Assembly: GCA_902778665.1 (NCBI GenBank)
Contig: CACYYN010000004.1
Location: forward strand, 27,194-91,193
DNA from: Oscillospiraceae bacterium
Lineage (GTDB): Bacteria > Bacillota > Clostridia > Oscillospirales > Oscillospiraceae
Direction of reading: 5' to 3'
Length of the DNA stretch: 64,000 nucleotides
Each line of letters starts with the position of its first letter. The first letter of the stretch is position 1. Of this stretch, positions 1-64,000 are shown in pieces. The translations under genes and the position numbers were made by a program. The notes beneath the pieces are model-generated. The model had not been told where the DNA came from. It saw only the letters and a list, made by a program, of their open reading frames with translations, and ran no database searches.

Positions 1-1156
1 CTCTCTCAATGCCAAGGCTGCGGTGATGGAGATCTTCGGCAGTGCGGAGGAGGCTTTTTATGCCCCTGCTGGCGCTTTTAGCGGAATAGACGGCATCACC
101 CGTCGGGATGCCGAGCTTCTGGAGGCGAGGGATCTGACCGTAGCCGAATTAATCCCTGCTCTCTGCGAGCGGGCGGAAGTTCGCATTCTGACCATAGAAG
201 ATCCGGACTATCCCCGACGTCTGAAGGAAATCTTCTCTCCTCCGGCGGTGCTCTATGTTCGCGGTCGTCTGCCGGACCTGGATTCAGGCGTGCCTGTTGC
301 TGTTATCGGCACCCGAAAGGCCAGTCCCTACGGAATCCGGATGGGCAGAAATATCGCCTACGAGCTTTCAAAATGCGGCAGCATTGTGGTCTCCGGCCTT
401 ACGCAGGGGGTTGATGCCGCGGCGGCCGAAGGTGCACTTGCCGCCGGCGGCGTCTGTGTGGGGGTGTTGGGCACGCCGATTGCTGATGCAAAAAACAGCC
501 TTGCTCTCCGCGTCTGCCGCAGGGGTGCTCTGATATCGGAGTATGCCCCCGGTACACCTCAGAGAAAGTCATTCTTCCGTGACAGAAACCGCATCGCCGC
601 CGGAATTTCCACTGGGGTGGTGGTGACAGAAGCGCCGGAGAAGTCCGGTACCCGTCTTTTCGTAGCGGAGGCTTTGGAACAGGGCAAGGAGATATTCGCC
701 GTACCCGGCAATGCCGACAGCGAGAATTCCGCCGGCACCATCCGCTTTCTGCGGGAGGGTGCCCAGCTGGTAACACGGGGCTGGGAGGTAGCGGAAGAGC
801 TGAATCTTGCCTATCCCGGCGTGCTGGATCCGGACTGCAGAGAAACCTTTCCACGGCTTCCGGAGGAGGCTCCGAAGCGCGAAGAAAAGAAAAAACCTTC
901 CGCGGAGGCTTCAAAAAAACGTCTTGACAAGCCGCAAACCCATTGCTATATTGACATAACAGATAAGCTTTCCGCTCTTCCGGAGGTGCAGCAGCAGGTT
1001 GCCCTGGCGGTGATCGCCGGGTCCACCGGTGCGGATCAGATTATCGAAGCTACCGGGCTGGAGGCAAAGGCAGTGCTCTCCGCCCTTACCATGCTGGAAA
1101 TCCGCGGCATAACCACCCGGGATGCTTCCGGCAGAATTATCATTCGAGAAGGATAA
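1..1156 (+). CDS. dprA: DNA processing protein DprA (5' end outside window)
   Basis: DprA/Smf loads RecA on incoming single-stranded DNA in natural transformation. The reading frame is open from base 2, and the residues before the first GTG (SLNAKAA, then VMEIFGS) look like the usual DprA N-terminal helical domain, so the true start lies before the window. The Rossmann core runs from GTRKASPYG through VVSGLTQGVD to FFRDRNRIAAGIS and IFAVPGN. A C-terminal winged-helix domain (LPEVQQQVALAVI to the end) is present. The usual His in GIDxxAH is Ala here (GVDAAAAEGAL). It stops just before topA, a common Firmicutes pair. Confidence 0.93.
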   Translation, partial: SLNAKAAVMEIFGSAEEAFYAPAGAFSGIDGITRRDAELLEARDLTVAELIPALCERAEVRILTIEDPDYPRRLKEIFSPPAVLYVRGRLPDLDSGVPVAVIGTRKASPYGIRMGRNIAYELSKCGSIVVSGLTQGVDAAAAEGALAAGGVCVGVLGTPIADAKNSLALRVCRRGALISEYAPGTPQRKSFFRDRNRIAAGISTGVVVTEAPEKSGTRLFVAEALEQGKEIFAVPGNADSENSAGTIRFLREGAQLVTRGWEVAEELNLAYPGVLDPDCRETFPRLPEEAPKREEKKKPSAEASKKRLDKPQTHCYIDITDKLSALPEVQQQVALAVIAGSTGADQIIEATGLEAKAVLSALTMLEIRGITTRDASGRIIIREG

Positions 1157-1174
1157 GTGAGGAAAAACAACAAT

Positions 1175-3562
1175 ATGCCTGCGAAGAAAAATCTCGTGAT
1201 TGTCGAGTCGCCTGCCAAGGCCAAGACGATCGAGAAGTATCTCGGAAATAAATATACGGTCAAAGCCTCCATGGGTCACCTGCGTGATCTTCCCAAAAGC
1301 TCACTCGGTGTGGACCTGGAGACCTTTGAACCCAAATATATCTCCATGCGGGATAAGACACAGGTGATCAAAGAGCTGAAAACGGAGGCAAAGAAGGCCG
1401 ACACCGTTTTCCTCGCGACGGACCCTGACCGCGAGGGAGAGGCCATCTCCTGGCATCTCAAGGAGCTGCTGGCTCTGCCGGATGAGAAGGCAAAGCGGGT
1501 AACCTTCAACGAGATCACCAAAAATGTGGTGACGAAAAGCATCCAGAATCCAAGAGAGATCGATCAGAATCTGGTCAACGCCCAGCAGGCACGGCGTGTG
1601 CTGGACCGCATTGTGGGCTACCAGCTCTCTCCCATGCTTTGGCATACCGTGAAATACGGTCTGTCTGCCGGCAGGGTGCAGTCTGTTGCCGTGCGCATGG
1701 TGGTGGATCGTGAAAATGAGATCCGTGCATTCCAGAAGGAGGAGTACTGGCATCTCGATGCTGTGCTCAGCCCGGTATCGCCGGAGAACGGCAAGTCCTT
1801 TACCGCCCGGTATTTCGCACCGGAGGGGGTAGAAAAGAAACAGACGCTCCGCACCAAGGAAGAGACGGACGCTATTATTGAAAAGATTTCTCAGGCTCCT
1901 TTTTCCGTAAAAAAAGTCACAAGAAGCCAGAAGCCGAGAAAGCCTTCCGCTCCGTTTCGTACCTCTACGCTGCAGCAGGAGGCTTCCCGCAGACTGAATA
2001 TGACACCTCGCCGCACGATGATGATTGCGCAGCAGCTGTATGAAGGGGTGGAGATCAGCGGGCGCGGCAGCATCGGCCTTATTACCTACATGCGAACCGA
2101 CTCACTCCGAATCTCCGAAGAGGCCATAGCCGCGGCGAGAAACTATGTTTCCGGCGTCTACGGAGATTCCTTCGTCCCCAAATCCGCCCGGCATTTTCAG
2201 ACCGGTGCGGGTGCCCAGGATGCCCATGAGGCAATCCGGCCCTCCGATGTCAGCATCTCTCCCGAAGAGATCCGCGGTGATCTCACAAGGGAGCAGTATA
2301 TGCTCTATCGCCTGATCTGGCGCAGATTTGTCGCTTCCCAGATGGCGGATGCGATCTATGACGAGGTCACGGCCGATATGCTCTCTGCCGGATATATCTT
2401 CCAGGCCCAGAGCTCCGAAGTGCGCTTCAAGGGCTTTACCGTGCTGTATGAAGAGGCGAAGGACGAAGAGTCCGACGAACTGTCCGGCAAGCTTCCCTAT
2501 CTGGAGGAGGGGCAGGGGCTCACCTTTGTCAAGGCTATTGCCGACCAGCAGTTTACCCAACCGCCAAGACGCTATACCGAGGCCACCCTGATTCAGGATA
2601 TGGAGAAAAAGGGCATCGGCCGTCCGTCTACCTATGCGGCAACGGTTGCCACCATTTCCTCCCACGGTTATGTTTCCAAGGAGGGCAAGTATCTGCAGCC
2701 TACGCCTCTGGGAGAGGTCGTTACCGGTTTTCTGGAAGATCATTTCTCCGATATTGTGGATGTGAAATTCACCAGCAATATGGAGACGAACCTGGACCAG
2801 ATTGAAAACGGCAGCGAGGAGTGGAAGAGCGTTCTACGCCGTTTCTACGATGATTTCAGCAAAGAGATAGCTGTTGCAGAAAAGGCGACCGATGGCGTGC
2901 GCCTGAAGGTCCCCGATGTGGAGACTGACGAGATCTGCGACGTCTGCGGCGCAAAGATGGTGAAAAAACGGGGCCGCTTCGGAGATTTCCTCGGCTGCTC
3001 CAACTTCCCGACCTGCAATTTCACCAAACCCATCGTCATTGAGATGCCGGGTAAATGCCCAAAATGCGGCGGCAGAATTCTCAAGCGTACCTCTAAAAAC
3101 AATAATGTCTACTATGCCTGTGAAGAGAATAAACCCCTCTGCTCCTTCCGTGCTGAGCAGATGCCGGAAGAGGAGACCTGCCCCCGCTGTGGCAGCAAGG
3201 TTATTCCACAGACTGACGATGATGGCAAGGTAACCTACGTCTGCGAGCGCAATCTCCAGCGTCGCTGTGATTTTATCACCTGGGACGTACCCACCAAGGA
3301 CTTCTGCCCATCCTGCGGTAAAACCCTGTTTAAGCGCAGCGGACGAGGCCAGGCCAGAACCTTCTGCGAGAACGAAGCCTGCGAGAAGTTCGTGCCGCTG
3401 GAAGAGCGGGGTTACCGGAAAAAGCAGACAAAGGAGGAGATCTCCGCCGACACAAAAGAGACTTCCGCCAAGACCGCTGCAAAAACACGGAAATCCGCTA
3501 AAACCACAAAATCGTCCGGGACTGCCGCATCAGCAGGTACCCGCGCCAGGAAGCCGAAATAA
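1175..3562 (+). CDS. topA: DNA topoisomerase I
   Basis: Type IA topoisomerase that relaxes negative supercoils. The TOPRIM domain starts at IVESPAKAKTIEKYLG and has DPDREGEAISWHL. The active-site Tyr lies in YMRTDS near residue 305. Four C-terminal zinc-ribbon units follow (CDVCGAK, CPKCGG, CPRCGSK, CPSCGK), and the protein ends in a Lys/Thr/Ala-rich basic tail. The length is 795 aa. I chose ATG 1175 because a Shine-Dalgarno-like GTGAGG lies 10 to 12 bp upstream. A GTG directly after the dprA stop (1157) is in frame but has no site of its own. A small hairpin (3551-3569) spans the stop codon. Confidence 0.97.
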   Translation: MPAKKNLVIVESPAKAKTIEKYLGNKYTVKASMGHLRDLPKSSLGVDLETFEPKYISMRDKTQVIKELKTEAKKADTVFLATDPDREGEAISWHLKELLALPDEKAKRVTFNEITKNVVTKSIQNPREIDQNLVNAQQARRVLDRIVGYQLSPMLWHTVKYGLSAGRVQSVAVRMVVDRENEIRAFQKEEYWHLDAVLSPVSPENGKSFTARYFAPEGVEKKQTLRTKEETDAIIEKISQAPFSVKKVTRSQKPRKPSAPFRTSTLQQEASRRLNMTPRRTMMIAQQLYEGVEISGRGSIGLITYMRTDSLRISEEAIAAARNYVSGVYGDSFVPKSARHFQTGAGAQDAHEAIRPSDVSISPEEIRGDLTREQYMLYRLIWRRFVASQMADAIYDEVTADMLSAGYIFQAQSSEVRFKGFTVLYEEAKDEESDELSGKLPYLEEGQGLTFVKAIADQQFTQPPRRYTEATLIQDMEKKGIGRPSTYAATVATISSHGYVSKEGKYLQPTPLGEVVTGFLEDHFSDIVDVKFTSNMETNLDQIENGSEEWKSVLRRFYDDFSKEIAVAEKATDGVRLKVPDVETDEICDVCGAKMVKKRGRFGDFLGCSNFPTCNFTKPIVIEMPGKCPKCGGRILKRTSKNNNVYYACEENKPLCSFRAEQMPEEETCPRCGSKVIPQTDDDGKVTYVCERNLQRRCDFITWDVPTKDFCPSCGKTLFKRSGRGQARTFCENEACEKFVPLEERGYRKKQTKEEISADTKETSAKTAAKTRKSAKTTKSSGTAASAGTRARKPK

Positions 3563-3592
3563 TCGGCTTCTTCTTGATAAGAAAGGAAAATC

Positions 3593-4921
3593 ATGAATCA
3601 CCTGACTCCGGTAACTGTGGTCGGGGCGGGCCCTGCCGGGAGCGAATGTGCCTGGCAGCTGGCAAAACGGGGCATTCCCGTCCGCCTCATAGATATGAAG
3701 CCGGCAAAAATGACCCCTGCCCATACTTCGCCCTACTTTTCCGAGCTGGTCTGCTCCAACTCTCTCCGGTCCGATGAACTGGCCAACGCGGTGGGACTGC
3801 TGAAGGCGGAGATGCGTGCCCTCGGATCTCTCTTTCTCGAGAGTGCCGATGTTAACCGCGTCCCGGCAGGCGGTGCTCTGGCGGTAGACCGGGTGGGTTT
3901 TGCCCGCTATATCACAAATAAGCTCACTTCCCGGGACAATATCGAGATCGTCTCCGAGGAGGTTACCGCTATTCCGGAAGGGGAGGTGGTCATCGCCTCC
4001 GGCCCTTTAAGCAGTGACACCATAGCTGACCGAATCCAGATGCTCTGCGGGCAGGAGGGGCTGCATTTCTACGATGCGGTAGCTCCCATCGTCACGCTGG
4101 AAAGTGTTGATATGTCCAGTGCTTTTTTCGCCTCCCGCTACGACAAGGGGACTGCAGATTATGTTAACTGCCCAATGGACAAAGATGAATATCTCGCTTT
4201 TGTCTCCGAGCTTGCCAAAGCAAAGGAGGCTCCTATCCACGGCTTTGATGACGGGGCGGTTTTCGAAGGTTGCATGCCCGTTGAAGTAATGGCCCGCAGA
4301 GGGGTCGACACCCTGCGTTATGGCCCCCTGAAGCCTGTCGGGCTTGTTGATCCGCGTACGGGCAGAGAGAATTACGCGGTTGTGCAGCTGCGCAAGGATA
4401 ATGCCGACGGCACCCTCTATAATCTGGTGGGGTTTCAGACGCACCTTACCTTCGGCGAGCAGAAGCGGGTCTTCTCCATGATTCCGGCCCTGAAGGATGC
4501 CCAGTTTATGCGCTACGGTGTGATGCACCGCAATACCTTTCTCAACAGCCCCCGCCTGTTGGATCGCTATTATCGGCTGAAAAGCGACTCACGCATCAGC
4601 TTCGCCGGTCAAATGACGGGTGTGGAGGGCTATGTGGAGTCCGCCGCCTCCGGCATGCTGGTGGGCATTGAAACGGCAGCGCGGATTCTGGGGCTGCCAC
4701 CGGCTGACTTCCCGCAGGAGACGGCAATCGGGGCGCTGGCTCAGTATATCTCCTCCGGCAGTGTGGGCGATTTTCAGCCTATGAACATCAATTTCGGCCT
4801 GATCACACCTCTTGGATACAGAGTGAAGGGCAAACGGAATAAAAACGCGGAGATTTCCGCCCGGTCCCTCCGGTGGATCGGAAACATGATAGAGGAAAGA
4901 AAAGGGGAACTGTTTTCATGA
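3593..4921 (+). CDS. trmFO: Methylenetetrahydrofolate-tRNA (uracil-54) methyltransferase TrmFO
   Basis: Folate- and FAD-dependent enzyme that makes ribothymidine at position 54 of tRNA in most Firmicutes. The N-terminal FAD-binding motif VVGAGPAGSECAWQLA starts at residue 8. The family signature SELVCSNSLRSD follows near residue 50, and the C-terminal FAD contact GQMTGVEGYVESAASG is intact. The length of 442 aa is usual. A Shine-Dalgarno sequence (AAGGAAAA) precedes ATG 3593. The stop overlaps plsX by 4 bp (ATGA), so the two are translationally coupled. The topA-trmFO order is typical of Firmicutes. Confidence 0.96.
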   Translation: MNHLTPVTVVGAGPAGSECAWQLAKRGIPVRLIDMKPAKMTPAHTSPYFSELVCSNSLRSDELANAVGLLKAEMRALGSLFLESADVNRVPAGGALAVDRVGFARYITNKLTSRDNIEIVSEEVTAIPEGEVVIASGPLSSDTIADRIQMLCGQEGLHFYDAVAPIVTLESVDMSSAFFASRYDKGTADYVNCPMDKDEYLAFVSELAKAKEAPIHGFDDGAVFEGCMPVEVMARRGVDTLRYGPLKPVGLVDPRTGRENYAVVQLRKDNADGTLYNLVGFQTHLTFGEQKRVFSMIPALKDAQFMRYGVMHRNTFLNSPRLLDRYYRLKSDSRISFAGQMTGVEGYVESAASGMLVGIETAARILGLPPADFPQETAIGALAQYISSGSVGDFQPMNINFGLITPLGYRVKGKRNKNAEISARSLRWIGNMIEERKGELFS

Positions 4922-5934
4922 AGATTATCATCGATGCCATGAGCGGTGACAATGCACCGCAGGAAATTGTTGCCGGCGCCGTGAAAGCGGCAGATGAACT
5001 GGGGGTAGAAATTGTATTCGTGGGGCGTGAGGCGGAAGTGCGTGCCTGCCTCGGCAGCAGGGCAGATGCCTTTCCCGTTATAAACGCGGATGACGTTATT
5101 ACCATGGAGGATGATCCCAGCACTGCCACCCGCAGAAAGAAGAATTCCTCTATGGCGGTTGCTCTGCGTCTTCTCTCCGAGGGCGAGGGCGATGCCATGG
5201 TTTCGGCCGGTTCCACCGGGGCTCTGCTCACTGGGGCAACCCTCACCGTGGGGAGAATCAAGGGCATCCGTCGAGCGGCGCTGGCGCCCGTCCTCCCGGC
5301 GGGAGAGCACGGCGTTATGCTGATTGACTGCGGGGCAAATGTGGAATGCACCCCGGAGTATCTCCTCCAGTTTGCCTATATGGGCAGTTATTATGCCAGC
5401 CGGATCATGGGCTGCGAAAGCCCACGAGTGGGCCTTCTTAATGTGGGTACGGAAGACACCAAAGGCGGCGAGCTGCAGCACCGCACTTTCGCCCTCCTGA
5501 AGGAAGCGAGCGAAAACGGTCGGATCAATTTTATCGGCAATGTGGAAGGCACCACAGTTTTCTCCGGTGATGTGGACGTGGTAGTGTCGGACGGGTTTAC
5601 CGGCAACGTACTTCTCAAGACTACCGAGGGTGTGATCCGGTTTATGATGAAGGCGCTCAAGGGCGTATTCTATAAGAGCACAAAGAACAAGCTTGCTGCG
5701 GCGGTGATCAAAAAAGACCTGGGTGAGATGAAGAAGTCCTTTGATCCCAATGAGGTGGGCGGAACGGCTCTCATCGGAATCAGCAAGCCGGTGGTCAAGG
5801 CCCACGGCTCGTCCAATGCCCAGTCCTTCTTCGCAGCTATCCGCCAGGCTGTTATCTTTGCCCGGAGCGGTATGATTGATGACATCAAAAACAACATCGA
5901 CTACATGAAAATCAGGGCGGAAAAGCAGGAATGA
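4918..5934 (+). CDS. plsX: Phosphate acyltransferase PlsX
   Basis: Converts acyl-ACP to acyl-phosphate for phospholipid synthesis by PlsY. The 338-aa protein begins MKIIIDAMSGDNAP, the family N-terminus. It has the conserved SAGSTGALL and LIDCGANVECTPEYLLQFA segments, and VVSDGFTGNVLLKTTEG. The start is ATG 4918, overlapping the trmFO stop by 4 bp, with AAAGGGGAA upstream. An earlier in-frame ATG (4873) lies inside trmFO and is not needed. acpP, which often sits between plsX and rnc, is absent; rnc overlaps directly. Confidence 0.96.
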   Translation: MKIIIDAMSGDNAPQEIVAGAVKAADELGVEIVFVGREAEVRACLGSRADAFPVINADDVITMEDDPSTATRRKKNSSMAVALRLLSEGEGDAMVSAGSTGALLTGATLTVGRIKGIRRAALAPVLPAGEHGVMLIDCGANVECTPEYLLQFAYMGSYYASRIMGCESPRVGLLNVGTEDTKGGELQHRTFALLKEASENGRINFIGNVEGTTVFSGDVDVVVSDGFTGNVLLKTTEGVIRFMMKALKGVFYKSTKNKLAAAVIKKDLGEMKKSFDPNEVGGTALIGISKPVVKAHGSSNAQSFFAAIRQAVIFARSGMIDDIKNNIDYMKIRAEKQE

Positions 5935-6647
5935 ACAGAAAACCCAATTCCGCTCCTCCCTTCCGGACAGACTATACTGCTCTGGAGAAGAAAATCGGCT
6001 ACACCTTCCGTGATTCCGCTCTTCTTGAAACGGCACTTACCCACAGCTCCTATACCAACGAAAACAGCGGCAGATACCCCTGCTATGAACGCCTGGAGTT
6101 TCTGGGCGATTCCATCCTCGGCTTTGTGACGGCTGAGTTTCTCTTTCACCATGAGCCCCGGATCCCCGAGGGGAGAATGACAAGGCTGCGCTCCGAGCTG
6201 GTGTGTGAGCAGAGCCTGCACCGTGTGGCACAGGAGCTATCCATCAGTGACTATATGCGCCTCGGCAGAGGAGAGGAACACAGCGGCGGCAGGCAGAGAA
6301 AGTCAGTTCTGGCGGATATGGTGGAGGCCGTTATCGCAGCTATCTATCTGGATGCGGGGCTTGAGCGAGCAAAGCAGTTTATACTGGACGTGCTGCTCAG
6401 CCATGCCGAAATCGGCGAGGAGCACCGGAGTGTTGACAGCAAAACCGAGCTGCAGGAGCTGATGCAGCAGGACGGAGAGTGCTCCATCCGCTATGAGGAG
6501 GTCTCGGAGAGCGGGCCCGACCATAACAAGACCTTCACCTTCCGCGTCCTCATCAACGACGTACCCTCCGGTGAGGGAACCGGCAGGACGAAAAAAGAAG
6601 CAGAGCAGCAGGCTGCTGCCCGTGCACTGGAGATGCGCAGGCCGTGA
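5931..6647 (+). CDS. rnc: Ribonuclease III
   Basis: Double-strand-specific endoribonuclease for rRNA and mRNA processing. The catalytic signature YERLEFLGDSIL is at about residues 52 to 63, with the second acidic site in DMVEAVIAAIYLDAG near 130. A C-terminal double-stranded RNA-binding domain runs from about residue 165 to 238 (KTELQELMQ to KKEAEQQAAARAL). The length of 238 aa is usual. It overlaps plsX by ATGA and the next gene by GTGA, so it sits mid-operon. Confidence 0.97.
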   Translation: MNRKPNSAPPFRTDYTALEKKIGYTFRDSALLETALTHSSYTNENSGRYPCYERLEFLGDSILGFVTAEFLFHHEPRIPEGRMTRLRSELVCEQSLHRVAQELSISDYMRLGRGEEHSGGRQRKSVLADMVEAVIAAIYLDAGLERAKQFILDVLLSHAEIGEEHRSVDSKTELQELMQQDGECSIRYEEVSESGPDHNKTFTFRVLINDVPSGEGTGRTKKEAEQQAAARALEMRRP

Positions 6648-7663
6648 GTGCACGCGAGAGTATCATCCCGGTCTTTGTGCCCCACTGGGGGTGCCCGTAT
6701 CATTGTGTATTCTGCAATCAGCGACAGATCTCCGGGGCAAAAAAACCGGCGTCACCGGATGATGTGCGCCGTGCCGTTCAGAGTGCACTTGCCCTTCTAC
6801 CCTCCGGATCAAAGCCTCAGCTGGCCTTTTACGGCGGCAGCTTCACGGCCATTCCCGTGCAGGATCAGGAAGCTCTCCTTACAGCGGCAAAGGAGATTCT
6901 GGACAGTGGATTGATCTCCTCGATCCGCCTCTCCACAAGACCGGATGCGGTTGACGATGCTGTGCTTTCACGTCTTCACGGTTTTGGCGTGGAGACGGTG
7001 GAGCTGGGCGCCCAGTCCATGTGCGATGAGGTGCTTGCCCTTTCCGGCAGGGGCCACACAAGTGCCGATGTGGAGTATGCCTCCCGGCTGATCAAAGCAT
7101 CCGGCTTTCGTCTGATTCTACAGATGATGACCGGCCTTCCGGGTGACAGTCCGGAACGGAGTATCCGCACGGCAGAAAAAATCATTGCCCTTCGACCGGA
7201 CGGGGTTCGGATCTATCCTACCGTTATCGTGCGGGATACCATGCTCTATGATCTATGGCAGACTGGGCAGTATACCGAGCACACAGTGGAAGATGCCGTC
7301 TCCCTCTGTGCCCGCCTTTTGCCTATGTTCGAGAAGGCTTCCATTCCTGTTATCCGTCTCGGTCTCAACCCCACGGAGGAGCTTTCCGCCGGAGGCGCTG
7401 CAGCAGGAGCCTATCATCCGGCTCTTGGAGAGCTGGTGAAAAGCCGTATGATCCGATCTGAGGCGGAAGAGCGCCTCGCCGGCATTGTGCCCGGCAGCAG
7501 GGTTTGCCTCTTCGTCCATCCGAAAAAACTCTCTCAGATGGCAGGGCAGCATAAGTGCAACATCACCTACCTGCAGGAGAAGTTCGCCCTCTCCGGCCTG
7601 GCCGTCTGCTCGGATCCCGCTCTTTCCGAACAGGAAATCCGCATAAAAACAGACCGGCAGTGA
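6644..7663 (+). CDS. Radical SAM protein, Elp3-like
   Basis: Radical SAM enzyme of the group often annotated as Elp3-like in Clostridia. The cluster-binding motif is Cys17-x3-Cys21-x2-Cys24 (CPYHCVFC). The following core includes YGGSFTAIP, a SAM-site segment, and LQMMTGLPGDS. There is no acetyltransferase domain, so it is not full Elp3; the substrate is unknown (a tRNA or cofactor modification is possible). The start is GTG 6644, inside the rnc stop. Position next to rnc and before smc is recurrent in Clostridia. It is the last gene of the dprA operon. Confidence 0.85.
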   Translation: MSARESIIPVFVPHWGCPYHCVFCNQRQISGAKKPASPDDVRRAVQSALALLPSGSKPQLAFYGGSFTAIPVQDQEALLTAAKEILDSGLISSIRLSTRPDAVDDAVLSRLHGFGVETVELGAQSMCDEVLALSGRGHTSADVEYASRLIKASGFRLILQMMTGLPGDSPERSIRTAEKIIALRPDGVRIYPTVIVRDTMLYDLWQTGQYTEHTVEDAVSLCARLLPMFEKASIPVIRLGLNPTEELSAGGAAAGAYHPALGELVKSRMIRSEAEERLAGIVPGSRVCLFVHPKKLSQMAGQHKCNITYLQEKFALSGLAVCSDPALSEQEIRIKTDRQ

Positions 7664-7699
7664 GAAACAGAAGTGAGAAACAGATCTCACTGCCTTTTT
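7657..7699 (+). terminator. Intrinsic terminator of the dprA operon
   Basis: GCAGTGAG (7657-7664) pairs with CTCACTGC (7686-7693), followed by CTTTTTA. A second copy of GTGAGAAACAG inside the loop offers an alternative shorter stem (AGTGAG 7672-7677). The stem overlaps the radical SAM stop codon. Confidence 0.7.
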
Positions 7700-7740
7700 A
7701 GATTCATCCATATTGTCTTTTGATGCTTGAATAAAATCAA

Positions 7741-7775
7741 AACACCGGACCTGAAGAAATCTCAGGTCCGGTGTT
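7741..7775 (-). terminator. Terminator of glgA
   Basis: Perfect 14-bp stem: 7741-7754 pairs with 7762-7775, with a 7-base loop. On the minus strand it is followed by an A/T-rich TTTTGATTTT run. It lies 40 bp past the glgA stop. Confidence 0.85.
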
Positions 7776-7814
7776 GGAATATTTGTATTTAGTGACTGCA
7801 GGTTGAACCGTGAC

Positions 7815-9584
7815 TTACGGTTTAAGCTCCAGGTAGAGGGAGCGGTACTGGGTTGCGGAGTTCTCCCAGGACACGTCCTTTTCCAGATCGCGTATAACCA
7901 TCTCATCCCAGCGTTCCCGTTCGGTGAAGTAGAGGGTTTTTGCACGGTTGATGGCATCGAGCAGGAGTCCGGTTTCATAGCGGTCAAAGCTGAAGCCGTT
8001 GCCTTCATTGGTGAACTGATTGTAGGGCTGCACGGTGTCCTTCAAACCGCCGGTCTCACGCACCACAGGGATGGTGCCGTAGCGCATGGCGATGAGCTGT
8101 GTCAGGCCGCAGGGCTCAAACTGACTGGGAACCAAAAATGCATCGGCACCGGCATAGATCAGATGTGCACGGCTCTCGTCATACATGATGTTGGCACAGA
8201 CGCTGCCTTTGTAGGTGTTCTCGTAGTAGCGGAAGGCATCTTCATAGCGCCCGTCACCGGTGCCGAGAACCACAAACTGGGTGTTGCCGTCCATGATCTG
8301 GGAGAAAATGGCATTGATCAGATCAAGACCCTTCTGGTCGGTCAGACGGGAAATCAGACCGATGACGAACTTGCCGTCATCCTGCTCGAGACCGAGTTTT
8401 TCCTGCAGAGCGCGCTTATTCTCCTTCTTTTTCTCCAACGCATCAGCAAGCGTGTAATTTGCGGCGAGCAGTTTGTCTGTTGCGGCATTCCAGATGTCCA
8501 CATCAATTCCGTTGACAATACCGCGGAGCTTGGGGGCATGGTAGCGCAGATGGGAATCAAGACCTTCCCCGTAATACGGGGTCTGAATCTCCCAGGCGTA
8601 GGTGTTGGACACGGTGGTGATCATATCCGTATAGGCAAGCCCGCCCTTGAACATATTCACGGTGTTCTCATCCTGCAGGAAGACGTTGTAGTTGAACAGG
8701 CCGTCAGGCAGGCCGGACCAGTATTTCAGCCGCGGGATATCGCACATTCCCTGGAAGCGGAGATTATGGATGGTGAGCATGGACTTTGCGCTGGCGACTT
8801 TTGTGCCGGCAAACTCCGTGCGGAGATACACAGGGACAAGCGCAGCCTGCCAGTCATGGCAGTGGATGATGTCGGGGATCCAGTCCATATAATTCAGGGC
8901 GGCCAGAGCTGCCTTGGCAAAATAGCAGTATTTGGGAATATCATCGTACAGGTTGGTGTAGGGGTTGCCCCAGCTGAAGAATTCATCATTGTCGATGAAG
9001 TCATAAACCACGCCGTCCCATACATATTCCATAATGCCGACGTAATAGGTGTGTCCGTCCGAGCAGAGGTCCATCATGAAGTCACCGCGGTAGACCATCT
9101 TTTCCTGATACTCCCAGGGGATGCATCTGTAGCGGGGCAGGATTACCTTCACATCACAGTTCTGCCGGGTGAGTGCTCTGGGGAGAGCATACATCACATC
9201 GCCCAGACCGCCGGTTTTCACAAAGGGATAGCACTCTGAGCCGATAAAGGCTACGCTGCGTCTCGGCTGGGGCAGAGTTTCTTCCGAAACAGGTGCAGGA
9301 GCGGCTTCTGTTGCCTCGGCCTTTTTTGCACGCTTTGCCGGGGCTTTCTTCTTCGGGGCTTCTTCTGCATCGACAGTTACGGCTTTTGCGCTTTTGCGGG
9401 CTGCTTTTTTGGGCTCTGCCTTCTCGTCAGCTGTTTTTGCAGCAGCCTTCCGGGCAGTGGGCTTTTTTGCGGCAGATTCGTCATCTGCTTTTTTCTTCCT
9501 TGCGACAGGCTTTTTCTCTGCGGCAGCTTCCTTTATTTCAACTTCCTTCGCTGCTTCTGCAGCGTCTTTTTTCTTGGCTGGCAT
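7815..9584 (-). CDS. glgA: Glycogen synthase with basic N-terminal extension
   Basis: Transfers glucose from ADP-glucose to an alpha-1,4-glucan (GT5 family). The GT5 core begins near residue 110 (VAFIGSECYPFVKTGGLGDV, with the KTGGL nucleotide-sugar site). It ends with the EPCGLTQLIAMRYGTIPVV donor site and ETGGLKDTV. The first ~108 residues are not part of the enzyme: they are a low-complexity Lys/Ala-rich stretch (KKPVARKKK, KKAARKSAKA, KKKAPAKRAKK) like histone-H1-type tails. I chose ATG 9584 because GAGGAG lies 9 bp upstream; earlier in-frame ATGs lack such a site. No glgB, glgC or glgD is next to it. Confidence 0.93.
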   Translation of the reverse strand: MPAKKKDAAEAAKEVEIKEAAAEKKPVARKKKADDESAAKKPTARKAAAKTADEKAEPKKAARKSAKAVTVDAEEAPKKKAPAKRAKKAEATEAAPAPVSEETLPQPRRSVAFIGSECYPFVKTGGLGDVMYALPRALTRQNCDVKVILPRYRCIPWEYQEKMVYRGDFMMDLCSDGHTYYVGIMEYVWDGVVYDFIDNDEFFSWGNPYTNLYDDIPKYCYFAKAALAALNYMDWIPDIIHCHDWQAALVPVYLRTEFAGTKVASAKSMLTIHNLRFQGMCDIPRLKYWSGLPDGLFNYNVFLQDENTVNMFKGGLAYTDMITTVSNTYAWEIQTPYYGEGLDSHLRYHAPKLRGIVNGIDVDIWNAATDKLLAANYTLADALEKKKENKRALQEKLGLEQDDGKFVIGLISRLTDQKGLDLINAIFSQIMDGNTQFVVLGTGDGRYEDAFRYYENTYKGSVCANIMYDESRAHLIYAGADAFLVPSQFEPCGLTQLIAMRYGTIPVVRETGGLKDTVQPYNQFTNEGNGFSFDRYETGLLLDAINRAKTLYFTERERWDEMVIRDLEKDVSWENSATQYRSLYLELKP

Positions 9585-9630
9585 AATAATCTCCTCACAT
9601 GTCATCAACTTTTGCCGGGTAGGTAGCATT

Positions 9631-9659
9631 ATTATATCAAACGTCTGGAAAAGATGCAA
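9631..9659 (-). promoter_or_regulatory. glgA promoter
   Basis: On the minus strand TTGCAT (9654-9659), a 17-bp spacer and TATAAT (9631-9636), about 47 bp before the glgA start. Confidence 0.75.
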
Positions 9660-9735
9660 GTACCAGGGCGGAACAGAAAAGACAAAGAATGCCCGGATTT
9701 GGCCAAAAAGAAGCAATACTGCAGCAAACTCTGCC

Positions 9736-9764
9736 TTGAAAAGCAGGGGGCGTTATGATAAAAT
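9736..9764 (+). promoter_or_regulatory. smc promoter
   Basis: TTGAAA (9736-9741), 17-bp spacer, TAAAAT (9759-9764). The predicted start point near 9771 lies after the in-frame ATG at 9755, which supports the TTG at 9812 as the smc start. Confidence 0.65.
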
Positions 9765-9811
9765 ACCTTGAATTACCGGTTCCGAACGGGACCGTTGAGG
9801 AGAAGTTACTT

Positions 9812-12800
9812 TTGTATTTAAAGGCATTGGAAATTCAGGGGTTCAAGTCTTTTGCGGATAAGACCCGCCTTACGTTTGAAAAAGACATCACGGGCATAGT
9901 AGGACCCAACGGTTCGGGAAAATCGAACATCAGCGATGCTCTTCTCTGGGTTATGGGCGAGCAGCGCACCAAAACGCTGCGTGGCAGCAAAATGGAAGAT
10001 GTGATTTTCGGCGGGACGGCGCTTCGCAGCCCGATGGGTTTTGCAGAGGTCTCTCTAGTCATCGATAACACTGCCCGCATTTTCGACAGCGACAGCCCTG
10101 AGGTGGAGCTGACAAGGCGGTATTACCGCAGCGGAGACAGTGAATACTTCATCAACCGGGAACAGGTTCGTCTGAAGGATATCAACGCTCTGCTCTTTGA
10201 CACGGGCCTCGGGCGTGACGGCTATTCCGTCATCAGCCAGGGGAAAATAGCGGATATTATCTCCACCAAAAGCACCGACCGGCGTGAGGTCTTTGATGAG
10301 GCCGCGGGAATTTCCCGTTATCGCTATCGGAAGGAAGAGGCAGAACGCCGCCTGGAGCGTACAGATGAGAATCTGCTCCGCATCAACGATAAGATAGAAG
10401 AGCTTGAGATGCAGGTCGGGCCGCTGAAGGAGCAGTCGGAGAAGGCAAAGAAATATCTTGTGCTCCGTGACGACCTGAGAATTCGTGAGATTTCTTCCTG
10501 GATGACCACACTGGACAATCTGCATGAGAAGGCAGCCGGCATCCAGCATGAGTATGAAGAAGCGAAAACCGCATTGGAAAAGGCAAAGGCAGAGCTCGAA
10601 GCCCTCTATGCTGCCTCCGGCAGTCTGACGGAGCGCATGCACCGGAAGGATGAGGAGAGTGAGCAGGCGAGAGAGCGGCTTTCGGCCAAAGAGGCGGAAG
10701 GCGCAGCCTGTGAGTCTGCTCTGGCGGTCATCCGGGCAAATATTGCCAGCAGTGAGGCATCGGCACAACGTCTGGAAGAGGACATTGCCGAGCAGGAAAA
10801 CCGTGCTGAAGATGTGCGCGGCAACATCGCGGAGAGCGAAAAGCGCCTCCAAACAATCGGAGAGGAACTGGACGCTCTGCAGAGCGAGATCGCTGCGAAC
10901 AACAATGTGATCTCCGGCTGCCGCATGAAAATCTCCAGCCGGGAACAGGCACTCAACGATGCCACCGAAAAAGCCAATCGCCTCTCAGTGGAGAGCCGCA
11001 GCATGGATAGCCGCATTATGATGCTCTCCGAAATGGAGAAGGATTTTGAGGGTTATTCCAAGGCAGTCAGGACGGTGATGCGTGAGTCTTCCCGCGGAAT
11101 TATCCGTGGGGTGCACGGCCCTGTTTCCAATCTGATTCGGGCGGATGATGAATGCGCCCTCGCCGTCGAGACCGCACTGGGAGCGGCCGGACAGAATATT
11201 GTGATCGACACCCGAAATGACGGCCGTGCTGCCATCGAGATGCTCAAGAGAACAGACAGCGGCAGAGCAACCTTCCTTCCGCTTGATACCATAAAGGGCA
11301 GCGTCATGAAGGACGGGCCGGTGAATGACCCGGGCTTCGTAGGCATCGCCTATGATCTGGTGGCGTTTGATGCGAAATACAGTCAGATCATGGCGAGCCT
11401 TCTCGGAAAAACTGTAGTGGTGGAGTCTCTTGCCGATGCCATCCGTATTTCCCGAAACAGCGGCGACCGTTACCGCATTGTTACGCTGGACGGGCAGATG
11501 GTCCACGCCGGCGGTTCCATGACAGGCGGCAGCGCTGCAAAGGGAACCGGTATTCTGTCCCGTGCCAATGAGTTGCAGAAGCTTCGGGAAAAACGGAAGG
11601 CACTGGAGAAAGAGATCACTGTTTGCCGGGATCAGCTGGAGAAAGCCCGGTCTGCGCTGGCAGTGGTGAGAAATGATCTGGATATCGCCATGGAGGACAG
11701 AAATGCCCTCGCCGCGAAGGATTCCTCTCTGCGGGCGGAGAATTCTGCAGTACAGAATACGGAAAAGCAGTTCAGGCTTCTTCTAGAGAGTCTCTCGGGG
11801 GACAGCGATGCCCGCAGAAATGCCATAGCTGATGCCAGACGTCAGATTGAGTCGCTCAGACAACAGGCGGGAAAGAAAGAAGAGGAACTGGCAGCCTTTA
11901 AGGAACAGGCGGGTTCAATCCGCCGAGAGATCGACGAGATCAGCAAGGCCAAGCTGGAGCTGGAAGGACGCCGCACCCGAACGGAAAAGACGACCCAGGA
12001 GCGCAGCACGGATATTATTGAGCTGGAGAGAAAAGCTGCCCGTATCGAGCAGAAAAAGGTTTCCTCCGATTTGGAGGAGAAGCAGATTCTCGACAAGCTG
12101 TGGGACAACTATGAGCTTAGCCATTCCGCGGCTCAGGCTCTGCGGCAGCCGGTGGAGAATCTTCAGAAGCTCAACCGTGAAATTGCAGATCTCCGGCGGC
12201 AGATTGCAGCCCTCGGCACACCGAATCTTGGTGCCATTGAAGAATATGAGCGTGTCAGCACGCGCTATGAATTCCTTGCTTCCCAGCGGGATGATGTGGA
12301 GAAGGCGAAAAACGAGCTTCTGGGCATCATCCGGGATGTGACAAAAGAAATGAAAGCGGTCTTTTTAGACCAGTTTTCCCGCATAAACGAGGCCTTCCAG
12401 CAGACCTTTAAAGACCTTTTCGGGGGCGGAAAAGCTTCCCTCGAACTGGAGGATCCGGAAAATGTGCTGGAATGCGGCATCGAAATCCGGTGTCAACCGC
12501 CGGGCAAGGCCCTCTCCAGCCTGACGCTGATGTCGGGTGGAGAGATGGCGTTTGTGGCAATTGCCCTGTATTTTGCCATTCTGAAAGTGCGGCCTACACC
12601 CTTCTGCGTGATGGACGAGATCGAAGCTGCACTGGACGAGGCAAACGTCAACCGGTTTGCCGATTATATGCGTGATATGTCGGAACGCACGCAGTTTATC
12701 GTCATCACCCACCGCCGGGGAACCATGGAAGAGGCAGATATGCTTTACGGCGTGATGATGCAGGAAAAAGGTGTTTCCACGGTTCTGGAGCTTGATTACG

Positions 12801-12829
12801 ATCAGGCATCAAAAACAGCAGAGGAGTAA
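9812..12829 (+). CDS. smc: Chromosome partition protein SMC, short-armed
   Basis: ATPase of the bacterial condensin, acting with ScpA and ScpB in chromosome folding and segregation. The Walker A is GPNGSGKSN near residue 32. The hinge spans about residues 425 to 580 (VHGPVSNLI to MTGGSAAKG). The ABC signature is TLMSGGEMAFVAIALYF, and Walker B with D-loop is FCVMDEIEAALDEANV. Between head and hinge are coiled coils rich in Glu, Lys and Arg. The length of 1005 aa is clearly less than the ~1180 usual in Firmicutes; both arms look shortened while heads and hinge are complete. I chose TTG 9812 because it gives the family N-terminus (LYLKALEIQGFKSFADKT) and has GAGGAG 9 bp upstream. Confidence 0.93.
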   Translation: MYLKALEIQGFKSFADKTRLTFEKDITGIVGPNGSGKSNISDALLWVMGEQRTKTLRGSKMEDVIFGGTALRSPMGFAEVSLVIDNTARIFDSDSPEVELTRRYYRSGDSEYFINREQVRLKDINALLFDTGLGRDGYSVISQGKIADIISTKSTDRREVFDEAAGISRYRYRKEEAERRLERTDENLLRINDKIEELEMQVGPLKEQSEKAKKYLVLRDDLRIREISSWMTTLDNLHEKAAGIQHEYEEAKTALEKAKAELEALYAASGSLTERMHRKDEESEQARERLSAKEAEGAACESALAVIRANIASSEASAQRLEEDIAEQENRAEDVRGNIAESEKRLQTIGEELDALQSEIAANNNVISGCRMKISSREQALNDATEKANRLSVESRSMDSRIMMLSEMEKDFEGYSKAVRTVMRESSRGIIRGVHGPVSNLIRADDECALAVETALGAAGQNIVIDTRNDGRAAIEMLKRTDSGRATFLPLDTIKGSVMKDGPVNDPGFVGIAYDLVAFDAKYSQIMASLLGKTVVVESLADAIRISRNSGDRYRIVTLDGQMVHAGGSMTGGSAAKGTGILSRANELQKLREKRKALEKEITVCRDQLEKARSALAVVRNDLDIAMEDRNALAAKDSSLRAENSAVQNTEKQFRLLLESLSGDSDARRNAIADARRQIESLRQQAGKKEEELAAFKEQAGSIRREIDEISKAKLELEGRRTRTEKTTQERSTDIIELERKAARIEQKKVSSDLEEKQILDKLWDNYELSHSAAQALRQPVENLQKLNREIADLRRQIAALGTPNLGAIEEYERVSTRYEFLASQRDDVEKAKNELLGIIRDVTKEMKAVFLDQFSRINEAFQQTFKDLFGGGKASLELEDPENVLECGIEIRCQPPGKALSSLTLMSGGEMAFVAIALYFAILKVRPTPFCVMDEIEAALDEANVNRFADYMRDMSERTQFIVITHRRGTMEEADMLYGVMMQEKGVSTVLELDYDQASKTAEE

Positions 12830-12833
12830 TACT

Positions 12834-13739
12834 ATGGGATTTTTTGACAAGATGTTTTCCGGCCTGACCAAAACCCGGAAAAATATGGTAGAACTGGAGG
12901 AGCTTTTTCAGGATTACGCTCCTGACAGTGAAGATTTTTATGATGATCTGGAGGAACTTCTCGTCCTGTCGGACGTGGGTGTGGAAACCGCCGAGAGTGT
13001 CGTTAAAGGCATGCGCAAGCTGACCTGGGAACGCCGTTTTCGCAAGGGCTACGAGGCAAGGGAAGGGCTGATTGAACTGCTCTCCAAAATCCTCAATGTG
13101 GGCAGCCCTGCACTAAAGCTGGATTCCAAACCTTCCGTAATCCTGATGACGGGTGTTAACGGTGTGGGTAAAACCACCAGCATTGGCAAGCTGGCAGCTC
13201 AGCTGAAAAAAGAGGGCAAGAGCGTGCTTCTCTGTGCGGGTGATACCTTCCGTGCAGCAGCAGCCGAGCAGCTGGGCATCTGGGCCGAGCGCTCAGGAGC
13301 AGATTTTGTCCGCCATGAGGAGGGGAGTGACCCTGCCGCAGTGGTATATGATGCGATCTGTGCTGCGAAGGCGAGAGGCATTGACGTGGTGATCGTGGAT
13401 ACGGCCGGCCGGCTTCACAACAAGCAGAATCTGATGAACGAGCTGTCCAAAATACGCAGAGTGATCACCCGTGAACTTCCGGATGCGGATGTGGAGACCC
13501 TGATGGTGCTCGATGCCACCACTGGTCAGAACGGTCTGATCCAGGCGGAGCAGTTTTTGGAGACGGCGGGGCTGACCGGCATCATCCTCACAAAGCTGGA
13601 CGGCACGGCTAAGGGCGGTATCGTTTTCGCCATAGCCAACAAGCTGAACCTTCCTGTAAAATATGTGGGTGTCGGTGAGCAGATTGATGATCTCATCCCC
13701 TTTGATTCCAAAACCTTTGTGGAGGCGCTGTTCAAATGA
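12834..13739 (+). CDS. ftsY: Signal recognition particle receptor FtsY
   Basis: SRP receptor GTPase that docks ribosome-nascent chain complexes at the membrane. The 301-aa protein is a bare NG domain without the acidic A domain. An N-terminal helical bundle is followed by G1 GVNGVGKTT near residue 105, the SRP-family segment AGDTFRAAAAEQL, G3 DTAGRLHN and G4 TKLDGTAKGG. The start is ATG 12834, 4 bp past the smc stop, with GAGGAG (12821-12826) formed by the last codons of smc. It overlaps rdgB by 4 bp. smc-ftsY is a standard Firmicutes pair. Confidence 0.97.
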   Translation: MGFFDKMFSGLTKTRKNMVELEELFQDYAPDSEDFYDDLEELLVLSDVGVETAESVVKGMRKLTWERRFRKGYEAREGLIELLSKILNVGSPALKLDSKPSVILMTGVNGVGKTTSIGKLAAQLKKEGKSVLLCAGDTFRAAAAEQLGIWAERSGADFVRHEEGSDPAAVVYDAICAAKARGIDVVIVDTAGRLHNKQNLMNELSKIRRVITRELPDADVETLMVLDATTGQNGLIQAEQFLETAGLTGIILTKLDGTAKGGIVFAIANKLNLPVKYVGVGEQIDDLIPFDSKTFVEALFK

Positions 13740-14320
13740 AGCTGATTCTTGCCAGTAACAATGCCAATAAGCTGAGAGAGTTTCGCGAGCTGGTGAAAGG
13801 GCTTGATATCGAGCTCCTGAGTCAGCGGGAGGCGGGATGTGATTTTGAAGTGGAGGAAACCGGCACTACCTTTGAGGAAAACGCCTATCTGAAAGCCTCC
13901 GCTGTGACGGAGGCTACGCACTGCGCTGCGGTTGCTGATGACTCCGGGCTGTGCGTCGATGCTCTGGACGGAGAGCCGGGTGTTTATTCTGCCCGATACG
14001 GACTGGGACATGCTGCCTCTGATCGTGAACGCTATGAATATCTGCTGAAAAAGCTGGAGGGCGTGGAAAACCGCACGGCCCGCTTCGTGTGCTGCATTTG
14101 CTGCACCCTTCCTGACGGACGTGTGATCCGGTCCAGAGGCGAGTGTGAGGGAGAGATTATGCAGGATGCAAAGGGAAGCAACGGCTTCGGTTATGATCCG
14201 GTCTTTCATCCCCTGTGCACGGAGAAACGAATGGCGGAGCTGACTCCGGAAGAAAAAAATGCCATATCCCATAGAGGCAAGGCTCTGCGTGCTTTCATAG
14301 AGCAGCTGCGCAGCCTGTAA
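13736..14320 (+). CDS. rdgB: XTP/dITP diphosphatase (RdgB/HAM1 family)
   Basis: House-cleaning enzyme that hydrolyses inosine and xanthosine triphosphates to monophosphates. The 194-aa sequence shows the family N-terminus LILASNNANKLREF, the ETGTTFEENAYLKA metal-site segment, ADDSGLCVDALDGEPGVYSA, and GSNGFGYDPVF near the C-terminus, with ISHRGKAL at the end. All expected motifs are intact. It is translationally coupled to ftsY (ATGA). Confidence 0.95.
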   Translation: MKLILASNNANKLREFRELVKGLDIELLSQREAGCDFEVEETGTTFEENAYLKASAVTEATHCAAVADDSGLCVDALDGEPGVYSARYGLGHAASDRERYEYLLKKLEGVENRTARFVCCICCTLPDGRVIRSRGECEGEIMQDAKGSNGFGYDPVFHPLCTEKRMAELTPEEKNAISHRGKALRAFIEQLRSL

Positions 14321-14344
14321 AATAACAGGAGAGGACGGAGCAAT

Positions 14345-17272
14345 ATGAATACCAGCCTTTATCTGGCACAATCCTATCAGGATGCATGGGGCGACTATCA
14401 GCGTTCGCTCCGAAACACGTCCTTTCCGGTGTGGGACTATGTGTTTTTAACAGCCAGCAATTCTCATCAGGCTGAGGGTTTTCGCGCCCAGCTTGAGGCA
14501 CGGAGAGCGTTTCTCCCTGAGCGTACCGTCTTTGAAGTGATCCCCGATGAGGGGGGTGTCCGGATAGGCAGCGGGGGAGCGACGCTCTCCGTGCTTCGCG
14601 TCATCCGGGAAAAGGAATCATCCTTCACAGGCAAACGAATTCTCGTGATCCACAGCGGGGGTGACAGCCGGCGTATTCCCCAGTATTCCGCCCTGGGCAA
14701 GCTCTTCTCACCGGTGCCGCACGAGCTGCCGGACGGCCGCCCTTCTACCCTTTTTGATGAGTTTATGATTGCCATGTCTGCCGTCCCCGGCAGAATGAGG
14801 GAGGGGATGCTCCTTTTAAGCGGAGATGTGCTGCTGCTGTTCAACCCGCTGCTGATTGATTACTCCGGCCACGGGGCCGCTGCTATCAGTTTTAAGGAAA
14901 ATGTGAGCACCGGGAAAGACCACGGTGTTTTCCTCCGGGGAGAGGACGGAACCGTGAGAGCCTTCCTGCACAAGCAGAGCGAGGAGACGCTCACCGCTTC
15001 CGGTGCTGTGAACAGTCGTGGCGAGGTGGATATAGACACCGGTGCCGTGATTTTCGGTGTTGACATGCTGCAAAGCCTTTATGATCTGATCTCCCGCAAC
15101 GGGCAGACAGATGAGGAGAAATATTCTGCCTTTGTCAACGACAAAGTACGTCTGAGTCTTTACGGTGACTTTTTATACTGTCTTGCATCCGATTCCACAC
15201 TGGAACAGTATTACCGGGAAAAGCCGGAAGGTGATTTCTGCACGGAACTTCTGAAAGCCCGTGAGCAGGTATGGGCTGCACTGAGGCCCTACCGGCTGAA
15301 GCTCCTGCGGCTGGCTCCCGCCAGATTTATTCATTTCGGCACCTCGGCTGAGCTTCTGCATCTGATGGATAAGGAAATCGGCCAGTTCAGCCATCTGGGA
15401 TGGAACAGTCGGGTAAACTGCTCCATGGACAGAGGTGCAGGCTATAATTCCGTTCTTTCCGGTCGGGCAGAGCTGGGAGAGCACTGTTATCTGGAACATT
15501 CCTATATCCACGGCGGCGCAAAAATCGGAGAGGGATGTGTGATTTCCTGCCTGGAAGTTCCGGGCGGAATGACCGTCCCGCCTCATACGGTTCTGCACGG
15601 CCTCAAACAGATGAACGGCAGGTTTGTTTGCCGGATCTACGGAGTTTCGGACAACCCGAAAGAGTCTCTGCTGTTCGGGAAAAAGCTGGAGGGAGACTTC
15701 TGGGATCCAGACGAGGCCCATACCCTCTGGAATGCAAAACTCTATCCCGAATGCGATACGGTATCCGAAGCGGTTTCCATGGCAATGGAGCTCTTCCGCA
15801 TGGGTATGACGGGTGAATGGCCGGAGCAGTGGTTTGCACTGCCGAGAAAGTCCCTTGCCTCCGGCTTCCGGGATGCTGATGTCCGTGCAATTCTGAGCTG
15901 GAGCGGCAGGATGGGTGAGCTCGTTGCCATGAACCATATTTCTGCCATGATCCGGAAATCTGTGCCGGCTTCAAAAGGCAGCCTTCCTTCGTGCCTGACG
16001 GACGTGCAGGAGGCGTGGTTGCGGGATCATCTCAGCCGGGCAGATGTCAGCGAGGAAATGCGCCTTCACTATTATGTGGGGACAGCCCTCGGCACGGCAG
16101 AAGGCGAAAAGGAAGCCGCGGAAGCCTTTGCCTGTCTCCGCCGTGCCATTCTGAAGGAAACCCTCTCGGATCTCCGGGAAAACACGGACGCCAGAATTGT
16201 TATGGAGGAGCACACCGTTTCTCTGCCGCTGCGTGTCAACTGGGGAGGCGGATGGTCTGACACCCCGCCCTACTGCAACGAAAACGGAGGCACTGTGCTC
16301 AATGCGGCAATTCTTCTCAATGGGGAGCGCCCTGTGCGCGTAACACTGAGGCGGCTGACAGAGAAGAAAATTGTGTTTGAAAGCCGGGATATGGATGCCC
16401 GTGGGGAGTTTACCGCTATAGAGCCTCTGCAGCGAGTGGGGGATCCCTTTGATGCGTTTGTTCTGCAGAAGGCAGCTCTGCTCGCCTGCGGAATCCTGCC
16501 GGAATCAGGCGGCAGCCTTGATGCCGTGCTGGAGAGACTGGGCGGAGGGTTTTCCATGGATACGGAGGTTACAGGTGTTCCCCAGGGCTCAGGCCTTGGC
16601 ACGAGCAGTATTCTGGCAGCTGCCTGCGTGAAGGCGCTTTGCGAATTCACGGGTATCCGCTATTCCGAATCAGACCTATACGGAAGAGTACTCTGCATGG
16701 AGCAGATGATGTCTACCGGCGGCGGCTGGCAGGATCAGATCGGCGGTGTGACAGACGGCATCAAATACATCACCTCCCGTCCGGGGCTGAAGCAGAACGT
16801 GCATGTAGAGCATGTAGCGCTGGAGGAGGACGTCCTTGCAGAGCTGAACAGTCGCTTCGCTCTGATCTATACCGGGCAGCGGAGGCTCGCAAGAAACCTC
16901 TTGCGTGATGTGGTGGGCCGATATATCGGCAACGAGCCGGATACGCTTTACGCCCTCAATGAGATACAGCGCAAGGCTGCCCTGATGCGTTTTGAACTGG
17001 AGCGCGGGCATGTGGACGCTTTCGCAGCTTTACTCAGCGAACACTGGGAACTGAGCAAGAAGATTGATGCCGGTTCCACCAATACGCTACTGGATCAGAT
17101 ATTCGATGCCGTGGATGACCTGATCGACGGGCGAATGGTCTGCGGAGCGGGAGGCGGAGGGTTCCTGCAGGTAATGCTGAAGAAAGGTGTAACGAAGGAA
17201 ATGCTTCAGGCAAGGCTCAAATCCGTTTTCCAGGATACGGATATCAACGTCTGGCCCTGCACCCTGATCTGA
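14345..17272 (+). CDS. Bifunctional L-fucokinase / fucose-1-phosphate guanylyltransferase
   Basis: A 975-aa fusion of the Fkp/FUK type, which makes GDP-L-fucose from free L-fucose. The N-terminal half is a nucleotidyltransferase-like domain with HSGGDSRRIPQYSALGK and the FDEF segment. A left-handed-helix-like middle section follows (ENCY-type turns around residues 360 to 430). The C-terminal part is a GHMP kinase: LRVNWGGGWSDTPPYC near residue 625, GVPQGSGLGTSSILAAA near 743, and GAGGGGFLQVML near 935. Length matches the known fusion enzymes. A good Shine-Dalgarno (AGGAGAGGACGG) precedes ATG 14345. The product could feed a fucosylated surface glycan; a related sugar (for example a heptose or D-arabinose) is not excluded. 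Confidence 0.85.
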   Translation: MNTSLYLAQSYQDAWGDYQRSLRNTSFPVWDYVFLTASNSHQAEGFRAQLEARRAFLPERTVFEVIPDEGGVRIGSGGATLSVLRVIREKESSFTGKRILVIHSGGDSRRIPQYSALGKLFSPVPHELPDGRPSTLFDEFMIAMSAVPGRMREGMLLLSGDVLLLFNPLLIDYSGHGAAAISFKENVSTGKDHGVFLRGEDGTVRAFLHKQSEETLTASGAVNSRGEVDIDTGAVIFGVDMLQSLYDLISRNGQTDEEKYSAFVNDKVRLSLYGDFLYCLASDSTLEQYYREKPEGDFCTELLKAREQVWAALRPYRLKLLRLAPARFIHFGTSAELLHLMDKEIGQFSHLGWNSRVNCSMDRGAGYNSVLSGRAELGEHCYLEHSYIHGGAKIGEGCVISCLEVPGGMTVPPHTVLHGLKQMNGRFVCRIYGVSDNPKESLLFGKKLEGDFWDPDEAHTLWNAKLYPECDTVSEAVSMAMELFRMGMTGEWPEQWFALPRKSLASGFRDADVRAILSWSGRMGELVAMNHISAMIRKSVPASKGSLPSCLTDVQEAWLRDHLSRADVSEEMRLHYYVGTALGTAEGEKEAAEAFACLRRAILKETLSDLRENTDARIVMEEHTVSLPLRVNWGGGWSDTPPYCNENGGTVLNAAILLNGERPVRVTLRRLTEKKIVFESRDMDARGEFTAIEPLQRVGDPFDAFVLQKAALLACGILPESGGSLDAVLERLGGGFSMDTEVTGVPQGSGLGTSSILAAACVKALCEFTGIRYSESDLYGRVLCMEQMMSTGGGWQDQIGGVTDGIKYITSRPGLKQNVHVEHVALEEDVLAELNSRFALIYTGQRRLARNLLRDVVGRYIGNEPDTLYALNEIQRKAALMRFELERGHVDAFAALLSEHWELSKKIDAGSTNTLLDQIFDAVDDLIDGRMVCGAGGGGFLQVMLKKGVTKEMLQARLKSVFQDTDINVWPCTLI

Positions 17273-17308
17273 CGGGAGTTTCCCTTTGCACATCAGCACC
17301 GAAAGTTC

Positions 17309-17337
17309 TTGAAAAAAGAGAAATGATAGCATATAAT
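17309..17337 (+). promoter_or_regulatory. Sigma-A type promoter for the SPFH gene
   Basis: TTGAAA (17309-17314), 17-bp spacer, TATAAT (17332-17337), 50 bp before the next start codon. Confidence 0.85.
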
Positions 17338-17387
17338 TGAACGTAAGAAACCGAATGATTTTGTTTTGACAGAAAGGAGATCTCCTT

Positions 17388-18638
17388 ATGGGTCTGATCA
17401 ATGCAGCAGTCAATTCCGTGGCAGGAGTTGCCCAGAGTCAGTGGAAGGATTATTTCTATTGTGATGCCATCCCGGCTGACGTTCTTGCCGTGAAGGGCAA
17501 AAAGAAAAGCACCGGTTTTTCCATAGCTGCGAAAGGAAATGAGAATGTTATTTCGGACGGCTCGGTTATCGCTGTGGCGGACGGGCAGTGCATGCTTATC
17601 ACCGAGCAGGGCAGAGTTGTGGATATCTGTGCCGAATCCGGCGAGTACATCTACGACATGTCTTCTGAGCCCTCCGTCTTTACCGGTGATCTGGACGAAT
17701 CGGTTCGGAAGGTTTTCGAGGAGATCGGCAAGCGTTTTACCTTCGGCGGAGTAGCGGGAAAGGATCAGCGTGTCTACTTCTTCAATACCAAGGAGATCGT
17801 GGGCAATAAGTACGGTACTCCGAATCCTGTACCCTTCCGTATTATTGACCGGAATATCGGCCTGGATATCGATGTGGGGGTGCGCTGCTTCGGTGAATAC
17901 AGCTACCGTATAGCAGATCCGATTCTGTTCTACACCAATATCTGCGGCAATGTAGCGGATAACTATACCCGCCAGAAGATCGACAGTCAGCTCAAGGCAG
18001 AGCTTCTCACGGCACTGCAGCCGGCATTTGCGGCTATCTCCGAAACGGGGATCCGTTATTCGGCCCTGCCCGGCCATGCATCGGAGATCTGTGAGGAATT
18101 GCGGGAGGCTCTCCGCACCAAGTGGAGAGAACTGCGCGGAATTGACATTGTGTCCTTCAGTATCATCAGCGCCACGATCAGCGATGAGGACGAGAAGATG
18201 ATCAAGGAGCTTCAGCGTACAGCAGCTCTGAAGGATCCCGCGATTGCAGCAGCTCATCTGGCAGGTGCCCAGGCACAGGCCATGCAGGCAGCGGCTGCCA
18301 ATTCTGCCGGTGCAGCTACAGGCTTTTATGCCATGAATATGGCAGCTCAGGCGGGCGGTATGAATGCCGCAAGTCTCTTCAATCTTGCCGCACAGCAGAA
18401 TGCCTCTCAGCAGAGTGCAGCTCCCGCACAGCCTCAGAGTGCGGACAATTCCTGGGTATGCCCGTCTTGCGGCACGAAAAATCAGGGCAAGTTCTGCACG
18501 GAATGCGGAACGAAAAAACCTGCCAAGCTGAAATACAGGTGTGACAAGTGTGGATGGGTCCCTGCAGATCCGACGAAACCACCGAAATTCTGCCCGGAAT
18601 GCGGCGATCCGTTTACCACGGATGACGTTAATGCCTGA
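17388..18638 (+). CDS. SPFH/YdjI-type protein with C-terminal zinc ribbons
   Basis: A 416-aa cytosolic protein of the YdjI/virion-core-like SPFH group. The N-terminus (VAQSQWKDYFYCDAIPADVL) and the SPFH region (residues ~50 to 270) match that family. Then comes an Ala/Gln/Met-rich linker (about residues 285 to 350), and two zinc-ribbon units: CPSCGTKNQGKFCTECG and CDKCGW...CPECG. No membrane segment is visible. In B. subtilis the related YdjI works with YdjP/LiaH-like stress proteins, but the role here is unknown. It has its own promoter and a Shine-Dalgarno (AGAAAGGAGA) before ATG 17388. Confidence 0.85.
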   Translation: MGLINAAVNSVAGVAQSQWKDYFYCDAIPADVLAVKGKKKSTGFSIAAKGNENVISDGSVIAVADGQCMLITEQGRVVDICAESGEYIYDMSSEPSVFTGDLDESVRKVFEEIGKRFTFGGVAGKDQRVYFFNTKEIVGNKYGTPNPVPFRIIDRNIGLDIDVGVRCFGEYSYRIADPILFYTNICGNVADNYTRQKIDSQLKAELLTALQPAFAAISETGIRYSALPGHASEICEELREALRTKWRELRGIDIVSFSIISATISDEDEKMIKELQRTAALKDPAIAAAHLAGAQAQAMQAAAANSAGAATGFYAMNMAAQAGGMNAASLFNLAAQQNASQQSAAPAQPQSADNSWVCPSCGTKNQGKFCTECGTKKPAKLKYRCDKCGWVPADPTKPPKFCPECGDPFTTDDVNA

Positions 18639-18647
18639 GGCAGCGGA

Positions 18648-20000
18648 ATGTTTGGTTTGACTGTTTCCGAAGCCGCCGCGATTTGCGGCGGCTCGGTTTC
18701 TGATATGAAGTGTGATGCCGAAATTACCTCCGTCGCTATAGACAGTCGTGCCGTAATGCCCGGCAGTCTTTTCGTGGCCTATCGGGGAGAGCGGACGGAC
18801 GGACATCGCTTTATCACCTCGGCTTTGGAAAAGGGTGCTGTCTGTGCCCTTGCTGAGTACTTGCCGGAGGGAGTAAGCGGACCGGTGATTATCTGTGAGG
18901 ATGTACAGTTTGCGCTGGAAAAGCTGACGGCTGCCTTCCGTTCTATGCTCACCATTCCCGTAATCGGCATTACGGGCAGTGTCGGCAAGACCACTGCAAA
19001 AGAGATGGTTTCCTCCGTGCTTGCACAGCGTTATTGTGTGCACAAAACAGCAGGAAATCTCAATAACACCATCGGTCTTCCTGTTTCCATCGGCGGTATT
19101 CAGCGTGAGCATGAGGCGGCCGTGATAGAGATGGGCATCAACCATTTCGGTGAGATGGACCGTCTGGGGGCAATGGCAAAGCCCGACGTGATGCTTTATA
19201 CCCGCATCGGCCATGCACATCTGGAATTCCTTGGTGACCTGAACGGTGTGTTTCGCGCAAAGACTGAGGTCCTATCCCACATGCGCCATGACGCACTGGT
19301 GATTTACAACGGAGATGACCCGTATCTTACGCCGCTTCACGAAAGAGAAAATCATCTGAGTTTCGGCAGAGGAAAGCAGTGTGATGTGCGGGCAGATAAT
19401 GTCTCCTTCACGGATGACGGCACCATTCGCTGTGACATTGCTTTTCATAACCGCCGTATTCCCGTCCGCGTGAATTCCTTTGGGGAGCATATGGTCTATG
19501 CTGCTTTGGAGGGTGCTGCTGTGGGATTTGCCATGGGGCTTTCGGATGAAGAGATCGTCGCGGGCATTGCCTCCTATGAGACGGTTGGAAGACGTTTTTC
19601 CTGCCGGAACACCGGCTTTATTCGCCTGATTGACGATTGCTATAACGCAAATCCCGATTCTGTGCGCTCCTCGATCGATTCTCTGATGGACTTCCCCACA
19701 AGGCATGTCTGCGTTCTGGGTGAGATGCTGGAGCTTGGCCGTGACAGCGAAAAAATGCATTATGAAGTGGGGGCTTACGCCCGGGAAAAGGGCGTTGATC
19801 TGATGCTGCTCAGCGGACCACTCTGCGCCCATACGGCGGAAGGCTTCGGCGAAAATGCTCTGTTCTATCCGGACAAAGCATCACTGATGGCAGCGATCCC
19901 GTCCCGACTCCGACAGGGGGACACCGTGCTGGTGAAGGCATCACTTGGTTCAAAATATGCCGAGATTTCCGACTTTCTGAACAATTATCATCCAGATTAA
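18648..20000 (+). CDS. murF: UDP-N-acetylmuramoyl-tripeptide--D-alanyl-D-alanine ligase MurF
   Basis: Adds D-Ala-D-Ala to the peptidoglycan precursor. A short N-terminal Mur domain (DSRAVMPGSLFVA, GHRFI) is followed by the ATP site GITGSVGKTTAKEM near residue 108, the AGNLNNTIGLP motif typical of MurF, and IEMGINHFGEM. The C-terminal domain has DDCYNANPDSVRSS. The length of 450 aa is normal. It lies 10 bp after the SPFH gene and far (13 kb) from the mraZ-ftsZ cluster, where it usually belongs. Confidence 0.95.
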   Translation: MFGLTVSEAAAICGGSVSDMKCDAEITSVAIDSRAVMPGSLFVAYRGERTDGHRFITSALEKGAVCALAEYLPEGVSGPVIICEDVQFALEKLTAAFRSMLTIPVIGITGSVGKTTAKEMVSSVLAQRYCVHKTAGNLNNTIGLPVSIGGIQREHEAAVIEMGINHFGEMDRLGAMAKPDVMLYTRIGHAHLEFLGDLNGVFRAKTEVLSHMRHDALVIYNGDDPYLTPLHERENHLSFGRGKQCDVRADNVSFTDDGTIRCDIAFHNRRIPVRVNSFGEHMVYAALEGAAVGFAMGLSDEEIVAGIASYETVGRRFSCRNTGFIRLIDDCYNANPDSVRSSIDSLMDFPTRHVCVLGEMLELGRDSEKMHYEVGAYAREKGVDLMLLSGPLCAHTAEGFGENALFYPDKASLMAAIPSRLRQGDTVLVKASLGSKYAEISDFLNNYHPD

Positions 20001-20036
20001 GGAGCAAGCACATAACAGATATGAAAGGATCAGATT

Positions 20037-21284
20037 ATGAAAAGTGAAATCCGGGATCTCTCCCTTGCAGCCTCCGGTGCCCGTAAGATTGAATGGGTTG
20101 AGCGCAACTGTGATCTTCTTCGCACGCTCCGTGCCGAATTCCGGCAGACGCTTCCGTTTCAGGGAAAAAAGATAGCCCTCTCCGTCCATCTGGAAGCAAA
20201 GACTGCCTTCCTTTGCAAAGTGCTGCAGGCAGGCGGTGCCGAGATGTATGTCACCGGCTCCAATCCGCTCTCCACACAGGATGATGTGGCAGCGGCCCTT
20301 GTAGCAGACGGCATGGAGGTGCATGCCTGGTATGGTGCCACCGAGGAGGAGTATTTCTCCCATATCCGCCATGTGCTGGAAAACGGCCCCAACATCATCA
20401 TCGATGACGGCGGAGATCTCATCAACATGATCCACAATGAGATGCCGGAGCTGATCCCTGATATCATCGGCGGGTGCGAGGAAACCACCACCGGTATCAA
20501 CCGTCTGGAGGCAATGAACCGTGCCGGGAAGCTGGCCTTTCCCATGATCAGAGTCAACAACGCAGCCTGCAAGCATTTTTTTGATAACCGCTACGGGACC
20601 GGTCAGTCGGTGTGGGACGGCATCTGCCGTACCACCAATCTGATTGTGGCCGGCAAGGTTGTGGTGGTTTCCGGCTACGGCTGGTGCGGAAAGGGCACTG
20701 CTCTGCGAGCAAAGGGGTTGGGAGCCCGGGTTGTCGTCACAGAGGTGGATCCGATCCGTGCTCTGGAGGCGGTGATGGACGGATATGATGTCATGCCCAT
20801 GAAGGAGGCAGCAGCCGTGGGAGATTTCTTTGTCACCGTTACCGGCTGCGACAGGATCATCGGCGAAGAGATCTTCCCCCTGCTCAAAGACGGGGCCATC
20901 CTCTGCAATGCCGGCCACTTCGACACGGAGATCGATATGGCCGCTCTTCGCTCCGTGGCTTTGGAGCAACGGGAACAACGCAAAAACATTATGGGCTATC
21001 ATCTTCCCAACGGACGGTGGATTTTTGTGCTGGGTGAGGGCAGACTGGTGAATCTGGCCTGTGCTGACGGACACCCTGCCGAGATTATGGATATGAGTTT
21101 TGCCATTCAGGCATTGTCTGCAAAATATCTGGTAGAACACGCAGGGCAGATGACGGAAAAACTCATCGACGTACCCTATGAGGTAGACCGAGGCGTCGCA
21201 GAGCGTAAGCTCGCCTTCATGGGCAAGAAAATCGATATCCTCACACCGGAGCAGGAGCGGTATCTCAACAGTTACAATTTATAA
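20037..21284 (+). CDS. ahcY: Adenosylhomocysteinase
   Basis: Hydrolyses S-adenosylhomocysteine to adenosine and homocysteine, using bound NAD. Visible motifs are LSVHLEAKTAFL (family: LhmtxqTAvL), DDGGDLINMIH, the EETTTGINRLEAM segment, VVSGYGWCGKGTALRAKGLGA (NAD Rossmann motif) and CNAGHFDTEID. The 415-aa length corresponds to the short form found in some bacteria and archaea. The C-terminal tail DILTPEQERYLNSYNL takes the place of the usual KPDHYRY end. It lies 36 bp after murF, with no riboswitch in the gap. Confidence 0.93.
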   Translation: MKSEIRDLSLAASGARKIEWVERNCDLLRTLRAEFRQTLPFQGKKIALSVHLEAKTAFLCKVLQAGGAEMYVTGSNPLSTQDDVAAALVADGMEVHAWYGATEEEYFSHIRHVLENGPNIIIDDGGDLINMIHNEMPELIPDIIGGCEETTTGINRLEAMNRAGKLAFPMIRVNNAACKHFFDNRYGTGQSVWDGICRTTNLIVAGKVVVVSGYGWCGKGTALRAKGLGARVVVTEVDPIRALEAVMDGYDVMPMKEAAAVGDFFVTVTGCDRIIGEEIFPLLKDGAILCNAGHFDTEIDMAALRSVALEQREQRKNIMGYHLPNGRWIFVLGEGRLVNLACADGHPAEIMDMSFAIQALSAKYLVEHAGQMTEKLIDVPYEVDRGVAERKLAFMGKKIDILTPEQERYLNSYNL

Positions 21285-21287
21285 TGT

Positions 21288-21761
21288 ATGATGAAGACAG
21301 ACTATAAGCTTCTTTCGCAGCAGCTGGAATCCCTCATTGCAAGGGTTCCGTATCTCACGGCAAATCTGGCCAATGCCTCAGCTCTGCTCTGGCAGGAGCT
21401 GGATTGCATCAACTGGGCGGGGTTCTACCTCGCTGAGGGCGATGTGCTTGTGCTGGGGCCATTCCAGGGGAAGCCCGCATGTATTGAAATTCCTTACGGG
21501 AAGGGTGTTTGCGGCACGGCTTTCCGTTCCGACAGCACGGTAGTGGTGGATGATGTGCATCAGTTCCCGGGCCATATCGCCTGTGACTGCGCTTCCAACT
21601 CTGAAATTGTCATTCCGCTCCACAGAGATGGCAGTGTGATCGGGGTTCTGGATATCGACAGCCCGCTTTTCTCGCGTTTCACACCGGAGGATCGGGCCGG
21701 GCTGGAAGCCTTCGCTTCCATTCTCGAGGAGCATCTGTTTATGACCGGAGGACAGGGTTAG
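21288..21761 (+). CDS. Free methionine-(R)-sulfoxide reductase, GAF domain
   Basis: A single GAF-domain protein of the fRMsr (MsrC/YtsP) family that reduces free methionine-R-sulfoxide. Conserved pieces are the WAGFYL strand, GPFQGKPACIEIPYGKGVCG and HIACDCASNSEIVIP; these supply the family cysteines (ACI, GVCG and ACDC positions). The length of 157 aa is typical. Two adjacent ATGs (21288, 21291) could start it, and no strong Shine-Dalgarno is seen. It follows ahcY by 3 bp and precedes phoH by 1 bp. Confidence 0.9.
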   Translation: MMKTDYKLLSQQLESLIARVPYLTANLANASALLWQELDCINWAGFYLAEGDVLVLGPFQGKPACIEIPYGKGVCGTAFRSDSTVVVDDVHQFPGHIACDCASNSEIVIPLHRDGSVIGVLDIDSPLFSRFTPEDRAGLEAFASILEEHLFMTGGQG

Positions 21762-21762
21762 A

Positions 21763-22782
21763 ATGATCGATAAAGTCATAGAGATCGAAAGAATTGAAGA
21801 TGTCATCAATGTGTTCGGATCCTTTGACCAGAATCTCAGAATTCTGGAAGGGGAGCTGGGAGTCAAGGTTCTGGACAGGGAGGATGTTCTCCACGTCTGC
21901 GGGGAGCCGGAAGATGTGATTCTTGCGGAAAAGGCCATCGGCGGCCTGCTGACGCTTGCCTCGAAGGGCGAGACCATCAATGACCAGAACGTCCGGTATG
22001 TCCTCAAGCTGGTGCGGCAGGGCAGAGAGGATAAAATCAGCGAGCTGGTGGGTGATGTGATCTGCATTACGGCAAACGGCAAGCCCATCAAGCCAAAGAC
22101 CATCGGGCAGAAGCTTTACTGTGATGCCATTGCCTCCAACACCATCACGGTGGGTGAGGGTCCTGCAGGCACGGGAAAATCCTATCTGGCCGTGGCTGCG
22201 GCGGTTGCTGCCTTCCGGGCTGAGGAGGTCAACCGTATTATCCTTACCCGCCCGGCGGTGGAGGCCGGTGAGCGGCTGGGCTTTCTGCCCGGGGACCTGC
22301 AGAGTAAGGTAGACCCTTACCTGAGGCCGCTGTACGATGCTCTGTTCGACATGCTGGGTGTGGAGACCTACCAGAAATATCTGGAGAAGGGCAGCATTGA
22401 GGTGGCGCCGCTTGCCTATATGCGAGGCCGCACACTGGATGACAGCTTTATCATTCTTGATGAGGCGCAGAATACCTCCGGTGAACAGATGAAAATGTTT
22501 CTGACACGTCTGGGGTTCGGTTCCAAGATGGTCATTACCGGGGATGTTTCCCAGATTGACCTGCCGGAAGATAAAACAAGCGGCCTGAAGGTAGCCATGA
22601 AGGTGCTGGACGGAATTGACGATGTGGCCATCTGCACTCTGACGGGGGCTGATGTGGTACGCCATCGTCTGGTGCAGCGAATTATAGAGTCTTATGAGGA
22701 ATACGAGAAGAAGCAGCCGAAAACGCCCGAACCGGGCAGACCGGCCGCCGGTAGGAAATACAGAAGGAGGCCGGAGCGATGA
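21763..22782 (+). CDS. phoH: PhoH family ATPase
   Basis: Cytosolic P-loop ATPase of the PhoH/YbeZ group, linked to YbeY in RNA metabolism. A small N-terminal KH-like region (residues 1 to ~100) is followed by Walker A GPAGTGKSYLAVA, then LTRPAVEAGERLGFLPGD, RGRTLDDSFIILDEAQN (Walker B) and ITGDVSQIDLP. The length of 339 aa is normal. It overlaps ybeY by 4 bp. The sporulation genes yqfC/yqfD, which precede phoH in many spore formers, are not here. Confidence 0.95.
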   Translation: MIDKVIEIERIEDVINVFGSFDQNLRILEGELGVKVLDREDVLHVCGEPEDVILAEKAIGGLLTLASKGETINDQNVRYVLKLVRQGREDKISELVGDVICITANGKPIKPKTIGQKLYCDAIASNTITVGEGPAGTGKSYLAVAAAVAAFRAEEVNRIILTRPAVEAGERLGFLPGDLQSKVDPYLRPLYDALFDMLGVETYQKYLEKGSIEVAPLAYMRGRTLDDSFIILDEAQNTSGEQMKMFLTRLGFGSKMVITGDVSQIDLPEDKTSGLKVAMKVLDGIDDVAICTLTGADVVRHRLVQRIIESYEEYEKKQPKTPEPGRPAAGRKYRRRPER

Positions 22783-23264
22783 ATGAAATAGCTGTCAGCC
22801 GGGAGAAGAAAAACCTGGGCCATCCCAATGCAGCACGGCTGATTCGCGAAGCAGCAAACCGGGCTCTTGAAGCGGAGGGAATCCGTGAACACTGCATTAT
22901 CTCCGTCCTCCTGACGGACGATGAAGGCATCCGGACAGCCAATCGGGAATTCCGGAATACGGACGCAGCTACCGATGTGCTCTCCTTTCCCCTTAACGAG
23001 CTTCAGCCGGGGGATTTTCGTGCGGAGGATTGCGAAAAAGAGATGGAGACCGGTGCTGTTTTATTGGGTGACATGATGATCAACCTTGCCAGATGTGAGC
23101 AGCAGGGAGAGGAATACGGCCACGGGTTTAATCATGAGATTCAGTATCTGACGGTGCATTCCGTTCTCCATCTGCTGGGCTATGACCATGTGGATGAAGG
23201 GGAGATGAAGAGACAGATGCGAAGCCGGGAAAAAGTGATTATGGGAGAAAAGGAAAATGACTGA
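22779..23264 (+). CDS. ybeY: Endoribonuclease YbeY
   Basis: Metal-dependent RNase acting in 16S rRNA 3'-end maturation and ribosome quality control. The zinc motif HSVLHLLGYDH (H-x3-H-x5-H) is near residue 126 to 136. The upstream NREFRNTDAATDVLSFP and LLGDMMINL segments are also family features. The length is 161 aa. It overlaps phoH by 4 bp and era by 8 bp. Confidence 0.95.
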   Translation: MNEIAVSREKKNLGHPNAARLIREAANRALEAEGIREHCIISVLLTDDEGIRTANREFRNTDAATDVLSFPLNELQPGDFRAEDCEKEMETGAVLLGDMMINLARCEQQGEEYGHGFNHEIQYLTVHSVLHLLGYDHVDEGEMKRQMRSREKVIMGEKEND

Positions 23265-24144
23265 ATCAGCAATCATTACTGTATGCGGCAGGCCCAATGT
23301 GGGCAAATCCACCATGACCAATGCTCTGGTGGGGGAGAAGATCGCCATTGTCTCCAGCAAACCGCAGACCACCAGAAACCGGATTATGGGCATTGTCAAC
23401 CGGGGCGATACCCAGTTTGTCCTTCTGGATACACCGGGCTTCATCAAACCACGCAACCGTCTGGGCGACTATATGGTAAATGTTGTGAAAGAGAGCGTCA
23501 CCGATGTGGACTGCGTGCTCTTTCTGGTGGAGCCGGTCACAGAGATCGGCCCGGGTGAGATTGCCCTGATGGAAAAATTGCAGGAGAGTGGGGCACCCGT
23601 GATTCTTGTCATCAACAAGATTGACACGGTAGAGAAGGAAAAGCTGCTTGCTGTTATTGCAGCGTATTCTGAGGCTTTCGATTTTGCAGCGGTTGTCCCC
23701 GTCTCCGCAAAGAATGGGGACGGGCTGGACATTCTGCTGGAGGAGATGCAGAAGTACGCATCCGAAGGCCCTCATCTCTTCCCGGACGATATGATCACCG
23801 ATCAGCCGGAAAGACAGATCTGTGCGGAACTGGTGAGAGAGAAGATCCTTCGCTCCCTGGATAAGGAAGTTCCCCACGGTACTGCAGTGGAAATCACCAA
23901 ATTTTCCGAACGGGAGAACGGCATCGTTGATGTCGAGGCTACCATTTACTGCGAGAAGGCCAGTCATAAGGGAATTCTCATCGGCAAGTCCGGCTCCATG
24001 CTCAGAAAAATCGGAGCGGAGGCCAGAGAGGATATGGAGGCGCTCCTTGGCACAAAGGTTTTTCTCCAGACCTGGGTCAAGGTCAAGGAGAACTGGCGTG
24101 ACAGCGAGGTCCAGATCCGGAACTTCGGTTACCGGAACGACTGA
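23257..24144 (+). CDS. era: GTPase Era
   Basis: Essential GTPase for 30S ribosome assembly that binds near the 3' end of 16S rRNA. G1 is GRPNVGKSTMTNAL, the switch region is SSKPQTTRNRIMGI, G3 is LDTPGF, G4 is NKID and G5 is SAKNGDG. The C-terminal KH domain contains GILIGKSGSMLRKIG. The length of 295 aa is normal. The start overlaps ybeY by 8 bp and the stop overlaps recO by 1 bp (TGATG). dgkA and cdd, often between ybeY and era, are absent. Confidence 0.97.
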   Translation: MTESAIITVCGRPNVGKSTMTNALVGEKIAIVSSKPQTTRNRIMGIVNRGDTQFVLLDTPGFIKPRNRLGDYMVNVVKESVTDVDCVLFLVEPVTEIGPGEIALMEKLQESGAPVILVINKIDTVEKEKLLAVIAAYSEAFDFAAVVPVSAKNGDGLDILLEEMQKYASEGPHLFPDDMITDQPERQICAELVREKILRSLDKEVPHGTAVEITKFSERENGIVDVEATIYCEKASHKGILIGKSGSMLRKIGAEAREDMEALLGTKVFLQTWVKVKENWRDSEVQIRNFGYRND

Positions 24145-24893
24145 TGGCCTTTTCGGGATCCGACGCGCTTGTTTTGCGTGAGGTCCGCTACAAGGAGGCG
24201 GACAGAATCCTCACTCTTTTTACCCATGACCGGGGCATCCTCACGGCCAGGGCTCGGGGAGCTCTGCGGAAAAGCAGTAAAATCGCTGCCGCAACCCAGC
24301 AGCTTACCCTCTCGGAGATGACCTTCTTTGAAAACAGGAACCGCCTGATTGTACAGGAGGCTTCCGTCAAAGAGCCCTTTGAGGGCCTGCGTCAGAATTT
24401 TGAATCGTTTGCCCTCGGCTGCTACTTTGCCGAGTGTGTGGAGACACTGGTACAGGAAGGGGAAGAAGAAAACGAGACCTTTCAGCTGATTCTCAACTGT
24501 CTCTATGCCCTCAGCCATGAGCTCTGCGATGCAAGAGTGATCAAGGCGGCATTTGAAGTTCGCCTGATGTGCCTCATGGGCTACACACCCGATCTCTCTG
24601 CCTGCATCGTCTGCGGAAAGGAGCATCCGGAATCTCCGCTTCTCGGGGTGGAGACGGGGCATATCTGCTGCCGGACCTGCCGGGATGCGGCTTTCGGATC
24701 TGCCGTAACACTCTGTGATGCCTCCCTGGCCGCTATGCGCTATCTGGTCAGTGCACCGGCTCGCAGGCTGTTTTCCTTCAAAGTGTCGGAGGACGCCCTG
24801 AAGCGCCTGAGCGATGCATCCGAACGATATCTGCTTGCCCAAGCCGGGAGAGGTTTCTCCACTCTGGACTACTGGAAGAAATTTACAACCTGA
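24144..24893 (+). CDS. recO: DNA repair protein RecO
   Basis: Mediator that loads RecA in the RecFOR pathway. The N-terminal OB fold starts DALVLREVRYKEADRILTLFT. A helical domain follows, with a zinc-binding set of four Cys (CIVCG and CCRTC, about residues 155 to 180). The length is 249 aa. It ends the phoH-ybeY-era-recO block; mutS2 follows after 23 bp. Confidence 0.94.
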   Translation: MAFSGSDALVLREVRYKEADRILTLFTHDRGILTARARGALRKSSKIAAATQQLTLSEMTFFENRNRLIVQEASVKEPFEGLRQNFESFALGCYFAECVETLVQEGEEENETFQLILNCLYALSHELCDARVIKAAFEVRLMCLMGYTPDLSACIVCGKEHPESPLLGVETGHICCRTCRDAAFGSAVTLCDASLAAMRYLVSAPARRLFSFKVSEDALKRLSDASERYLLAQAGRGFSTLDYWKKFTT

Positions 24894-24916
24894 TACAACC
24901 TGATCTTGAAACTGTT

Positions 24917-27292
24917 ATGAGCTTTTTTGAAAAATCATTATTGACACTGGAACTGCCTGCAGTGCTGAAAATGCTTTCGGAACAGGCAGTGAGTGCTCCT
25001 GCCAAGGAGCAGTGCCTTGCACTGATGCCTTCTGTAGAGCATGCAGAAGTTGCCCTCCGCCTGGAGGAGACTACCTGTGCCTGCACCATGATGACGGTGC
25101 GGGGCAGCCCCTCCTTCTCCGGCGTGAAGGATATCCGGCCTTCTCTGGCCCGTGCTGATCTGGGCGGTGCCCTGAACACCCGTGAACTGCTGGATATTGC
25201 AGCGCTTCTCCGGTGTGCAAGGCTGGTGAGAGGTTATGTGGCGGATGACAGTGTAGGCAGAACGAAAATTGACCACCTTTTCTCTGCCCTTCGCGCCAAC
25301 AAATATCTGGAGGAGAAAATCTCCTCCTCCATCACCGGAGAGGATGAAATTGCAGACGGAGCCTCCTCCGACCTGGCTGATCTCCGCCGTAAAATGCGTG
25401 CGGCAGCATCCCGTGCCAGAGAAGCCCTACAGAAGATTATTTCCTCGCCTTCCTATGCCAAAGTGCTGCAGGAGCCGATTATCACCATGCGCTCCGAGCG
25501 CTATGTGGTCCCGGTAAAGGCGGAATATAAAAACTCGGTTCCCGGCCTGGTGCATGACATCTCCGCCACCGGCGCAACCCTGTTTATCGAGCCCATGGGG
25601 GCTGTCAAGGCAAACAATGAGCTGCGGGAGCTGGCGGCAAAGGAGAAGCTGGAGGTGGAGCGGATTCTTGCGGAGCTGTCCGCAGAGTGTGCTGCCCACC
25701 GGGCAGATATGGAGTCTGACTGGTATCTGCTGGTTCGGCTGGATGTGATTTTTGCCAAAGCAAAGCTCTCCTACGCACTGGGCTGCAGTCCTGCTGTACC
25801 GGGAAATGAGATTGTCCTTCGCCGGGCACGTCATCCCTTGCTGAACCGTGACACTGCCGTACCCATCGATGTGGAGCTGGGGCGCGGATTTGACACTCTG
25901 GTCATCACCGGCCCCAACACGGGAGGTAAGACAGTCAGTCTCAAAACCATCGGCCTGCTCTCGGCCATGAACCAGTGCGGGCTTCACATCCCTGCTTCTG
26001 ACGGCAGCACCCTTCCGGTTTTCAGTCATATTCTGGCAGATATCGGTGATGAGCAGAGCATTGAACAGAATCTCTCCACCTTCTCTGCCCACATGACCAA
26101 TATTGTCAACATTCTTGAGGAGTGTGACGAGCACTCTCTGGTCCTTTTTGATGAGCTGGGTGCCGGCACTGACCCTGCAGAGGGTGCGGCCCTAGCGGTG
26201 TCCATTATCGAGCATGTGCGAAAGAAGGGGGCAGTGATCGCTGCCACCACCCACTATACAGAGCTGAAGTTTTATGCTACCAACGAACCCGGGGTTCTCA
26301 ATGCCTCCTGCGAGTTTGATATTGAGACACTGCGGCCAACCTACCATCTGCTGATGGGCATTCCGGGCAAGTCCAACGCCTTTGCCATTTCCCGTCGGCT
26401 GGGGCTTCGGGATGATATCATTGAGGACGCGAAAAACCGTGTCAGCACCGACAATGCAAAGTTTGAGGCCACAGTGGAGAAGCTGGAGCAGATGCGTGTT
26501 CTGCTGGAGAAGGACAGAGAAGCCCAGCAGCAGAAGCTGCGTGAGGCGGAGGACAATGCCCGTCAGGCTGCCCGCGTGAAGGCTGAGCTGGAGGTTCGGC
26601 TGGAGAAGGCGGATGTGAAAGCCCGGCGAGAGGCCGAGCGGATCATTGGAGAGGCGAGAGAAACTGCTGAGCGTGTTTTTGCCGAGCTGGATGAGATGAA
26701 AAAGCATCTCAATGAGGAAGATGATGTCCATCGTATCAATACGGCTCGCAATGAACTGCGGCGAAGTCTCAATGATGCAGAAAACAGCCTCAATCCTGCC
26801 CAGACACCTCAGGAAGACACCCGGCAGTCCGCCCGTGAAATTCGGGTGGGCGATATGGTAGAGATCCGTTCCATGGGCATTCATGCGGAGGTCATTTCCG
26901 TTTCACAGGACCGTACGCTTACCCTCAAGGCCGGTGCCATGACCGTTTCTGCCAAGGAGAATGAGGTCTATCTGCTGGAAGGAAAGGCTGCACAGAAGCC
27001 GAAAAAGAAGCAGGCTGTTTCATCCGGGGCATCTCTTCGCTCCTCAGCCTTTCATCCGGAAGTTGACCTCCGGGGAATGGAATCTATTGAAGCCGTCGCT
27101 ACGGCCGAGCAGTTTATTGACGGTGCGGTCATGGCAAAGGTGTCTCCCATCCGCATCATTCATGGCAAGGGCACAGGTGCCCTCCGTACGGCTATTCATC
27201 AGATGCTGCGACGCAATAAAGCAGTGAAATCCTTCCGGCTCGGTGTTTTCGGAGAAGGTGAAACCGGCGTTACGATCGTGGAGTTGAAATAG
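24917..27292 (+). CDS. mutS2: MutS2 family protein
   Basis: MutS2 is a ribosome-collision and recombination-related ATPase with endonuclease activity. N-terminal lever and clamp domains are followed by Walker A GPNTGGKTVSLKT near residue 334, and LVLFDELGAGTDPAEGAALA (Walker B). A long coiled coil rich in Glu/Arg/Ala covers about residues 515 to 640. A KOW-like segment (VGDMVEIRSMG) is next, and a C-terminal Smr nuclease domain (VDLRGMESIEA, IIHGKGTGALR) ends the protein. The length of 791 aa is typical. Confidence 0.96.
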   Translation: MSFFEKSLLTLELPAVLKMLSEQAVSAPAKEQCLALMPSVEHAEVALRLEETTCACTMMTVRGSPSFSGVKDIRPSLARADLGGALNTRELLDIAALLRCARLVRGYVADDSVGRTKIDHLFSALRANKYLEEKISSSITGEDEIADGASSDLADLRRKMRAAASRAREALQKIISSPSYAKVLQEPIITMRSERYVVPVKAEYKNSVPGLVHDISATGATLFIEPMGAVKANNELRELAAKEKLEVERILAELSAECAAHRADMESDWYLLVRLDVIFAKAKLSYALGCSPAVPGNEIVLRRARHPLLNRDTAVPIDVELGRGFDTLVITGPNTGGKTVSLKTIGLLSAMNQCGLHIPASDGSTLPVFSHILADIGDEQSIEQNLSTFSAHMTNIVNILEECDEHSLVLFDELGAGTDPAEGAALAVSIIEHVRKKGAVIAATTHYTELKFYATNEPGVLNASCEFDIETLRPTYHLLMGIPGKSNAFAISRRLGLRDDIIEDAKNRVSTDNAKFEATVEKLEQMRVLLEKDREAQQQKLREAEDNARQAARVKAELEVRLEKADVKARREAERIIGEARETAERVFAELDEMKKHLNEEDDVHRINTARNELRRSLNDAENSLNPAQTPQEDTRQSAREIRVGDMVEIRSMGIHAEVISVSQDRTLTLKAGAMTVSAKENEVYLLEGKAAQKPKKKQAVSSGASLRSSAFHPEVDLRGMESIEAVATAEQFIDGAVMAKVSPIRIIHGKGTGALRTAIHQMLRRNKAVKSFRLGVFGEGETGVTIVELK

Positions 27293-27388
27293 TGCCTCAT
27301 GCACAGCTCTTTGCGGGTGAATCTGATTGTCAGATTCGTGAGAAAATCAGGCGAGGAATGCATCGAAAATGTTGAAATCCACCAAATA

Positions 27389-27428
27389 TCAACTGGTAGT
27401 TGACGTTTGATGAAAAATATGATATTTT
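27389..27428 (+). promoter_or_regulatory. ptsH promoter with a dyad over the -35 box
   Basis: TTGACG (27400-27405), 17-bp spacer, TATTTT (27423-27428). An inverted repeat TCAACT-GGT-AGTTGA (27389-27403) overlaps the -35 box and could be an operator. Further upstream a hairpin (27319-27326 with 27330-27337) without a T-tract follows mutS2. Confidence 0.6.
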
Positions 27429-27461
27429 ACATTCGTATTTTATGGTAAGGAGCGGAGGATT

Positions 27462-27725
27462 ATGGTATCCAAAGAGGTAGTTATTAATAATCAGGTTGGT
27501 CTTCATGCAAGACCTGCGACTTTCTTTATCCAGAAAGCCAATGAGTTCAAGAGCAGCATCTGGGTCGAAAAGGACGAGCGCCGTGTCAATGCGAAGAGCC
27601 TTCTCGGTGTTCTTTCCCTCGGTATTGTAAAGGGGACTGCAATTACCATCATCGCTGACGGTGCAGATCAGGACGAGGCCATTGATACCCTTTCCGCACT
27701 GATCGATTCTGACTTCTCTGAGTAA
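27462..27725 (+). CDS. ptsH: Phosphocarrier protein HPr
   Basis: General phosphotransferase-system carrier and, in Firmicutes, the CcpA co-effector when phosphorylated on serine. His15 is present in GLHARPA, and Ser46 in NAKSLLGVLSLG; both count exactly to the classical positions, so this is HPr and not Crh. The length of 87 aa is normal. AAGGAGCGGAGG precedes ATG 27462. It is monocistronic: its own promoter upstream and a terminator 20 bp downstream. ptsI is not adjacent. Confidence 0.96.
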   Translation: MVSKEVVINNQVGLHARPATFFIQKANEFKSSIWVEKDERRVNAKSLLGVLSLGIVKGTAITIIADGADQDEAIDTLSALIDSDFSE

Positions 27726-27744
27726 TCTCAATTTGACGAAAAAG

Positions 27745-27773
27745 GGCGTGCTTGTAAGAGCACGCCTTTTTTT
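27745..27773 (+). terminator. Terminator after ptsH
   Basis: GGCGTGCT (27745-27752), 6-base loop, AGCACGCC (27759-27766), then seven T. The AGGAGG of uvrC begins 3 bases after the T-tract, so uvrC has no room for its own promoter downstream of it. Confidence 0.9.
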
Positions 27774-27787
27774 ACAGGAGGAACCCT

Positions 27788-29659
27788 TTGAACCCTGAGC
27801 TGGACACCCTGCGGGCCAAGGCGAATAACCTGCCGTTACTCCCCGGGGTCTATATTATGCTGGACCGGCATTCAGAGGTTATCTATGTCGGCAAGGCAAA
27901 AAAACTGAAAAACCGCGTCAGCAGCTACTTCCACGGCGATCATCTGCCCAAAGTTGCGGCCATGATCGATAAAATTGCGGATTTTAACGTCATTGTAGCC
28001 AACAGTGAGTTTGAGGCGCTGATTCTGGAGAATTCCCTCATCAAGCGCCACAAGCCCCACTACAATATTCTGCTGAAGGACGACAAGGGCTATCCCTTTA
28101 TTCGCATTGACAGGCGAAAGGCATACCCTGTGATGTCAGTCGCTTCCAGACACCTGGATGACGGAGCAGATTACTTCGGCCCCTACGGAGGCCGCAGTGT
28201 CTCCCATGAGATCATCCGCTCCATCTGCCGTGCCCTACTCCTGCCGGACTGCAACAGATCATTCCCTGCAGAGGTGGGGAAAGAGCGACCCTGCCTGAAC
28301 TATCACATCGGCACCTGTGAAGGATGGTGCCTTCCGGAGAAGACGGCAGAGGAATACCGGGCGAGGATGGAACAGGCGGCTCTCGTGCTGGAAGGCCGCA
28401 GCGACGACCTGATTGCCGACCTGCGGGAGAAAATGGAGGCTGCTGCCGAGGAATACCGTTTTGAGCTGGCTGCCCGTTATCGGGACAGAATGCGGGCTGT
28501 GGAGGCACTGGTGAATCGTCAGCGTGTCATATCCACCGCCTTTCATGATACCGATGCCCTTGCCTTCTGCCGTGGTGCACTTTGCTGCTTTTCCGTGCTG
28601 CATTTTTCCAACGGAGATCTGGCAGGGAAGGAGACTGTGGTTATCGATGAACCCATTGAGGACGATGCCGAAGCGATCTCCGATATTGTTCGCCAGTATT
28701 ATCTTCCCCGGGAAGGGATGCGTCCTTCCGTTATTCTCCTGCAGACTGAGCCGGAGGACAAGGAGGAGCTGGAGGCTTTCTTAAGTGAAGGAAACCGCAG
28801 AAAAGTCCATCTGGAGGTGCCGCAACGGGGTGAGCGCCGCCGCCTTCTGGAGATGGCGGAGATGAATGCTTCCGAGGAAATCCTGCGCCGTACCACGGAA
28901 AGCCGCAGGCGTTCCAAAACACTGGAACTGCTGCAGAAGATGCTGGGGCTGGAGCACTTCCCGGAGCGGATTGAATCCTTTGACATCTCCAACCTGGGCA
29001 ACACGGGCATTGTGGCAGCGATGGTGGTTTTCAAAGACGGCAAACCCCTCAAGCGTGATTACCGCAAGTTTCGCATGAAGGATATGCCCATGCAGGATGA
29101 CTATGCCTCCATGTATCAGGCTGTTTACCGCCGTTTTCGCAGAGCCTCGGAGGGGGATGAGAAATTCTCCTCGCTGCCGGATCTGCTGCTGATTGACGGA
29201 GGAGACGTTCATGCTGCCACAGCCTGCCGGGCTCTCAGCGATGTGGGCATCAGCCTGCCGGTGTTCGGCATGGTGAAGGATGACCGGCATCGTACACGGG
29301 CTCTCATCACGCCGGGCGGGCAGGAAATCGGCATTCAGGGCACCCAGGCTGTGTTTTCTCTCATCGGCCGTATCCAGGAGGAGACTCACCGCTTCGCCAT
29401 TGAATATCAGCGCTCTCTGCGTTATGAAAGCTACGGGTCCGAGCTGGATGCCATCCGGGGTGTCGGTGAACAGCGTAAGGGTGAACTGCTGAAAGCATTT
29501 AAAACCGTGAAGGCCATTCGGCTTGCTTCTCTTGATGAGCTGAAGGCTGTTGTGCCGAAGAACACGGCGGAGGCGGTTTACCGTCACTTCCGGGAGAAGG
29601 AAGCGTCAAAGAATCCGGGCTTAGATATACAGGAAGAAGAAGGGGAGGAAGAGCCGTGA
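27788..29659 (+). CDS. uvrC: Excinuclease ABC subunit C
   Basis: Makes the two incisions in nucleotide excision repair with UvrA and UvrB. The GIY-YIG nuclease is at the N-terminus (LPGVYIML, VIYVGKAKKLKNRVSSYF). Then come a Cys-containing segment (RPCLNYHIGTCEGWC), a UVR motif (about 200 to 240) and the RNase-H-like nuclease (ESFDISNLGNTGIVA, LLIDGG). A C-terminal helix-hairpin-helix pair (IRGVGEQRKGELL) ends the protein. The length of 623 aa is normal. The start is TTG 27788, 6 bp after AGGAGG. It overlaps rsmD by 4 bp. Confidence 0.96.
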   Translation: MNPELDTLRAKANNLPLLPGVYIMLDRHSEVIYVGKAKKLKNRVSSYFHGDHLPKVAAMIDKIADFNVIVANSEFEALILENSLIKRHKPHYNILLKDDKGYPFIRIDRRKAYPVMSVASRHLDDGADYFGPYGGRSVSHEIIRSICRALLLPDCNRSFPAEVGKERPCLNYHIGTCEGWCLPEKTAEEYRARMEQAALVLEGRSDDLIADLREKMEAAAEEYRFELAARYRDRMRAVEALVNRQRVISTAFHDTDALAFCRGALCCFSVLHFSNGDLAGKETVVIDEPIEDDAEAISDIVRQYYLPREGMRPSVILLQTEPEDKEELEAFLSEGNRRKVHLEVPQRGERRRLLEMAEMNASEEILRRTTESRRRSKTLELLQKMLGLEHFPERIESFDISNLGNTGIVAAMVVFKDGKPLKRDYRKFRMKDMPMQDDYASMYQAVYRRFRRASEGDEKFSSLPDLLLIDGGDVHAATACRALSDVGISLPVFGMVKDDRHRTRALITPGGQEIGIQGTQAVFSLIGRIQEETHRFAIEYQRSLRYESYGSELDAIRGVGEQRKGELLKAFKTVKAIRLASLDELKAVVPKNTAEAVYRHFREKEASKNPGLDIQEEEGEEEP

Positions 29660-30198
29660 GAGTGATCACAGGATCCGCCAGAGGCAGAAAACTGAAAACC
29701 CCATCCGGCAATGATGTCCGGCCTACGACGGACAACGTCAAGGAAGCGATTTTCAATATCCTGCGCGATGATGTTGAGGGCAGGCGGGTGCTGGACCTTT
29801 TTGCCGGCACCGGCCAGCTGGGCATTGAGGCGCTGAGTCGTGGCGCCCGAGAGGCCGTGTTTGTGGATTCCTCGCCGGAATCTCTCAAAATTGTGAAGGA
29901 GAATCTGGCATTGTGCCGCTTCTCTGCAGCAGTGGTCCGTTCTGATGCTGTCTCGTTTCTCAGCCGAGGCGGGAAGTATGATGTGATCTTTATCGATCCG
30001 CCCTATGCATCAGATCTCTATGAAAAAGTACTGGAGAGCATCAAATTATTTGACATCCTGTCGGAAGGTGGTATAATTGTGGTGGAATCTGACCGTGACC
30101 GCCCCCTTCCCGATATGGACCCGCCCTACCGCATCCTCTGGGACTATCGTTACGGCAAGGTCAGAATTCGCACCTACACAAGGGAGAACCAGCAATGA
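29656..30198 (+). CDS. rsmD: 16S rRNA (guanine-966-N2)-methyltransferase RsmD
   Basis: SAM-dependent methyltransferase that modifies G966 of 16S rRNA. The N-terminus RVITGSARGRKLKTP and RPTTDNVKEAIFNIL are family hallmarks. The SAM site is VLDLFAGTGQLGIEALSRGA, and the catalytic motif is DPPY near residue 115. The length is 180 aa. The start is GTG 29656, within the uvrC stop (GTGA). It overlaps coaD by 4 bp; rsmD-coaD is a common pair. Confidence 0.96.
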   Translation: MRVITGSARGRKLKTPSGNDVRPTTDNVKEAIFNILRDDVEGRRVLDLFAGTGQLGIEALSRGAREAVFVDSSPESLKIVKENLALCRFSAAVVRSDAVSFLSRGGKYDVIFIDPPYASDLYEKVLESIKLFDILSEGGIIVVESDRDRPLPDMDPPYRILWDYRYGKVRIRTYTRENQQ

Positions 30199-30686
30199 GC
30201 ATAGCAATCTGCCCGGGGAGCTTTGATCCCATCACCCTCGGCCATCTCAACATTATCCGCCGCACTTCAAAGATTTTTGATGAGGTCATCGTCTGCATCA
30301 TGCACAATGCCTCCAAAACTTCTCCTTTGTTCACTGTGGAGGAGAGGCTTGATATGGTCAGGCGTGCCGTATCCCGTTATCCCAATGTGAGGGTTGATGC
30401 CCAGTCCTGCCTGCTGGCGGAATATGCCAAACAGTTTGAGGGAGCGGTTATCGTCAAGGGGCTTCGGGCCGCTTCCGATTTTGAATATGAATTTCAGATG
30501 AATCTCATCAACAAGAATATCAACCCCAATCTGGAGACCATGTTCCTCACAGCCGACGGGAAGTATACCTTCCTCAGTTCTTCTGTCGTGCGGGAGATGG
30601 CAGCCTACGGGGCGGATATCACAGGGCTTGTCCCCAATGAGCTGATCAAAGAAATTGAAAATAAAGTAAAGCAACGGAGGGTATAA
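30195..30686 (+). CDS. coaD: Phosphopantetheine adenylyltransferase
   Basis: Fourth step of coenzyme A synthesis, from 4'-phosphopantetheine to dephospho-CoA. The N-terminal CPGSFDPITLGHLNII holds the T/HxGH nucleotidyltransferase motif. KGLRAASDFEYEFQM, SSSVVREMAAYG and the C-terminal VP segment are also diagnostic. The length of 163 aa is normal. It overlaps rsmD by ATGA and is followed after 7 bp by a coiled-coil gene. Confidence 0.97.
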   Translation: MSIAICPGSFDPITLGHLNIIRRTSKIFDEVIVCIMHNASKTSPLFTVEERLDMVRRAVSRYPNVRVDAQSCLLAEYAKQFEGAVIVKGLRAASDFEYEFQMNLINKNINPNLETMFLTADGKYTFLSSSVVREMAAYGADITGLVPNELIKEIENKVKQRRV

Positions 30687-30693
30687 CAGACCT

Positions 30694-31221
30694 ATGGACA
30701 ATTCGAACGACATTTTGGAACTGCTTGACATCCTCTACGGGATGGTCAACGAAGCCTGGGGCGTTCCTCTCGGCAATGACAAGTGCATTATTGAGCGGGA
30801 AAAAGCCATTGATATCATCAATGACATCAAAGCAGCCCTTCCTTCCTCCATTTCCGAATCCAAACGCCTGGTGGCCGCAAGGGATGAATTCATCGGCAAT
30901 GCCAAGCGTGAGGCTGAGGCTCTGCGCAAAAATGCAGAGGAGCAGGCCAGCCGCCTGGTGGATGAGCAGGAGATCGTCCGTGTCGCCCGGGAAAAGAGCA
31001 CCCAGATGCTCACGGATGCTGAGCGCAAAACAAGCGAGCTCAAGCGCGTGGCCAGTCAGTATGTGGATGAGATCATGCGCAGGGCCGAATCTTCCCTGAA
31101 TGATGCTCTCACCACCGTTCGTCAGACCCAGAGTGCATTCCAGGGCAATAACCCTGTCCAGGCAGCACCTGTGGAAGAGGAGAATCCCGAGACCGAGGAA
31201 GACGAAGAAGGCTGGGCATGA
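30694..31221 (+). CDS. Coiled-coil protein of unknown function
   Basis: A 175-aa acidic protein without a recognised domain. Residues about 5 to 45 are helical. A long coiled coil with many Ala, Glu, Lys and Arg spans about residues 55 to 145 (for example RDEFIGNAKREAEALRKN). The tail is Glu-rich (PVEEENPETEEDEEGWA). Similar proteins after coaD in Clostridia are sometimes labelled ATPase or V-ATPase subunit H-like, but no ATP site is visible. A scaffold or DivIVA-like role is a guess. It is cotranscribed with coaD. Confidence 0.7.
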   Translation: MDNSNDILELLDILYGMVNEAWGVPLGNDKCIIEREKAIDIINDIKAALPSSISESKRLVAARDEFIGNAKREAEALRKNAEEQASRLVDEQEIVRVAREKSTQMLTDAERKTSELKRVASQYVDEIMRRAESSLNDALTTVRQTQSAFQGNNPVQAAPVEEENPETEEDEEGWA

Positions 31222-31304
31222 TTCTGCCCTTTTCCTTTCCTGACACCACACCTTGTAGTGACAAAGGGGAGAGGAACACCAAGTCCTGTGTCAAGACAAA
31301 AAAT

Positions 31305-31327
31305 AGCGCCTGTAAGGCGCTTTTTTT
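31305..31327 (+). terminator. Terminator of the uvrC-rsmD-coaD operon
   Basis: AGCGCC (31305-31310), TGTAA loop, GGCGCT (31316-31321), then a run of T. It lies 84 bp after the coiled-coil gene and before the mraZ promoter. Confidence 0.85.
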
Positions 31328-31395
31328 GTTCCAAAAATCGGCAATAATTGTCGCTTTATGGAATAAAAAAGACGAAATAATACAAAAAGTTTCAC

Positions 31396-31424
31396 TTGCT
31401 TTTTGTGGAGGCACCCCATATAAT
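31396..31424 (+). promoter_or_regulatory. mraZ promoter
   Basis: TTGCTT (31396-31401), 17-bp spacer, TATAAT (31419-31424). It sits directly before the MraZ boxes. Confidence 0.85.
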
Positions 31425-31460
31425 AGTGGTGAAAAGTGGATATTAAGTGGTGCAAAGTGG
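31425..31460 (+). promoter_or_regulatory. MraZ operator: four AGTGG direct repeats
   Basis: AGTGG occurs at 31425, 31435, 31446 and 31456, that is, at 10-, 11- and 10-bp steps, one helical turn each. The three later copies are preceded by A (AAGTGG). MraZ proteins bind tandem GTGG-type repeats upstream of their own gene, so this is very likely the autoregulatory site. It covers the transcription start and runs up to the ribosome-binding region. Confidence 0.85.
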
Positions 31461-31470
31461 GGTGCTCACC

Positions 31471-31887
31471 GTGACAGGAGAATATAAACATTCGCTGGAT
31501 AGCAAAGGTCGTATTTTTATTCCTGCACGGCTCAGGGAAGAACTGGGAGAGGTGTTTTACATCACTCTTTCTATGGATAAATGTCTCAATGTTTACAGCA
31601 GTGAAAGCTGGCAGGCCCTGTCGGACAGGGTCAGTGCGATGCCGTATATCAACCAGAGGAAAATGCGGCCTCTGTTTGCCAATGCTGCCCGCTGTGAGCT
31701 GGACGCCCAGGGTCGTGCATTGATTCCCGCTCCGCTGCGGGAGTATGCAGGTTTTACAAAAAATGTAATGGTGATCGGCTGCAACAACCATGCCGAGTTA
31801 TGGGATCCGGATCTCTGGACAGAGATCTGTGAAAAAGAGAAGAGCGCAGAGAATATTGCTGCGGTTCTTCAGGAGCTGGCTTTCTGA
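31471..31887 (+). CDS. mraZ: Transcriptional regulator MraZ
   Basis: AbrB-fold DNA-binding regulator of the division and cell-wall cluster. Two SpoVT/AbrB-type repeats are visible: GEYKHSLDSKGRIFIPARLRE and CELDAQGRALIPAPLREYAG. The length is 138 aa. I chose GTG 31471, giving MTGEYKHS, which matches the family start; upstream GTGs (31447, 31462) fall in or beside the operator repeats. The G-rich end of the last repeat (GTGGGG) acts as the ribosome-binding site, so MraZ binding may touch translation as well. The stop overlaps rsmH by 1 bp. Confidence 0.93.
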   Translation: MTGEYKHSLDSKGRIFIPARLREELGEVFYITLSMDKCLNVYSSESWQALSDRVSAMPYINQRKMRPLFANAARCELDAQGRALIPAPLREYAGFTKNVMVIGCNNHAELWDPDLWTEICEKEKSAENIAAVLQELAF

Positions 31888-32825
31888 TGGAACAGGCAAA
31901 ACATATTCCGGTGCTCCTGCAGGAGTGTCTGGAGAATCTGGCCATCCGGCCGGATGGAATTTATCTGGACGGAACGCTCGGTCTGGGCGGGCATTCCTTT
32001 GAAATTGCCTCCCGGCTTACCTCCGGCCGTCTGATCTGCCTGGACAAGGACGATTTTGCCCTGCGTTCGGCTGCCGAGCGGCTCGCTCCGTTTCGGGAGC
32101 GGGTTACCTTTGTTCATTCCGATTTTCGCTACGCTTCGGATGTGGTGTCTTCTATGGGCTGCGGACCTGTTCAGGGCATGCTGTTTGATCTCGGCGTGTC
32201 TTCGCCCCAGCTGGACGATGCCTCCCGAGGCTTTTCCTACATGCAGGATGCTCCTCTTGATATGCGGATGGACCGCACTTCCTCTCTTACGGCATCCGAT
32301 GTGGTGAATGGTTATGACGAGGAGGAGCTGGCTCGAATTTTCTTTGAGTATGGGGAAGAGCGTTATTCCAGGCGCATTGCCGCAGCAATCATTTCGGCCA
32401 GAGCTGTCAGCCCTTTGGAGACGACGGGCGAGCTTGTATCTGTCATCCGCTCTGCCATGCCTGCTGCTGCCCTGCGGGAAAAGCAGCATCCGGCCAAGCG
32501 GTGTTTTCAGGCCATCCGCATTGAGGTGAATGATGAGCTGGGAGCCGTGCGTGATATGATGCGTACTGCACCGGATGCTCTTGCACCCGGAGGCCGGCTT
32601 TGTGTCATCTCTTTCCACTCCCTGGAAGACAGAATTGTAAAAACAGAAATCCAGAAACGGGAAAACGGGTGCACCTGTCCCAGGGAGGCACCGGTATGTA
32701 CCTGCGGTTTTATAAGAACGCTGAAAAGCGTCACCCGCAAACCAATCACAGCCTCCGAAAAGGAGCTGGATGAAAATCCACGGTCCCGCAGTGCCAAACT
32801 CCGGGTCGCGGAACGTGTAGGATAA
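31887..32825 (+). CDS. rsmH: 16S rRNA (cytosine-1402-N4)-methyltransferase RsmH
   Basis: Methylates C1402 of 16S rRNA. The start HIPVLLQECLENLAI is typical, with the SAM motif DGTLGLGGHSFEIA, FDLGVSSPQLD, and QAIRIEVNDEL and FHSLEDRIVK near the C-terminus. The length of 312 aa is normal. It follows mraZ with a 1-bp overlap. In most Firmicutes ftsL and pbpB/ftsI come next; here murE follows after 17 bp. Confidence 0.97.
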   Translation: MEQAKHIPVLLQECLENLAIRPDGIYLDGTLGLGGHSFEIASRLTSGRLICLDKDDFALRSAAERLAPFRERVTFVHSDFRYASDVVSSMGCGPVQGMLFDLGVSSPQLDDASRGFSYMQDAPLDMRMDRTSSLTASDVVNGYDEEELARIFFEYGEERYSRRIAAAIISARAVSPLETTGELVSVIRSAMPAAALREKQHPAKRCFQAIRIEVNDELGAVRDMMRTAPDALAPGGRLCVISFHSLEDRIVKTEIQKRENGCTCPREAPVCTCGFIRTLKSVTRKPITASEKELDENPRSRSAKLRVAERVG

Positions 32826-32842
32826 GGAACTTCTTTAGCGTT

Positions 32843-34300
32843 ATGAAACTCAATGAACTGACTGAAAAACTAATCATACTGGGGGGCAATGCATCTCCCG
32901 ACACGGAGATCACCGGCATTGCCTATAACTCCCGCAGCGTGAAAGAGGGCTATATCTTTGTGGCAATTCGCGGTCTCCAGTCTGACGGGCACCGTTTTAT
33001 CCCGGCGGCCGTAAAGGCGGGAGCGGCTGTGATCGTCTGTGAATCTGCACCGGAGGAGGAGATTCCCTATCTTCTGGTGGAGAACAGCCGCCTTGCGCTT
33101 TCTCTCCTCAGTGCAGCCTTCTTCGGCTATCCTGCGAAGGAGATGAAGCTCATCGGCATTACGGGCACCAGCGGCAAAACCACCACCACGCACCTCATCA
33201 AGCACATGCTGGAGGAGACAACAGGCGACAAGGTGGGTCTTGTGGGCACCAACGGCAATCTGATCGGCAACGAACCGATCCACAGTGAGTTTACCACACC
33301 GGAAAGTCTGGAACTGCAGGGCCTTTTCCGGCACATGGCGGATGCAGGATGTGCCTGGGCAGTGATGGAAGTGTCTTCCCATTCCCTTGCACAGGACAGG
33401 GTAGGGGGGCTGCATTTTGATGTGGCCGCTTACACCAATCTTTCCCAGGATCATCTCGACTTCCATGGAACCATGGAGGCATATGCGCAGGCAAAACGTC
33501 GTCTCTTCGATATGTGCACCCGAGCCTGCTTCAATCTGGATGACGCCTGGACGCATGTGATGATGCAGGGAGTAACATGCCCTATGCTCACATCATCTGC
33601 CTCTGAGGGAACCGCAGCAGATCTGAAAGCGGAAAATATCCGCATGACGGCACAGGGTGTGACCTTCCGTGCCGTTTACCGGGGCGAGGCAGAAGAGGTT
33701 TCACTCCCGATTCCCGGCATGTTTTCTGTCCATAATGCGCTGACAGCTCTTTCCGTCTGCCTCGCTGCGGACATTCCTTTTCATGCCTGTGCTGCGGCAC
33801 TCTGCACGGCAAAGGGTGTGAAGGGCAGAGTGGAGGCAGTGCCGACAGGCAGTGATTATTCCGTTATCATCGACTATTCCCATAAGCCGGACGCACTGGA
33901 AAATGTGCTGAAAACCCTTCGCCCGGTCACGAAAGGCAGGCTCATCACGCTCTTCGGCTGCGGCGGCGACAGGGACAGAACCAAGCGACCCGTGATGGGC
34001 AGAGTTGCAGCCGATTATTCCGACTTTGTCATCGTCACCAGCGATAATCCCCGCACGGAGGATCCTCTTGCCATTATTGCCGAGATCACGGTGGGGCTGA
34101 AGGACTCTGCCACACCCTCCGTAACCATTCCTGACCGGATCGAGGCGATCCATTATGCACTTGACAACGCGCTTGCCGGTGATGTAATATTACTTGCCGG
34201 TAAAGGGCACGAAGACTACCAGATTATCGGCCACGAAAAACATCATATGGATGAACGTGAAATAGTGTCCGATTATCTGAAGGAAAAGGGCATCTTATGA
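32843..34300 (+). CDS. murE: UDP-MurNAc-L-Ala-D-Glu--meso-diaminopimelate ligase MurE
   Basis: Adds the third amino acid of the peptidoglycan stem. The ATP site is GITGTSGKTTTTHLIKHML near residue 108. VMEVSSHSLAQDRVGG and TNLSQDHLDFHG (including the catalytic region with the carbamylated Lys segment YAQAKRRLF) are intact. The amino-acid specificity motif is TSDNPRTEDP near residue 400; DNPR indicates meso-diaminopimelate rather than lysine. The length is 485 aa. The nearest Shine-Dalgarno (AAGGA) is rather far (14 bp). It overlaps mraY by 4 bp. Confidence 0.96.
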   Translation: MKLNELTEKLIILGGNASPDTEITGIAYNSRSVKEGYIFVAIRGLQSDGHRFIPAAVKAGAAVIVCESAPEEEIPYLLVENSRLALSLLSAAFFGYPAKEMKLIGITGTSGKTTTTHLIKHMLEETTGDKVGLVGTNGNLIGNEPIHSEFTTPESLELQGLFRHMADAGCAWAVMEVSSHSLAQDRVGGLHFDVAAYTNLSQDHLDFHGTMEAYAQAKRRLFDMCTRACFNLDDAWTHVMMQGVTCPMLTSSASEGTAADLKAENIRMTAQGVTFRAVYRGEAEEVSLPIPGMFSVHNALTALSVCLAADIPFHACAAALCTAKGVKGRVEAVPTGSDYSVIIDYSHKPDALENVLKTLRPVTKGRLITLFGCGGDRDRTKRPVMGRVAADYSDFVIVTSDNPRTEDPLAIIAEITVGLKDSATPSVTIPDRIEAIHYALDNALAGDVILLAGKGHEDYQIIGHEKHHMDEREIVSDYLKEKGIL

Positions 34301-35304
34301 GTATCAGGCTTATTACGGCATTTGTTATATCGGTTCTGTTTGCAACCCTCTTCGGGCGGTTCTATGTTCCGTGGCTCCGCCGGCAGAAGGCCGGGCAGGA
34401 GATCCGGGAGGACGGGCCGACCTGGCACAGCACAAAGGCCGGCACGCCTACCATGGGCGGCGTGATCTTTATTCTCGCCTCCGCTCTCGGTATTTTAACC
34501 GTGGGGTTTGCAGACATGCTGCAGGGGCAGTTTCTGCATTTCTTTGTCTTCCTCTTTGCTCTCGCTTTCGGTGCCATCGGCTTTCTGGATGACTGGGAAA
34601 AACTGAAAAAGAAGCAGAACCTGGGCCTCACGGCAAAGATGAAGTTTCTGCTTCAGCTGGCAGCGGCACTGCTGTTTGTCGTTTTGATGGAGCGCTTCGG
34701 CATTATCAGCAGCCGGGTCTATATCCCTTTCTTCAATCGTTTTCTCACGGTGCCCCGGTGGCTTTACTACATTGCTTCAGCCTTCATTATCTGCGGTACG
34801 GTCAATGCCGTGAATATTACCGACGGGATTGACGGCCTGGCTGCCGGCACATCCATCCCCGTGTTTCTTTTCTTCGTCGCCGTGACCTATCGTACCGGCC
34901 GGCATGCGGAACTGGGCGTATTTGCCTCTTCTCTTCTCGGCGGGCTGGTAGGATTTCTCTTCTACAATTTCAATCCGGCAAGAGTCTTCATGGGTGATAC
35001 GGGTTCCCTCTTCCTCGGCGGAGCACTGGCCGCCATGGCCTTTGCCTATGATATGCCGCTTATCCTTGTGACGCTGGGCTTTGTCTTCCTGGTGGAAACC
35101 CTCTCCGATATTATCCAGGTCACCTACTTCAAGCTCACCCACGGCAAACGTGTGTTTAAAATGGCCCCGTTCCACCATCATCTGGAGCTGGGCGGATGGA
35201 CGGGGAAGAAGTGGAAGGAAAAAGAGCTCTTCTGCCTCTTCACCGGTGTCTCCCTCTTTTTTGCCATTCTCTCCTTCCTCGGCGTCGCAGGAAGAACATT
35301 CTGA
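34297..35304 (+). CDS. mraY: Phospho-N-acetylmuramoyl-pentapeptide transferase
   Basis: Integral membrane enzyme that makes lipid I. About ten hydrophobic segments are visible. Motifs include GTPTMGGVIF, GFLDDWEKLKKKQNLGLTA, NITDGIDGLAAG and FMGDTGSLFLGGALA, and near the C-terminus the HHHLELGGW active-site histidines. The length of 335 aa is normal. It ends this part of the cluster; a terminator follows and the proBA genes point towards it. Confidence 0.97.
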   Translation: MSIRLITAFVISVLFATLFGRFYVPWLRRQKAGQEIREDGPTWHSTKAGTPTMGGVIFILASALGILTVGFADMLQGQFLHFFVFLFALAFGAIGFLDDWEKLKKKQNLGLTAKMKFLLQLAAALLFVVLMERFGIISSRVYIPFFNRFLTVPRWLYYIASAFIICGTVNAVNITDGIDGLAAGTSIPVFLFFVAVTYRTGRHAELGVFASSLLGGLVGFLFYNFNPARVFMGDTGSLFLGGALAAMAFAYDMPLILVTLGFVFLVETLSDIIQVTYFKLTHGKRVFKMAPFHHHLELGGWTGKKWKEKELFCLFTGVSLFFAILSFLGVAGRTF

Positions 35305-35323
35305 ATGATCAGCTGCTCTGATA

Positions 35324-35353
35324 AAAATCCGGCCGTATCGGCTGGATTTTTTT
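35324..35353 (+). terminator. Terminator after mraY
   Basis: AAAATCCGGCC (35324-35334), 5-base loop, GGCTGGATTTT (35340-35350) with one G-U pair, then further T. The stretch from here to proA (35354-35501) shows no convincing gene. Confidence 0.85.
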
Positions 35354-35501
35354 CATACGGGCTGCTATAATATATGATAAAATATTCATGATCTACCTGC
35401 ATGAGCCTTCCCTGGAGAAAATCCACGGGGAGGCAGAGGCCTGGTACGGTGCGGAATAATCCCCGGGGCAGAATCTGCTGCGTGGATATCTCGCTATGAT
35501 A

Positions 35502-35546
35502 AAAAGCATCAGCCGCCTTCCGAAAAGGAAAGCAGCTGATGCTTTT
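35502..35546 (-). terminator. Terminator of proBA, usable in both directions
   Basis: AAAAGCATCAGC (35502-35513) pairs with GCTGATGCTTTT (35535-35546), a perfect 12-bp stem with an inner CCTT/AAGG pairing. It lies 31 bp past the proA stop. Confidence 0.85.
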
Positions 35547-35577
35547 CAATAGGGCATTTATTTCTGTAGGTCCGTTT

Positions 35578-36837
35578 TTATTTCCGGATCTGTCCGTCCC
35601 CGGTGAGGATATAACGGTAGGTGGTCAGCTCCTCCAGCCCCATGGGACCCCGTGCGTGAAGCTTCTGGGTGGAAATGCCCATTTCACACCCCAGCCCGAA
35701 CATTCCTCCGTCTGTGAAGCGGGTGGAGGCGTTGATATAGACCGCTGCGCTGTCCACATTGTCGGCAAAGTAGGCGGCGTTTTCCGGCGTCTCTGTGAGA
35801 ATGGCCTCGCTGTGATGGGTAGAGTGAAGCGCAATATGCTCCACCGCTTCCTCCACATCCTTTACCACCTTTACGGCCAGAATATAGTCCAGAAACTCCG
35901 TGTCAAAATCGGTGGGGGAGGCGGGGGTACCGTCTATGATGCCGGCTGCCTCTTCACTCAGCCTCAGCTCCACAGGCACCTTGCCTGCAGCAATGCGCTC
36001 ATCCACCAGAAGCTTTTTCAGCTTCGGCAGAAACTCCCGGGCGATGGCACGGTTCACCAGGCAGATTTCCTCCGCATTGCAGACGGAGGGACGCTGGGTT
36101 TTGGCGTTTTCAATGATGCGCAGTGCTTTATCCTGATCAGCCGTTTCGTCCACATAGACGGTGCAAATGCCCGTCCCTGTCTCAATGCAGGGCACGGAGG
36201 CGTTCTCCACGCAGTTGCGGATGAGCCCTGCTCCGCCTCTCGGTATCAGCAGATCCACCTGCCCTTTGGCACGCATCAGCTCCATGGCACTGTCATGGCT
36301 TGTGTCATCAAGAATGCTGATAAGCTCTTCCGGCAGCCCCTGCTGCTTCAGGCCCGAACGCATGGCGTTTACAATGGCATGGGAGGACCGGAAGGCTTCC
36401 TTTCCGCTGCGAAGGATGCAGACATTTCCGCTTTTCAGGCACAGGGCTGCAGCATCCGAGGTGACGTTGGGCCGGCTTTCGTAGATAATGGCAATCACAC
36501 CCAGCGGCACGGCAACCTTTTTCAGTTCAAGCCCGTCAGCTGTTGTACGCTCAGCGAGGATTCTGCCCACAGGGTCGGGCAGGTGCACCACGTCCCGGAT
36601 GCCCTCTGCCATGCCGTGAATCCGCTCCTCGGTCAGCAGCAGCCTGTCCAGCTTCACATCGCTGATTTTTCCTCTCGCTGCGTCCATATCGGCGGCATTT
36701 TCTTTCAGGATGTTCTCCGCCTGCTCCTCAATCGCCTTTGCCATGGCGAGAAGGGCGTTGTTCTTCTCCTCACTGCCCAGATGGGCGAGGTGTTTTTTCG
36801 CTTCGGCAGAACGCCGGATAATCTCAGATGTTTTCAT
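35578..36837 (-). CDS. proA: Glutamate-5-semialdehyde dehydrogenase
   Basis: Second enzyme of proline synthesis: reduces glutamyl-5-phosphate with NADPH. The aldehyde dehydrogenase fold shows [16 protein letters not shown] and [16 protein letters not shown]. The catalytic Cys lies in the [10 protein letters not shown] segment (family: CNAxET), and the C-terminal [26 protein letters not shown] is intact. The length is 419 aa. It starts 9 bp after the proB stop with AAAGGTG as ribosome site. The pair stands on the minus strand between mraY and murG. Confidence 0.96.
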
Positions 36838-36846
36838 GGATGCATT

Positions 36847-37626
36847 TCACCTTTCTATCTGTTTTCCGGCATAAAACCGGGTTCCGATTTGTTCTCCGTC
36901 CGCAATGCGGTAGAGAAGATCCGGATCACTGCCGTTCATGATCACCATGTCGCAGCCGCTTTCCATGCACATTCTGGCCGCTGTGAGCTTGGTCTTCATT
37001 CCGCCTGTGCCGAGGGGCGATCCGCTGCCCCCTGCAGTGGCCAGTATATGCTCATCCAGGTTATGCACCTCGGAAATCAGCGTTGCATTCCTGTCCTGAT
37101 GGGGATCGGCGGAATAGAGCCCGTCGATATCCGAGAGCAGCACCAGCAGATCTGCTTTTACACTGGTGGCCACAATGGCGGCGAGGGTATCATTGTCTCC
37201 GATGACAATCTCTTCGGTGGCAATGGTGTCGTTCTCATTGATGATGGGGATGGTCTCCAGCTCAAGAAGCCGGTTTAAGGTGTTGATGAAGTTTGAATAG
37301 CGGTCATCATGCTTCACGTCCGAGGCCGTGATCAGAATCTGGGCCACCGTGTGGTTGTACTCCGAAAACAGCTTGTCATAAACATACATCAGCTCACACT
37401 GGCCCACAGCCGCCGCAGCCTGCTTGGTTGCCATGTCTTCCGGCCGTTTCGGCATGGAAAGCTTTCCGCAACCCATCCCGATGGCACCGGAGGAGACCAC
37501 AATCACGCTGATGCCGGAATTCTTCAGATCACTGATGACCTTGCACAGTTCCTCCACACGCCGGATGTTCAGCCGGCCGTTGCTGTAGGCAAGGGTGGAT
37601 GTGCCGATTTTTATCACCATTTTCAT
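36847..37626 (-). CDS. proB: Glutamate 5-kinase, form without PUA domain
   Basis: First enzyme of proline synthesis: phosphorylates glutamate. The amino-acid kinase domain shows VIKIGTSTL, VSSGAIGMGCGKL, PIINENDTIATEE, FGDND-like IGDNDTLAA and GTGGMKTKLTAA. The length is 259 aa; the ~100-residue C-terminal PUA domain of many homologues is absent, and the sequence simply ends after the kinase fold. I chose the ATG at 37626 (MKMVIKIG) because GAAAGGGA lies about 10 bp upstream. Longer in-frame extensions run into the intergenic region. Confidence 0.95.
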   Translation of the reverse strand: MKMVIKIGTSTLAYSNGRLNIRRVEELCKVISDLKNSGISVIVVSSGAIGMGCGKLSMPKRPEDMATKQAAAAVGQCELMYVYDKLFSEYNHTVAQILITASDVKHDDRYSNFINTLNRLLELETIPIINENDTIATEEIVIGDNDTLAAIVATSVKADLLVLLSDIDGLYSADPHQDRNATLISEVHNLDEHILATAGGSGSPLGTGGMKTKLTAARMCMESGCDMVIMNGSDPDLLYRIADGEQIGTRFYAGKQIER

Positions 37627-37752
37627 AGCTAGCCGTTCCCTTTCAAAAGCTAAAGAAGATTCTGAAACTGTTTTAACAGATTTCGGGCCGCTTTGCAACA
37701 GTTTTATGAGCAAATCCCTCTGCTTGAGGGAGGAATGTTTATAGAATACGGC

Positions 37753-37781
37753 TTGTTTCTTTCGCCTTTTTAAGGTATAAT
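37753..37781 (+). promoter_or_regulatory. murG promoter
   Basis: TTGTTT (37753-37758), 17-bp spacer, TATAAT (37776-37781). The leader then holds a small hairpin ACACTG/CAGTGT (37791-37796 with 37804-37809). Confidence 0.8.
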
Positions 37782-37833
37782 ACTCGCTCGACACTGTATG
37801 ATGCAGTGTATCCTTGCTGATCGGAGTGAACCT

Positions 37834-38946
37834 ATGAGATTTCTTTTCACCTGCGGCGGTACTGCCGGGCATATCAACCCCGCGCTTGCCGTTGCTTCCG
37901 CACTGCTGGACCGTATCCCCGGCAGCGAAGTGATGTTTATCGGGGCAGAGGGGAAGATGGAGATGGAACTGGTCCCCAGAGAGGGGTATGAGATCCGGTC
38001 GATCCCCATCACCAACATCAGCAGGGCCCACTCTCTGGCAGGGATCCGGCATAATCTGGACACGGTGAAAAATGTGCTTCGCTCCACCTCAGAAGCCCGC
38101 CGCATGATCCGTGACTTTCGGCCGGATGTGGTCATCGGCACAGGCGGATATGTCTGCTTCCCCGTGCTGACGGCAGCCCATGAGCTTCACATCCCCACGG
38201 TGATCCATGAGAGCAATGCCCAGCCCGGCCTGACCACAAAGCTTCTCTCCCGTAATGTGGACAGAATTCTCGTCGGAATGGAGAATTGCCGTTCGGCCTA
38301 TGACAATCCTGACCGTGTTGAGGTCACCGGAACACCCGTTCGTGACGGCTTTGCCCGCTATACCCGGCAGCGTGCCCGGGAGGAGCTGGGTATCGCAAAT
38401 GATGAGAAGGTGGTGCTCTCGGTGTGGGGGTCCCTCGGGGCAGAGCATATGAACGCTGTGATGCTGGAGCTCATCCCGCTTCTCACGGAGAAAAACTTCC
38501 GTCTGATCCATGTGACCGGCAAGCGCTATTATCCGGAATTTTCGGAGAGGCTCAGAGAAGCCGCTCCCGATTATTCCCGCCATGGGGTGGAGGTGCTGGA
38601 ATATCTCCATGACATGCCCCGGGTGATGGCTGCGTCCGACCTGATGATCTGCCGGGCAGGTGCTTCCACCCTGTCGGAACTTGCCTATATCGGCATGCCT
38701 TCCATCCTGGTGCCATCCCCCAATGTGGTGGCCAATCATCAGGAGAAAAATGCGAGAGTTGTGGAGGAAGCCGGTGGTGCCAGGGTTCTTCTGGAGGGCG
38801 AGTTTACGGCCCAGACACTGCTGGATGAGATCCGGGCAATCCTGCAGGATGAGCAGAGCCTTCACGCCATGTCGGAGCGTGCCCGCAGCCTGGCCTACGC
38901 CGATGCCACCGAGAGAATCTGCGAGGCCATCCTCAGCCTCACATAA
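37834..38946 (+). CDS. murG: UDP-GlcNAc--lipid I N-acetylglucosaminyltransferase MurG
   Basis: Makes lipid II at the inner face of the membrane (GT28 family). The N-terminal FTCGGTAGHINPALAVA motif, FIGAEGKMEMELVP, GTGGYVCFPVLTAA and HESNAQPGLTTKLLSR are intact. The C-terminal domain has VWGSLGAEHMN (family GGSxGA) and the donor site CRAGASTLSELAYIGMPSILVP. The length of 370 aa is normal. I chose ATG 37834 with CGGAGTG upstream; an earlier ATG (37798) precedes this site. It opens the murG-ftsQ unit. Confidence 0.96.
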   Translation: MRFLFTCGGTAGHINPALAVASALLDRIPGSEVMFIGAEGKMEMELVPREGYEIRSIPITNISRAHSLAGIRHNLDTVKNVLRSTSEARRMIRDFRPDVVIGTGGYVCFPVLTAAHELHIPTVIHESNAQPGLTTKLLSRNVDRILVGMENCRSAYDNPDRVEVTGTPVRDGFARYTRQRAREELGIANDEKVVLSVWGSLGAEHMNAVMLELIPLLTEKNFRLIHVTGKRYYPEFSERLREAAPDYSRHGVEVLEYLHDMPRVMAASDLMICRAGASTLSELAYIGMPSILVPSPNVVANHQEKNARVVEEAGGARVLLEGEFTAQTLLDEIRAILQDEQSLHAMSERARSLAYADATERICEAILSLT

Positions 38947-39028
38947 GAAAGCAGTTCCCTGTCTGCCGCTTTGAGCGGGAGAAAACAGGAATGATTACCC
39001 GAAATGATACCGGAGAAAGGAGAGACCT

Positions 39029-39802
39029 ATGAGCACCTATCAGCCCGGCGAGGGAGATTCGGTAAAATATATGGAAGCCAAAAAACGTCCGGGCGGTCTC
39101 AGCGGCCCGCTGACGTTTGCCATTATCGTGGTGGCGGTCATCTTTGTGATGTCGGTCTCCTTTCGCGTGGAAAACATCCAGGTGGTGGGCAACAGTCACT
39201 ACACCGCCGAGGAGATTATCAATGCCATTGATATTGAGGAAGGGGACAACCTCTTCTTCTTTGACCGGTTTGCTGCCATTACACGGGTTTTTGCCAAGCT
39301 GCCCTACATCGAGGAGGTTTCCCTCGAGCGTGCCCTGCCCGACCGTGTCACCATTCGTGTCACGGAAAACAACGCCGTGGCCTATGTGAAAATCGGTCTG
39401 GAGCTCTGGACCTTCGATGAAAAGTGCAAGGTCCTGGGCCGGGCGGCTGAAGGGGAAGAAGAGGGGCTGATCCCGATTGTGGGGCTCAATCCCGGCACCA
39501 TTTTCATCAACGAGCCGCTGCAGACGGCAGACAATGACCAGCGTACCATTGATTATCTCCGTGCCATTCTCTATCAGTGTGTGGAGCGGGGCATTTCCTT
39601 CCAGGTGTCCAAAATCGACTTTTCCAACACCAACAACGTCATTCTCTATTACGGCGGAAAGTATATCGTCCGCCTGGGTGACCCCTATGCCACCGAGCAT
39701 AAATTCTCCATGGTCCTCTCCGCCATCAGCCAGCTGAAGGAAGGGGATATCGGCATCATCGATGTCACGGATGCTTCCACCGTTCATTTCACGCCCTATT
39801 GA
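39029..39802 (+). CDS. ftsQ: Cell division protein FtsQ/DivIB
   Basis: Bitopic membrane protein of the divisome. A short cytoplasmic N-terminus (about 27 residues) is followed by one membrane segment (FAIIVVAVIFVMSV). Then comes a POTRA domain (VENIQVVGNSHYTAEEII to RALPDRVTIRVTEN) and a beta domain to the C-terminus. The length of 257 aa is normal. A strong AGAAAGGAGAG precedes ATG 39029. The partner FtsL is not found in this window. Confidence 0.92.
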   Translation: MSTYQPGEGDSVKYMEAKKRPGGLSGPLTFAIIVVAVIFVMSVSFRVENIQVVGNSHYTAEEIINAIDIEEGDNLFFFDRFAAITRVFAKLPYIEEVSLERALPDRVTIRVTENNAVAYVKIGLELWTFDEKCKVLGRAAEGEEEGLIPIVGLNPGTIFINEPLQTADNDQRTIDYLRAILYQCVERGISFQVSKIDFSNTNNVILYYGGKYIVRLGDPYATEHKFSMVLSAISQLKEGDIGIIDVTDASTVHFTPY

Positions 39803-39841
39803 GTGAATTACAATTTATTTACAAAAAAGAGAAAAAATGTA

Positions 39842-39870
39842 TTGACCTTTTTGCAATTTTGTAATAATAT
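39842..39870 (+). promoter_or_regulatory. ftsZ promoter
   Basis: TTGACC (39842-39847), 17-bp spacer, TAATAT (39865-39870), in an AT-rich stretch. It leaves a leader of roughly 75 bases before ftsZ. Confidence 0.75.
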
Positions 39871-39952
39871 AGTTTCCACGTGAAGTAGATATTGTTTCAC
39901 ACCTTTAAAAGATAAGATTTGATTTTGGAAATATGCTGGGAGGCTGTTGATT

Positions 39953-41134
39953 ATGGATTTTAAACCGGAAGCAGGACCGGAGAATGTTGTCACCATCAAG
40001 GTGATCGGTGTCGGCGGAGCCGGCAATAACGTTGTGAACCGCATGGTGAAATCCGGAACACAGGGTGTCGAGTTTATCGCTGTGAATACAGATAAGCAGG
40101 CACTTGCTGTTTCCAATGCGGACCAGAAAATACAGATCGGTGAGAAGATCACCCGTGGCCAGGGCGCCGGTTCCGATCCTGAAGTCGGAAAGCGTGCTGC
40201 CGAAGAGAGCCGCAATAACATTGCCAAGGCTATGGAGAATGCCGACATGGTGTTCATCACTGCCGGTATGGGCGGCGGCACAGGTACCGGTGCAAGCCCC
40301 ATGGTTGCCGAGATTGCCCGCGAGGCAGGCTGCCTCACGGTGGGTGTTGTGACCAAGCCCTTCAAGTTTGAAGGCAAGAAGCGCATGGACCAGGCAAACC
40401 AGGGCATTCAGGATCTCCTCTCCCGGGTAGACTCTCTGCTCATCATCCCCAATGACCGGCTGAAGTTTGCCACCGACCAGAAGATCACCCTCGCCAATGC
40501 ATTTGAAATTGCGGATGATGTGCTGCAGCAGGCCGTCTCCAGCATTTCCGACCTGATCAAAAACACCGGCTTCATCAACCTTGACTTTGCGGATGTCACC
40601 TGCATCATGAAGGATGCCGGCTTTGCCCACATGGGCGTCGGCCATGCCGGCGGCAAGGGCAAGGCGGAGGATGCAGCCCGCATGGCAGTGTCCAGCCCGC
40701 TGATGGAAACCTCCATCAACGGAGCCCGTGGTGTGCTCATCAATATTTCCGGTTCCGAGGATATGACCCTCGAGGATGTGGAAGCAGCTGCAAACCTGGT
40801 TCAGGAAGCTGCCCATCCGGAAGCAAACATCATCTTCGGTGCAAGCTTCGATCCCGAGCTGCAGGACGAGATGCGCGTGACGGTGATTGCCACCGGCTTC
40901 TCCGAGAATCCCCCCGCAGCCGAGCCTGCAGGCAAGCCTTCCTTCCGCTCCTCCAGGCCGGCTTCCGCAACGCCCGTCTTCACGCCGAAGGCGGAAGAAG
41001 AGCCTGTCACCCCCATCATGCCGGTGATGTCCTCCGCTGCCGACACGCAGCCTGAGGAAGCAGAGCCTCAGAAGACGGATGCCGCCGGGGAAGATCCCTT
41101 TGACAGCATCTTCAAGATCTTCAACAACAAGTAA
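39953..41134 (+). CDS. ftsZ: Cell division protein FtsZ
   Basis: Tubulin-like GTPase that forms the division ring. Motifs are [24 protein letters not shown], the tubulin signature [14 protein letters not shown] and the T7 loop [16 protein letters not shown] linker rich in Pro, Ala and Glu follows (about residues 315 to 375). The last residues are [13 protein letters not shown], not the usual DIPxFLR-type peptide that binds FtsA and SepF. The length is 393 aa. I chose ATG 39953 because GGGAGG lies 9 bp upstream; a TTG at 39947 is too close to it. Confidence 0.96.
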
Positions 41135-41143
41135 GCACTTTCC

Positions 41144-41172
41144 TTGATTCCTGCAGGGAATCATGCTATAAT
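41144..41172 (+). promoter_or_regulatory. Promoter before yihY, with a dyad in the spacer
   Basis: TTGATT (41144-41149), 17-bp spacer, TATAAT (41167-41172) with an extended TGC. An inverted repeat GATTCC/GGAATC (41146-41162) fills the spacer. The start point would fall just before the hairpin at 41186. Confidence 0.7.
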
Positions 41173-41185
41173 GCAGCAAGCATTT

Positions 41186-41225
41186 CGGCTCCCATTGGCC
41201 AAAAGCCCTTGGGAGCCGTTTTTTT
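41186..41225 (+). terminator. Terminator after ftsZ, in the yihY leader
   Basis: CGGCTCCCA (41186-41194) pairs with TGGGAGCCG (41210-41218), followed by seven T. It lies between the yihY promoter and the yihY start, so it can act both as ftsZ terminator and as an attenuator. Confidence 0.85.
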
Positions 41226-41232
41226 AAAGGAG

Positions 41233-42078
41233 TTGGGTATTATCAGAAGATTTTTCAGGCACCTGCTGGATCTTTTCACCACACATCAGCTTACCACATC
41301 CGCAGCAGGGCTTTCCTATTATATCACCATGACGTTTTTCCCGCTTCTCATCTGCCTTTACACGCTCCTGGGCAATAACTATGACCAGGCGGTAAGGGTG
41401 ATAGAGTTTCTCCAGCCCCTTGTGCCGGAGAGAAGCTACAGCGCTATTACCGGATATATGGAATATGTGTCCGAAAACTACAGCATCACCATGATGGTGC
41501 TGGCACTGTCCGTCATTCTCTTTACGGCCTCCGCCGGTGTCAGAAGTCTGGAAACCACCATCGGCCGGATGCAGGGGAGACGGCGCTATGAAGGCGTGTT
41601 CTTTTTCTTCTTCAGTGTGGTGCTGTCACTGGCCTTCCTGTTTACCATCTATTTCGGCATTGTGGTGATGTTCACCGGGGAGTCGATGCTGTCGCATGTG
41701 AGCATTGCGCTGCCTTATCTGCAGATCGATGATGTATGGGTGAACATGCGCTATCCGCTCCTGTTTGCGCTGACTTTTATTCTGAATATTCTGACCTATC
41801 TGGTTTGCAGAAGCCGTGAGCAGCGATATTCCGTTGTGCCCGGGGCCTTAACGGCAACCCTCCTCATGGTGGGTGTCAGTGCCCTGTTCTCCCTCTTCAT
41901 CAACGCCTCCATCAAATATCCGCTGCTTTACAGCTCTCTCGCATCTCTCATTCTCATTATGTTCTGGCTCTATTGCTGCTGCCTTGTGGTCTATATCGGC
42001 GCCGCCATCAACATCGCCCTCTGGAAGTCCCGGCAGGAAAAGAATTCCCTCCCGCCTGAGGCGGAGAGGGAGGAATGA
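41233..42078 (+). CDS. YihY/BrkB family membrane protein
   Basis: Polytopic membrane protein of the YihY (UPF0761) family, function unsettled. About six membrane segments are visible. The family N-terminal pattern TSAAGLSYYITMTFFPLLICLYTLLG is split around residue 20. The start is uncertain: AAAGGAG (41226-41232) directly abuts a TTG at 41233, while the correctly spaced in-frame codon is ATT at 41239; no ATG occurs before the first membrane segment. A TTG at 41209 lies inside the terminator stem. The last ~11 codons and the stop lie in a hairpin repeat. Confidence 0.85.
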   Translation: MGIIRRFFRHLLDLFTTHQLTTSAAGLSYYITMTFFPLLICLYTLLGNNYDQAVRVIEFLQPLVPERSYSAITGYMEYVSENYSITMMVLALSVILFTASAGVRSLETTIGRMQGRRRYEGVFFFFFSVVLSLAFLFTIYFGIVVMFTGESMLSHVSIALPYLQIDDVWVNMRYPLLFALTFILNILTYLVCRSREQRYSVVPGALTATLLMVGVSALFSLFINASIKYPLLYSSLASLILIMFWLYCCCLVVYIGAAINIALWKSRQEKNSLPPEAEREE

Positions 42079-42107
42079 ACCCGGCATCTCTGATGCCGGG
42101 TGGGGGT
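42046..42107. repeat. Short hairpin repeat, copy 1
   Basis: Two hairpins in a row: CCGCC-TGA-GGCGG (42052-42064) with flanking CCCTC/GAGGG, and CCCGGCATC-TCT-GATGCCGGG (42080-42100), followed by TGGGGG. A 24-base stretch (42083-42106) is identical to 49522-49545. The first hairpin encodes the C-terminal tail of the YihY protein, and the second may terminate yihY or lacI. Confidence 0.75.
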
Positions 42108-42111
42108 GGAT

Positions 42112-43140
42112 TTATACCTTCATCGTAGATTCTCTTTCAATAATCTCACAGTCCAGCTCGATAATATGGTGTGAGGGTGCGTTGCCTGCAAGGATGCTGA
42201 GCAGTTCGCCTGCCGCCTTCTGACCGATCTCAAACAGGGGAAGCGCCACGGTTGAGAGCCTCGGCCTGCTGACGGATGCAATATCCCGGTTGTCAAACCC
42301 GATGAGGGAAACGTCCTTTCCCACGCTGATGCCGTTTGCGCTGCAGTAATCCAGCACACCCACGGCCATCAGGTCATTCTGGGCGAATATTGCCGTTGCG
42401 CCCATGGCGAGAAGCTTTGCCCCCTGTTCAAATCCGCTGTCCCGCTCCCAGTCGCCTTCCAGTGTGAGAGAAGGGTCGTAGGGGATGCTCCGCTCGAAAA
42501 GCGAGCGCATATGCCCCCTGGACCGGTTGACGGAATGGGTGCTGTTCATCGGGCCGGTGATCATGCCGATGCGCCTGTGGCCCCGGTCCAGCAGAAGATT
42601 GGTCAGGTCAAAGGCTGCCTTTTCTTCGTTATAGATGATAGAGGGGATCTTCTCGTCCCTGCTGATGCAGTAGGCGCACACAAACTTCGTCTCCGGATGC
42701 TCGGAGAGAGACACCACAATATGGCTGTGGCAGCCGATGTAGACAATGCCGTCCACCTGTTTGGTCAGCATGTCTTCCACGGCTGAATGCACCAGCGTTA
42801 TGCTCTCCTTCGGGTCCCGGGGTCCGTTGCCGTACCGCTTGTAAAAACGCAGATTCCCCAGAATATAATGATAGCCTGCCTCATCACAGGCCTGTGCAAT
42901 TCCGTCCACAATCTCCGGTGAATTAAAAACCGTCAGGTCTTCGGTGATAATGCCTATGGTGCTGCTGCGGCCGGATTTCAGGCTGCGTGCATGGAGGTTC
43001 GGCCGATAGTTGAGCTCTCTCGCGGCAGCGAGAATCATCTCTCTCGTGAAGGCATTGACCCCGCTTTTCCCGTTGAGCACCTTGCTGACGGTTGCGATCG
43101 ACACACCGGTTTTCTCAGAAATCTCACGGATGGTAGCCAT
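42112..43140 (-). CDS. LacI family transcriptional regulator
   Basis: Repressor predicted to control the adjacent arabinofuranosidase and transport genes. The N-terminal helix-turn-helix is TIREISEKTGVSIATVSKVLN, followed by the hinge helix region (NYRPNLHARSLKSG). The rest is a periplasmic-binding-protein-like effector domain (GIITEDLTVFNSPEIV, GFDNRDIASVSRPRLSTV). The length is 342 aa. I chose ATG 43140 because AGGAGG lies directly upstream. On its own strand TTGCAA-N18-TATGAT (43203 to 43174) is a likely promoter. An AAACGTT core (43152-43158) downstream of it matches the operator at the GH127 promoter, which suggests autoregulation. Confidence 0.93.
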   Translation of the reverse strand: MATIREISEKTGVSIATVSKVLNGKSGVNAFTREMILAAARELNYRPNLHARSLKSGRSSTIGIITEDLTVFNSPEIVDGIAQACDEAGYHYILGNLRFYKRYGNGPRDPKESITLVHSAVEDMLTKQVDGIVYIGCHSHIVVSLSEHPETKFVCAYCISRDEKIPSIIYNEEKAAFDLTNLLLDRGHRRIGMITGPMNSTHSVNRSRGHMRSLFERSIPYDPSLTLEGDWERDSGFEQGAKLLAMGATAIFAQNDLMAVGVLDYCSANGISVGKDVSLIGFDNRDIASVSRPRLSTVALPLFEIGQKAAGELLSILAGNAPSHHIIELDCEIIERESTMKV

Positions 43141-43183
43141 ATGACCTCCTGAAACGTTAATAATTGTTACAATATCATAGCAC

Positions 43184-43220
43184 AAGGATGGGTATATTTG
43201 CAAACCCATCCTTTTTTTTT
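43184..43220 (+). terminator. Plus-strand terminator inside the lacI promoter region
   Basis: AAGGATGGGT (43184-43193), 10-base loop, ACCCATCCTT (43204-43213), then a T run to 43220. It would stop transcription entering from the left before the GH127 promoter. Confidence 0.8.
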
Positions 43221-43267
43221 AAGCAATTTGCACAAAAACTCCAGGCAAAATTTGTGAATGTTGCCAG

Positions 43268-43317
43268 TTTACAAAATGTCAGGGAAGCGCTATCATAATG
43301 CCATATTAAACGTTTAA
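43268..43317 (+). promoter_or_regulatory. GH127 operon promoter with cre box and LacI-type operator
   Basis: TTTACA (43268-43273), 17-bp spacer, TATCAT (43291-43296). A cre-like site GGGAAGCGCTATCA (43282-43295; two mismatches to TGWAARCGYTWNCW) overlaps the -10 box. A perfect palindrome TTAAACGTTTAA (43306-43317), with the central CpG usual for LacI-family operators, covers the start point. Expected control: repression by the neighbouring LacI protein and by CcpA with HPr-Ser-P. Confidence 0.75.
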
Positions 43318-43391
43318 CATTGACAATGAATTATTTTGAAATGTTCTGACAAAAGACAGGCAGGCTTGCATTGATCTGCGGGAGGGATCGT

Positions 43392-45362
43392 ATGAAACAG
43401 AAAAATATAGTTGCTCCCGCCCTCGGCAGCATCCGGGTGACGGATCCGCTGTTTGCCCACTATGTTGCCATCGTTGCGGATAAGCTTATCCCGTATCAGT
43501 GGGAGGTATTGAATGACCGGGTGGAGGGGATTGAAAAATCCTGCTGCGTCAGAAACTTCCGTGTGGCTGCGGGGGAGCTTCCCGGCATTCATGAGGGGAT
43601 GGTTTTCAGTGATACGGACGTTTACAAGTGGCTGGAAACCCTTGCCTTCTGCCTGGAACAGGGGAAGGCACAAGCCTTTGAGGAGCAGGCGGACGAGCTG
43701 ATTGCGCTTATCGGCCGGGCCCAGGAGGCGGACGGATATCTGAACACCTATTTTTCCGTTAACTGCCCGGAAAGAAAGTGGACGGATTTTGCCGAAGGCC
43801 ATGAGCTCTATTCCGCCGGGCATCTGCTTGAGGCTGCCGTGGCCTATACCCGGGCCACGGGGAAGACTGCCCTCCTTCAAATTGCCTGCCGCTTTGCCGA
43901 TCTGATCACGGAAAAGTTCCGGCCGGACGGCCCTCTTGCAGATGCCTGTCCCGGCCATCAGGAGATTGAGCTTGCCCTCATGAAGCTCTATCGGCTCACG
44001 GGGGAGAAGCGCTATGCGGAAACTGCCCGCCATTTTCTCTCTGTTCGCGGCAATTCCTCGGGCTTTCTGATGGATAATCTCCGCCGGCAGGGGAAGGACA
44101 GAATCTTCCCGGAGTTTGCGGATTATGATGAAAAATATGCCCAGTCCCACTGTCCTCCCGTCGAACAGACCACGGCGGAAGGTCACGCGGTCAGGGCGAT
44201 GTATATGTTTTCTGCTATGGCGGATGTGGCTGCGGAATTTGGTGACGAGGCCATGGCCGATGCCTGCTTCCGCCTCTGGAAAAACGTCACCGAAAAACGG
44301 ATGTATATTACCGGCGGCATCGGCTCCTCCGGGCATCTGGAGCGGTTCACTGCAGATTATGACCTGCCCAATGACAGCATGTACTGCGAGAGCTGTGCCT
44401 CCGTCGGTCTCATGATGTTTGGGCAAAGGATGGCTGCCCTCACGGGGAATGCGGCCTACTGTGATGCTGTGGAACGGGCACTGTGCAACACGGTCCTTGC
44501 CGGCATTTCCGCCGAAGGGGACAGATACTTCTACGTCAACCCTCTGGAGGTATGGCCGGAGAACTGCCTGCCCTCCACGTCCATGGCCCATGTGAAAAGC
44601 GTGCGTCAGCCCTGGTTCGGCTGTGCCTGCTGCCCGCCGAATATCGCAAGAACCCTCGCTTCCCTCGGGCAGTATATCTATGCGCAGGATGCGCGAAGCA
44701 TCTACATCAACCAGCTGCTCTCCTCTTCGCTGCATACGGAGGTTCGGGGTACTTCGGCTTCTCTGGAACTAGCCTCCTCCATCCTGAAGGACGGCAAAGC
44801 TTCCGTCACCGTCATCTCAGACGGCAGGCAGCCCTTTACCCTGCGTATCCGGATCCCGCCCTATCTGAAGGACCCTGTTTTCTCCCTCTGCGGAAAGCAG
44901 ATCGCCCCCGTGATTGAAAAGGGCTACGCCGTGGTTGCCATCTCTCAGGAGGGGAAGCAGAACCTGGAAATCTCCGGCAGCGTTCAGCCCTGCTGGGTGG
45001 CCGCAAACAGAAATGTGCGTGCCGACGCCGGGAAGATTGCCCTCATGTTCGGCCCCTATGTCTATTGCCTGGAGGAGACGGACAACGGCTCCGGCCTGCC
45101 CTTCGTCTTCGTTTCGCCGTCGGCTTCCGTCAGGCAGGAGGCACCGGCTGAGGGTCTGCCGGGCTCGCTCCCGGTTCTCGCCTTTGCAGGCAAACATCTC
45201 AGCAGCGGCATCGAAACAGACCTCTACGCCTCTCCGGCATTTTCCTTTACCGATGCCGAGCTCAAAGCTGTGCCCTATGCCCTCTGGTGCAACCGCACCC
45301 CGGGTGAGATGGCGGTGTGGCTCAGGGCATTGCTGCCGGATCCGGGAAAGACAGAGGTCTGA
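43392..45362 (+). CDS. GH127 family beta-L-arabinofuranosidase
   Basis: Zinc-dependent glycoside hydrolase, 656 aa, no signal peptide, so it acts on imported oligosaccharides in the cytosol. The catalytic and zinc-binding residues of this family are visible as YCESC near residue 332 (Glu and Cys) and GCACCPPNIAR near 412 (two Cys, one of them the nucleophile). Other family segments are AGHLLEAAVAY and TGGIGSSGHLERF. The start is ATG 43392, 5 bp after GGAGGG. Neighbouring LacI regulator and CUT1 transporter fit import of arabinofuranose-containing glycans. Other DUF1680-family specificities cannot be excluded. Confidence 0.92.
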   Translation: MKQKNIVAPALGSIRVTDPLFAHYVAIVADKLIPYQWEVLNDRVEGIEKSCCVRNFRVAAGELPGIHEGMVFSDTDVYKWLETLAFCLEQGKAQAFEEQADELIALIGRAQEADGYLNTYFSVNCPERKWTDFAEGHELYSAGHLLEAAVAYTRATGKTALLQIACRFADLITEKFRPDGPLADACPGHQEIELALMKLYRLTGEKRYAETARHFLSVRGNSSGFLMDNLRRQGKDRIFPEFADYDEKYAQSHCPPVEQTTAEGHAVRAMYMFSAMADVAAEFGDEAMADACFRLWKNVTEKRMYITGGIGSSGHLERFTADYDLPNDSMYCESCASVGLMMFGQRMAALTGNAAYCDAVERALCNTVLAGISAEGDRYFYVNPLEVWPENCLPSTSMAHVKSVRQPWFGCACCPPNIARTLASLGQYIYAQDARSIYINQLLSSSLHTEVRGTSASLELASSILKDGKASVTVISDGRQPFTLRIRIPPYLKDPVFSLCGKQIAPVIEKGYAVVAISQEGKQNLEISGSVQPCWVAANRNVRADAGKIALMFGPYVYCLEETDNGSGLPFVFVSPSASVRQEAPAEGLPGSLPVLAFAGKHLSSGIETDLYASPAFSFTDAELKAVPYALWCNRTPGEMAVWLRALLPDPGKTEV

Positions 45363-45388
45363 GCTCCCGGAAAATTCTGAATTATATT

Positions 45389-45418
45389 TTGACAGGAAGT
45401 CATTATATAAAATAAAAA
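45389..45418 (+). promoter_or_regulatory. Possible second promoter before the solute-binding protein
   Basis: TTGACA (45389-45394), 18-bp spacer, TAAAAA (45413-45418). The -35 box is perfect, the -10 weak. It could give extra expression of the binding protein. Confidence 0.4.
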
Positions 45419-45443
45419 TTAAAAAAAGAAAGGAAAACAGCTC

Positions 45444-46760
45444 ATGAAGAAACTCTTAGCAATCCTGATCTGTGCTATGATGGTCGCAAGCATCTTTGCC
45501 ATCAGTGCATCTGCCGATGATGTGGTGGAAATTACCTATTCTTATTGGGGAACGCCTGAGGAAGCAGCCTCTGTTCAGGCGGTTGCCGATAAGTTCAACG
45601 CCGAGCAGGACCGTATCCATGTCACTGTCCTGGCAATTCCGAATGAAGAGTATACCACCACCCTAAACTCCATGGCTGCAGGCAACCAGCTCCCTGACTG
45701 CGGAATCATGAACGAAAACGGGGTCCTGGATTTTGCGGCTGACGGTCTTCTGGCCGACATTTCATCCATGTATGAAGGTGCCGAATCCATGCCTCTCGAT
45801 GCCATCACCTTCAAGGCAGACGGTAAGCCTGTGGCATATTCCGCAGCAAATGAAATCCTTTTCCTGTATTACAACAAGGATATGTTTGATGCAGCCGGTG
45901 TTGCTTATCCCGATCCCAAGACGCCCTACACCTGGGATGAATTCGTTGAGACGGCAAAGCTCCTGACACTCGATGGAAACGGAAACAACGCCGCATCTCC
46001 TGATTTTGATCCCAACAACATCGTGCAGTATGGCTGCAATGTGGATAACTGGACGTGGCAGCTGGAAGTCTGGGCACTGTCCAACGGCGGGGCATGGTTT
46101 GCTCCTGACGGGTCCGCCTGCACCATCAACACGCCTGAAGTGGCGGAATCTATTCAGAAGGTTGCTGACCTTTACCTCGTCGATCATGTTATGCAGTTCC
46201 GTGACGGCCTTGAAGACTCCGGCATTCAGTCCACAATCGCTGCAGGTAATGTGGCAATGGCCACCGGCGGTACCTGGAATGTGGGCACCTGCATGAACCT
46301 TGCCACCTTCCCTTACGGTGTAGCGCCGCTGCCTGTTATGAAGAAGGAAGTCACCATCTGCACCGGCGGTCCCCAGGTCGTGTTTGCCCAGGGCGACCAT
46401 CAGGCAGAAGCAATGGAATTCATCAAGTGGTATACGAAGGAAGAGAACAGCTGGGATTCTCTCATTGCAACCGGTATCTGGATGCCTATCCTGGAAGAAT
46501 ACTATGTGAATGAGGAGCTCACGCATAAGTGGGTGGACAACCCGAACTTCAGCATGGGTTATGAGAACTTCAAGACCTCTGTTGTAGACTATGCCCATGA
46601 CTATGCTGTCTCCACCTGCTGGTACTATGTGCCCCACACCAACGAATTCCTGGAATATCTCCGTTCTGAGCTCGGCTCTGTATGGACAGGTGATATATCT
46701 GCTGCTGACGCCCTCAGCCACGCAGAAGCTCATCTGATTGAGATTTTTGAAGGATACTGA
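45444..46760 (+). CDS. ABC sugar transporter, solute-binding protein
   Basis: Extracellular binding protein of the CUT1 type (438 aa). The N-terminus is a Sec signal peptide (KKLLAILICAMMVASIFA) with a signal peptidase I site ASA before DD. There is no lipobox: the only Cys in the hydrophobic core is not followed by a lipoprotein pattern. The mature part begins VEITYSYWGTPEEAA and shows the typical AAGNQLPDCGIMNE and YYNKDMFDAAGV segments. It belongs to the GH127 operon; the first permease follows after a strong hairpin. Confidence 0.93.
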   Translation: MKKLLAILICAMMVASIFAISASADDVVEITYSYWGTPEEAASVQAVADKFNAEQDRIHVTVLAIPNEEYTTTLNSMAAGNQLPDCGIMNENGVLDFAADGLLADISSMYEGAESMPLDAITFKADGKPVAYSAANEILFLYYNKDMFDAAGVAYPDPKTPYTWDEFVETAKLLTLDGNGNNAASPDFDPNNIVQYGCNVDNWTWQLEVWALSNGGAWFAPDGSACTINTPEVAESIQKVADLYLVDHVMQFRDGLEDSGIQSTIAAGNVAMATGGTWNVGTCMNLATFPYGVAPLPVMKKEVTICTGGPQVVFAQGDHQAEAMEFIKWYTKEENSWDSLIATGIWMPILEEYYVNEELTHKWVDNPNFSMGYENFKTSVVDYAHDYAVSTCWYYVPHTNEFLEYLRSELGSVWTGDISAADALSHAEAHLIEIFEGY

Positions 46761-46794
46761 TCCGATTCGATAACCTGCATTATCCAGTTTCTCC

Positions 46795-46824
46795 GGGTGT
46801 CCGTCCCTCAGCGGACGGACACCC
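46795..46824 (+). promoter_or_regulatory. Intercistronic hairpin after the binding-protein gene
   Basis: A perfect 12-bp stem (46795-46806 with 46813-46824), 6-base loop, followed only by TCTGTTT. The weak T-tract suggests partial termination or mRNA 3'-end protection, which would raise binding protein over permease. Confidence 0.65.
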
Positions 46825-46885
46825 TCTGTTTAAGATTGACCGCATGGTTATTGACTGAGTACACTATGAAATTGAGGTGAGAGTA

Positions 46886-47812
46886 TTGGGCAGACGTAAA
46901 AAGCGTCGCAATGCGCTGCTGCGAAGTGAAACGCGAACGGCCTATCTGTGCCTGATCCCGTCTATCATCGGCTTGATCTTCCTGACCTATATTCCTCTGA
47001 TGGAAGTATTCGGCCTGAGTTTTTTCAGCTGGAAGGGCAACGGGTTTTCCGGTTTCAAATTTGTCGGCCTCAATAACTATATACGGCTCCTGACAACAGA
47101 CCCTTATTTCAAGCAGTCTGTTCTTGTCACGATGTATTATACATTGATGGCAGTAATCGGGAGCATGATTTATTCCCTGATTATCGCTCTGCTGCTGAAT
47201 CGGAAAATTCCTGCGAGAGGCTTCTGGAGGGCTATCTTTTATCTGCCCTATCTTCTGCCTGCTGTCGCAGTTTATCTTGGCTGGAACTGGCTGTACAATA
47301 TCAATTACGGCCTTTTTAACTATATCATAAACAGGGTTTTCGGCCTGCCGAGGATAGGCTTCATCAATGATGCGAAACTTGTCGCACCTTCTCTGGCTCT
47401 GATCTCGGTCTGGCTGGCCGGGAACCTGATCGTGATCTTCCTTGCCGGGCTTCAGAATGTCCCGCGTTCCTATCTGGAGGCTGCTGAAGTCGACGGTGCG
47501 AGTTCCTGGCAGCGTTTCTGGTTTATCACCGTGCCCGTCATCAGCCCCATCATTTTCTATAATCTTCTCATGGCGCTCATCACAAATCTCCAGGTTATCA
47601 CCCCTGCTCTCGCCCTGACAAAGGGCGGTCCGGGTTCCGCCTCCCGGTTTGTCTCCTATGTCATGTACCAGTACGCTTTTGAAAACCGGAAGTTCGGATA
47701 TGCAGCAGCTGTGTCTGTGATGCTGTTTATCCTCATCGGCATTTTTACAGTCATTCTGTTTGCTACCAGCAGATCATGGATGTTCCAGCAGGGAGGCGAT
47801 GACAATGAATAA
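46886..47812 (+). CDS. ABC sugar transporter, permease 1 (MalF type)
   Basis: Six-segment inner membrane subunit of a CUT1 transporter (308 aa). A basic N-terminus (GRRKKRRNALLRSET) precedes the first segment. The EAA loop for contact with the ATPase is YLEAAEVDGASSWQRFWFITVP. I chose TTG 46886 because GAGGTG lies 6 bp upstream; GTG 46877 would lie inside that site. The stop overlaps the next gene by 8 bp. No ATPase gene is in the operon, so a shared MsmK-type ATPase is likely. Confidence 0.92.
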   Translation: MGRRKKRRNALLRSETRTAYLCLIPSIIGLIFLTYIPLMEVFGLSFFSWKGNGFSGFKFVGLNNYIRLLTTDPYFKQSVLVTMYYTLMAVIGSMIYSLIIALLLNRKIPARGFWRAIFYLPYLLPAVAVYLGWNWLYNINYGLFNYIINRVFGLPRIGFINDAKLVAPSLALISVWLAGNLIVIFLAGLQNVPRSYLEAAEVDGASSWQRFWFITVPVISPIIFYNLLMALITNLQVITPALALTKGGPGSASRFVSYVMYQYAFENRKFGYAAAVSVMLFILIGIFTVILFATSRSWMFQQGGDDNE

Positions 47813-48668
47813 GACGTCCAGCCTGTCCGGAAAACGGAACAGAGAGAGAATCGTCAATTCGGTCTGCTTTGTTCTGGTAGTCTTTTTCTCAGCGCTCTGT
47901 CTTCTGCCCATCTGGTGGATTTTCCGTTCGTCCCTGATGACGAATAACCAGCTCTATTCCAATAATGTACCCTTCTTCCCGCCGGACTGGCTCTTCTCCA
48001 ACTATCCGCAGGCACTCAAAAACTTCCCGTTCTGGACGTATCTGAAGAATACCATGACGATTATCGTCCCCTCTGTGCTTGCCGGGACTTCGACCGCAGT
48101 CCTGGGCGGATATGCTTTCGCCCGGATGCGTTTTCCGGGAAAAAGATTTCTGTTTACACTGGTGATCGGATCCATGTTTCTGCCGGTTATGGTTACCCTG
48201 ATTCCTCTTTACATCATGTGGACCAATATTCTGAAGCTTAACGGTACATACTGGCCGCTGATTTTGCCGTATTTCTGCGGTGGCGGAGCCTTTAATATCT
48301 ATCTGATCCGCCAGTTTATCATGACCATTCCGCGAGAACTGGATGAGGCTGCAACGATTGACGGAGCGGGTCATTTCCGGATCCTGATCAGCATTATCCT
48401 CCCGGCGATTAAAGCAGCTATGATCGTTGTTGCGCTCCTGCTTTTCACCCAGATGTGGAATGACCTGATCCAGCAGTCATTGTATATTCATGACGCGAAA
48501 AAATTCACCATCGCTCTGGGGCTCTCACAGTTCAAGGGCTCTCTGAAGCAGGACTATTCTGCCATCATGTGTGCAACCTGCATGTCGTTTGCTCCCGGCA
48601 TCCTCTTTTATCTGATGGGGCAGAAGTATTTTGTCGAAGGCATTGCACTTACCGGCCTGAAGGGTTGA
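47805..48668 (+). CDS. ABC sugar transporter, permease 2 (MalG type)
   Basis: Second CUT1 permease (287 aa) with six membrane segments. Typical parts are LLPIWWIFRSSLMTN, GGYAFARMRFPGK, IPLYIMW and the EAA loop ELDEAATIDGAGHFRILISI. I chose ATG 47805, 8 bp after GGGAGG; the ATG at 47799 is too close to that site. It overlaps permease 1 by 8 bp and is followed after 3 bp by the DUF624 gene. Confidence 0.93.
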   Translation: MNKTSSLSGKRNRERIVNSVCFVLVVFFSALCLLPIWWIFRSSLMTNNQLYSNNVPFFPPDWLFSNYPQALKNFPFWTYLKNTMTIIVPSVLAGTSTAVLGGYAFARMRFPGKRFLFTLVIGSMFLPVMVTLIPLYIMWTNILKLNGTYWPLILPYFCGGGAFNIYLIRQFIMTIPRELDEAATIDGAGHFRILISIILPAIKAAMIVVALLLFTQMWNDLIQQSLYIHDAKKFTIALGLSQFKGSLKQDYSAIMCATCMSFAPGILFYLMGQKYFVEGIALTGLKG

Positions 48669-48671
48669 TCC

Positions 48672-49358
48672 ATGAGACGTTTTGAGAAAGAGGGAAGGGG
48701 TGAACCGTCTCCCGCATCAGGCCTGAAGCGGGCAGGCTATATGGCCCTCACGCATTTCTGGAAGCTGATCACAGCCAATATTCTTTTTGTGCTTTTTTCG
48801 CTCCCGATTATCACAATGCCTGCCGCCCTCACGGCACTCGACAGAGTGTGTGTTATCATCTTTCGCGACGGGAATATTTTTCTCTGGCATGAATTCTGGA
48901 AGGAATTTCGCCGGAGCTTTGTGCGTGTCCTTGCCCCGGGCATCCTTTTCGGGCTGGGACTCTTTGCCGGTTACTTTTTCATGAGCCTCGGCAATGGCAA
49001 CCCGGAACGTGGAATGATCACAATCCTGTTCTGGACAATCGGGATGATGATGACACTGACAGTGCTGCTTGTAGGGGAGTATTTTTTCGTCATGGTTTCG
49101 GTTCTGGAGGTCTCAAACTTCGATGCACTGAGAAATGCGGTGCTTCTCTCACTGGCGAGACCTGTTCGATCTGCCGCAATCCTTCTGATCCTCTTTCTTC
49201 TTCTGTTTGGTGCCCTGGCTTTGCTGCCGCTCAGCCTGATTCTGATTGTTTTCATCTGGGCTGTCCTTGCCCAGTATCCCATCAGCTGTCTGGCATATGA
49301 TATGATTGAGAAGATGATTCTCATTCCTTATCAGAACCGGAAAGAAGAAAGCCTGTGA
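48672..49358 (+). CDS. YesL/DUF624 family membrane protein
   Basis: A 228-aa membrane protein with five to six hydrophobic segments. The family signature is the early FWKLITANILFVLFSLPIIT followed by TALDRVCVIIFRDGN. Such proteins occur in sugar ABC transporter operons of Firmicutes (YesL next to YesO-Q in B. subtilis), with no settled function. Last gene of the operon; a terminator follows. Confidence 0.88.
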   Translation: MRRFEKEGRGEPSPASGLKRAGYMALTHFWKLITANILFVLFSLPIITMPAALTALDRVCVIIFRDGNIFLWHEFWKEFRRSFVRVLAPGILFGLGLFAGYFFMSLGNGNPERGMITILFWTIGMMMTLTVLLVGEYFFVMVSVLEVSNFDALRNAVLLSLARPVRSAAILLILFLLLFGALALLPLSLILIVFIWAVLAQYPISCLAYDMIEKMILIPYQNRKEESL

Positions 49359-49425
49359 GCAGATTCATCTCCGGCCTGACAAACGGCGCCGTAAAAGCCT
49401 GATGATTCCTGCTGTCATAAAAATT

Positions 49426-49460
49426 CAGCTCTGCCGAAATAAGGCAGAGCTGTTTGTTCT
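49426..49460 (+). terminator. Terminator of the GH127/ABC operon
   Basis: CAGCTCTGCC (49426-49435), 7-base loop, GGCAGAGCTG (49443-49452), then TTTGTTCT. Confidence 0.85.
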
Positions 49461-49497
49461 TGTGGGGAAGGGCAGGGGTGAAACCGACCCACATAAG

Positions 49498-49650
49498 AAA
49501 ATCCCTCCCCTCGGGGAGGGTGGCATCTCTGATGCCGGGTGGGGGATAGATCCGGCTCTTCCGGATACGGCAGGGGAGAAGAGAGATCATTCAGCCATTT
49601 TTCAATCCTCTGCAGCGGTCCGTCATCTCCCTCACCGAGGGTTCTGCCGG
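49498..49650. repeat. Short hairpin repeat, copy 2 (longer)
   Basis: Begins with CCCTCCCCTCGGGGAGGG (49503-49520), then the GGCATC/GATGCC hairpin and the 24 bases shared with 42083-42106. It goes on through an AG-rich stretch to CCCTCACCGAGGG (49629-49641) and TTCTGCCGG. The end elements (CCCTCCCC at the left, CACCGAGGG at the right) suggest a short mobile or REP-like unit. It lies outside any gene. Confidence 0.65.
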
Positions 49651-50021
49651 AGGCGCCGCATGCGGATCAGTCTCATATTATGAGAAGCAAAAGCTTGTAT
49701 GCTCTCGCATATCAGTTTCATTAAGCGGGTCCATAGAACCCTTTCTCATCTTATGGAGATGTGAGAATGGATGAAGGGGAGAGGCGGTTGACGTTTCTTG
49801 CGTGCTGGCGTGTTGCGTCGGTCGGAGAGTGAAACGCTGCCTGTTTTTCTTTCAATCGCCTGCGTTTCAGCCCGCAGGCGAATCCATATATAAAATATAT
49901 GTAGTCGGTTAAAAGTGTTGTGCAGCCTCATAGTTCATCTGCACCTGAACCGGCATCCTGATCTCCCTTTCTCCCGCCGTACCCGGAAAAGCCGGTCTTG
50001 GCTTTCCCGGTTCTTTTGCGG
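49651..50021. other. Non-coding stretch with several hairpins
   Basis: No gene found. It holds a 15-base near-perfect palindrome TCTCATA-T-TATGAGA (49671-49685), and a hairpin TTCTCATCT/AGATGTGAGAA (about 49742-49766). A third hairpin is TCGCCTGCG/CGCAGGCGA (49856-49881), and a fourth, imperfect one (about 49984-50010), lies after the next minus-strand gene. Confidence 0.5.
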
Positions 50022-50660
50022 TTATTTTGCCCTTTCGCTGCAGAAGGCGTCGAACACAACGGAGAAGCTGTCATTCACGTCAAACGGCGTCTCATATTCT
50101 ACCTCCGAGTTGACGATGCATCTGTCAATGGCGGCCGAAACCTCATCCGCTTTCCGGTTCAGCACGGCAAGTGCATTTCGCACTGTGTTCCTGTCAAAGT
50201 TGATGGTCACAACCTTCCTGACGTCGCATTTGTAGGTCACCTGATCGCCGTCGTTGTTGAATCTGTAGCCGTATCCGGCATTGGCCAGCACCTGCTCCCT
50301 CGAACGGATGTCGGCCATCCGCTTCAGAATCGCGGCCACATTCTGACGGGCGGAATTCAGGCTGGTCTCGGCGTCCAGGTCAATCTCCTGCTGTGCCTTC
50401 GCATGGTGGATTGCTTTTGCCAGCTTTTCCTTTTCGCCCAGCAGCCACACGAGGAATTCCACCATTGCCGTGATGCGGTCTGCATAGTCTGTTGCCGGTA
50501 TGTCCGTCAGCACGGCATCTTCCGCACCCTCCATCACCTTGCTTCGGAGATAGGTGCTCTTTGTCTCTGTCACGTTCTGGTCGCGGCTCAGAATATTCTG
50601 GGCTTCATTCATCAGCCCCTGAATCCGGTTCTGGAACCGGAATGCTTCTTTCAGATTCAT
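50022..50660 (-). CDS. Hypothetical protein, mostly helical
   Basis: A 212-aa soluble protein I do not recognise. The first ~150 residues look helical (MNLKEAFRFQNRIQGLMNEA, then LVWLLGEKEKLAKAIHHAKA). A short beta-rich piece follows (DQVTYKCDVRKVVTINFD). The end is another helix and a FDVNDSFSVVFDAF tail. No transmembrane segment or signal peptide. I chose ATG 50660 with AAGGAG about 9 bp upstream. It is divergent from the XRE gene, so the two may share control. Confidence 0.75.
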   Translation of the reverse strand: MNLKEAFRFQNRIQGLMNEAQNILSRDQNVTETKSTYLRSKVMEGAEDAVLTDIPATDYADRITAMVEFLVWLLGEKEKLAKAIHHAKAQQEIDLDAETSLNSARQNVAAILKRMADIRSREQVLANAGYGYRFNNDGDQVTYKCDVRKVVTINFDRNTVRNALAVLNRKADEVSAAIDRCIVNSEVEYETPFDVNDSFSVVFDAFCSERAK

Positions 50661-50839
50661 ACTGTTTTCTCCTTTTCTCTGTTTCGTTGGCTTCATGATA
50701 GCACACCGGCACGTCCTTGTCATTGAACCTGTGGTTGAATCCATCCCGGGTGAAAAATCCCGGAGGTTGATTTGCAATCAACCCTTTTCGCCCCCGGCTG
50801 TGCTATCATACCATCATTCCGGATCTTGCAAAAAAAAGC

Positions 50840-50868
50840 TTGCATTTCCGTATTGCATCTGTTATTCT
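50840..50868 (+). promoter_or_regulatory. Promoter of the XRE regulator gene
   Basis: TTGCAT (50840-50845), 17-bp spacer, TATTCT (50863-50868). A stem ggttgatt/aatcaacc (50765-50783) with a short T run lies upstream, between the divergent genes. Confidence 0.6.
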
Positions 50869-50902
50869 ACTCTACTTGATTCTTTTCAGGAGGTGGCTGA
50901 TC

Positions 50903-51238
50903 ATGCCGGCTTACCGTTATCCCGTCATCGATCTCCCTGCGACAGGGGAGAATATCACACGCCTGCGTCTTTCCCGTGGCCTGACTGTGAGAGATCTGCA
51001 GCACTTCTTCGGCTTTGATGCCCCTCAGGCAATCTACAAATGGCAGCGGGGGCAGACCCTTCCTTCCGTGGATAATCTCTTTGCTCTCTCGGCTCTCCTC
51101 GGTGTCCCCATTGACGATATCCTGGTCGGATCCGGCACGGATTATCAGCAGCATAAAACAGAGCAGCAGGCAATAGCCTGCTGCTCTGCTGTTTCTTCGG
51201 AAGATAAGAGATATCAGAATTTCATACTGTTTTTGTAG
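50903..51238 (+). CDS. XRE family helix-turn-helix protein
   Basis: A 111-aa DNA-binding protein. The helix-turn-helix spans about residues 15 to 70 (ENITRLRLSRGLTVRDLQHF, then AIYKWQRGQTLPSVDNLFAL). The rest is a short tail without a domain. I chose ATG 50903 with AGGAGG 9 bp upstream. Its last ~27 codons run through a strong terminator hairpin (51159-51188), so the tail may be an extension beyond an ancestral stop. Confidence 0.85.
   Translation: MPAYRYPVIDLPATGENITRLRLSRGLTVRDLQHFFGFDAPQAIYKWQRGQTLPSVDNLFALSALLGVPIDDILVGSGTDYQQHKTEQQAIACCSAVSSEDKRYQNFILFL
51159..51188. terminator. Bidirectional terminator inside the XRE reading frame
   Basis: A perfect 13-bp stem (51159-51171 with 51176-51188) and an AATA loop. 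On the minus strand it is followed by TTTTATG, on the plus strand by CTGTTTCTTC. It fits the convergent XRE and HD genes but lies within the XRE coding sequence. Confidence 0.75.
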
Positions 51239-51272
51239 AATGGTGGTAAGATATGATTCTTTCTCCTGCAAT

Positions 51273-51746
51273 TCAATCTGCGGGCAGGACTGCGGATGCA
51301 ATGCGCTTTCCGGCATCTGTGCAAAGAATGGGAAAGATACGATCCAGCTTCCACCCTTTTTCGCAGGCGTTCATAATGAGATCCGCCTCAACAAGAATCT
51401 GATAATCCGCTCCGTCAATATTGTTCAGCGTGTGGTGGTGTCCCACCAGATATGCTATTCTCTCCAGCTGATCCTCCGGCAGCGAAGCAAGAAAGTCTCT
51501 CACCATCACTGCCCCCTCCGTCTCCTGCCGCTTGTGGTTGGTATGCCCGAATTCATCCCGGATAAACGGGCAGGCAATGTCGTGTGTGATGGCCGCCGCC
51601 TCCAGAATATACTGGGTCTCCTGATCCAGCTTTTCCAGCTGGCCGATCGTTCTTGCATAGGTCCATACGCCGATCATGTGGTTGATATCGTGCAGGCTGC
51701 CGTCGCAGAGTACAATCATTTTTTCCATCATTTCCGCAATTGTCAT
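51273..51746 (-). CDS. HD domain phosphohydrolase
   Basis: A 157-aa stand-alone HD domain. Metal ligands are visible as HDINHMIGVWTYA (first His), THDIAC (the HD pair), GHHHTLNNIDG and the last Asp in VEADLIMN. Family members hydrolyse nucleotides or nucleotide messengers; the substrate is unknown here. A clear AAAAAGGAGAA precedes ATG 51746. It follows the NUDIX gene by 25 bp, in the same direction, so both are probably one operon. Confidence 0.87.
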   Translation of the reverse strand: MTIAEMMEKMIVLCDGSLHDINHMIGVWTYARTIGQLEKLDQETQYILEAAAITHDIACPFIRDEFGHTNHKRQETEGAVMVRDFLASLPEDQLERIAYLVGHHHTLNNIDGADYQILVEADLIMNACEKGWKLDRIFPILCTDAGKRIASAVLPAD

Positions 51747-51771
51747 CTCGTATTCTCCTTTTTATGAAGAG

Positions 51772-52284
51772 TCAGCTTTTTTGGGCACGGATTTCCTCGT
51801 ATTTATGGAAAAGAGGCTGCAGTGTGTTCCCGGGGCGTGCAGGAAACATTTTGCTGAGAGCTTCGGATGCCGGAACCCACTCTGCTTCGTTGACCTCAGA
51901 AGACAGTACAAAATCTTTTTTCCTGGTGAATCCAATGAACCCGTGCATCAGCTGCTCATGATCGGAGAACCAATAGGTTCCGCCGTATTCAAGCCGGTCC
52001 GGTTCTAACCCAAGTTCTTCCTTCACTTCACGCCTGGCAGCCTCTTCGGCAGTTTCACCGGGGGTAATAAAGCCGGCAACATATGTCCAGTACCGTTCAG
52101 ACAAACGGTACTGCCGGATCATAGCAAGCTCATTATACTCGTTCGCTACCAAAACGATCACGCAGCAGGAAAAACGATCGAACCAGTACCGATTGCAGCT
52201 GGTGCAGAAGGGGACATCACCGTTATCGCCGGCTGCTTTCCCGATAAGTTTTGTGCCGCATTTGGGGCAGTAAAGATATCGCAT
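51772..52284 (-). CDS. NUDIX hydrolase with N-terminal zinc ribbon
   Basis: A 170-aa protein. A zinc ribbon (CPKCGTKL and CTSCNRYW, residues 6 to 33) resembles that of NADH pyrophosphatase NudC. The NUDIX box is GETAEEAARREVKEELGL (about residues 76 to 93), with the REVKEE core intact. Members cleave nucleoside diphosphates linked to another group. It lies 8 bp after the CutA-like gene and 25 bp before the HD gene, in one likely operon. Confidence 0.9.
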   Translation of the reverse strand: MRYLYCPKCGTKLIGKAAGDNGDVPFCTSCNRYWFDRFSCCVIVLVANEYNELAMIRQYRLSERYWTYVAGFITPGETAEEAARREVKEELGLEPDRLEYGGTYWFSDHEQLMHGFIGFTRKKDFVLSSEVNEAEWVPASEALSKMFPARPGNTLQPLFHKYEEIRAQKS

Positions 52285-52292
52285 AATTCTCC

Positions 52293-52682
52293 TTACACCT
52301 GATTCATTATCCCTGTACTGAGGAGAGGGAGGACATTAATAACAGGCTCTTCATATGGATGCACTTCACGGATAGCAGAGAGCGTTTTTTCCAGATTTTC
52401 GGCCCGAATCGTGACTTCCACTTTGAATTCCGGTTCCAGGCTGAGTTCTCCGACGCTCCCGATATATGGATCCGTTCCTTCCAATGGCCGCCAGGTGCTC
52501 ATAACCTCCGAGAATGAAAGGCAGGAATCATAGTTCCCGATGTGGCCGGCGTCTACCCGCTGCAGTACCTCCTGCAGCCGGGAAAAATGTGACTTCGGGA
52601 TGAATATTTCGAGCTTTAGACATTGAAAAACCTTGGCATCTTTGCTTTCGAGCAGGGCAATCATATCTTCATAGCTGATCAT
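52293..52682 (-). CDS. Stand-alone PII/CutA-like domain protein (YqfO type)
   Basis: A 129-aa protein equal to the PII/CutA-like insert domain of NIF3/YqfO proteins. Visible are LEIFIPKSHFSRLQEVLQRV, GHIGNYDSC, and the hallmark HPYEEPVINVLPL near the C-terminus. It lacks the NIF3 metal domains. Such small trimers may bind a ligand or metal; function unknown. AAGGAGG precedes ATG 52682. It is the first certain gene of the CutA-like/NUDIX/HD operon. Confidence 0.85.
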   Translation of the reverse strand: MISYEDMIALLESKDAKVFQCLKLEIFIPKSHFSRLQEVLQRVDAGHIGNYDSCLSFSEVMSTWRPLEGTDPYIGSVGELSLEPEFKVEVTIRAENLEKTLSAIREVHPYEEPVINVLPLLSTGIMNQV

Positions 52683-52749
52683 CTGTTCGCTCCTCCTTAG
52701 GAAATACTATAAGGTTTCTTGCTTCCTGTGCTGTAAAATCTCTTGCCAT
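52669..52749 (-). CDS. Possible 26-residue leader peptide
   Basis: A short frame from ATG 52749 (begins MARDFTAQEARN) that ends 14 bp inside the next gene and contains its AAGGAGG. It could couple translation. There is only a weak ribosome site, so it may be chance. Confidence 0.25.
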   Translation of the reverse strand: MARDFTAQEARNLIVFPKEERTDDQL

Positions 52750-52877
52750 TGTTTTATTCCTATTTCTTCAAGGAATTATTCTATCTCTTCGGGTTCTCCG
52801 CCCTGGTAAATGAATAGATGTACACCGAGTTCTTTCCATATCAATGGCTTGCGGGGAATAATAGCTGGTACTTCCTT

Positions 52878-53093
52878 TTATGAAATGCTGTTCAGAAGAT
52901 CTTTCAGGCTTTGTAGCTCTGCTGCAGACAGCGAAATTCCTTTCCCAGGTTTGGTATGGTCTTCATTCCACGCGCGAATGTCGAATTTCGGGTCATTTTC
53001 ACCCCATTTAACAATGTTGAGCTCTTTTTTCCATTTCCCCTCAGAGTCAAGAACCCCAAGATTCTGGATGATTTCAAATGTTAAGTCTGCCAT
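52878..53093 (-). CDS. YdbC/PC4-type single-stranded DNA-binding protein
   Basis: A 71-aa member of the YdbC family, the bacterial relatives of coactivator PC4, which bind single-stranded DNA as dimers. The family sequence is clear: NIVKWGENDPKFDIRAW followed by PGKGISLSAAELQSLKDLL. It is complete. The start lies 14 bp after the stop of the helicase gene, same strand, with AAGGAGG in the gap, so both are probably one transcript. After its stop a further 33 codons in the same frame stay open (52776-52877). Confidence 0.88.
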   Translation of the reverse strand: MADLTFEIIQNLGVLDSEGKWKKELNIVKWGENDPKFDIRAWNEDHTKPGKGISLSAAELQSLKDLLNSIS

Positions 53094-53107
53094 TGTTATA
53101 GTCCTCC

Positions 53108-56100
53108 TTATGATTTTTTGTTTTTCACTTGATTAAGCAGATCTGTAAAGCTATTGTTTGATTTACTGATTGAATTAGAATGGTCAGTTTTTTTCGTGCT
53201 GCCAATGCTGCCTGCGCTACCCTTGGGATTTTTCAATATATCTTCAAATGAATTACCTGCGGTATTGTTTCTCGAAGAAGATCTTGAGGGAGCATCTTTT
53301 ACACCTTTACCGGTTTTATCAGAATCAGGGGCGGGGGTAGCTACAGAAAAAGAAGGTGTCTCAGGCTTATCGGTATTTACTCCTTCAGGAATTCCTTCGA
53401 TAGGCTCTTCAGGCATAGCAGAGGAGGGAACTGATATCGGCTTCTCCGGTTCTTCAGGCTCTAAAACAGGATCTTTCGGAGAAACTGGAGTTTCATCCTT
53501 GCCAGGTTTCCCTGTGTTACCTGCATCATCCCCGGGAACAACGGGTTCGCTGATCCCTGGTACTTGGCCACCAAGCCCTATCAGTATGGTTTCGGGATCA
53601 ATAGGATCTTCTTCACCGTCCATCATCCGCAGCAGCAACCCGGCTCTTGCCTTGACACGTTCAAGCAGCTCAGTTGTCCGACCTTCCGGCTGGGTATCAA
53701 CAGACTCCTCCGGCTGAATGCCAAATGAAGATAACTCCGTAAGAACACGTTCAATCGTCTTTTCAGGATCGCGGAAGTATTCACTGCCCCTGATGCGGAT
53801 GAATCTCCATCCGGAACGTTCCAGGATGCACTGCCGTTCCATGTCTTCCCGGATCTTTTCTTCTCCGCTGTGCCACCTTTCTCCGTCGCATTCGATGACA
53901 ACTTTTTTCTCTCCACAGAGTGCAACCATATCAAGTCGATACGCTCCGACCTTCCATTGCTGCACAAGATGGTAACCTCGGGCTGTCAATGCTTTCGCAA
54001 CACCCTCTTCAAAAGGTGATTCAGAGTCATGCTCGATCTGCTGTGCCTTGATTGCAAATCCTTCTGGATTCAGGGAATAATCAATCAGCCTTTTTCTCAT
54101 GTCATTCGGCTGCAGGTCATTCGCCGCATCGAGAGAATCTACAACCCAAAGCTGGTCTTTGGCTCGGCTGACAGCAACGTTATACCGTTTTTTCGTGGCC
54201 TGATCTACGCCTTCACCAACCATTCTGAGAGGTCCGGTGCCTTCATTGCTGTCGACGACACTCAGGAAGATAACATCCCTTTCATCACCCTGAAAGTTTG
54301 CGGAATTGCCGCAAAGAACACAGCGTTTCTCAAGCTCTCGCTGGTCAATATGATTGACAAGAAGCTGCTGGATGGCTTTCGCCTGATCATCACCAAGCAG
54401 GGAGATCACACCGAAGGTTTTTCCGTCATACTCCGGCTGCTCCATGCAGGCTTTTATCAGAGCCACAATGGTGAGTGCCTCTCGAGGATTCACTTTCCTT
54501 GGCTCCAGCCGTTTTCCATCCGCAACACGATAATTCACAACTGCCGGGAGAAGATTGCTGCTGCCTGCATCCCGGAGGGGCTTGATTTTATAATCATAGC
54601 TCAGCATGTTGCTAAAGCCGATGATCTCCGGCACGCAGCGGAAGTGTTCTCTCAGCATCAGCGGCTGGAAGGTGGTCATGGCTATGTCGTATATCGAGCG
54701 TTTACTGTCATATAGCGACGCGTTCGGAATCTTATCTCTGATATACTCATTCTGCAGGGCGATCATCTTTTCGGTTTCAGAACCGACTGCCATAGGGCTG
54801 ACCTGCTTGTCATCGCCAACGATGATCAGCTTTTTGCCCATATAAAGGATAGCAAGGCTTGAAAGGTCAGCCTGGCTCGCCTCATCGATGATGACGATAT
54901 CAAATGTGTTATCACCGGGTTCAAAGTTTTCCAGCACCTTGCCGATCGGCATAATCCAGGCCGGGACGGCTTTCTGGCAGATTGCCATGTTTCGTTTGGC
55001 TGAAGCACGCAGTTCTGCAATTCTCTTCTTGTTTCCGGTGCATTTTCCGATAGATTTGACAGCCTGCTTCCATCCCTGCAGAGCCTGCTTCATGGTCAGG
55101 TCCTGTTCGGTTCTTCGCAGAAGATGATACCATGCACTGTATTCTGCGTATTCAGCCGTGACGGCACGATAGTTTCTGCTGAGCTGCACACTCTTTTTCT
55201 GCAGTTCACTGTAGGGCTGAGCATTGATTTCTTCCAGTTTGCCGGAGAGCTGTTTCCATTTCCAGGCATCCAGAATATCGTCAGGGAAGGTGGATTTCCC
55301 ATGGATTCCTTCTCTGTTCGCAATGGCCTCAGCCCACTGCGGGGCAAAGGGTTGCAGCTTTTCCAGCAATTCTTTTCGCTTTGCCTGCAGCGTATACTTG
55401 CAGTAAAGTGTGCCGAGTGTATGATAGGCTGTGCTGTATGCGGCAGGGTTTCTGTCTTCTGTTGCCTGCAGAAGTCTCATGCAGGACGGAGACAGGTTCA
55501 TGCTTACTTCTGATATGGTTGCCGTCTGCCTGTCAATTTTCCTGATATTTTCACTGCTGACGAGTGCGGCATACTGGCATTTGCAGATTGCCGGCAGAAT
55601 GCGGATAACCGTCTGGAGGATCTTCTCCGTAACCGTTGTGTCAGAATCCATTGGAGAAAAGCCAAACAGATCCTGTTCTGGCATATGGTTTAAAGAAAGC
55701 AGTCTCCGCAGCTCTTTATAATCCTCTTTATACCAGCCAAGATAACGCTCAATCAGCGGAATCCAGTTCTTCGCCACATGTTCAGGATCACTCCGATCAA
55801 GTTCGCTGAAAGGAGTGACACCGAAGGGAACGAGCAGTGCATCCCAGTATGCGGCACACTGGTTCCGCATTTTATCAAGCATGATAAAGTCAAGGAAGAT
55901 TCTGCAATCATCTGCACTGCTGATTTCCTCCCCGTCGATTCTGACGGACTCCAGTGCTTCAGAGAGTCTCTTCTTCAGGAGGAACCTGCTGATTTTTCCT
56001 TTGGCTTTGAACTTTTCCTCTAATTCGATAAACTCGCCTTCATATTCCTCATAGTGATAGGTTTCGGAATAGGTTATTCTCCTGCCAAATGCATGGGAAA

Positions 56101-58267
56101 CAATCGAGTCAGAAAACTCGCTGGTATCCTCAATCTGATTGAGAAGCATATTCCACCGGTCAACATACTGGCCGCCTTTTCTCCCGTCCACTGCAGCCTG
56201 AATCATCCAGGGTTCCGCAGTTTCGAATGATTGGATGAAGGAGAGAAGTTCACGAAGTTCCTGCTTCCCGGAGTAGGGCACAGTGAATTCTCGGCCATCA
56301 AAGCGGTAGTAGACAGACTGTGCTGCACGGCTGTTGCTGACTGCCCAGCCCATATTAGCAGCGAGTTTCTGTATCGCCGCATCAGATTTCTGGACTGTCT
56401 CACAGGCAGCGGAAAAATCCTCCGGAGAGAGCAATTCCTCAGGACAGGGGAGTGAGCTGTCAAGCTCAGCTTCTTCATCTTCTGTGAGAGCGGTGTTGCT
56501 GTGATAGAGATCTGCCAGTTCCGAAACGGTAAGTGGCAAAGGTTCCCCAATCAAAACCTTGCCGGGAATGTAGCTGAGATCCTCTGCATGCTCCACAACA
56601 AACGCTGCAGCACGGGAAGGGGATATCCCTTCGCCGTTAATCACGATGGAGCTGTATTCCTGGTTGATAAGGGCGAAAAGTTTTTTTCTTGTTTCCGACA
56701 GTTCCTTCATGATGGCTGCACGTTTTGCCTGTGTTTCACCCATCTTTCTGTGCAGAGCACCGGAAGAGTGATTTGCCATATAATCCGAGATTCCATCCAC
56801 AGATTTTTCCATGTCTGCGTTTGAATCATCCAGGACGGAAACACAAAGGCTCTGTATCCCCTCAGGCACCTTTTCCTTCAGCACATTCAGTGCCTTGGAT
56901 GTGTAGCTCGTGATCAGCACACTTTTGCCTTTCGCAAGAAAATGCCCTGTCAGATTTGCTATGGTGTGTGTTTTGCCTGTGCCTGGAGGCCCCTGAACCA
57001 GTACGGCATTATAGGCTTCAATGCGTTTTGCAATTTCCAGCTGTTCCCGGTTTGCGGCTTTCGAGAGCAGAATGTCCTTGCTCTCTCCACCCACTTCTGC
57101 CAGCTGTTCTTCTATGCTGAGATCATCCGGATCCTCCGGTATCTCAATAAATCCACCGGCGACAAGCTCACGGATCGGATCCGGCACAAAACCGGTTTCT
57201 TCTATTTTCTGCAGGATGCTGTCGATGGCCTTCAGCGTTCCGTCCACTCTTTTTCTGGTGATGAACACCGGGTTCATCTTCATAAGATAGCGGTGCTCTT
57301 TCTGCCAGTTTTCCGGAACTTCATCCTTGCAGAACAGGGATTCGGAGGAGAAATACCGTACCATCTCCATCAGATAGTCCGGGGTGTCGTTTCTGTCCAG
57401 CGGGTGATAGTCATACTGCATGAGTTTGTCACGCAGATCTCCCAACTTATCCAGATTGATATCCGGCATGGCCTGGAAGAGCACAGAATAAAGGTCTGTG
57501 TTATTGTCGGTGTCTTCCACGGTAATTGTGTTTTTAATCGGGTCGTACCGTACCATAACACGTCTTGTCAGCACAACCTGATCTATTTCGGAATCCCTGT
57601 CGATCAGCTCACCGTTGGCTACGATCATCTCGTATTCAATGTCACGCTGAAGGTCAATATATTGCTGATAGAATTCCATGAAGAGGGAACGGGTTGCTGA
57701 AATCATTTTCTGCCGCTCCGCCCATACAGCCCGTTTCTTTTTCCAGGCATCATAAGCGGCAACCCTGTCTGCATTCTCCTCAAAGAGGACTATGGTCACT
57801 TCTTCATCAGGACTTTTTTCTTCAATTTTATACTGATCTTCCGTAGATTCTACCGTCCCGAGAAGTGACAGCTGCTCAGGCTGTGCCTGCTTCGGCTCAA
57901 CCCAGTTAAAAATCTCCTGTCCGGATTGATCAAACACCCGTCTTTGCAGAACCTTAGGCTCTTTATAATAATCATCCCAACCGGGCTCCAGCCATTTGAG
58001 TAAATCCTGATCCGGCTGGGGGCACTTTTCGTGCTCGGGCTTATGCACAGAGAAGAGAACAGAACTGAGTTCTCCCTCTTCTGCTTCCGTCCTGTCACGA
58101 TAGGTGATTTTGATGTTTTCCCTGTCCTCATGGATCGCATTGATCGCTTTATGCCATGGATAATCTGAGACCTTATAATAGGTCTTCTGCTTCAGGGCAT
58201 TGAGTTCCTTTGTGAATTTGAAAAGAGCCAGGGCCCTCTCCTGTACACTGTATTTGTTTTCATCCAT
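53108..58267 (-). CDS. Large SF1 helicase with C-terminal DUF559/Vsr-like nuclease
   Basis: A 1719-aa protein. Residues ~1 to 400 are an N-terminal region of unknown fold. Walker A GPPGTGKTHTIANL is near residue 425, with a large insertion (about 500 to 1080) of mainly helical sequence. Walker B DIVIIDEASQADLSS is near 1125, with GDDKQVSP, then HFRCVPEIIGFSNML, and VAVSRAKDQLWVVD near 1370 (Upf1/DNA2-like SF1). A PD-(D/E)XK/Vsr-type domain follows at about 1430 to 1520 (RLDMVALCGEKKVVIECDGERWH, split as RLDMVAL and VIECDGE). The last ~180 residues are Pro/Glu/Ser-rich and probably disordered. Likely a DNA defence or repair protein. The start has GGAG 9 bp upstream. Confidence 0.88.
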   Translation of the reverse strand: MDENKYSVQERALALFKFTKELNALKQKTYYKVSDYPWHKAINAIHEDRENIKITYRDRTEAEEGELSSVLFSVHKPEHEKCPQPDQDLLKWLEPGWDDYYKEPKVLQRRVFDQSGQEIFNWVEPKQAQPEQLSLLGTVESTEDQYKIEEKSPDEEVTIVLFEENADRVAAYDAWKKKRAVWAERQKMISATRSLFMEFYQQYIDLQRDIEYEMIVANGELIDRDSEIDQVVLTRRVMVRYDPIKNTITVEDTDNNTDLYSVLFQAMPDINLDKLGDLRDKLMQYDYHPLDRNDTPDYLMEMVRYFSSESLFCKDEVPENWQKEHRYLMKMNPVFITRKRVDGTLKAIDSILQKIEETGFVPDPIRELVAGGFIEIPEDPDDLSIEEQLAEVGGESKDILLSKAANREQLEIAKRIEAYNAVLVQGPPGTGKTHTIANLTGHFLAKGKSVLITSYTSKALNVLKEKVPEGIQSLCVSVLDDSNADMEKSVDGISDYMANHSSGALHRKMGETQAKRAAIMKELSETRKKLFALINQEYSSIVINGEGISPSRAAAFVVEHAEDLSYIPGKVLIGEPLPLTVSELADLYHSNTALTEDEEAELDSSLPCPEELLSPEDFSAACETVQKSDAAIQKLAANMGWAVSNSRAAQSVYYRFDGREFTVPYSGKQELRELLSFIQSFETAEPWMIQAAVDGRKGGQYVDRWNMLLNQIEDTSEFSDSIVSHAFGRRITYSETYHYEEYEGEFIELEEKFKAKGKISRFLLKKRLSEALESVRIDGEEISSADDCRIFLDFIMLDKMRNQCAAYWDALLVPFGVTPFSELDRSDPEHVAKNWIPLIERYLGWYKEDYKELRRLLSLNHMPEQDLFGFSPMDSDTTVTEKILQTVIRILPAICKCQYAALVSSENIRKIDRQTATISEVSMNLSPSCMRLLQATEDRNPAAYSTAYHTLGTLYCKYTLQAKRKELLEKLQPFAPQWAEAIANREGIHGKSTFPDDILDAWKWKQLSGKLEEINAQPYSELQKKSVQLSRNYRAVTAEYAEYSAWYHLLRRTEQDLTMKQALQGWKQAVKSIGKCTGNKKRIAELRASAKRNMAICQKAVPAWIMPIGKVLENFEPGDNTFDIVIIDEASQADLSSLAILYMGKKLIIVGDDKQVSPMAVGSETEKMIALQNEYIRDKIPNASLYDSKRSIYDIAMTTFQPLMLREHFRCVPEIIGFSNMLSYDYKIKPLRDAGSSNLLPAVVNYRVADGKRLEPRKVNPREALTIVALIKACMEQPEYDGKTFGVISLLGDDQAKAIQQLLVNHIDQRELEKRCVLCGNSANFQGDERDVIFLSVVDSNEGTGPLRMVGEGVDQATKKRYNVAVSRAKDQLWVVDSLDAANDLQPNDMRKRLIDYSLNPEGFAIKAQQIEHDSESPFEEGVAKALTARGYHLVQQWKVGAYRLDMVALCGEKKVVIECDGERWHSGEEKIREDMERQCILERSGWRFIRIRGSEYFRDPEKTIERVLTELSSFGIQPEESVDTQPEGRTTELLERVKARAGLLLRMMDGEEDPIDPETILIGLGGQVPGISEPVVPGDDAGNTGKPGKDETPVSPKDPVLEPEEPEKPISVPSSAMPEEPIEGIPEGVNTDKPETPSFSVATPAPDSDKTGKGVKDAPSRSSSRNNTAGNSFEDILKNPKGSAGSIGSTKKTDHSNSISKSNNSFTDLLNQVKNKKS

Positions 58268-58337
58268 AGCGTTTTCTCCGATTCGGGTGTTTCCGGATGC
58301 CAGTCAACCAGTGTAAAGGTGGTATCCCGGCCCCTAT

Positions 58338-58366
58338 TTGATTTTTCTTTTTGTATCTGCTATATT
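58338..58366 (+). promoter_or_regulatory. Promoter of the PD-(D/E)XK gene
   Basis: TTGATT (58338-58343), 17-bp spacer, TATATT (58361-58366), in the 151-bp gap between the divergent helicase and nuclease genes. Confidence 0.65.
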
Positions 58367-58418
58367 GAAAAAAATGATTCCTCAACCAATTACGGATATT
58401 ATAAGGGAGTGATATAAG

Positions 58419-59336
58419 GTGGAAGGTAATGAAGTATACATGATATCTGACATTTCGAGGGAAATCCAGTCAGATCTGACAGCGGAACAGTTAAGCCGGT
58501 ATAAAAGTAAACTGCAGGCAAAAGCACTGAACGATGTTCTGGTGGAAGAAGGCTACCTGTTCGATAAGGAACATGGCAGAGGCATAACGGAAGCAGGACG
58601 TGCTGCAGGTATTTACACGGAAGAAAGGGTCAGCCCTAAAAACGGAGAAAGCTATGAACAGATCCTCTTTTCAGAAAAAGCCTATGACCTGGTGACGGAA
58701 GCCGTCAGGGCGAGATATCCGGAGTTATTCCGTTTAGAAACGGACACTACATACCTGGGAAATTATTGCTGCATGATCAGTGTGAAAGATTTTCTTTCAA
58801 CTGATTGTAACAGCTGGCTCGCAACCATGCAGGCAAATTACAGCAGGGTTTGTACTCATCCGCTCACGGAAGCTCAGATCCGGGCATGGAAAGATGAATT
58901 CCGGGTAATCCAGCAGGGTATACCGTCCAAATATAGCGATCTATCCATGATTTTTGAATACGTTATTCCCGCAAACCAGAAGGAAGGTCTGGAACCCGAC
59001 CCACGATATATCATTCGTCCGGACCTTATCATGCTCAGTTCAGATACGGTTGCCATCTTCGAATTCAAGCAACTGGATATTGACAATAGAATTACATTAC
59101 GACCGGCCAAGAAATACAAAAGAAGTATTCAAAGATATCACAGTAAATCCATTGGCATGCGCAAAAAGCTGGCCCTTGTTTTAACCGTAAGGGTAGGTTA
59201 CAGATGCAGGCATCATCGCTCCGTCACTTGTTCTCCGGACATTCTGCCGGAGATATTAGATGAATTCTTCGGCGGCCACAGTTCACCGTATCCGAATCCG
59301 GATGAATGGATAAAGAGTGAGTTTGCATTAAGATAA
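58419..59336 (+). CDS. PD-(D/E)XK nuclease-like protein
   Basis: A 305-aa protein without a named family. The putative nuclease core is IRPDLIMLS followed by AIFEFKQLD (about residues 197 to 217), the D-x(n)-ExK pattern with the Glu-x-Lys as EFK. The N-terminal ~90 residues look like a separate helical part (ending GITEAGRAAGIYTEERV). The start is GTG 58419, 9 bp after GGGAG; an ATG at 58440 is possible. It is divergent from the helicase gene and may work with it. More AT-rich than the core genome. Confidence 0.7.
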   Translation: MEGNEVYMISDISREIQSDLTAEQLSRYKSKLQAKALNDVLVEEGYLFDKEHGRGITEAGRAAGIYTEERVSPKNGESYEQILFSEKAYDLVTEAVRARYPELFRLETDTTYLGNYCCMISVKDFLSTDCNSWLATMQANYSRVCTHPLTEAQIRAWKDEFRVIQQGIPSKYSDLSMIFEYVIPANQKEGLEPDPRYIIRPDLIMLSSDTVAIFEFKQLDIDNRITLRPAKKYKRSIQRYHSKSIGMRKKLALVLTVRVGYRCRHHRSVTCSPDILPEILDEFFGGHSSPYPNPDEWIKSEFALR

Positions 59337-59826
59337 GTATTCAAATTTCTCCTTTATATGAAATACACTGAATCTATATTTTCAAAAAAATATTATACTA
59401 CAAGGTTCACATAATGTGCAAATTCTTTCCGTTAGGCAAATATAACAAAAAAGGGTAATGATATTTGTTGAGATTGCACAAATATAGAAAACAATATCTC
59501 TCATATACGGCAGGGTGGGGTACCTCATTGAAAAGCCTGAGGGCTTTCCAACACGGCCTCCTCCCACGCCCGCCTGCTTACCCGCAGGTGGGAAGGGTTT
59601 TATTATTTATATCAAAAAAGAATCAGAAAAAGCATTTGTCCGTTCACGTTAAGGCAGGCAGGTGCTTTTTCGTTTTGTAGAGATGTTCGCTAAGTGAGTA
59701 ATAAAATGCGGCGTGCATTTATAAGTGCTGGACTATTCTGGCTTGTTGAATTAGAGGCCTAACACTATATTTTGTGGTAAAATTGGTTACAAACCGGGGA
59801 AAAATTCTAAATATTGTGAAACCACC
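59337..59826. other. AT-rich gap with two strong hairpins
   Basis: No convincing gene. CCCGCCTGC pairs with GCAGGTGGG (59570-59592) and is followed by a T-rich run. GAAAAAGCA (59626-59634) pairs with TGCTTTTTC (59663-59671), terminator-like. The piece around 59500 to 59600 is much more GC-rich than its surroundings. A 71-codon open frame here lacks a ribosome site. Confidence 0.45.
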
Positions 59827-59855
59827 TTGACTTTGCAGCTGCAAAATATTATCAT
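59827..59855 (+). promoter_or_regulatory. Promoter with a perfect 14-bp palindrome in the spacer
   Basis: TTGACT (59827-59832), 17-bp spacer, TATCAT (59850-59855). The palindrome TTTGCAGCTGCAAA (59832-59845) begins at the last base of the -35 box, a classical repressor position. The next gene starts 249 bp downstream, so a leader of about 240 bases is expected. Confidence 0.7.
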
Positions 59856-60104
59856 ACCATCCAGAGTTTATATAGCAGAGCGGTATGTCAGATGTACTGA
59901 TTGCTTACATATACAAGTAGTCAACCCATATGTATTTTAGAGTTTTATAATGCCGGATTTGCGCTCTTTTCTATGTAATTTGCAAACCCTTTCAGGAGAT
60001 TCCCTTTAAGGTTTAGAATGTGTCCTTCCCATTCTGTTACTCATTTGAAAACTCGTGAGTGGGTTGTTCGAATAATCATTTTATAGTATCAAGGAGTTAG
60101 ATAG

Positions 60105-62069
60105 GTGATTGGTACAAGTGCTGAAAAGAAGTTACATACACTTCCCTTACAAGCGTTATACGATTTAGCGGAATTGAAAAATATCCAGGAAGAGGAGATT
60201 AAAAACAAAGAGAAAGGGGAAGTAATCCAAAAACTCTTATGCACAAACATAACTGAAGATGAAATCGATACAGCTGTTAATGACTATATCTATGGGTCAA
60301 GGGTTTCTTTTACATTATGGGGATTCTCCAGGAAACTTAATAGTGAAGATCTCCTGAAATTGCTCGATTTGGATGGGCATGAGGAGGAATATGAATTTGA
60401 AAATGGCCTGCGGAATTTACATATAATTGCAGTGAGAGACAACGACGATAGGCTGGAACTGCTTTATAATTACAGTAAAGAGTATATTTATCTTAGCGAG
60501 GAAGGGCGCACGGAGAGTGTTTGGGAGTTGCACCGGGGCTGTTTGTGGATAGGAAATGATAATAATTATCTTGCCAGCATCAGTAAGCATGAAAAGATGA
60601 TGTCGTTTATGCTTCAGTTTATTGGAAAGATTTTGGATAATTCTTTGTTTCAGATTAAGCCGCCAAAAAAAGCCATCGAAAGATGTATTAACTCCTCAAT
60701 AATGAGCAGGGTTGTATTACAGGGAGTAGCGGGAGAAAAAACTATAATTTCTAATTCCTATGGTCTTACAGAGGAGCAAGAACGTGAACGTGACAGAGTA
60801 AAAAATAGCAGGTTCGATACTTCCGGCAGCTATATTGCTGATATATCAAAAGACGTAACTGCGACGATTAAATACAATGTGACAAAAGGGAGTCTAGGGG
60901 TATTTAAGCACCTTTCCTCTAAAATCCTGTTTGCGTGGTCTAGGCAAGCTATTGATATCATATTAGAAGAAATAGAGAATTTAAAAACCAAAACTGCTGA
61001 AGAAATCTATCGGGAAGTAGGAGCAGAGATAAAATGGGGCAATTTCTCCCAACTGACATCAAGCCTTAATTGGTTCCTCACCGAGGTTATTGCTGCACAT
61101 AACCGTGAGGAGGGGTCTCGCTACACTATACCAGAGGAATTCAGAGATGTACTTCAAAACGATAAGCTATTTCATAAATTACCAATGATTTATTGTGAGC
61201 AGTGCGAATCTTATGATATTCCGATCTGTGTTAACTGTGGTAGTCGCCTTTCATATAATCGGAAAGGGATACTGGAATGTAGTTGTGCGGCTCCTTTAAG
61301 GTTTACTTGTGCGGAGCAACATTGGTCTTGTCGAGAATCTCCATGGTATATTCCTACACAAAAGTTGAAGGATTTGATCGATAACAATATTAAATTTCTT
61401 TTCCGAGATAGAAATATGGAATATAGCATGTGTATTATGGAGAATGATTTGCATATTGTTATAGATGCTGGTGCAGATTACTCTCAGGTAGAGATCCCGT
61501 TTTCTGATATAACATGCTTTAGAAATGACCTTTTACCAGATGCCAGTATAAAAGAAAAAGTTGTATATATGAAGGAGAAATGTAATTGTTCTTGCTCATA
61601 TATCAATATTGAGAAGTGCACTAGTGATCCTAAGCTTTATTGCTTACCAAAACTGTTTTATGGGATCATTCCATCTTTCAGACCACAGCCACATAAAGGG
61701 AGCGAATTTGGAGATGTATCTGGTGAAGTAGAAGTTAATTGGAAAAATTATCAGATGATAGGTATTATTAAGAAAAATAGTGCAAACAAAACGAAAAAAG
61801 GAAGAAAAGCAGATCCGGAAACTCTGATCCAAAAGCCCCTGCTTTCAACATCACCCGAGGGGGAAGAAATCATTCGCCAGTTCGTTGAACAGGGTATGAC
61901 AGATAATAGAGTGGATGTTATCGCTATTGTAGCACCTCAGTATTTTGATCGCGGATTGAAGGGCACTCTTAACATGCTTGCAAAATATATAAATAAGAGA
62001 ATTGTTTATATTGGCTTAGATGAGGTTTGCCAACTGGTCTCTAAGAACGATAATATAGCGCTGGGCTAA
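60105..62069 (+). CDS. Large cysteine-rich protein of unknown function
   Basis: A 654-aa protein I do not recognise. Residues ~8 to 58 resemble a SAP/Rho-N-like helical module (LPLQALYDLAELKNI then KGEVIQKLL). Residues ~364 to 412 form a zinc-binding region (CEQC, CVNC, CSC, and C...HWSC). A second Cys cluster is near 492 to 512 (CNCSCSY and KCTSD...YC). The last ~45 residues (VIAIVAPQYF, IVYIGLDEVCQL) resemble the closing strands of some restriction endonucleases, but the catalytic acids are not clear. The start is GTG 60105, 8 bp after AAGGAG. It is AT-rich and looks foreign. DNA binding with nuclease activity is my guess. Confidence 0.75.
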   Translation: MIGTSAEKKLHTLPLQALYDLAELKNIQEEEIKNKEKGEVIQKLLCTNITEDEIDTAVNDYIYGSRVSFTLWGFSRKLNSEDLLKLLDLDGHEEEYEFENGLRNLHIIAVRDNDDRLELLYNYSKEYIYLSEEGRTESVWELHRGCLWIGNDNNYLASISKHEKMMSFMLQFIGKILDNSLFQIKPPKKAIERCINSSIMSRVVLQGVAGEKTIISNSYGLTEEQERERDRVKNSRFDTSGSYIADISKDVTATIKYNVTKGSLGVFKHLSSKILFAWSRQAIDIILEEIENLKTKTAEEIYREVGAEIKWGNFSQLTSSLNWFLTEVIAAHNREEGSRYTIPEEFRDVLQNDKLFHKLPMIYCEQCESYDIPICVNCGSRLSYNRKGILECSCAAPLRFTCAEQHWSCRESPWYIPTQKLKDLIDNNIKFLFRDRNMEYSMCIMENDLHIVIDAGADYSQVEIPFSDITCFRNDLLPDASIKEKVVYMKEKCNCSCSYINIEKCTSDPKLYCLPKLFYGIIPSFRPQPHKGSEFGDVSGEVEVNWKNYQMIGIIKKNSANKTKKGRKADPETLIQKPLLSTSPEGEEIIRQFVEQGMTDNRVDVIAIVAPQYFDRGLKGTLNMLAKYINKRIVYIGLDEVCQLVSKNDNIALG

Positions 62070-62169
62070 ATACAATGGGCACTGTAGCCATATATCGTGC
62101 AAGGAGAACGACTAGAGTTATGGCAAGGTATATGTTCGCGGTATTGAGTAAGAATGGCGTAATTTCTTC

Positions 62170-62198
62170 TTGACAATATAGAATAAAACCTATATTAT
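62170..62198 (+). promoter_or_regulatory. higBA promoter and operator
   Basis: TTGACA (62170-62175), 17-bp spacer, TATTAT (62193-62198). An inverted repeat AATATAG-N8-CTATATT (62175-62181 with 62190-62196) spans the spacer and the -10 box, a likely HigA autorepression site. Confidence 0.8.
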
Positions 62199-62217
62199 TT
62201 AAGCGCGGGGTGGTTTC

Positions 62218-62571
62218 ATGAATAGGTTTGAAGTAGAGTTTTATGAGACTGAAACAGGCGAACAGCCTGCAAGACAATTCCTACTATCGCTTGATAAAAA
62301 GATGAGAGCGAAAATGGTAGATACAATCAGCATTTTGCAGGATAACGGGAACGAGCTTAGAGAGCCTTATAGTAAATACCTGTCGGAGGGGATTTTTGAA
62401 CTCAGAGCGAAAGTCGGTTCGGATATTACTAGAGTTTTGTATTTCTTTTATGTAGATAAGCATATAATACTGACGAACGGCTTTATTAAGAAAACACAGA
62501 AGACACCGAAAAAGGAAATTGAACGTGCCAAGGGGTATCGGGCGGATTATCTGAGAAGGAAGGGTAAATAA
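62218..62571 (+). CDS. higB: HigB-type toxin (RelE/Gp49 superfamily)
   Basis: A 117-aa ribosome-dependent mRNA interferase candidate. The family features are the N-terminal VEFYETETGEQPARQFLLSL, the central YSKYLSEGIFELRAKVGSD, and RVLYFFYVDKHIILTNGFIKKTQKTP near the end (split at residue ~95). GGGGTGG lies upstream of ATG 62218. It precedes the antitoxin gene by 1 bp, the toxin-first order of higBA. Confidence 0.92.
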   Translation: MNRFEVEFYETETGEQPARQFLLSLDKKMRAKMVDTISILQDNGNELREPYSKYLSEGIFELRAKVGSDITRVLYFFYVDKHIILTNGFIKKTQKTPKKEIERAKGYRADYLRRKGK

Positions 62572-62572
62572 A

Positions 62573-62884
62573 ATGAGCGTAAAGTTTGATGATTTTCTTC
62601 AGGAACAGCTCCAGGATCCTGAATTCAGAAAAGAATATGAAGCACTACAACCTGAGCACGCCATTATACAGGCTATTATTGATGCGAGGCGGCAATCCGG
62701 AATGACGCAGAAAGAATTAGCAGAGAAGACAGGGATAGCCCAAGGCGATATCAGTAAACTGGAGAGAGGAAATGCAAATCCGTCTATCCGGACATTGCAG
62801 CGGTTGGCTGCAGGGATGGGAATGACGATCAGGCTGGAGTTTCAGCCAGTTCCGGCAAAGGTGGCTGCACAGAGAAAAGCTTGA
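62573..62884 (+). CDS. higA: HigA-type antitoxin, XRE family
   Basis: A 103-aa antitoxin with a C-terminal helix-turn-helix (RRQSGMTQKELAEKTGIAQG then ISKLERGNANPSIRTLQRLA). The N-terminal ~35 residues should bind the toxin. The start is ATG 62573, 1 bp after higB. It should repress the operon through the dyad at 62175-62196. A terminator follows. Confidence 0.93.
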   Translation: MSVKFDDFLQEQLQDPEFRKEYEALQPEHAIIQAIIDARRQSGMTQKELAEKTGIAQGDISKLERGNANPSIRTLQRLAAGMGMTIRLEFQPVPAKVAAQRKA

Positions 62885-62920
62885 GAAACAATTCTGGTTG
62901 TATATAGAGAGACCAAACAT

Positions 62921-62953
62921 AAGATGTTCAGCGAGAGCTGAGCATCTTTTTTT
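62921..62953 (+). terminator. Terminator of higBA
   Basis: AAGATGTTCAGC (62921-62932), GAGA loop, GCTGAGCATCTT (62937-62948) with one G-U pair, then a T run. Confidence 0.88.
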
Positions 62954-62985
62954 AGGGGCTCCTAAAGAAATCTTGAGAAAAGTGT

Positions 62986-63033
62986 AAATCTTTAGATTTT
63001 GTGACAGATGTGTGATGGAGGGCATGCTATACT
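62986..63033 (+). promoter_or_regulatory. Possible extended -10 promoter and upstream dyad
   Basis: TGC-TATACT (63025-63033) is a good extended -10 element without a clear -35 box. AAATCT-TT-AGATTT (62986-62999) upstream is a palindrome that could bind an activator. Confidence 0.4.
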
Positions 63034-63110
63034 GTGCCCGTACTTGAGAGAAAAAAACAAATCAGCCTGAGGGGCTGAAGAAAAAATGAAAAACAAAGGA
63101 GAAAACAAAA

Positions 63111-63503
63111 ATGTTCAAGACTGTTCTTACTTATTTCGCTGCAAAGAAAGTGATCACCTGTGTTGTCCTGACTACTATGCTGATCGGTGTTATGGCTGTT
63201 GCCTGTGTGGCAGCGGTGTTTGCCCCGAAGGCTTCCGCCGAAGAGATGAATCCGTACGCCGGCAAGACCTTTGAGATGGTTGATGCCAAAGTCGGTACCT
63301 ATCAGATCACCGTGACGGATGACGGAAGGGCTCTGGTCAAGTTCCCGGACAATGCACGTGTCGGTTACTACTATGACGCTTACGTCGGAGACAATGGAGA
63401 GCTGCTCGTAGTCGACGGCAACAACACTGTGTTCTCTGCTTCTATGAATGATAACGGCACCCTTTCCGATTACGACGGTGACACCTGGTTTGATTGTGAC
63501 TGA
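63111..63503 (+). CDS. Small exported protein of unknown function
   Basis: A 130-aa protein. The first ~43 residues form a signal peptide (a basic start with YFAAKKV, a hydrophobic core VVLTTMLIGVMAVACVAAVF, split at residue ~35, and KASA before EE). The mature ~87 residues are acidic and beta-rich (YQITVTDDGRALVKF, YDAYVGDNGELLVVDG) and rich in Asp, Asn and Gly. A lipoprotein site at the core Cys (AVAC) is less likely than cleavage after ASA. AAAGGAGAA precedes ATG 63111. Confidence 0.8.
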   Translation: MFKTVLTYFAAKKVITCVVLTTMLIGVMAVACVAAVFAPKASAEEMNPYAGKTFEMVDAKVGTYQITVTDDGRALVKFPDNARVGYYYDAYVGDNGELLVVDGNNTVFSASMNDNGTLSDYDGDTWFDCD

Positions 63504-63573
63504 AGAGACAGACCTCTGAGATAATGACTCGCCAAACCGGTTAAATGGTCCGAAGCGGAAAACAGAATATTCG

Positions 63574-63646
63574 GGAACCGGTTCAATGCTCCGGTTCCAT
63601 AAAGTCGGCAGGCAGTGAAAAATATCACATATCTGCCGGCTTTTTT
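63574..63646 (+). terminator. Double hairpin terminator of the exported-protein gene
   Basis: First GGAACCGG/CCGGTTCC (63574-63581 with 63591-63598), then AAGTCGGCAG/CTGCCGGCTT (63602-63611 with 63633-63642, one G-U pair) followed by TTTT. The second stem adjoins the stop of the convergent small ORF. Confidence 0.8.
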
Positions 63647-63815
63647 ATTTGTGCTGGAGGTGTTTCAGGAGGGCTTCCAGGCTTTTAAGATATTCCGCCT
63701 CGGAGATGGCGTGGTGGGCAAGCATGGTTTCCAGCATTTCCTGCTGAGCGGAAAAGAGATCTGCGTTGGAGTGGATTCTGTTCTCCCCGGCTTTGGCTTC
63801 CGCAATAATGTTCAT
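63645..63815 (-). CDS. Small protein, 56 residues
   Basis: Begins MNIIAEAKAGENR and ends SEAEYLKSLEALLKHLQHK; two amphipathic helices are likely. The pattern MLETMLAHHAISEAEYLKSL recalls small SHOCT-like proteins found beside recombinase genes in Clostridia. Its ATG overlaps the stop of the upstream small ORF by ATGA, which supports translation. Confidence 0.6.
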   Translation of the reverse strand: MNIIAEAKAGENRIHSNADLFSAQQEMLETMLAHHAISEAEYLKSLEALLKHLQHK

Positions 63816-63949
63816 GCTGCACTGTCTGCCTTTATTGCAGGGTCAGAGGTTGACGGAGCTGACGGATCGGGCCGGTTGCCTTTGGCCAGCTTTTTCTCCC
63901 ACATCTTGCGGTAGAGATCATAGGCTTCCTCATAGGTCATGGTGTTCAT
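63812..63949 (-). CDS. Small protein, 45 residues
   Basis: Begins MNTMTYEEAYDLYRKMWEKK, then a Pro/Ser-rich tail. A perfect AGGAGG (63956-63961) lies 6 bp before ATG 63949. It is translationally coupled to the 56-residue ORF. Too short for homology by eye. Confidence 0.6.
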   Translation of the reverse strand: MNTMTYEEAYDLYRKMWEKKLAKGNRPDPSAPSTSDPAIKADSAA

Positions 63950-64000
63950 CATTTTCCTCCTTTTTTAAGCAACAGATTGGATGAGTGATTCACGGGACAC

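Follow-up and report, generated by a model that had tools for sequence, protein, structure and literature searches.

Gene layout and predicted proteins

Within the window (the 64,000-nucleotide stretch of Oscillospiraceae DNA analyzed here), three open reading frames were confirmed at the positions assigned to them by an earlier, sequence-only reading. These genes, along with features of the largest product, are as follows:

52878..53093, minus strand: PC4/YdbC-type predicted ssDNA-binding protein, 71 aa (P0002; PF02229, PDB 2ltd, recurrent linkage)
53108..58267, minus strand: SF1 helicase-nuclease, 1,719 aa (P0001; ORF and Pfam, three full-length homologues)
53111..53602, minus strand: low-complexity C-terminal tail of P0001 after the nuclease, about residues 1556–1719 (homologue comparison)
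53732..54013, minus strand: Vsr-type nuclease domain of P0001, MTES_1575/DUF559, residues 1419–1512 (Pfam)
54140..54667, minus strand: C-terminal RecA-like half of P0001, AAA_12, residues 1201–1376 (Pfam and alignment)
56684..57052, minus strand: N-terminal RecA-like half of P0001, AAA_11, residues 406–528 (Pfam and alignment)
57860..57874, minus strand: QLSLL, residues 132–136, in the variable N-terminal linker of P0001 (single short motif)
58419..59336, plus strand: divergent predicted PD-(D/E)XK nuclease, 305 aa (P0003; neighbor judged to lie outside the system)

The YdbC gene lies downstream of the helicase on the same strand, its ATG preceded by AAGGAGGA and placed 14 bp behind the helicase stop, and the two genes apparently share one operon. 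On the other side, a divergent intergenic gap of 151 bp (58268–58418) separates the helicase from P0003; both spacings, as originally read, are confirmed by the ORF coordinates.

The sequence-only reading took P0001 for an SF1 helicase with a C-terminal Vsr/DUF559-type nuclease and P0002 for a PC4/YdbC protein, and Pfam bears out both assignments. All P0001 domains exceed their cutoffs: AAA_11 (1.7e-18; 67.8 versus 27 bits), AAA_12 (2.4e-16; 60.3 versus 27 bits), MTES_1575 (4.5e-28; 97.6 versus 38.2 bits), and DUF559 (1.2e-9). The Walker A motif, GPPGTGKT, is invariant across four aligned helicase sequences, and the Walker B motif, DEAS (residues 1128–1131), precedes the AAA_12 half. Candidate catalytic residues of the nuclease are E1420, D1446, E1459, and D1461, whose equivalents are invariant in an alignment of seven YdbC-linked helicases, and the tail of the window helicase carries twin short motifs, NSFEDIL and NSFTDLL, close to its end. 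Because full-length homologues exist in other genera (three share 52, 45, and 41% identity with P0001), the reading frame is not a chance occurrence. The best solved sequence relative is DNA2 (3.3e-9), which matches only residues 401–463 around the P-loop, and Pfam returned no match to HEPN, transglutaminase, or DUF3320 in P0001. P0002 matches PF02229 at 2.9e-11 (43.1 bits versus a cutoff of 25) and the YdbC structure PDB 2ltd at 3.2e-16, by which kinship it is predicted to bind ssDNA; no PADLOC or NCBIfam model matches it.

Pfam assigns P0003 to no family at E 0.1, but its alignment with four relatives retains D202, E215, F216, and K217; given this conservation, the D...EFK nuclease core first read in it is plausible. 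It also displays a weak, partial PADLOC match (PDC-S41, 2.6e-9). At E 0.01, none of the other helicase loci searched contains a relative of P0003, such that it stands beside a helicase only at the window, and relatives occur in two same-genus genomes (G109 and G264), both of which lack a helicase match. There was no plasmid match at 1e-3 and no viral relative. On these grounds of adjacency and occurrence, P0003 was rejected as a system partner, the proposal that all three genes act together is not supported, and P0003 appears to be an unrelated neighbor of the helicase-YdbC pair.

Recurrent adjacency of YdbC and the helicase

A YdbC gene directly adjoins a family helicase, on the same strand, at 14 loci when those from the profile search are included (the window, L046, L047, L048, L050, L052, L053, L055, L057, L065, L072, L111, L113, and L160, the last being identical to L131), or at 13 distinct loci after merging the near-identical L046 and L050. 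YdbC is downstream of the helicase at 11 of the 14, where the likeliest starts place the two genes −20 to +14 bp apart, and upstream at three (L055, L113, and L160; gaps of 14 to 17 bp). L111 comes from Acetoanaerobium noterae and L057 from Selenomonas ruminantium, both of them non-pathogenic. All linked loci are from Bacillota except for one from Fusobacteriota, in which the pair (L113) resides on a 50-kb plasmid and is annotated as “PC4/YdbC family ssDNA-binding protein” and “AAA domain-containing protein.” Thus, of the conserved three-gene neighborhood that was first proposed, the helicase-YdbC pair recurs and the third gene is confined to the window. A literature search, conducted mostly outside subscription journals, found no description of this pair.

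Adjacency is a property of only part of the family: among 52 helicase loci that could be assessed at the 3′ end, 39 have no adjacent YdbC, so YdbC marks a subset of these helicases and not the whole family. This count leaves aside loci with less than 300 bp past the helicase stop or with no stop (L043, L044, L051, L054, L056, L058, L066, and L068), as well as L050 as a near-copy and L041 and L042 as broken or fragmentary; the broken copy L040 was retained and scored as tail-less, and the upstream flank of L071 is off the contig. Nor was there a YdbC in the longer stretches fetched for L135 through L142, G759, and G747. With regard to the joint action initially proposed, the prevalence of homologues without YdbC counts against it and the recurrence of the pair in 13 of 52 loci counts in its favor. 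YdbC genes themselves are present in 55 of 295 genomes of the order, and no helicase occurs, within the fetched stretch, near any of the 29 free-standing YdbC loci examined out of 57 places besides that of the window.

In phylogenetic trees, nine linked YdbCs form one clade (support, 100/99) that is separate from the 29 free-standing YdbCs, and the YdbCs of the window, L113, and L160 lie outside this clade. A single origin of linked YdbCs was not rejected (AU test, P = 0.19 and 0.18); the tree topology suggests, short of establishing, that YdbC was recruited independently more than once.

YdbC adjoins 13 of 25 helicases that possess a C-terminal tail and none of the 27 that do not (Fisher's exact test, 8e-6, with kinship ignored); among helicases of at least 40% identity, the corresponding values are 12 of 17 and 0 of 8 (0.0016). 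When relatedness is controlled, tail and YdbC agree in one to four independent pairs and disagree in none (median P of 0.25 or 0.125, depending on direction), and because such pairs are too few, the association is not significant. One tail module, module b, considered alone, agrees with YdbC in three to four pairs and disagrees in none (P = 0.125, with L131 scored as unlinked). Modules a and b belong to no Pfam family (three pieces searched), a tail-module profile has no match in the PDB, and the tail of the window helicase has neither module. The tail is a putative contact site for YdbC, as judged from these comparisons. Sliding-clamp-like motifs (Q[LIMP][STDE]L[FL]) occur four times in 4,824 tail residues versus twice in 76,380 body residues, and in 4 of 25 tails versus 0.086 expected from shuffles, although the motifs were noticed before this test was made. 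Two of the four motif-bearing tails (L043 and L059) are close kin. The window's own copy, QLSLL, which we take to be a possible sliding-clamp-binding motif, is a single short match outside the tail and may be due to chance.

Distribution and genomic surroundings

The helicase is patchily distributed, with matches at 1e-40 or better in 4 of 300 genomes of the family (including that of the window) and none in the five same-genus genomes listed; broken or fragmentary copies are present in G408 and G608. Distant homologues without YdbC have common neighbors in two cases (L062 with L070, and L064 with L066), and some lineages may therefore keep the helicase at a fixed position, an outcome named in advance as counting against the initial proposal. 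For the window locus, the flanking Nudix gene has only partial relatives (31 to 49%) in same-genus genomes, which precludes a clean comparison with an empty site.

A search of 50,697 phage records at 1e-20 gave no match to the helicase. Matches in IMG/VR consist of L072/L161, a single YdbC-linked contig whose viral label is doubtful because it also encodes HsdR and McrBC, and five more distant loci (L073 and L162 through L165), several of them cut short, that show no YdbC. Plasmid records yielded 45 matches at 1e-30, two of which cover >80% of the query; two of the top three, at 2.1 and 2.6 Mb, are probably chromosomes. Integrases were seen near L037 and L045 (by eye) and near L113 (annotated).

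Known defense genes accompany several relatives: SIR2-pAgo, HamA, and HamB (Hachiman) at the YdbC-less L045; HsdR and McrBC at L072; HKD-Snf2 and a type IIG restriction-modification gene at L055; HKD-Snf2 at L160; HsdM at L057; and a type I restriction-modification system at L113. The genes surrounding the YdbC-linked L047, L048, L052, and L111 look ordinary by eye, and beside the window pair, PADLOC found only the partial P0003 match (PDC-S41) and matches to a toxin-antitoxin-like pair. Proximity to defense genes is thus seen at several relatives and not evident at the window, and we claim no enrichment, since the flanking proteins scanned for defense families were picked by eye.

Possible roles and relation to known systems

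Given two recognizable protein families that adjoin each other in many genomes, the restriction of the YdbCs seen so far to tailed helicases, a patchy distribution, and some defense neighbors, we lean toward a two-gene module in which a helicase-nuclease and its dedicated YdbC most likely act on invading or replicating foreign DNA; an anti-phage or anti-plasmid function is probable. In such a module, the helicase would unwind target DNA and YdbC would bind the single strand laid bare. In a manner resembling that of RPA with Dna2, YdbC could then recruit or stimulate the helicase-nuclease, with the variable C-terminal tail as the probable point of contact, and the nuclease would nick or degrade the DNA.

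It is also possible, if less to be expected, that the helicase-nuclease is a one-gene defense protein with YdbC as an optional accessory, such as a general ssDNA-binding protein lacking a mechanistic role. The many assessable loci without YdbC (39 of 52) and the status of the nearest PADLOC model, PDC-S37, as an S-numbered candidate suit this explanation, but the adjacency recurs in both gene orders and in two phyla, nine linked YdbCs form a clade of their own, and L067 has neither tail nor YdbC whereas its near relative L047 has both. A host enzyme of DNA repair or of the replication fork, equivalent in bacteria to Dna2 with RPA and unconnected to defense, would accommodate DNA2 as the best solved match (in the P-loop region only), the excess of sliding-clamp-like motifs in tails, and the common neighbors of two distant homologue pairs; we consider it unlikely in view of the patchiness of the helicase (no match in five same-genus genomes), the integrases near three loci, and the broken or fragmentary copies.

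We find it quite improbable that YdbC serves in regulation or counter-defense, holding the helicase in check or changing DNA topology, comparable to the AcrIIA22 nickase versus Cas9. PC4-like folds do include AcrIIA22, a nickase which comes from clostridial islands (PMC8545432), and stable pairing is compatible with an antitoxin-like role, but the window YdbC matches a classical YdbC (PDB 2ltd), and AcrIIA22, compared here by description only, is a 54-aa protein reported in the same paper to be unlike any functionally characterized protein in sequence. That P0003 is the obligate partner in a three-gene system is extremely doubtful: the 151-bp intergenic region common to P0003 and the helicase and the weak PDC-S41 match speak for it, and the lack of P0003 relatives at the other helicase loci searched, together with their presence in helicase-less genomes, speaks against it.

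Extending the two-gene reading, we tentatively raise the rather speculative possibility of an immune module with its own ssDNA-binding reference, in which YdbC would coat the exposed strand, dock on an exchangeable tail, and direct the nuclease's choice of ssDNA, in contrast to other helicase-nuclease systems, which read phage SSB; tails with sliding-clamp-like motifs would guide the helicase-nuclease to replication forks. Pairing of YdbC with such helicases may have arisen more than once: downstream in Bacillota, upstream in the L113/L160 branch, and perhaps separately at the window. The module lends itself to a direct test of what ssDNA coating does: its small ssDNA-binding-type protein has relatives of solved structure, versions without YdbC occur naturally, and a tail possibly accompanies YdbC. 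If confirmed, this would give one concrete job to YdbC, a widespread protein.

Among known systems, sequence comparison indicates that P0001 is related to Hhe and ProA but is a member of neither, and that it corresponds to PDC-S37 only in part. The helicase core and nuclease region of Hhe (DUF4011 helicase anti-phage protein; NF042953) align with P0001, but at 119 bits in PADLOC and 170.8 bits in NCBIfam, where the cutoff is 2,000 bits; DUF4011 is absent from the 23 Pfam matches of P0001 at E 0.1, and the YdbC partner is a feature of the window helicase. ProA (NF058533), on which our literature search found no paper, matches residues 395–1528 at 198.9 bits, short of its cutoff of 1,500 bits. 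PDC-S37 is the best PADLOC match (206 bits, 1.7e-61), aligning in two stretches, the better of which pairs residues 1062–1528, in the C-terminal half, with positions 882–1353 of 1,550; the distant homologues L124 and L134 match most of the model's length. Its model comes with no score cutoff and is one protein with no partner, and its S number presumably denotes a single gene. Matches to PADLOC Nhi and AbiO (2.5e-4 and 2.4e-4) span residues 407–454 only, with nothing beyond the P-loop.

The MTES_1575-type proteins, described in PMC3710099 as combining an SF-I helicase, a Vsr endonuclease, and a wHTH (DUF3320), resemble P0001 in joining a helicase to a Vsr-type nuclease; P0001 itself is without DUF3320, and its homologue L037 has a below-cutoff match in its tail (2.1e-4). 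P0002 aligns across nearly its full length with Lactococcus lactis YdbC (PDB 2ltd/2ltt) and SP_0782 (2l3a, 5zkl), but adjoins a helicase, whereas the 29 other YdbC loci examined do not. Eukaryotic Dna2 with RPA likewise combines a helicase-nuclease and an ssDNA-binding protein, a likeness of mode only; nuclease placement and ssDNA-binding fold are both different. RPA stimulates the Dna2 helicase-nuclease, according to PMC8586334. Finally, Nhi, Hna, Hachiman, and AbpAB unite helicase and nuclease with activity tied to phage SSB (PMC12904381 and PMC10732053), the means of SSB detection by Nhi and Hachiman being called unknown in PMC12904381; these systems respond to a phage protein, whereas the window module encodes an ssDNA-binding-type protein of its own.

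Linkage of the helicase and YdbC genes

The three reading frames from which the sequence-only reading built a candidate defence system are present in the window as it described them:

52878..53093 (-), YdbC, a PC4/YdbC protein of 71 aa
53108..58267 (-), SF1 helicase with a C-terminal nuclease, 1,719 aa
58419..59336 (+), divergent nuclease, 305 aa

By Pfam scan, the helicase has two RecA-like halves, in which Walker A and Walker B motifs are present, followed by a Vsr-type nuclease; the gene downstream of it encodes a PC4/YdbC protein close in sequence to L. lactis YdbC and SP_0782. The conserved neighbourhood proposed for all three genes holds for these two. Fetched helicase loci were searched for both partners: YdbC adjoins the helicase at 14 loci (the window, L046, L047, L048, L050, L052, L053, L055, L057, L065, L072, L111, L113, and L160, with L046 and L050 being near-copies of each other), and a search of other helicase loci with the divergent nuclease gave no match at E 0.01. 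A YdbC profile search of the remaining loci of the set yielded no additional copy. YdbC lies directly downstream of the helicase in 11 of the 14 (gaps of -20 to +14 bp when the most probable starts are taken) and upstream in three (L055, L113, and L160; gaps of 14 to 17 bp). The YdbC frame of L055 is broken in that assembly, and L113 lies on a plasmid of a Fusobacteriota bacterium on which the pair is annotated as PC4/YdbC and AAA protein.

As background, YdbC occurs at 58 places in 55 of 295 genomes of the order. Apart from the window's own place there are 57, of which the 29 given as loci were examined; no helicase lies in the stretch fetched for any of them. Seven of 19 genomes bearing a helicase relative carry a YdbC, which is the linked one in four (G696, G927, G679, and G785) and is located elsewhere than the helicase in G998, G653, and G951. 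Chance is not a credible explanation for adjacency at a dozen loci, and both the anatomy and the linkage of the pair are direct observations.

The divergent nuclease receives no family in the Pfam scan and a partial PDC-S41 match (2.6e-9) in PADLOC; its D-EFK core is kept in an alignment with four relatives. It appears modular from its sequence relatives L078 to L080: residues 25 to 122 resemble the C-terminal part of the L079 and L080 proteins (RecQ-looking by eye), and in L078 its nuclease domain is fused to a P-loop protein resembling, by eye, a DUF2075/SLFN-g3 helicase.

Helicase tails and YdbC ancestry

Some helicases stop before position 1555 or no more than about 40 residues past it, and others continue for about 80 to 270 residues past the nuclease. 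YdbC was detected only beside tail-bearing helicases (13/25 tailed versus 0/27 tail-less, with L113 and L131, the latter identical to L160, counted as YdbC-linked). Near neighbours on the tree include L047, with tail and YdbC, and L067, without both; in a relatedness-controlled test, tail and YdbC agreed consistently, with zero disagreements, and the result was not significant. In many tails, the last 60 or so residues make up a module that comes in two forms. YID..SGIIWV..RGS..T.NKPAWRIM is found at the downstream-YdbC loci except the window (more divergent in L048 and L057), and ..GGSLWIIGG..GGRATK..PGWW.K in close kin without YdbC, with a variant in L055. The window tail has neither form; a short NSF.D(I/L)L motif occurs twice in it, and L113 and L131 each carry a pair of FDFR/FDYR-type motifs. 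Clamp-like motifs were present in some tails in a post hoc test, a hint of recruitment to forks.

On the helicase-core tree, the YdbC label requires seven changes among 50 rows. Nine linked YdbCs form a clade (100/99) separate from 29 free-standing ones; outside it fall the window YdbC and the weakly supported sisters L113 and L160 (93/69). One origin for the linked YdbCs was not rejected (p 0.19 and 0.18), and many forks are unresolved because the alignments have under 80-odd columns.

Distribution and genomic surroundings

The helicase gene is accessory and patchy. The window's own genome has one full copy; with that genome counted, matches occur in 4/300 family genomes (1e-40 or better; one a contig-end fragment), 5/394 order genomes (1e-40; copies in G408 and G608 broken or fragmentary), and 32/398 phylum genomes (1e-60). 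Five listed same-genus genomes had no match in the family search at 1e-40, and 29 loci emerged when species genomes were scanned with a pattern-based method. Neighbours are common within each of two distant homologue pairs without YdbC (L062/L070 and L064/L066). The broken or fragmentary copies in two same-order genomes (L040 and L041) are consistent with gene loss. The L061/L039 homologue is possibly a helicase only, since the conserved D is missing from its nuclease (alignment of YRLDMV with YILGVV).

Flanking proteins at other loci were chosen by eye and then scanned with PADLOC or Pfam. Among YdbC-linked loci, L072 adjoins HsdR and McrBC; L055 neighbours HKD-Snf2, type IIG restriction-modification (RM) proteins, and an AriA/OLD-like fragment; HKD-Snf2 also comes after L160; HsdM lies 2.3 kb from the helicase stop in L057; and the L113 plasmid also has type I RM. 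Genes around several further YdbC-linked loci look ordinary by eye. L045, without YdbC, adjoins a SIR2-type Argonaute and HamA/HamB, and loci where no YdbC was seen have nearby matches to type III restriction (L060), AbiEii (L114), PDC-S02 (L054), PglZ (L121), and Orf5 (L136).

In the place that YdbC takes at other loci, L045 has (13960-15109) a 68-aa gene with no family in Pfam, then a gene for a RimK-like ATP-grasp protein, perhaps a peptide-modifying pair. A gene of 72 to 84 aa immediately upstream of the helicase in L046, L050, L043, L059, and L068 (HTH_26 by Pfam in L046, the others alike by eye) was not seen at the window.

PADLOC covered four window neighbours; for those on the left-hand side, Pfam alone was used. 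Two genes form a possible toxin-antitoxin pair:

62218..62884 (+), RelE/HigB-like protein (below the NCBIfam cut-off), then Cro/C1-type HTH protein

In PADLOC, the RelE-like protein matches NsnC (1.3e-13), and the HTH protein was also matched. A 654-aa protein (60105-62069, +) in the AT-rich contig end (GC about 0.38) is unmatched in Pfam, PADLOC, and NCBIfam at E 0.1 and matches only itself among 200 family genomes. The window's right end is the end of the contig (91193 bases).

Comparison with known systems

A literature search found no description of the helicase-YdbC pair, and no PADLOC or NCBIfam model fits the window YdbC, nor any PADLOC model that of L160. We infer that the pair probably acts against invaders, with the window YdbC binding ssDNA, docking on the tail, and cleavage following. 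PMC12904381 and PMC10732053 summarise helicase-nuclease defences whose activity is tied to phage SSB. The window helicase is related to Hhe and ProA, yet falls under the cut-off of each, and is related to PDC-S37 through a partial match. The nearest working analogue of the pair is Dna2 with RPA (PMC8586334), although the sequence match between the helicase and DNA2 is confined to the P-loop region.
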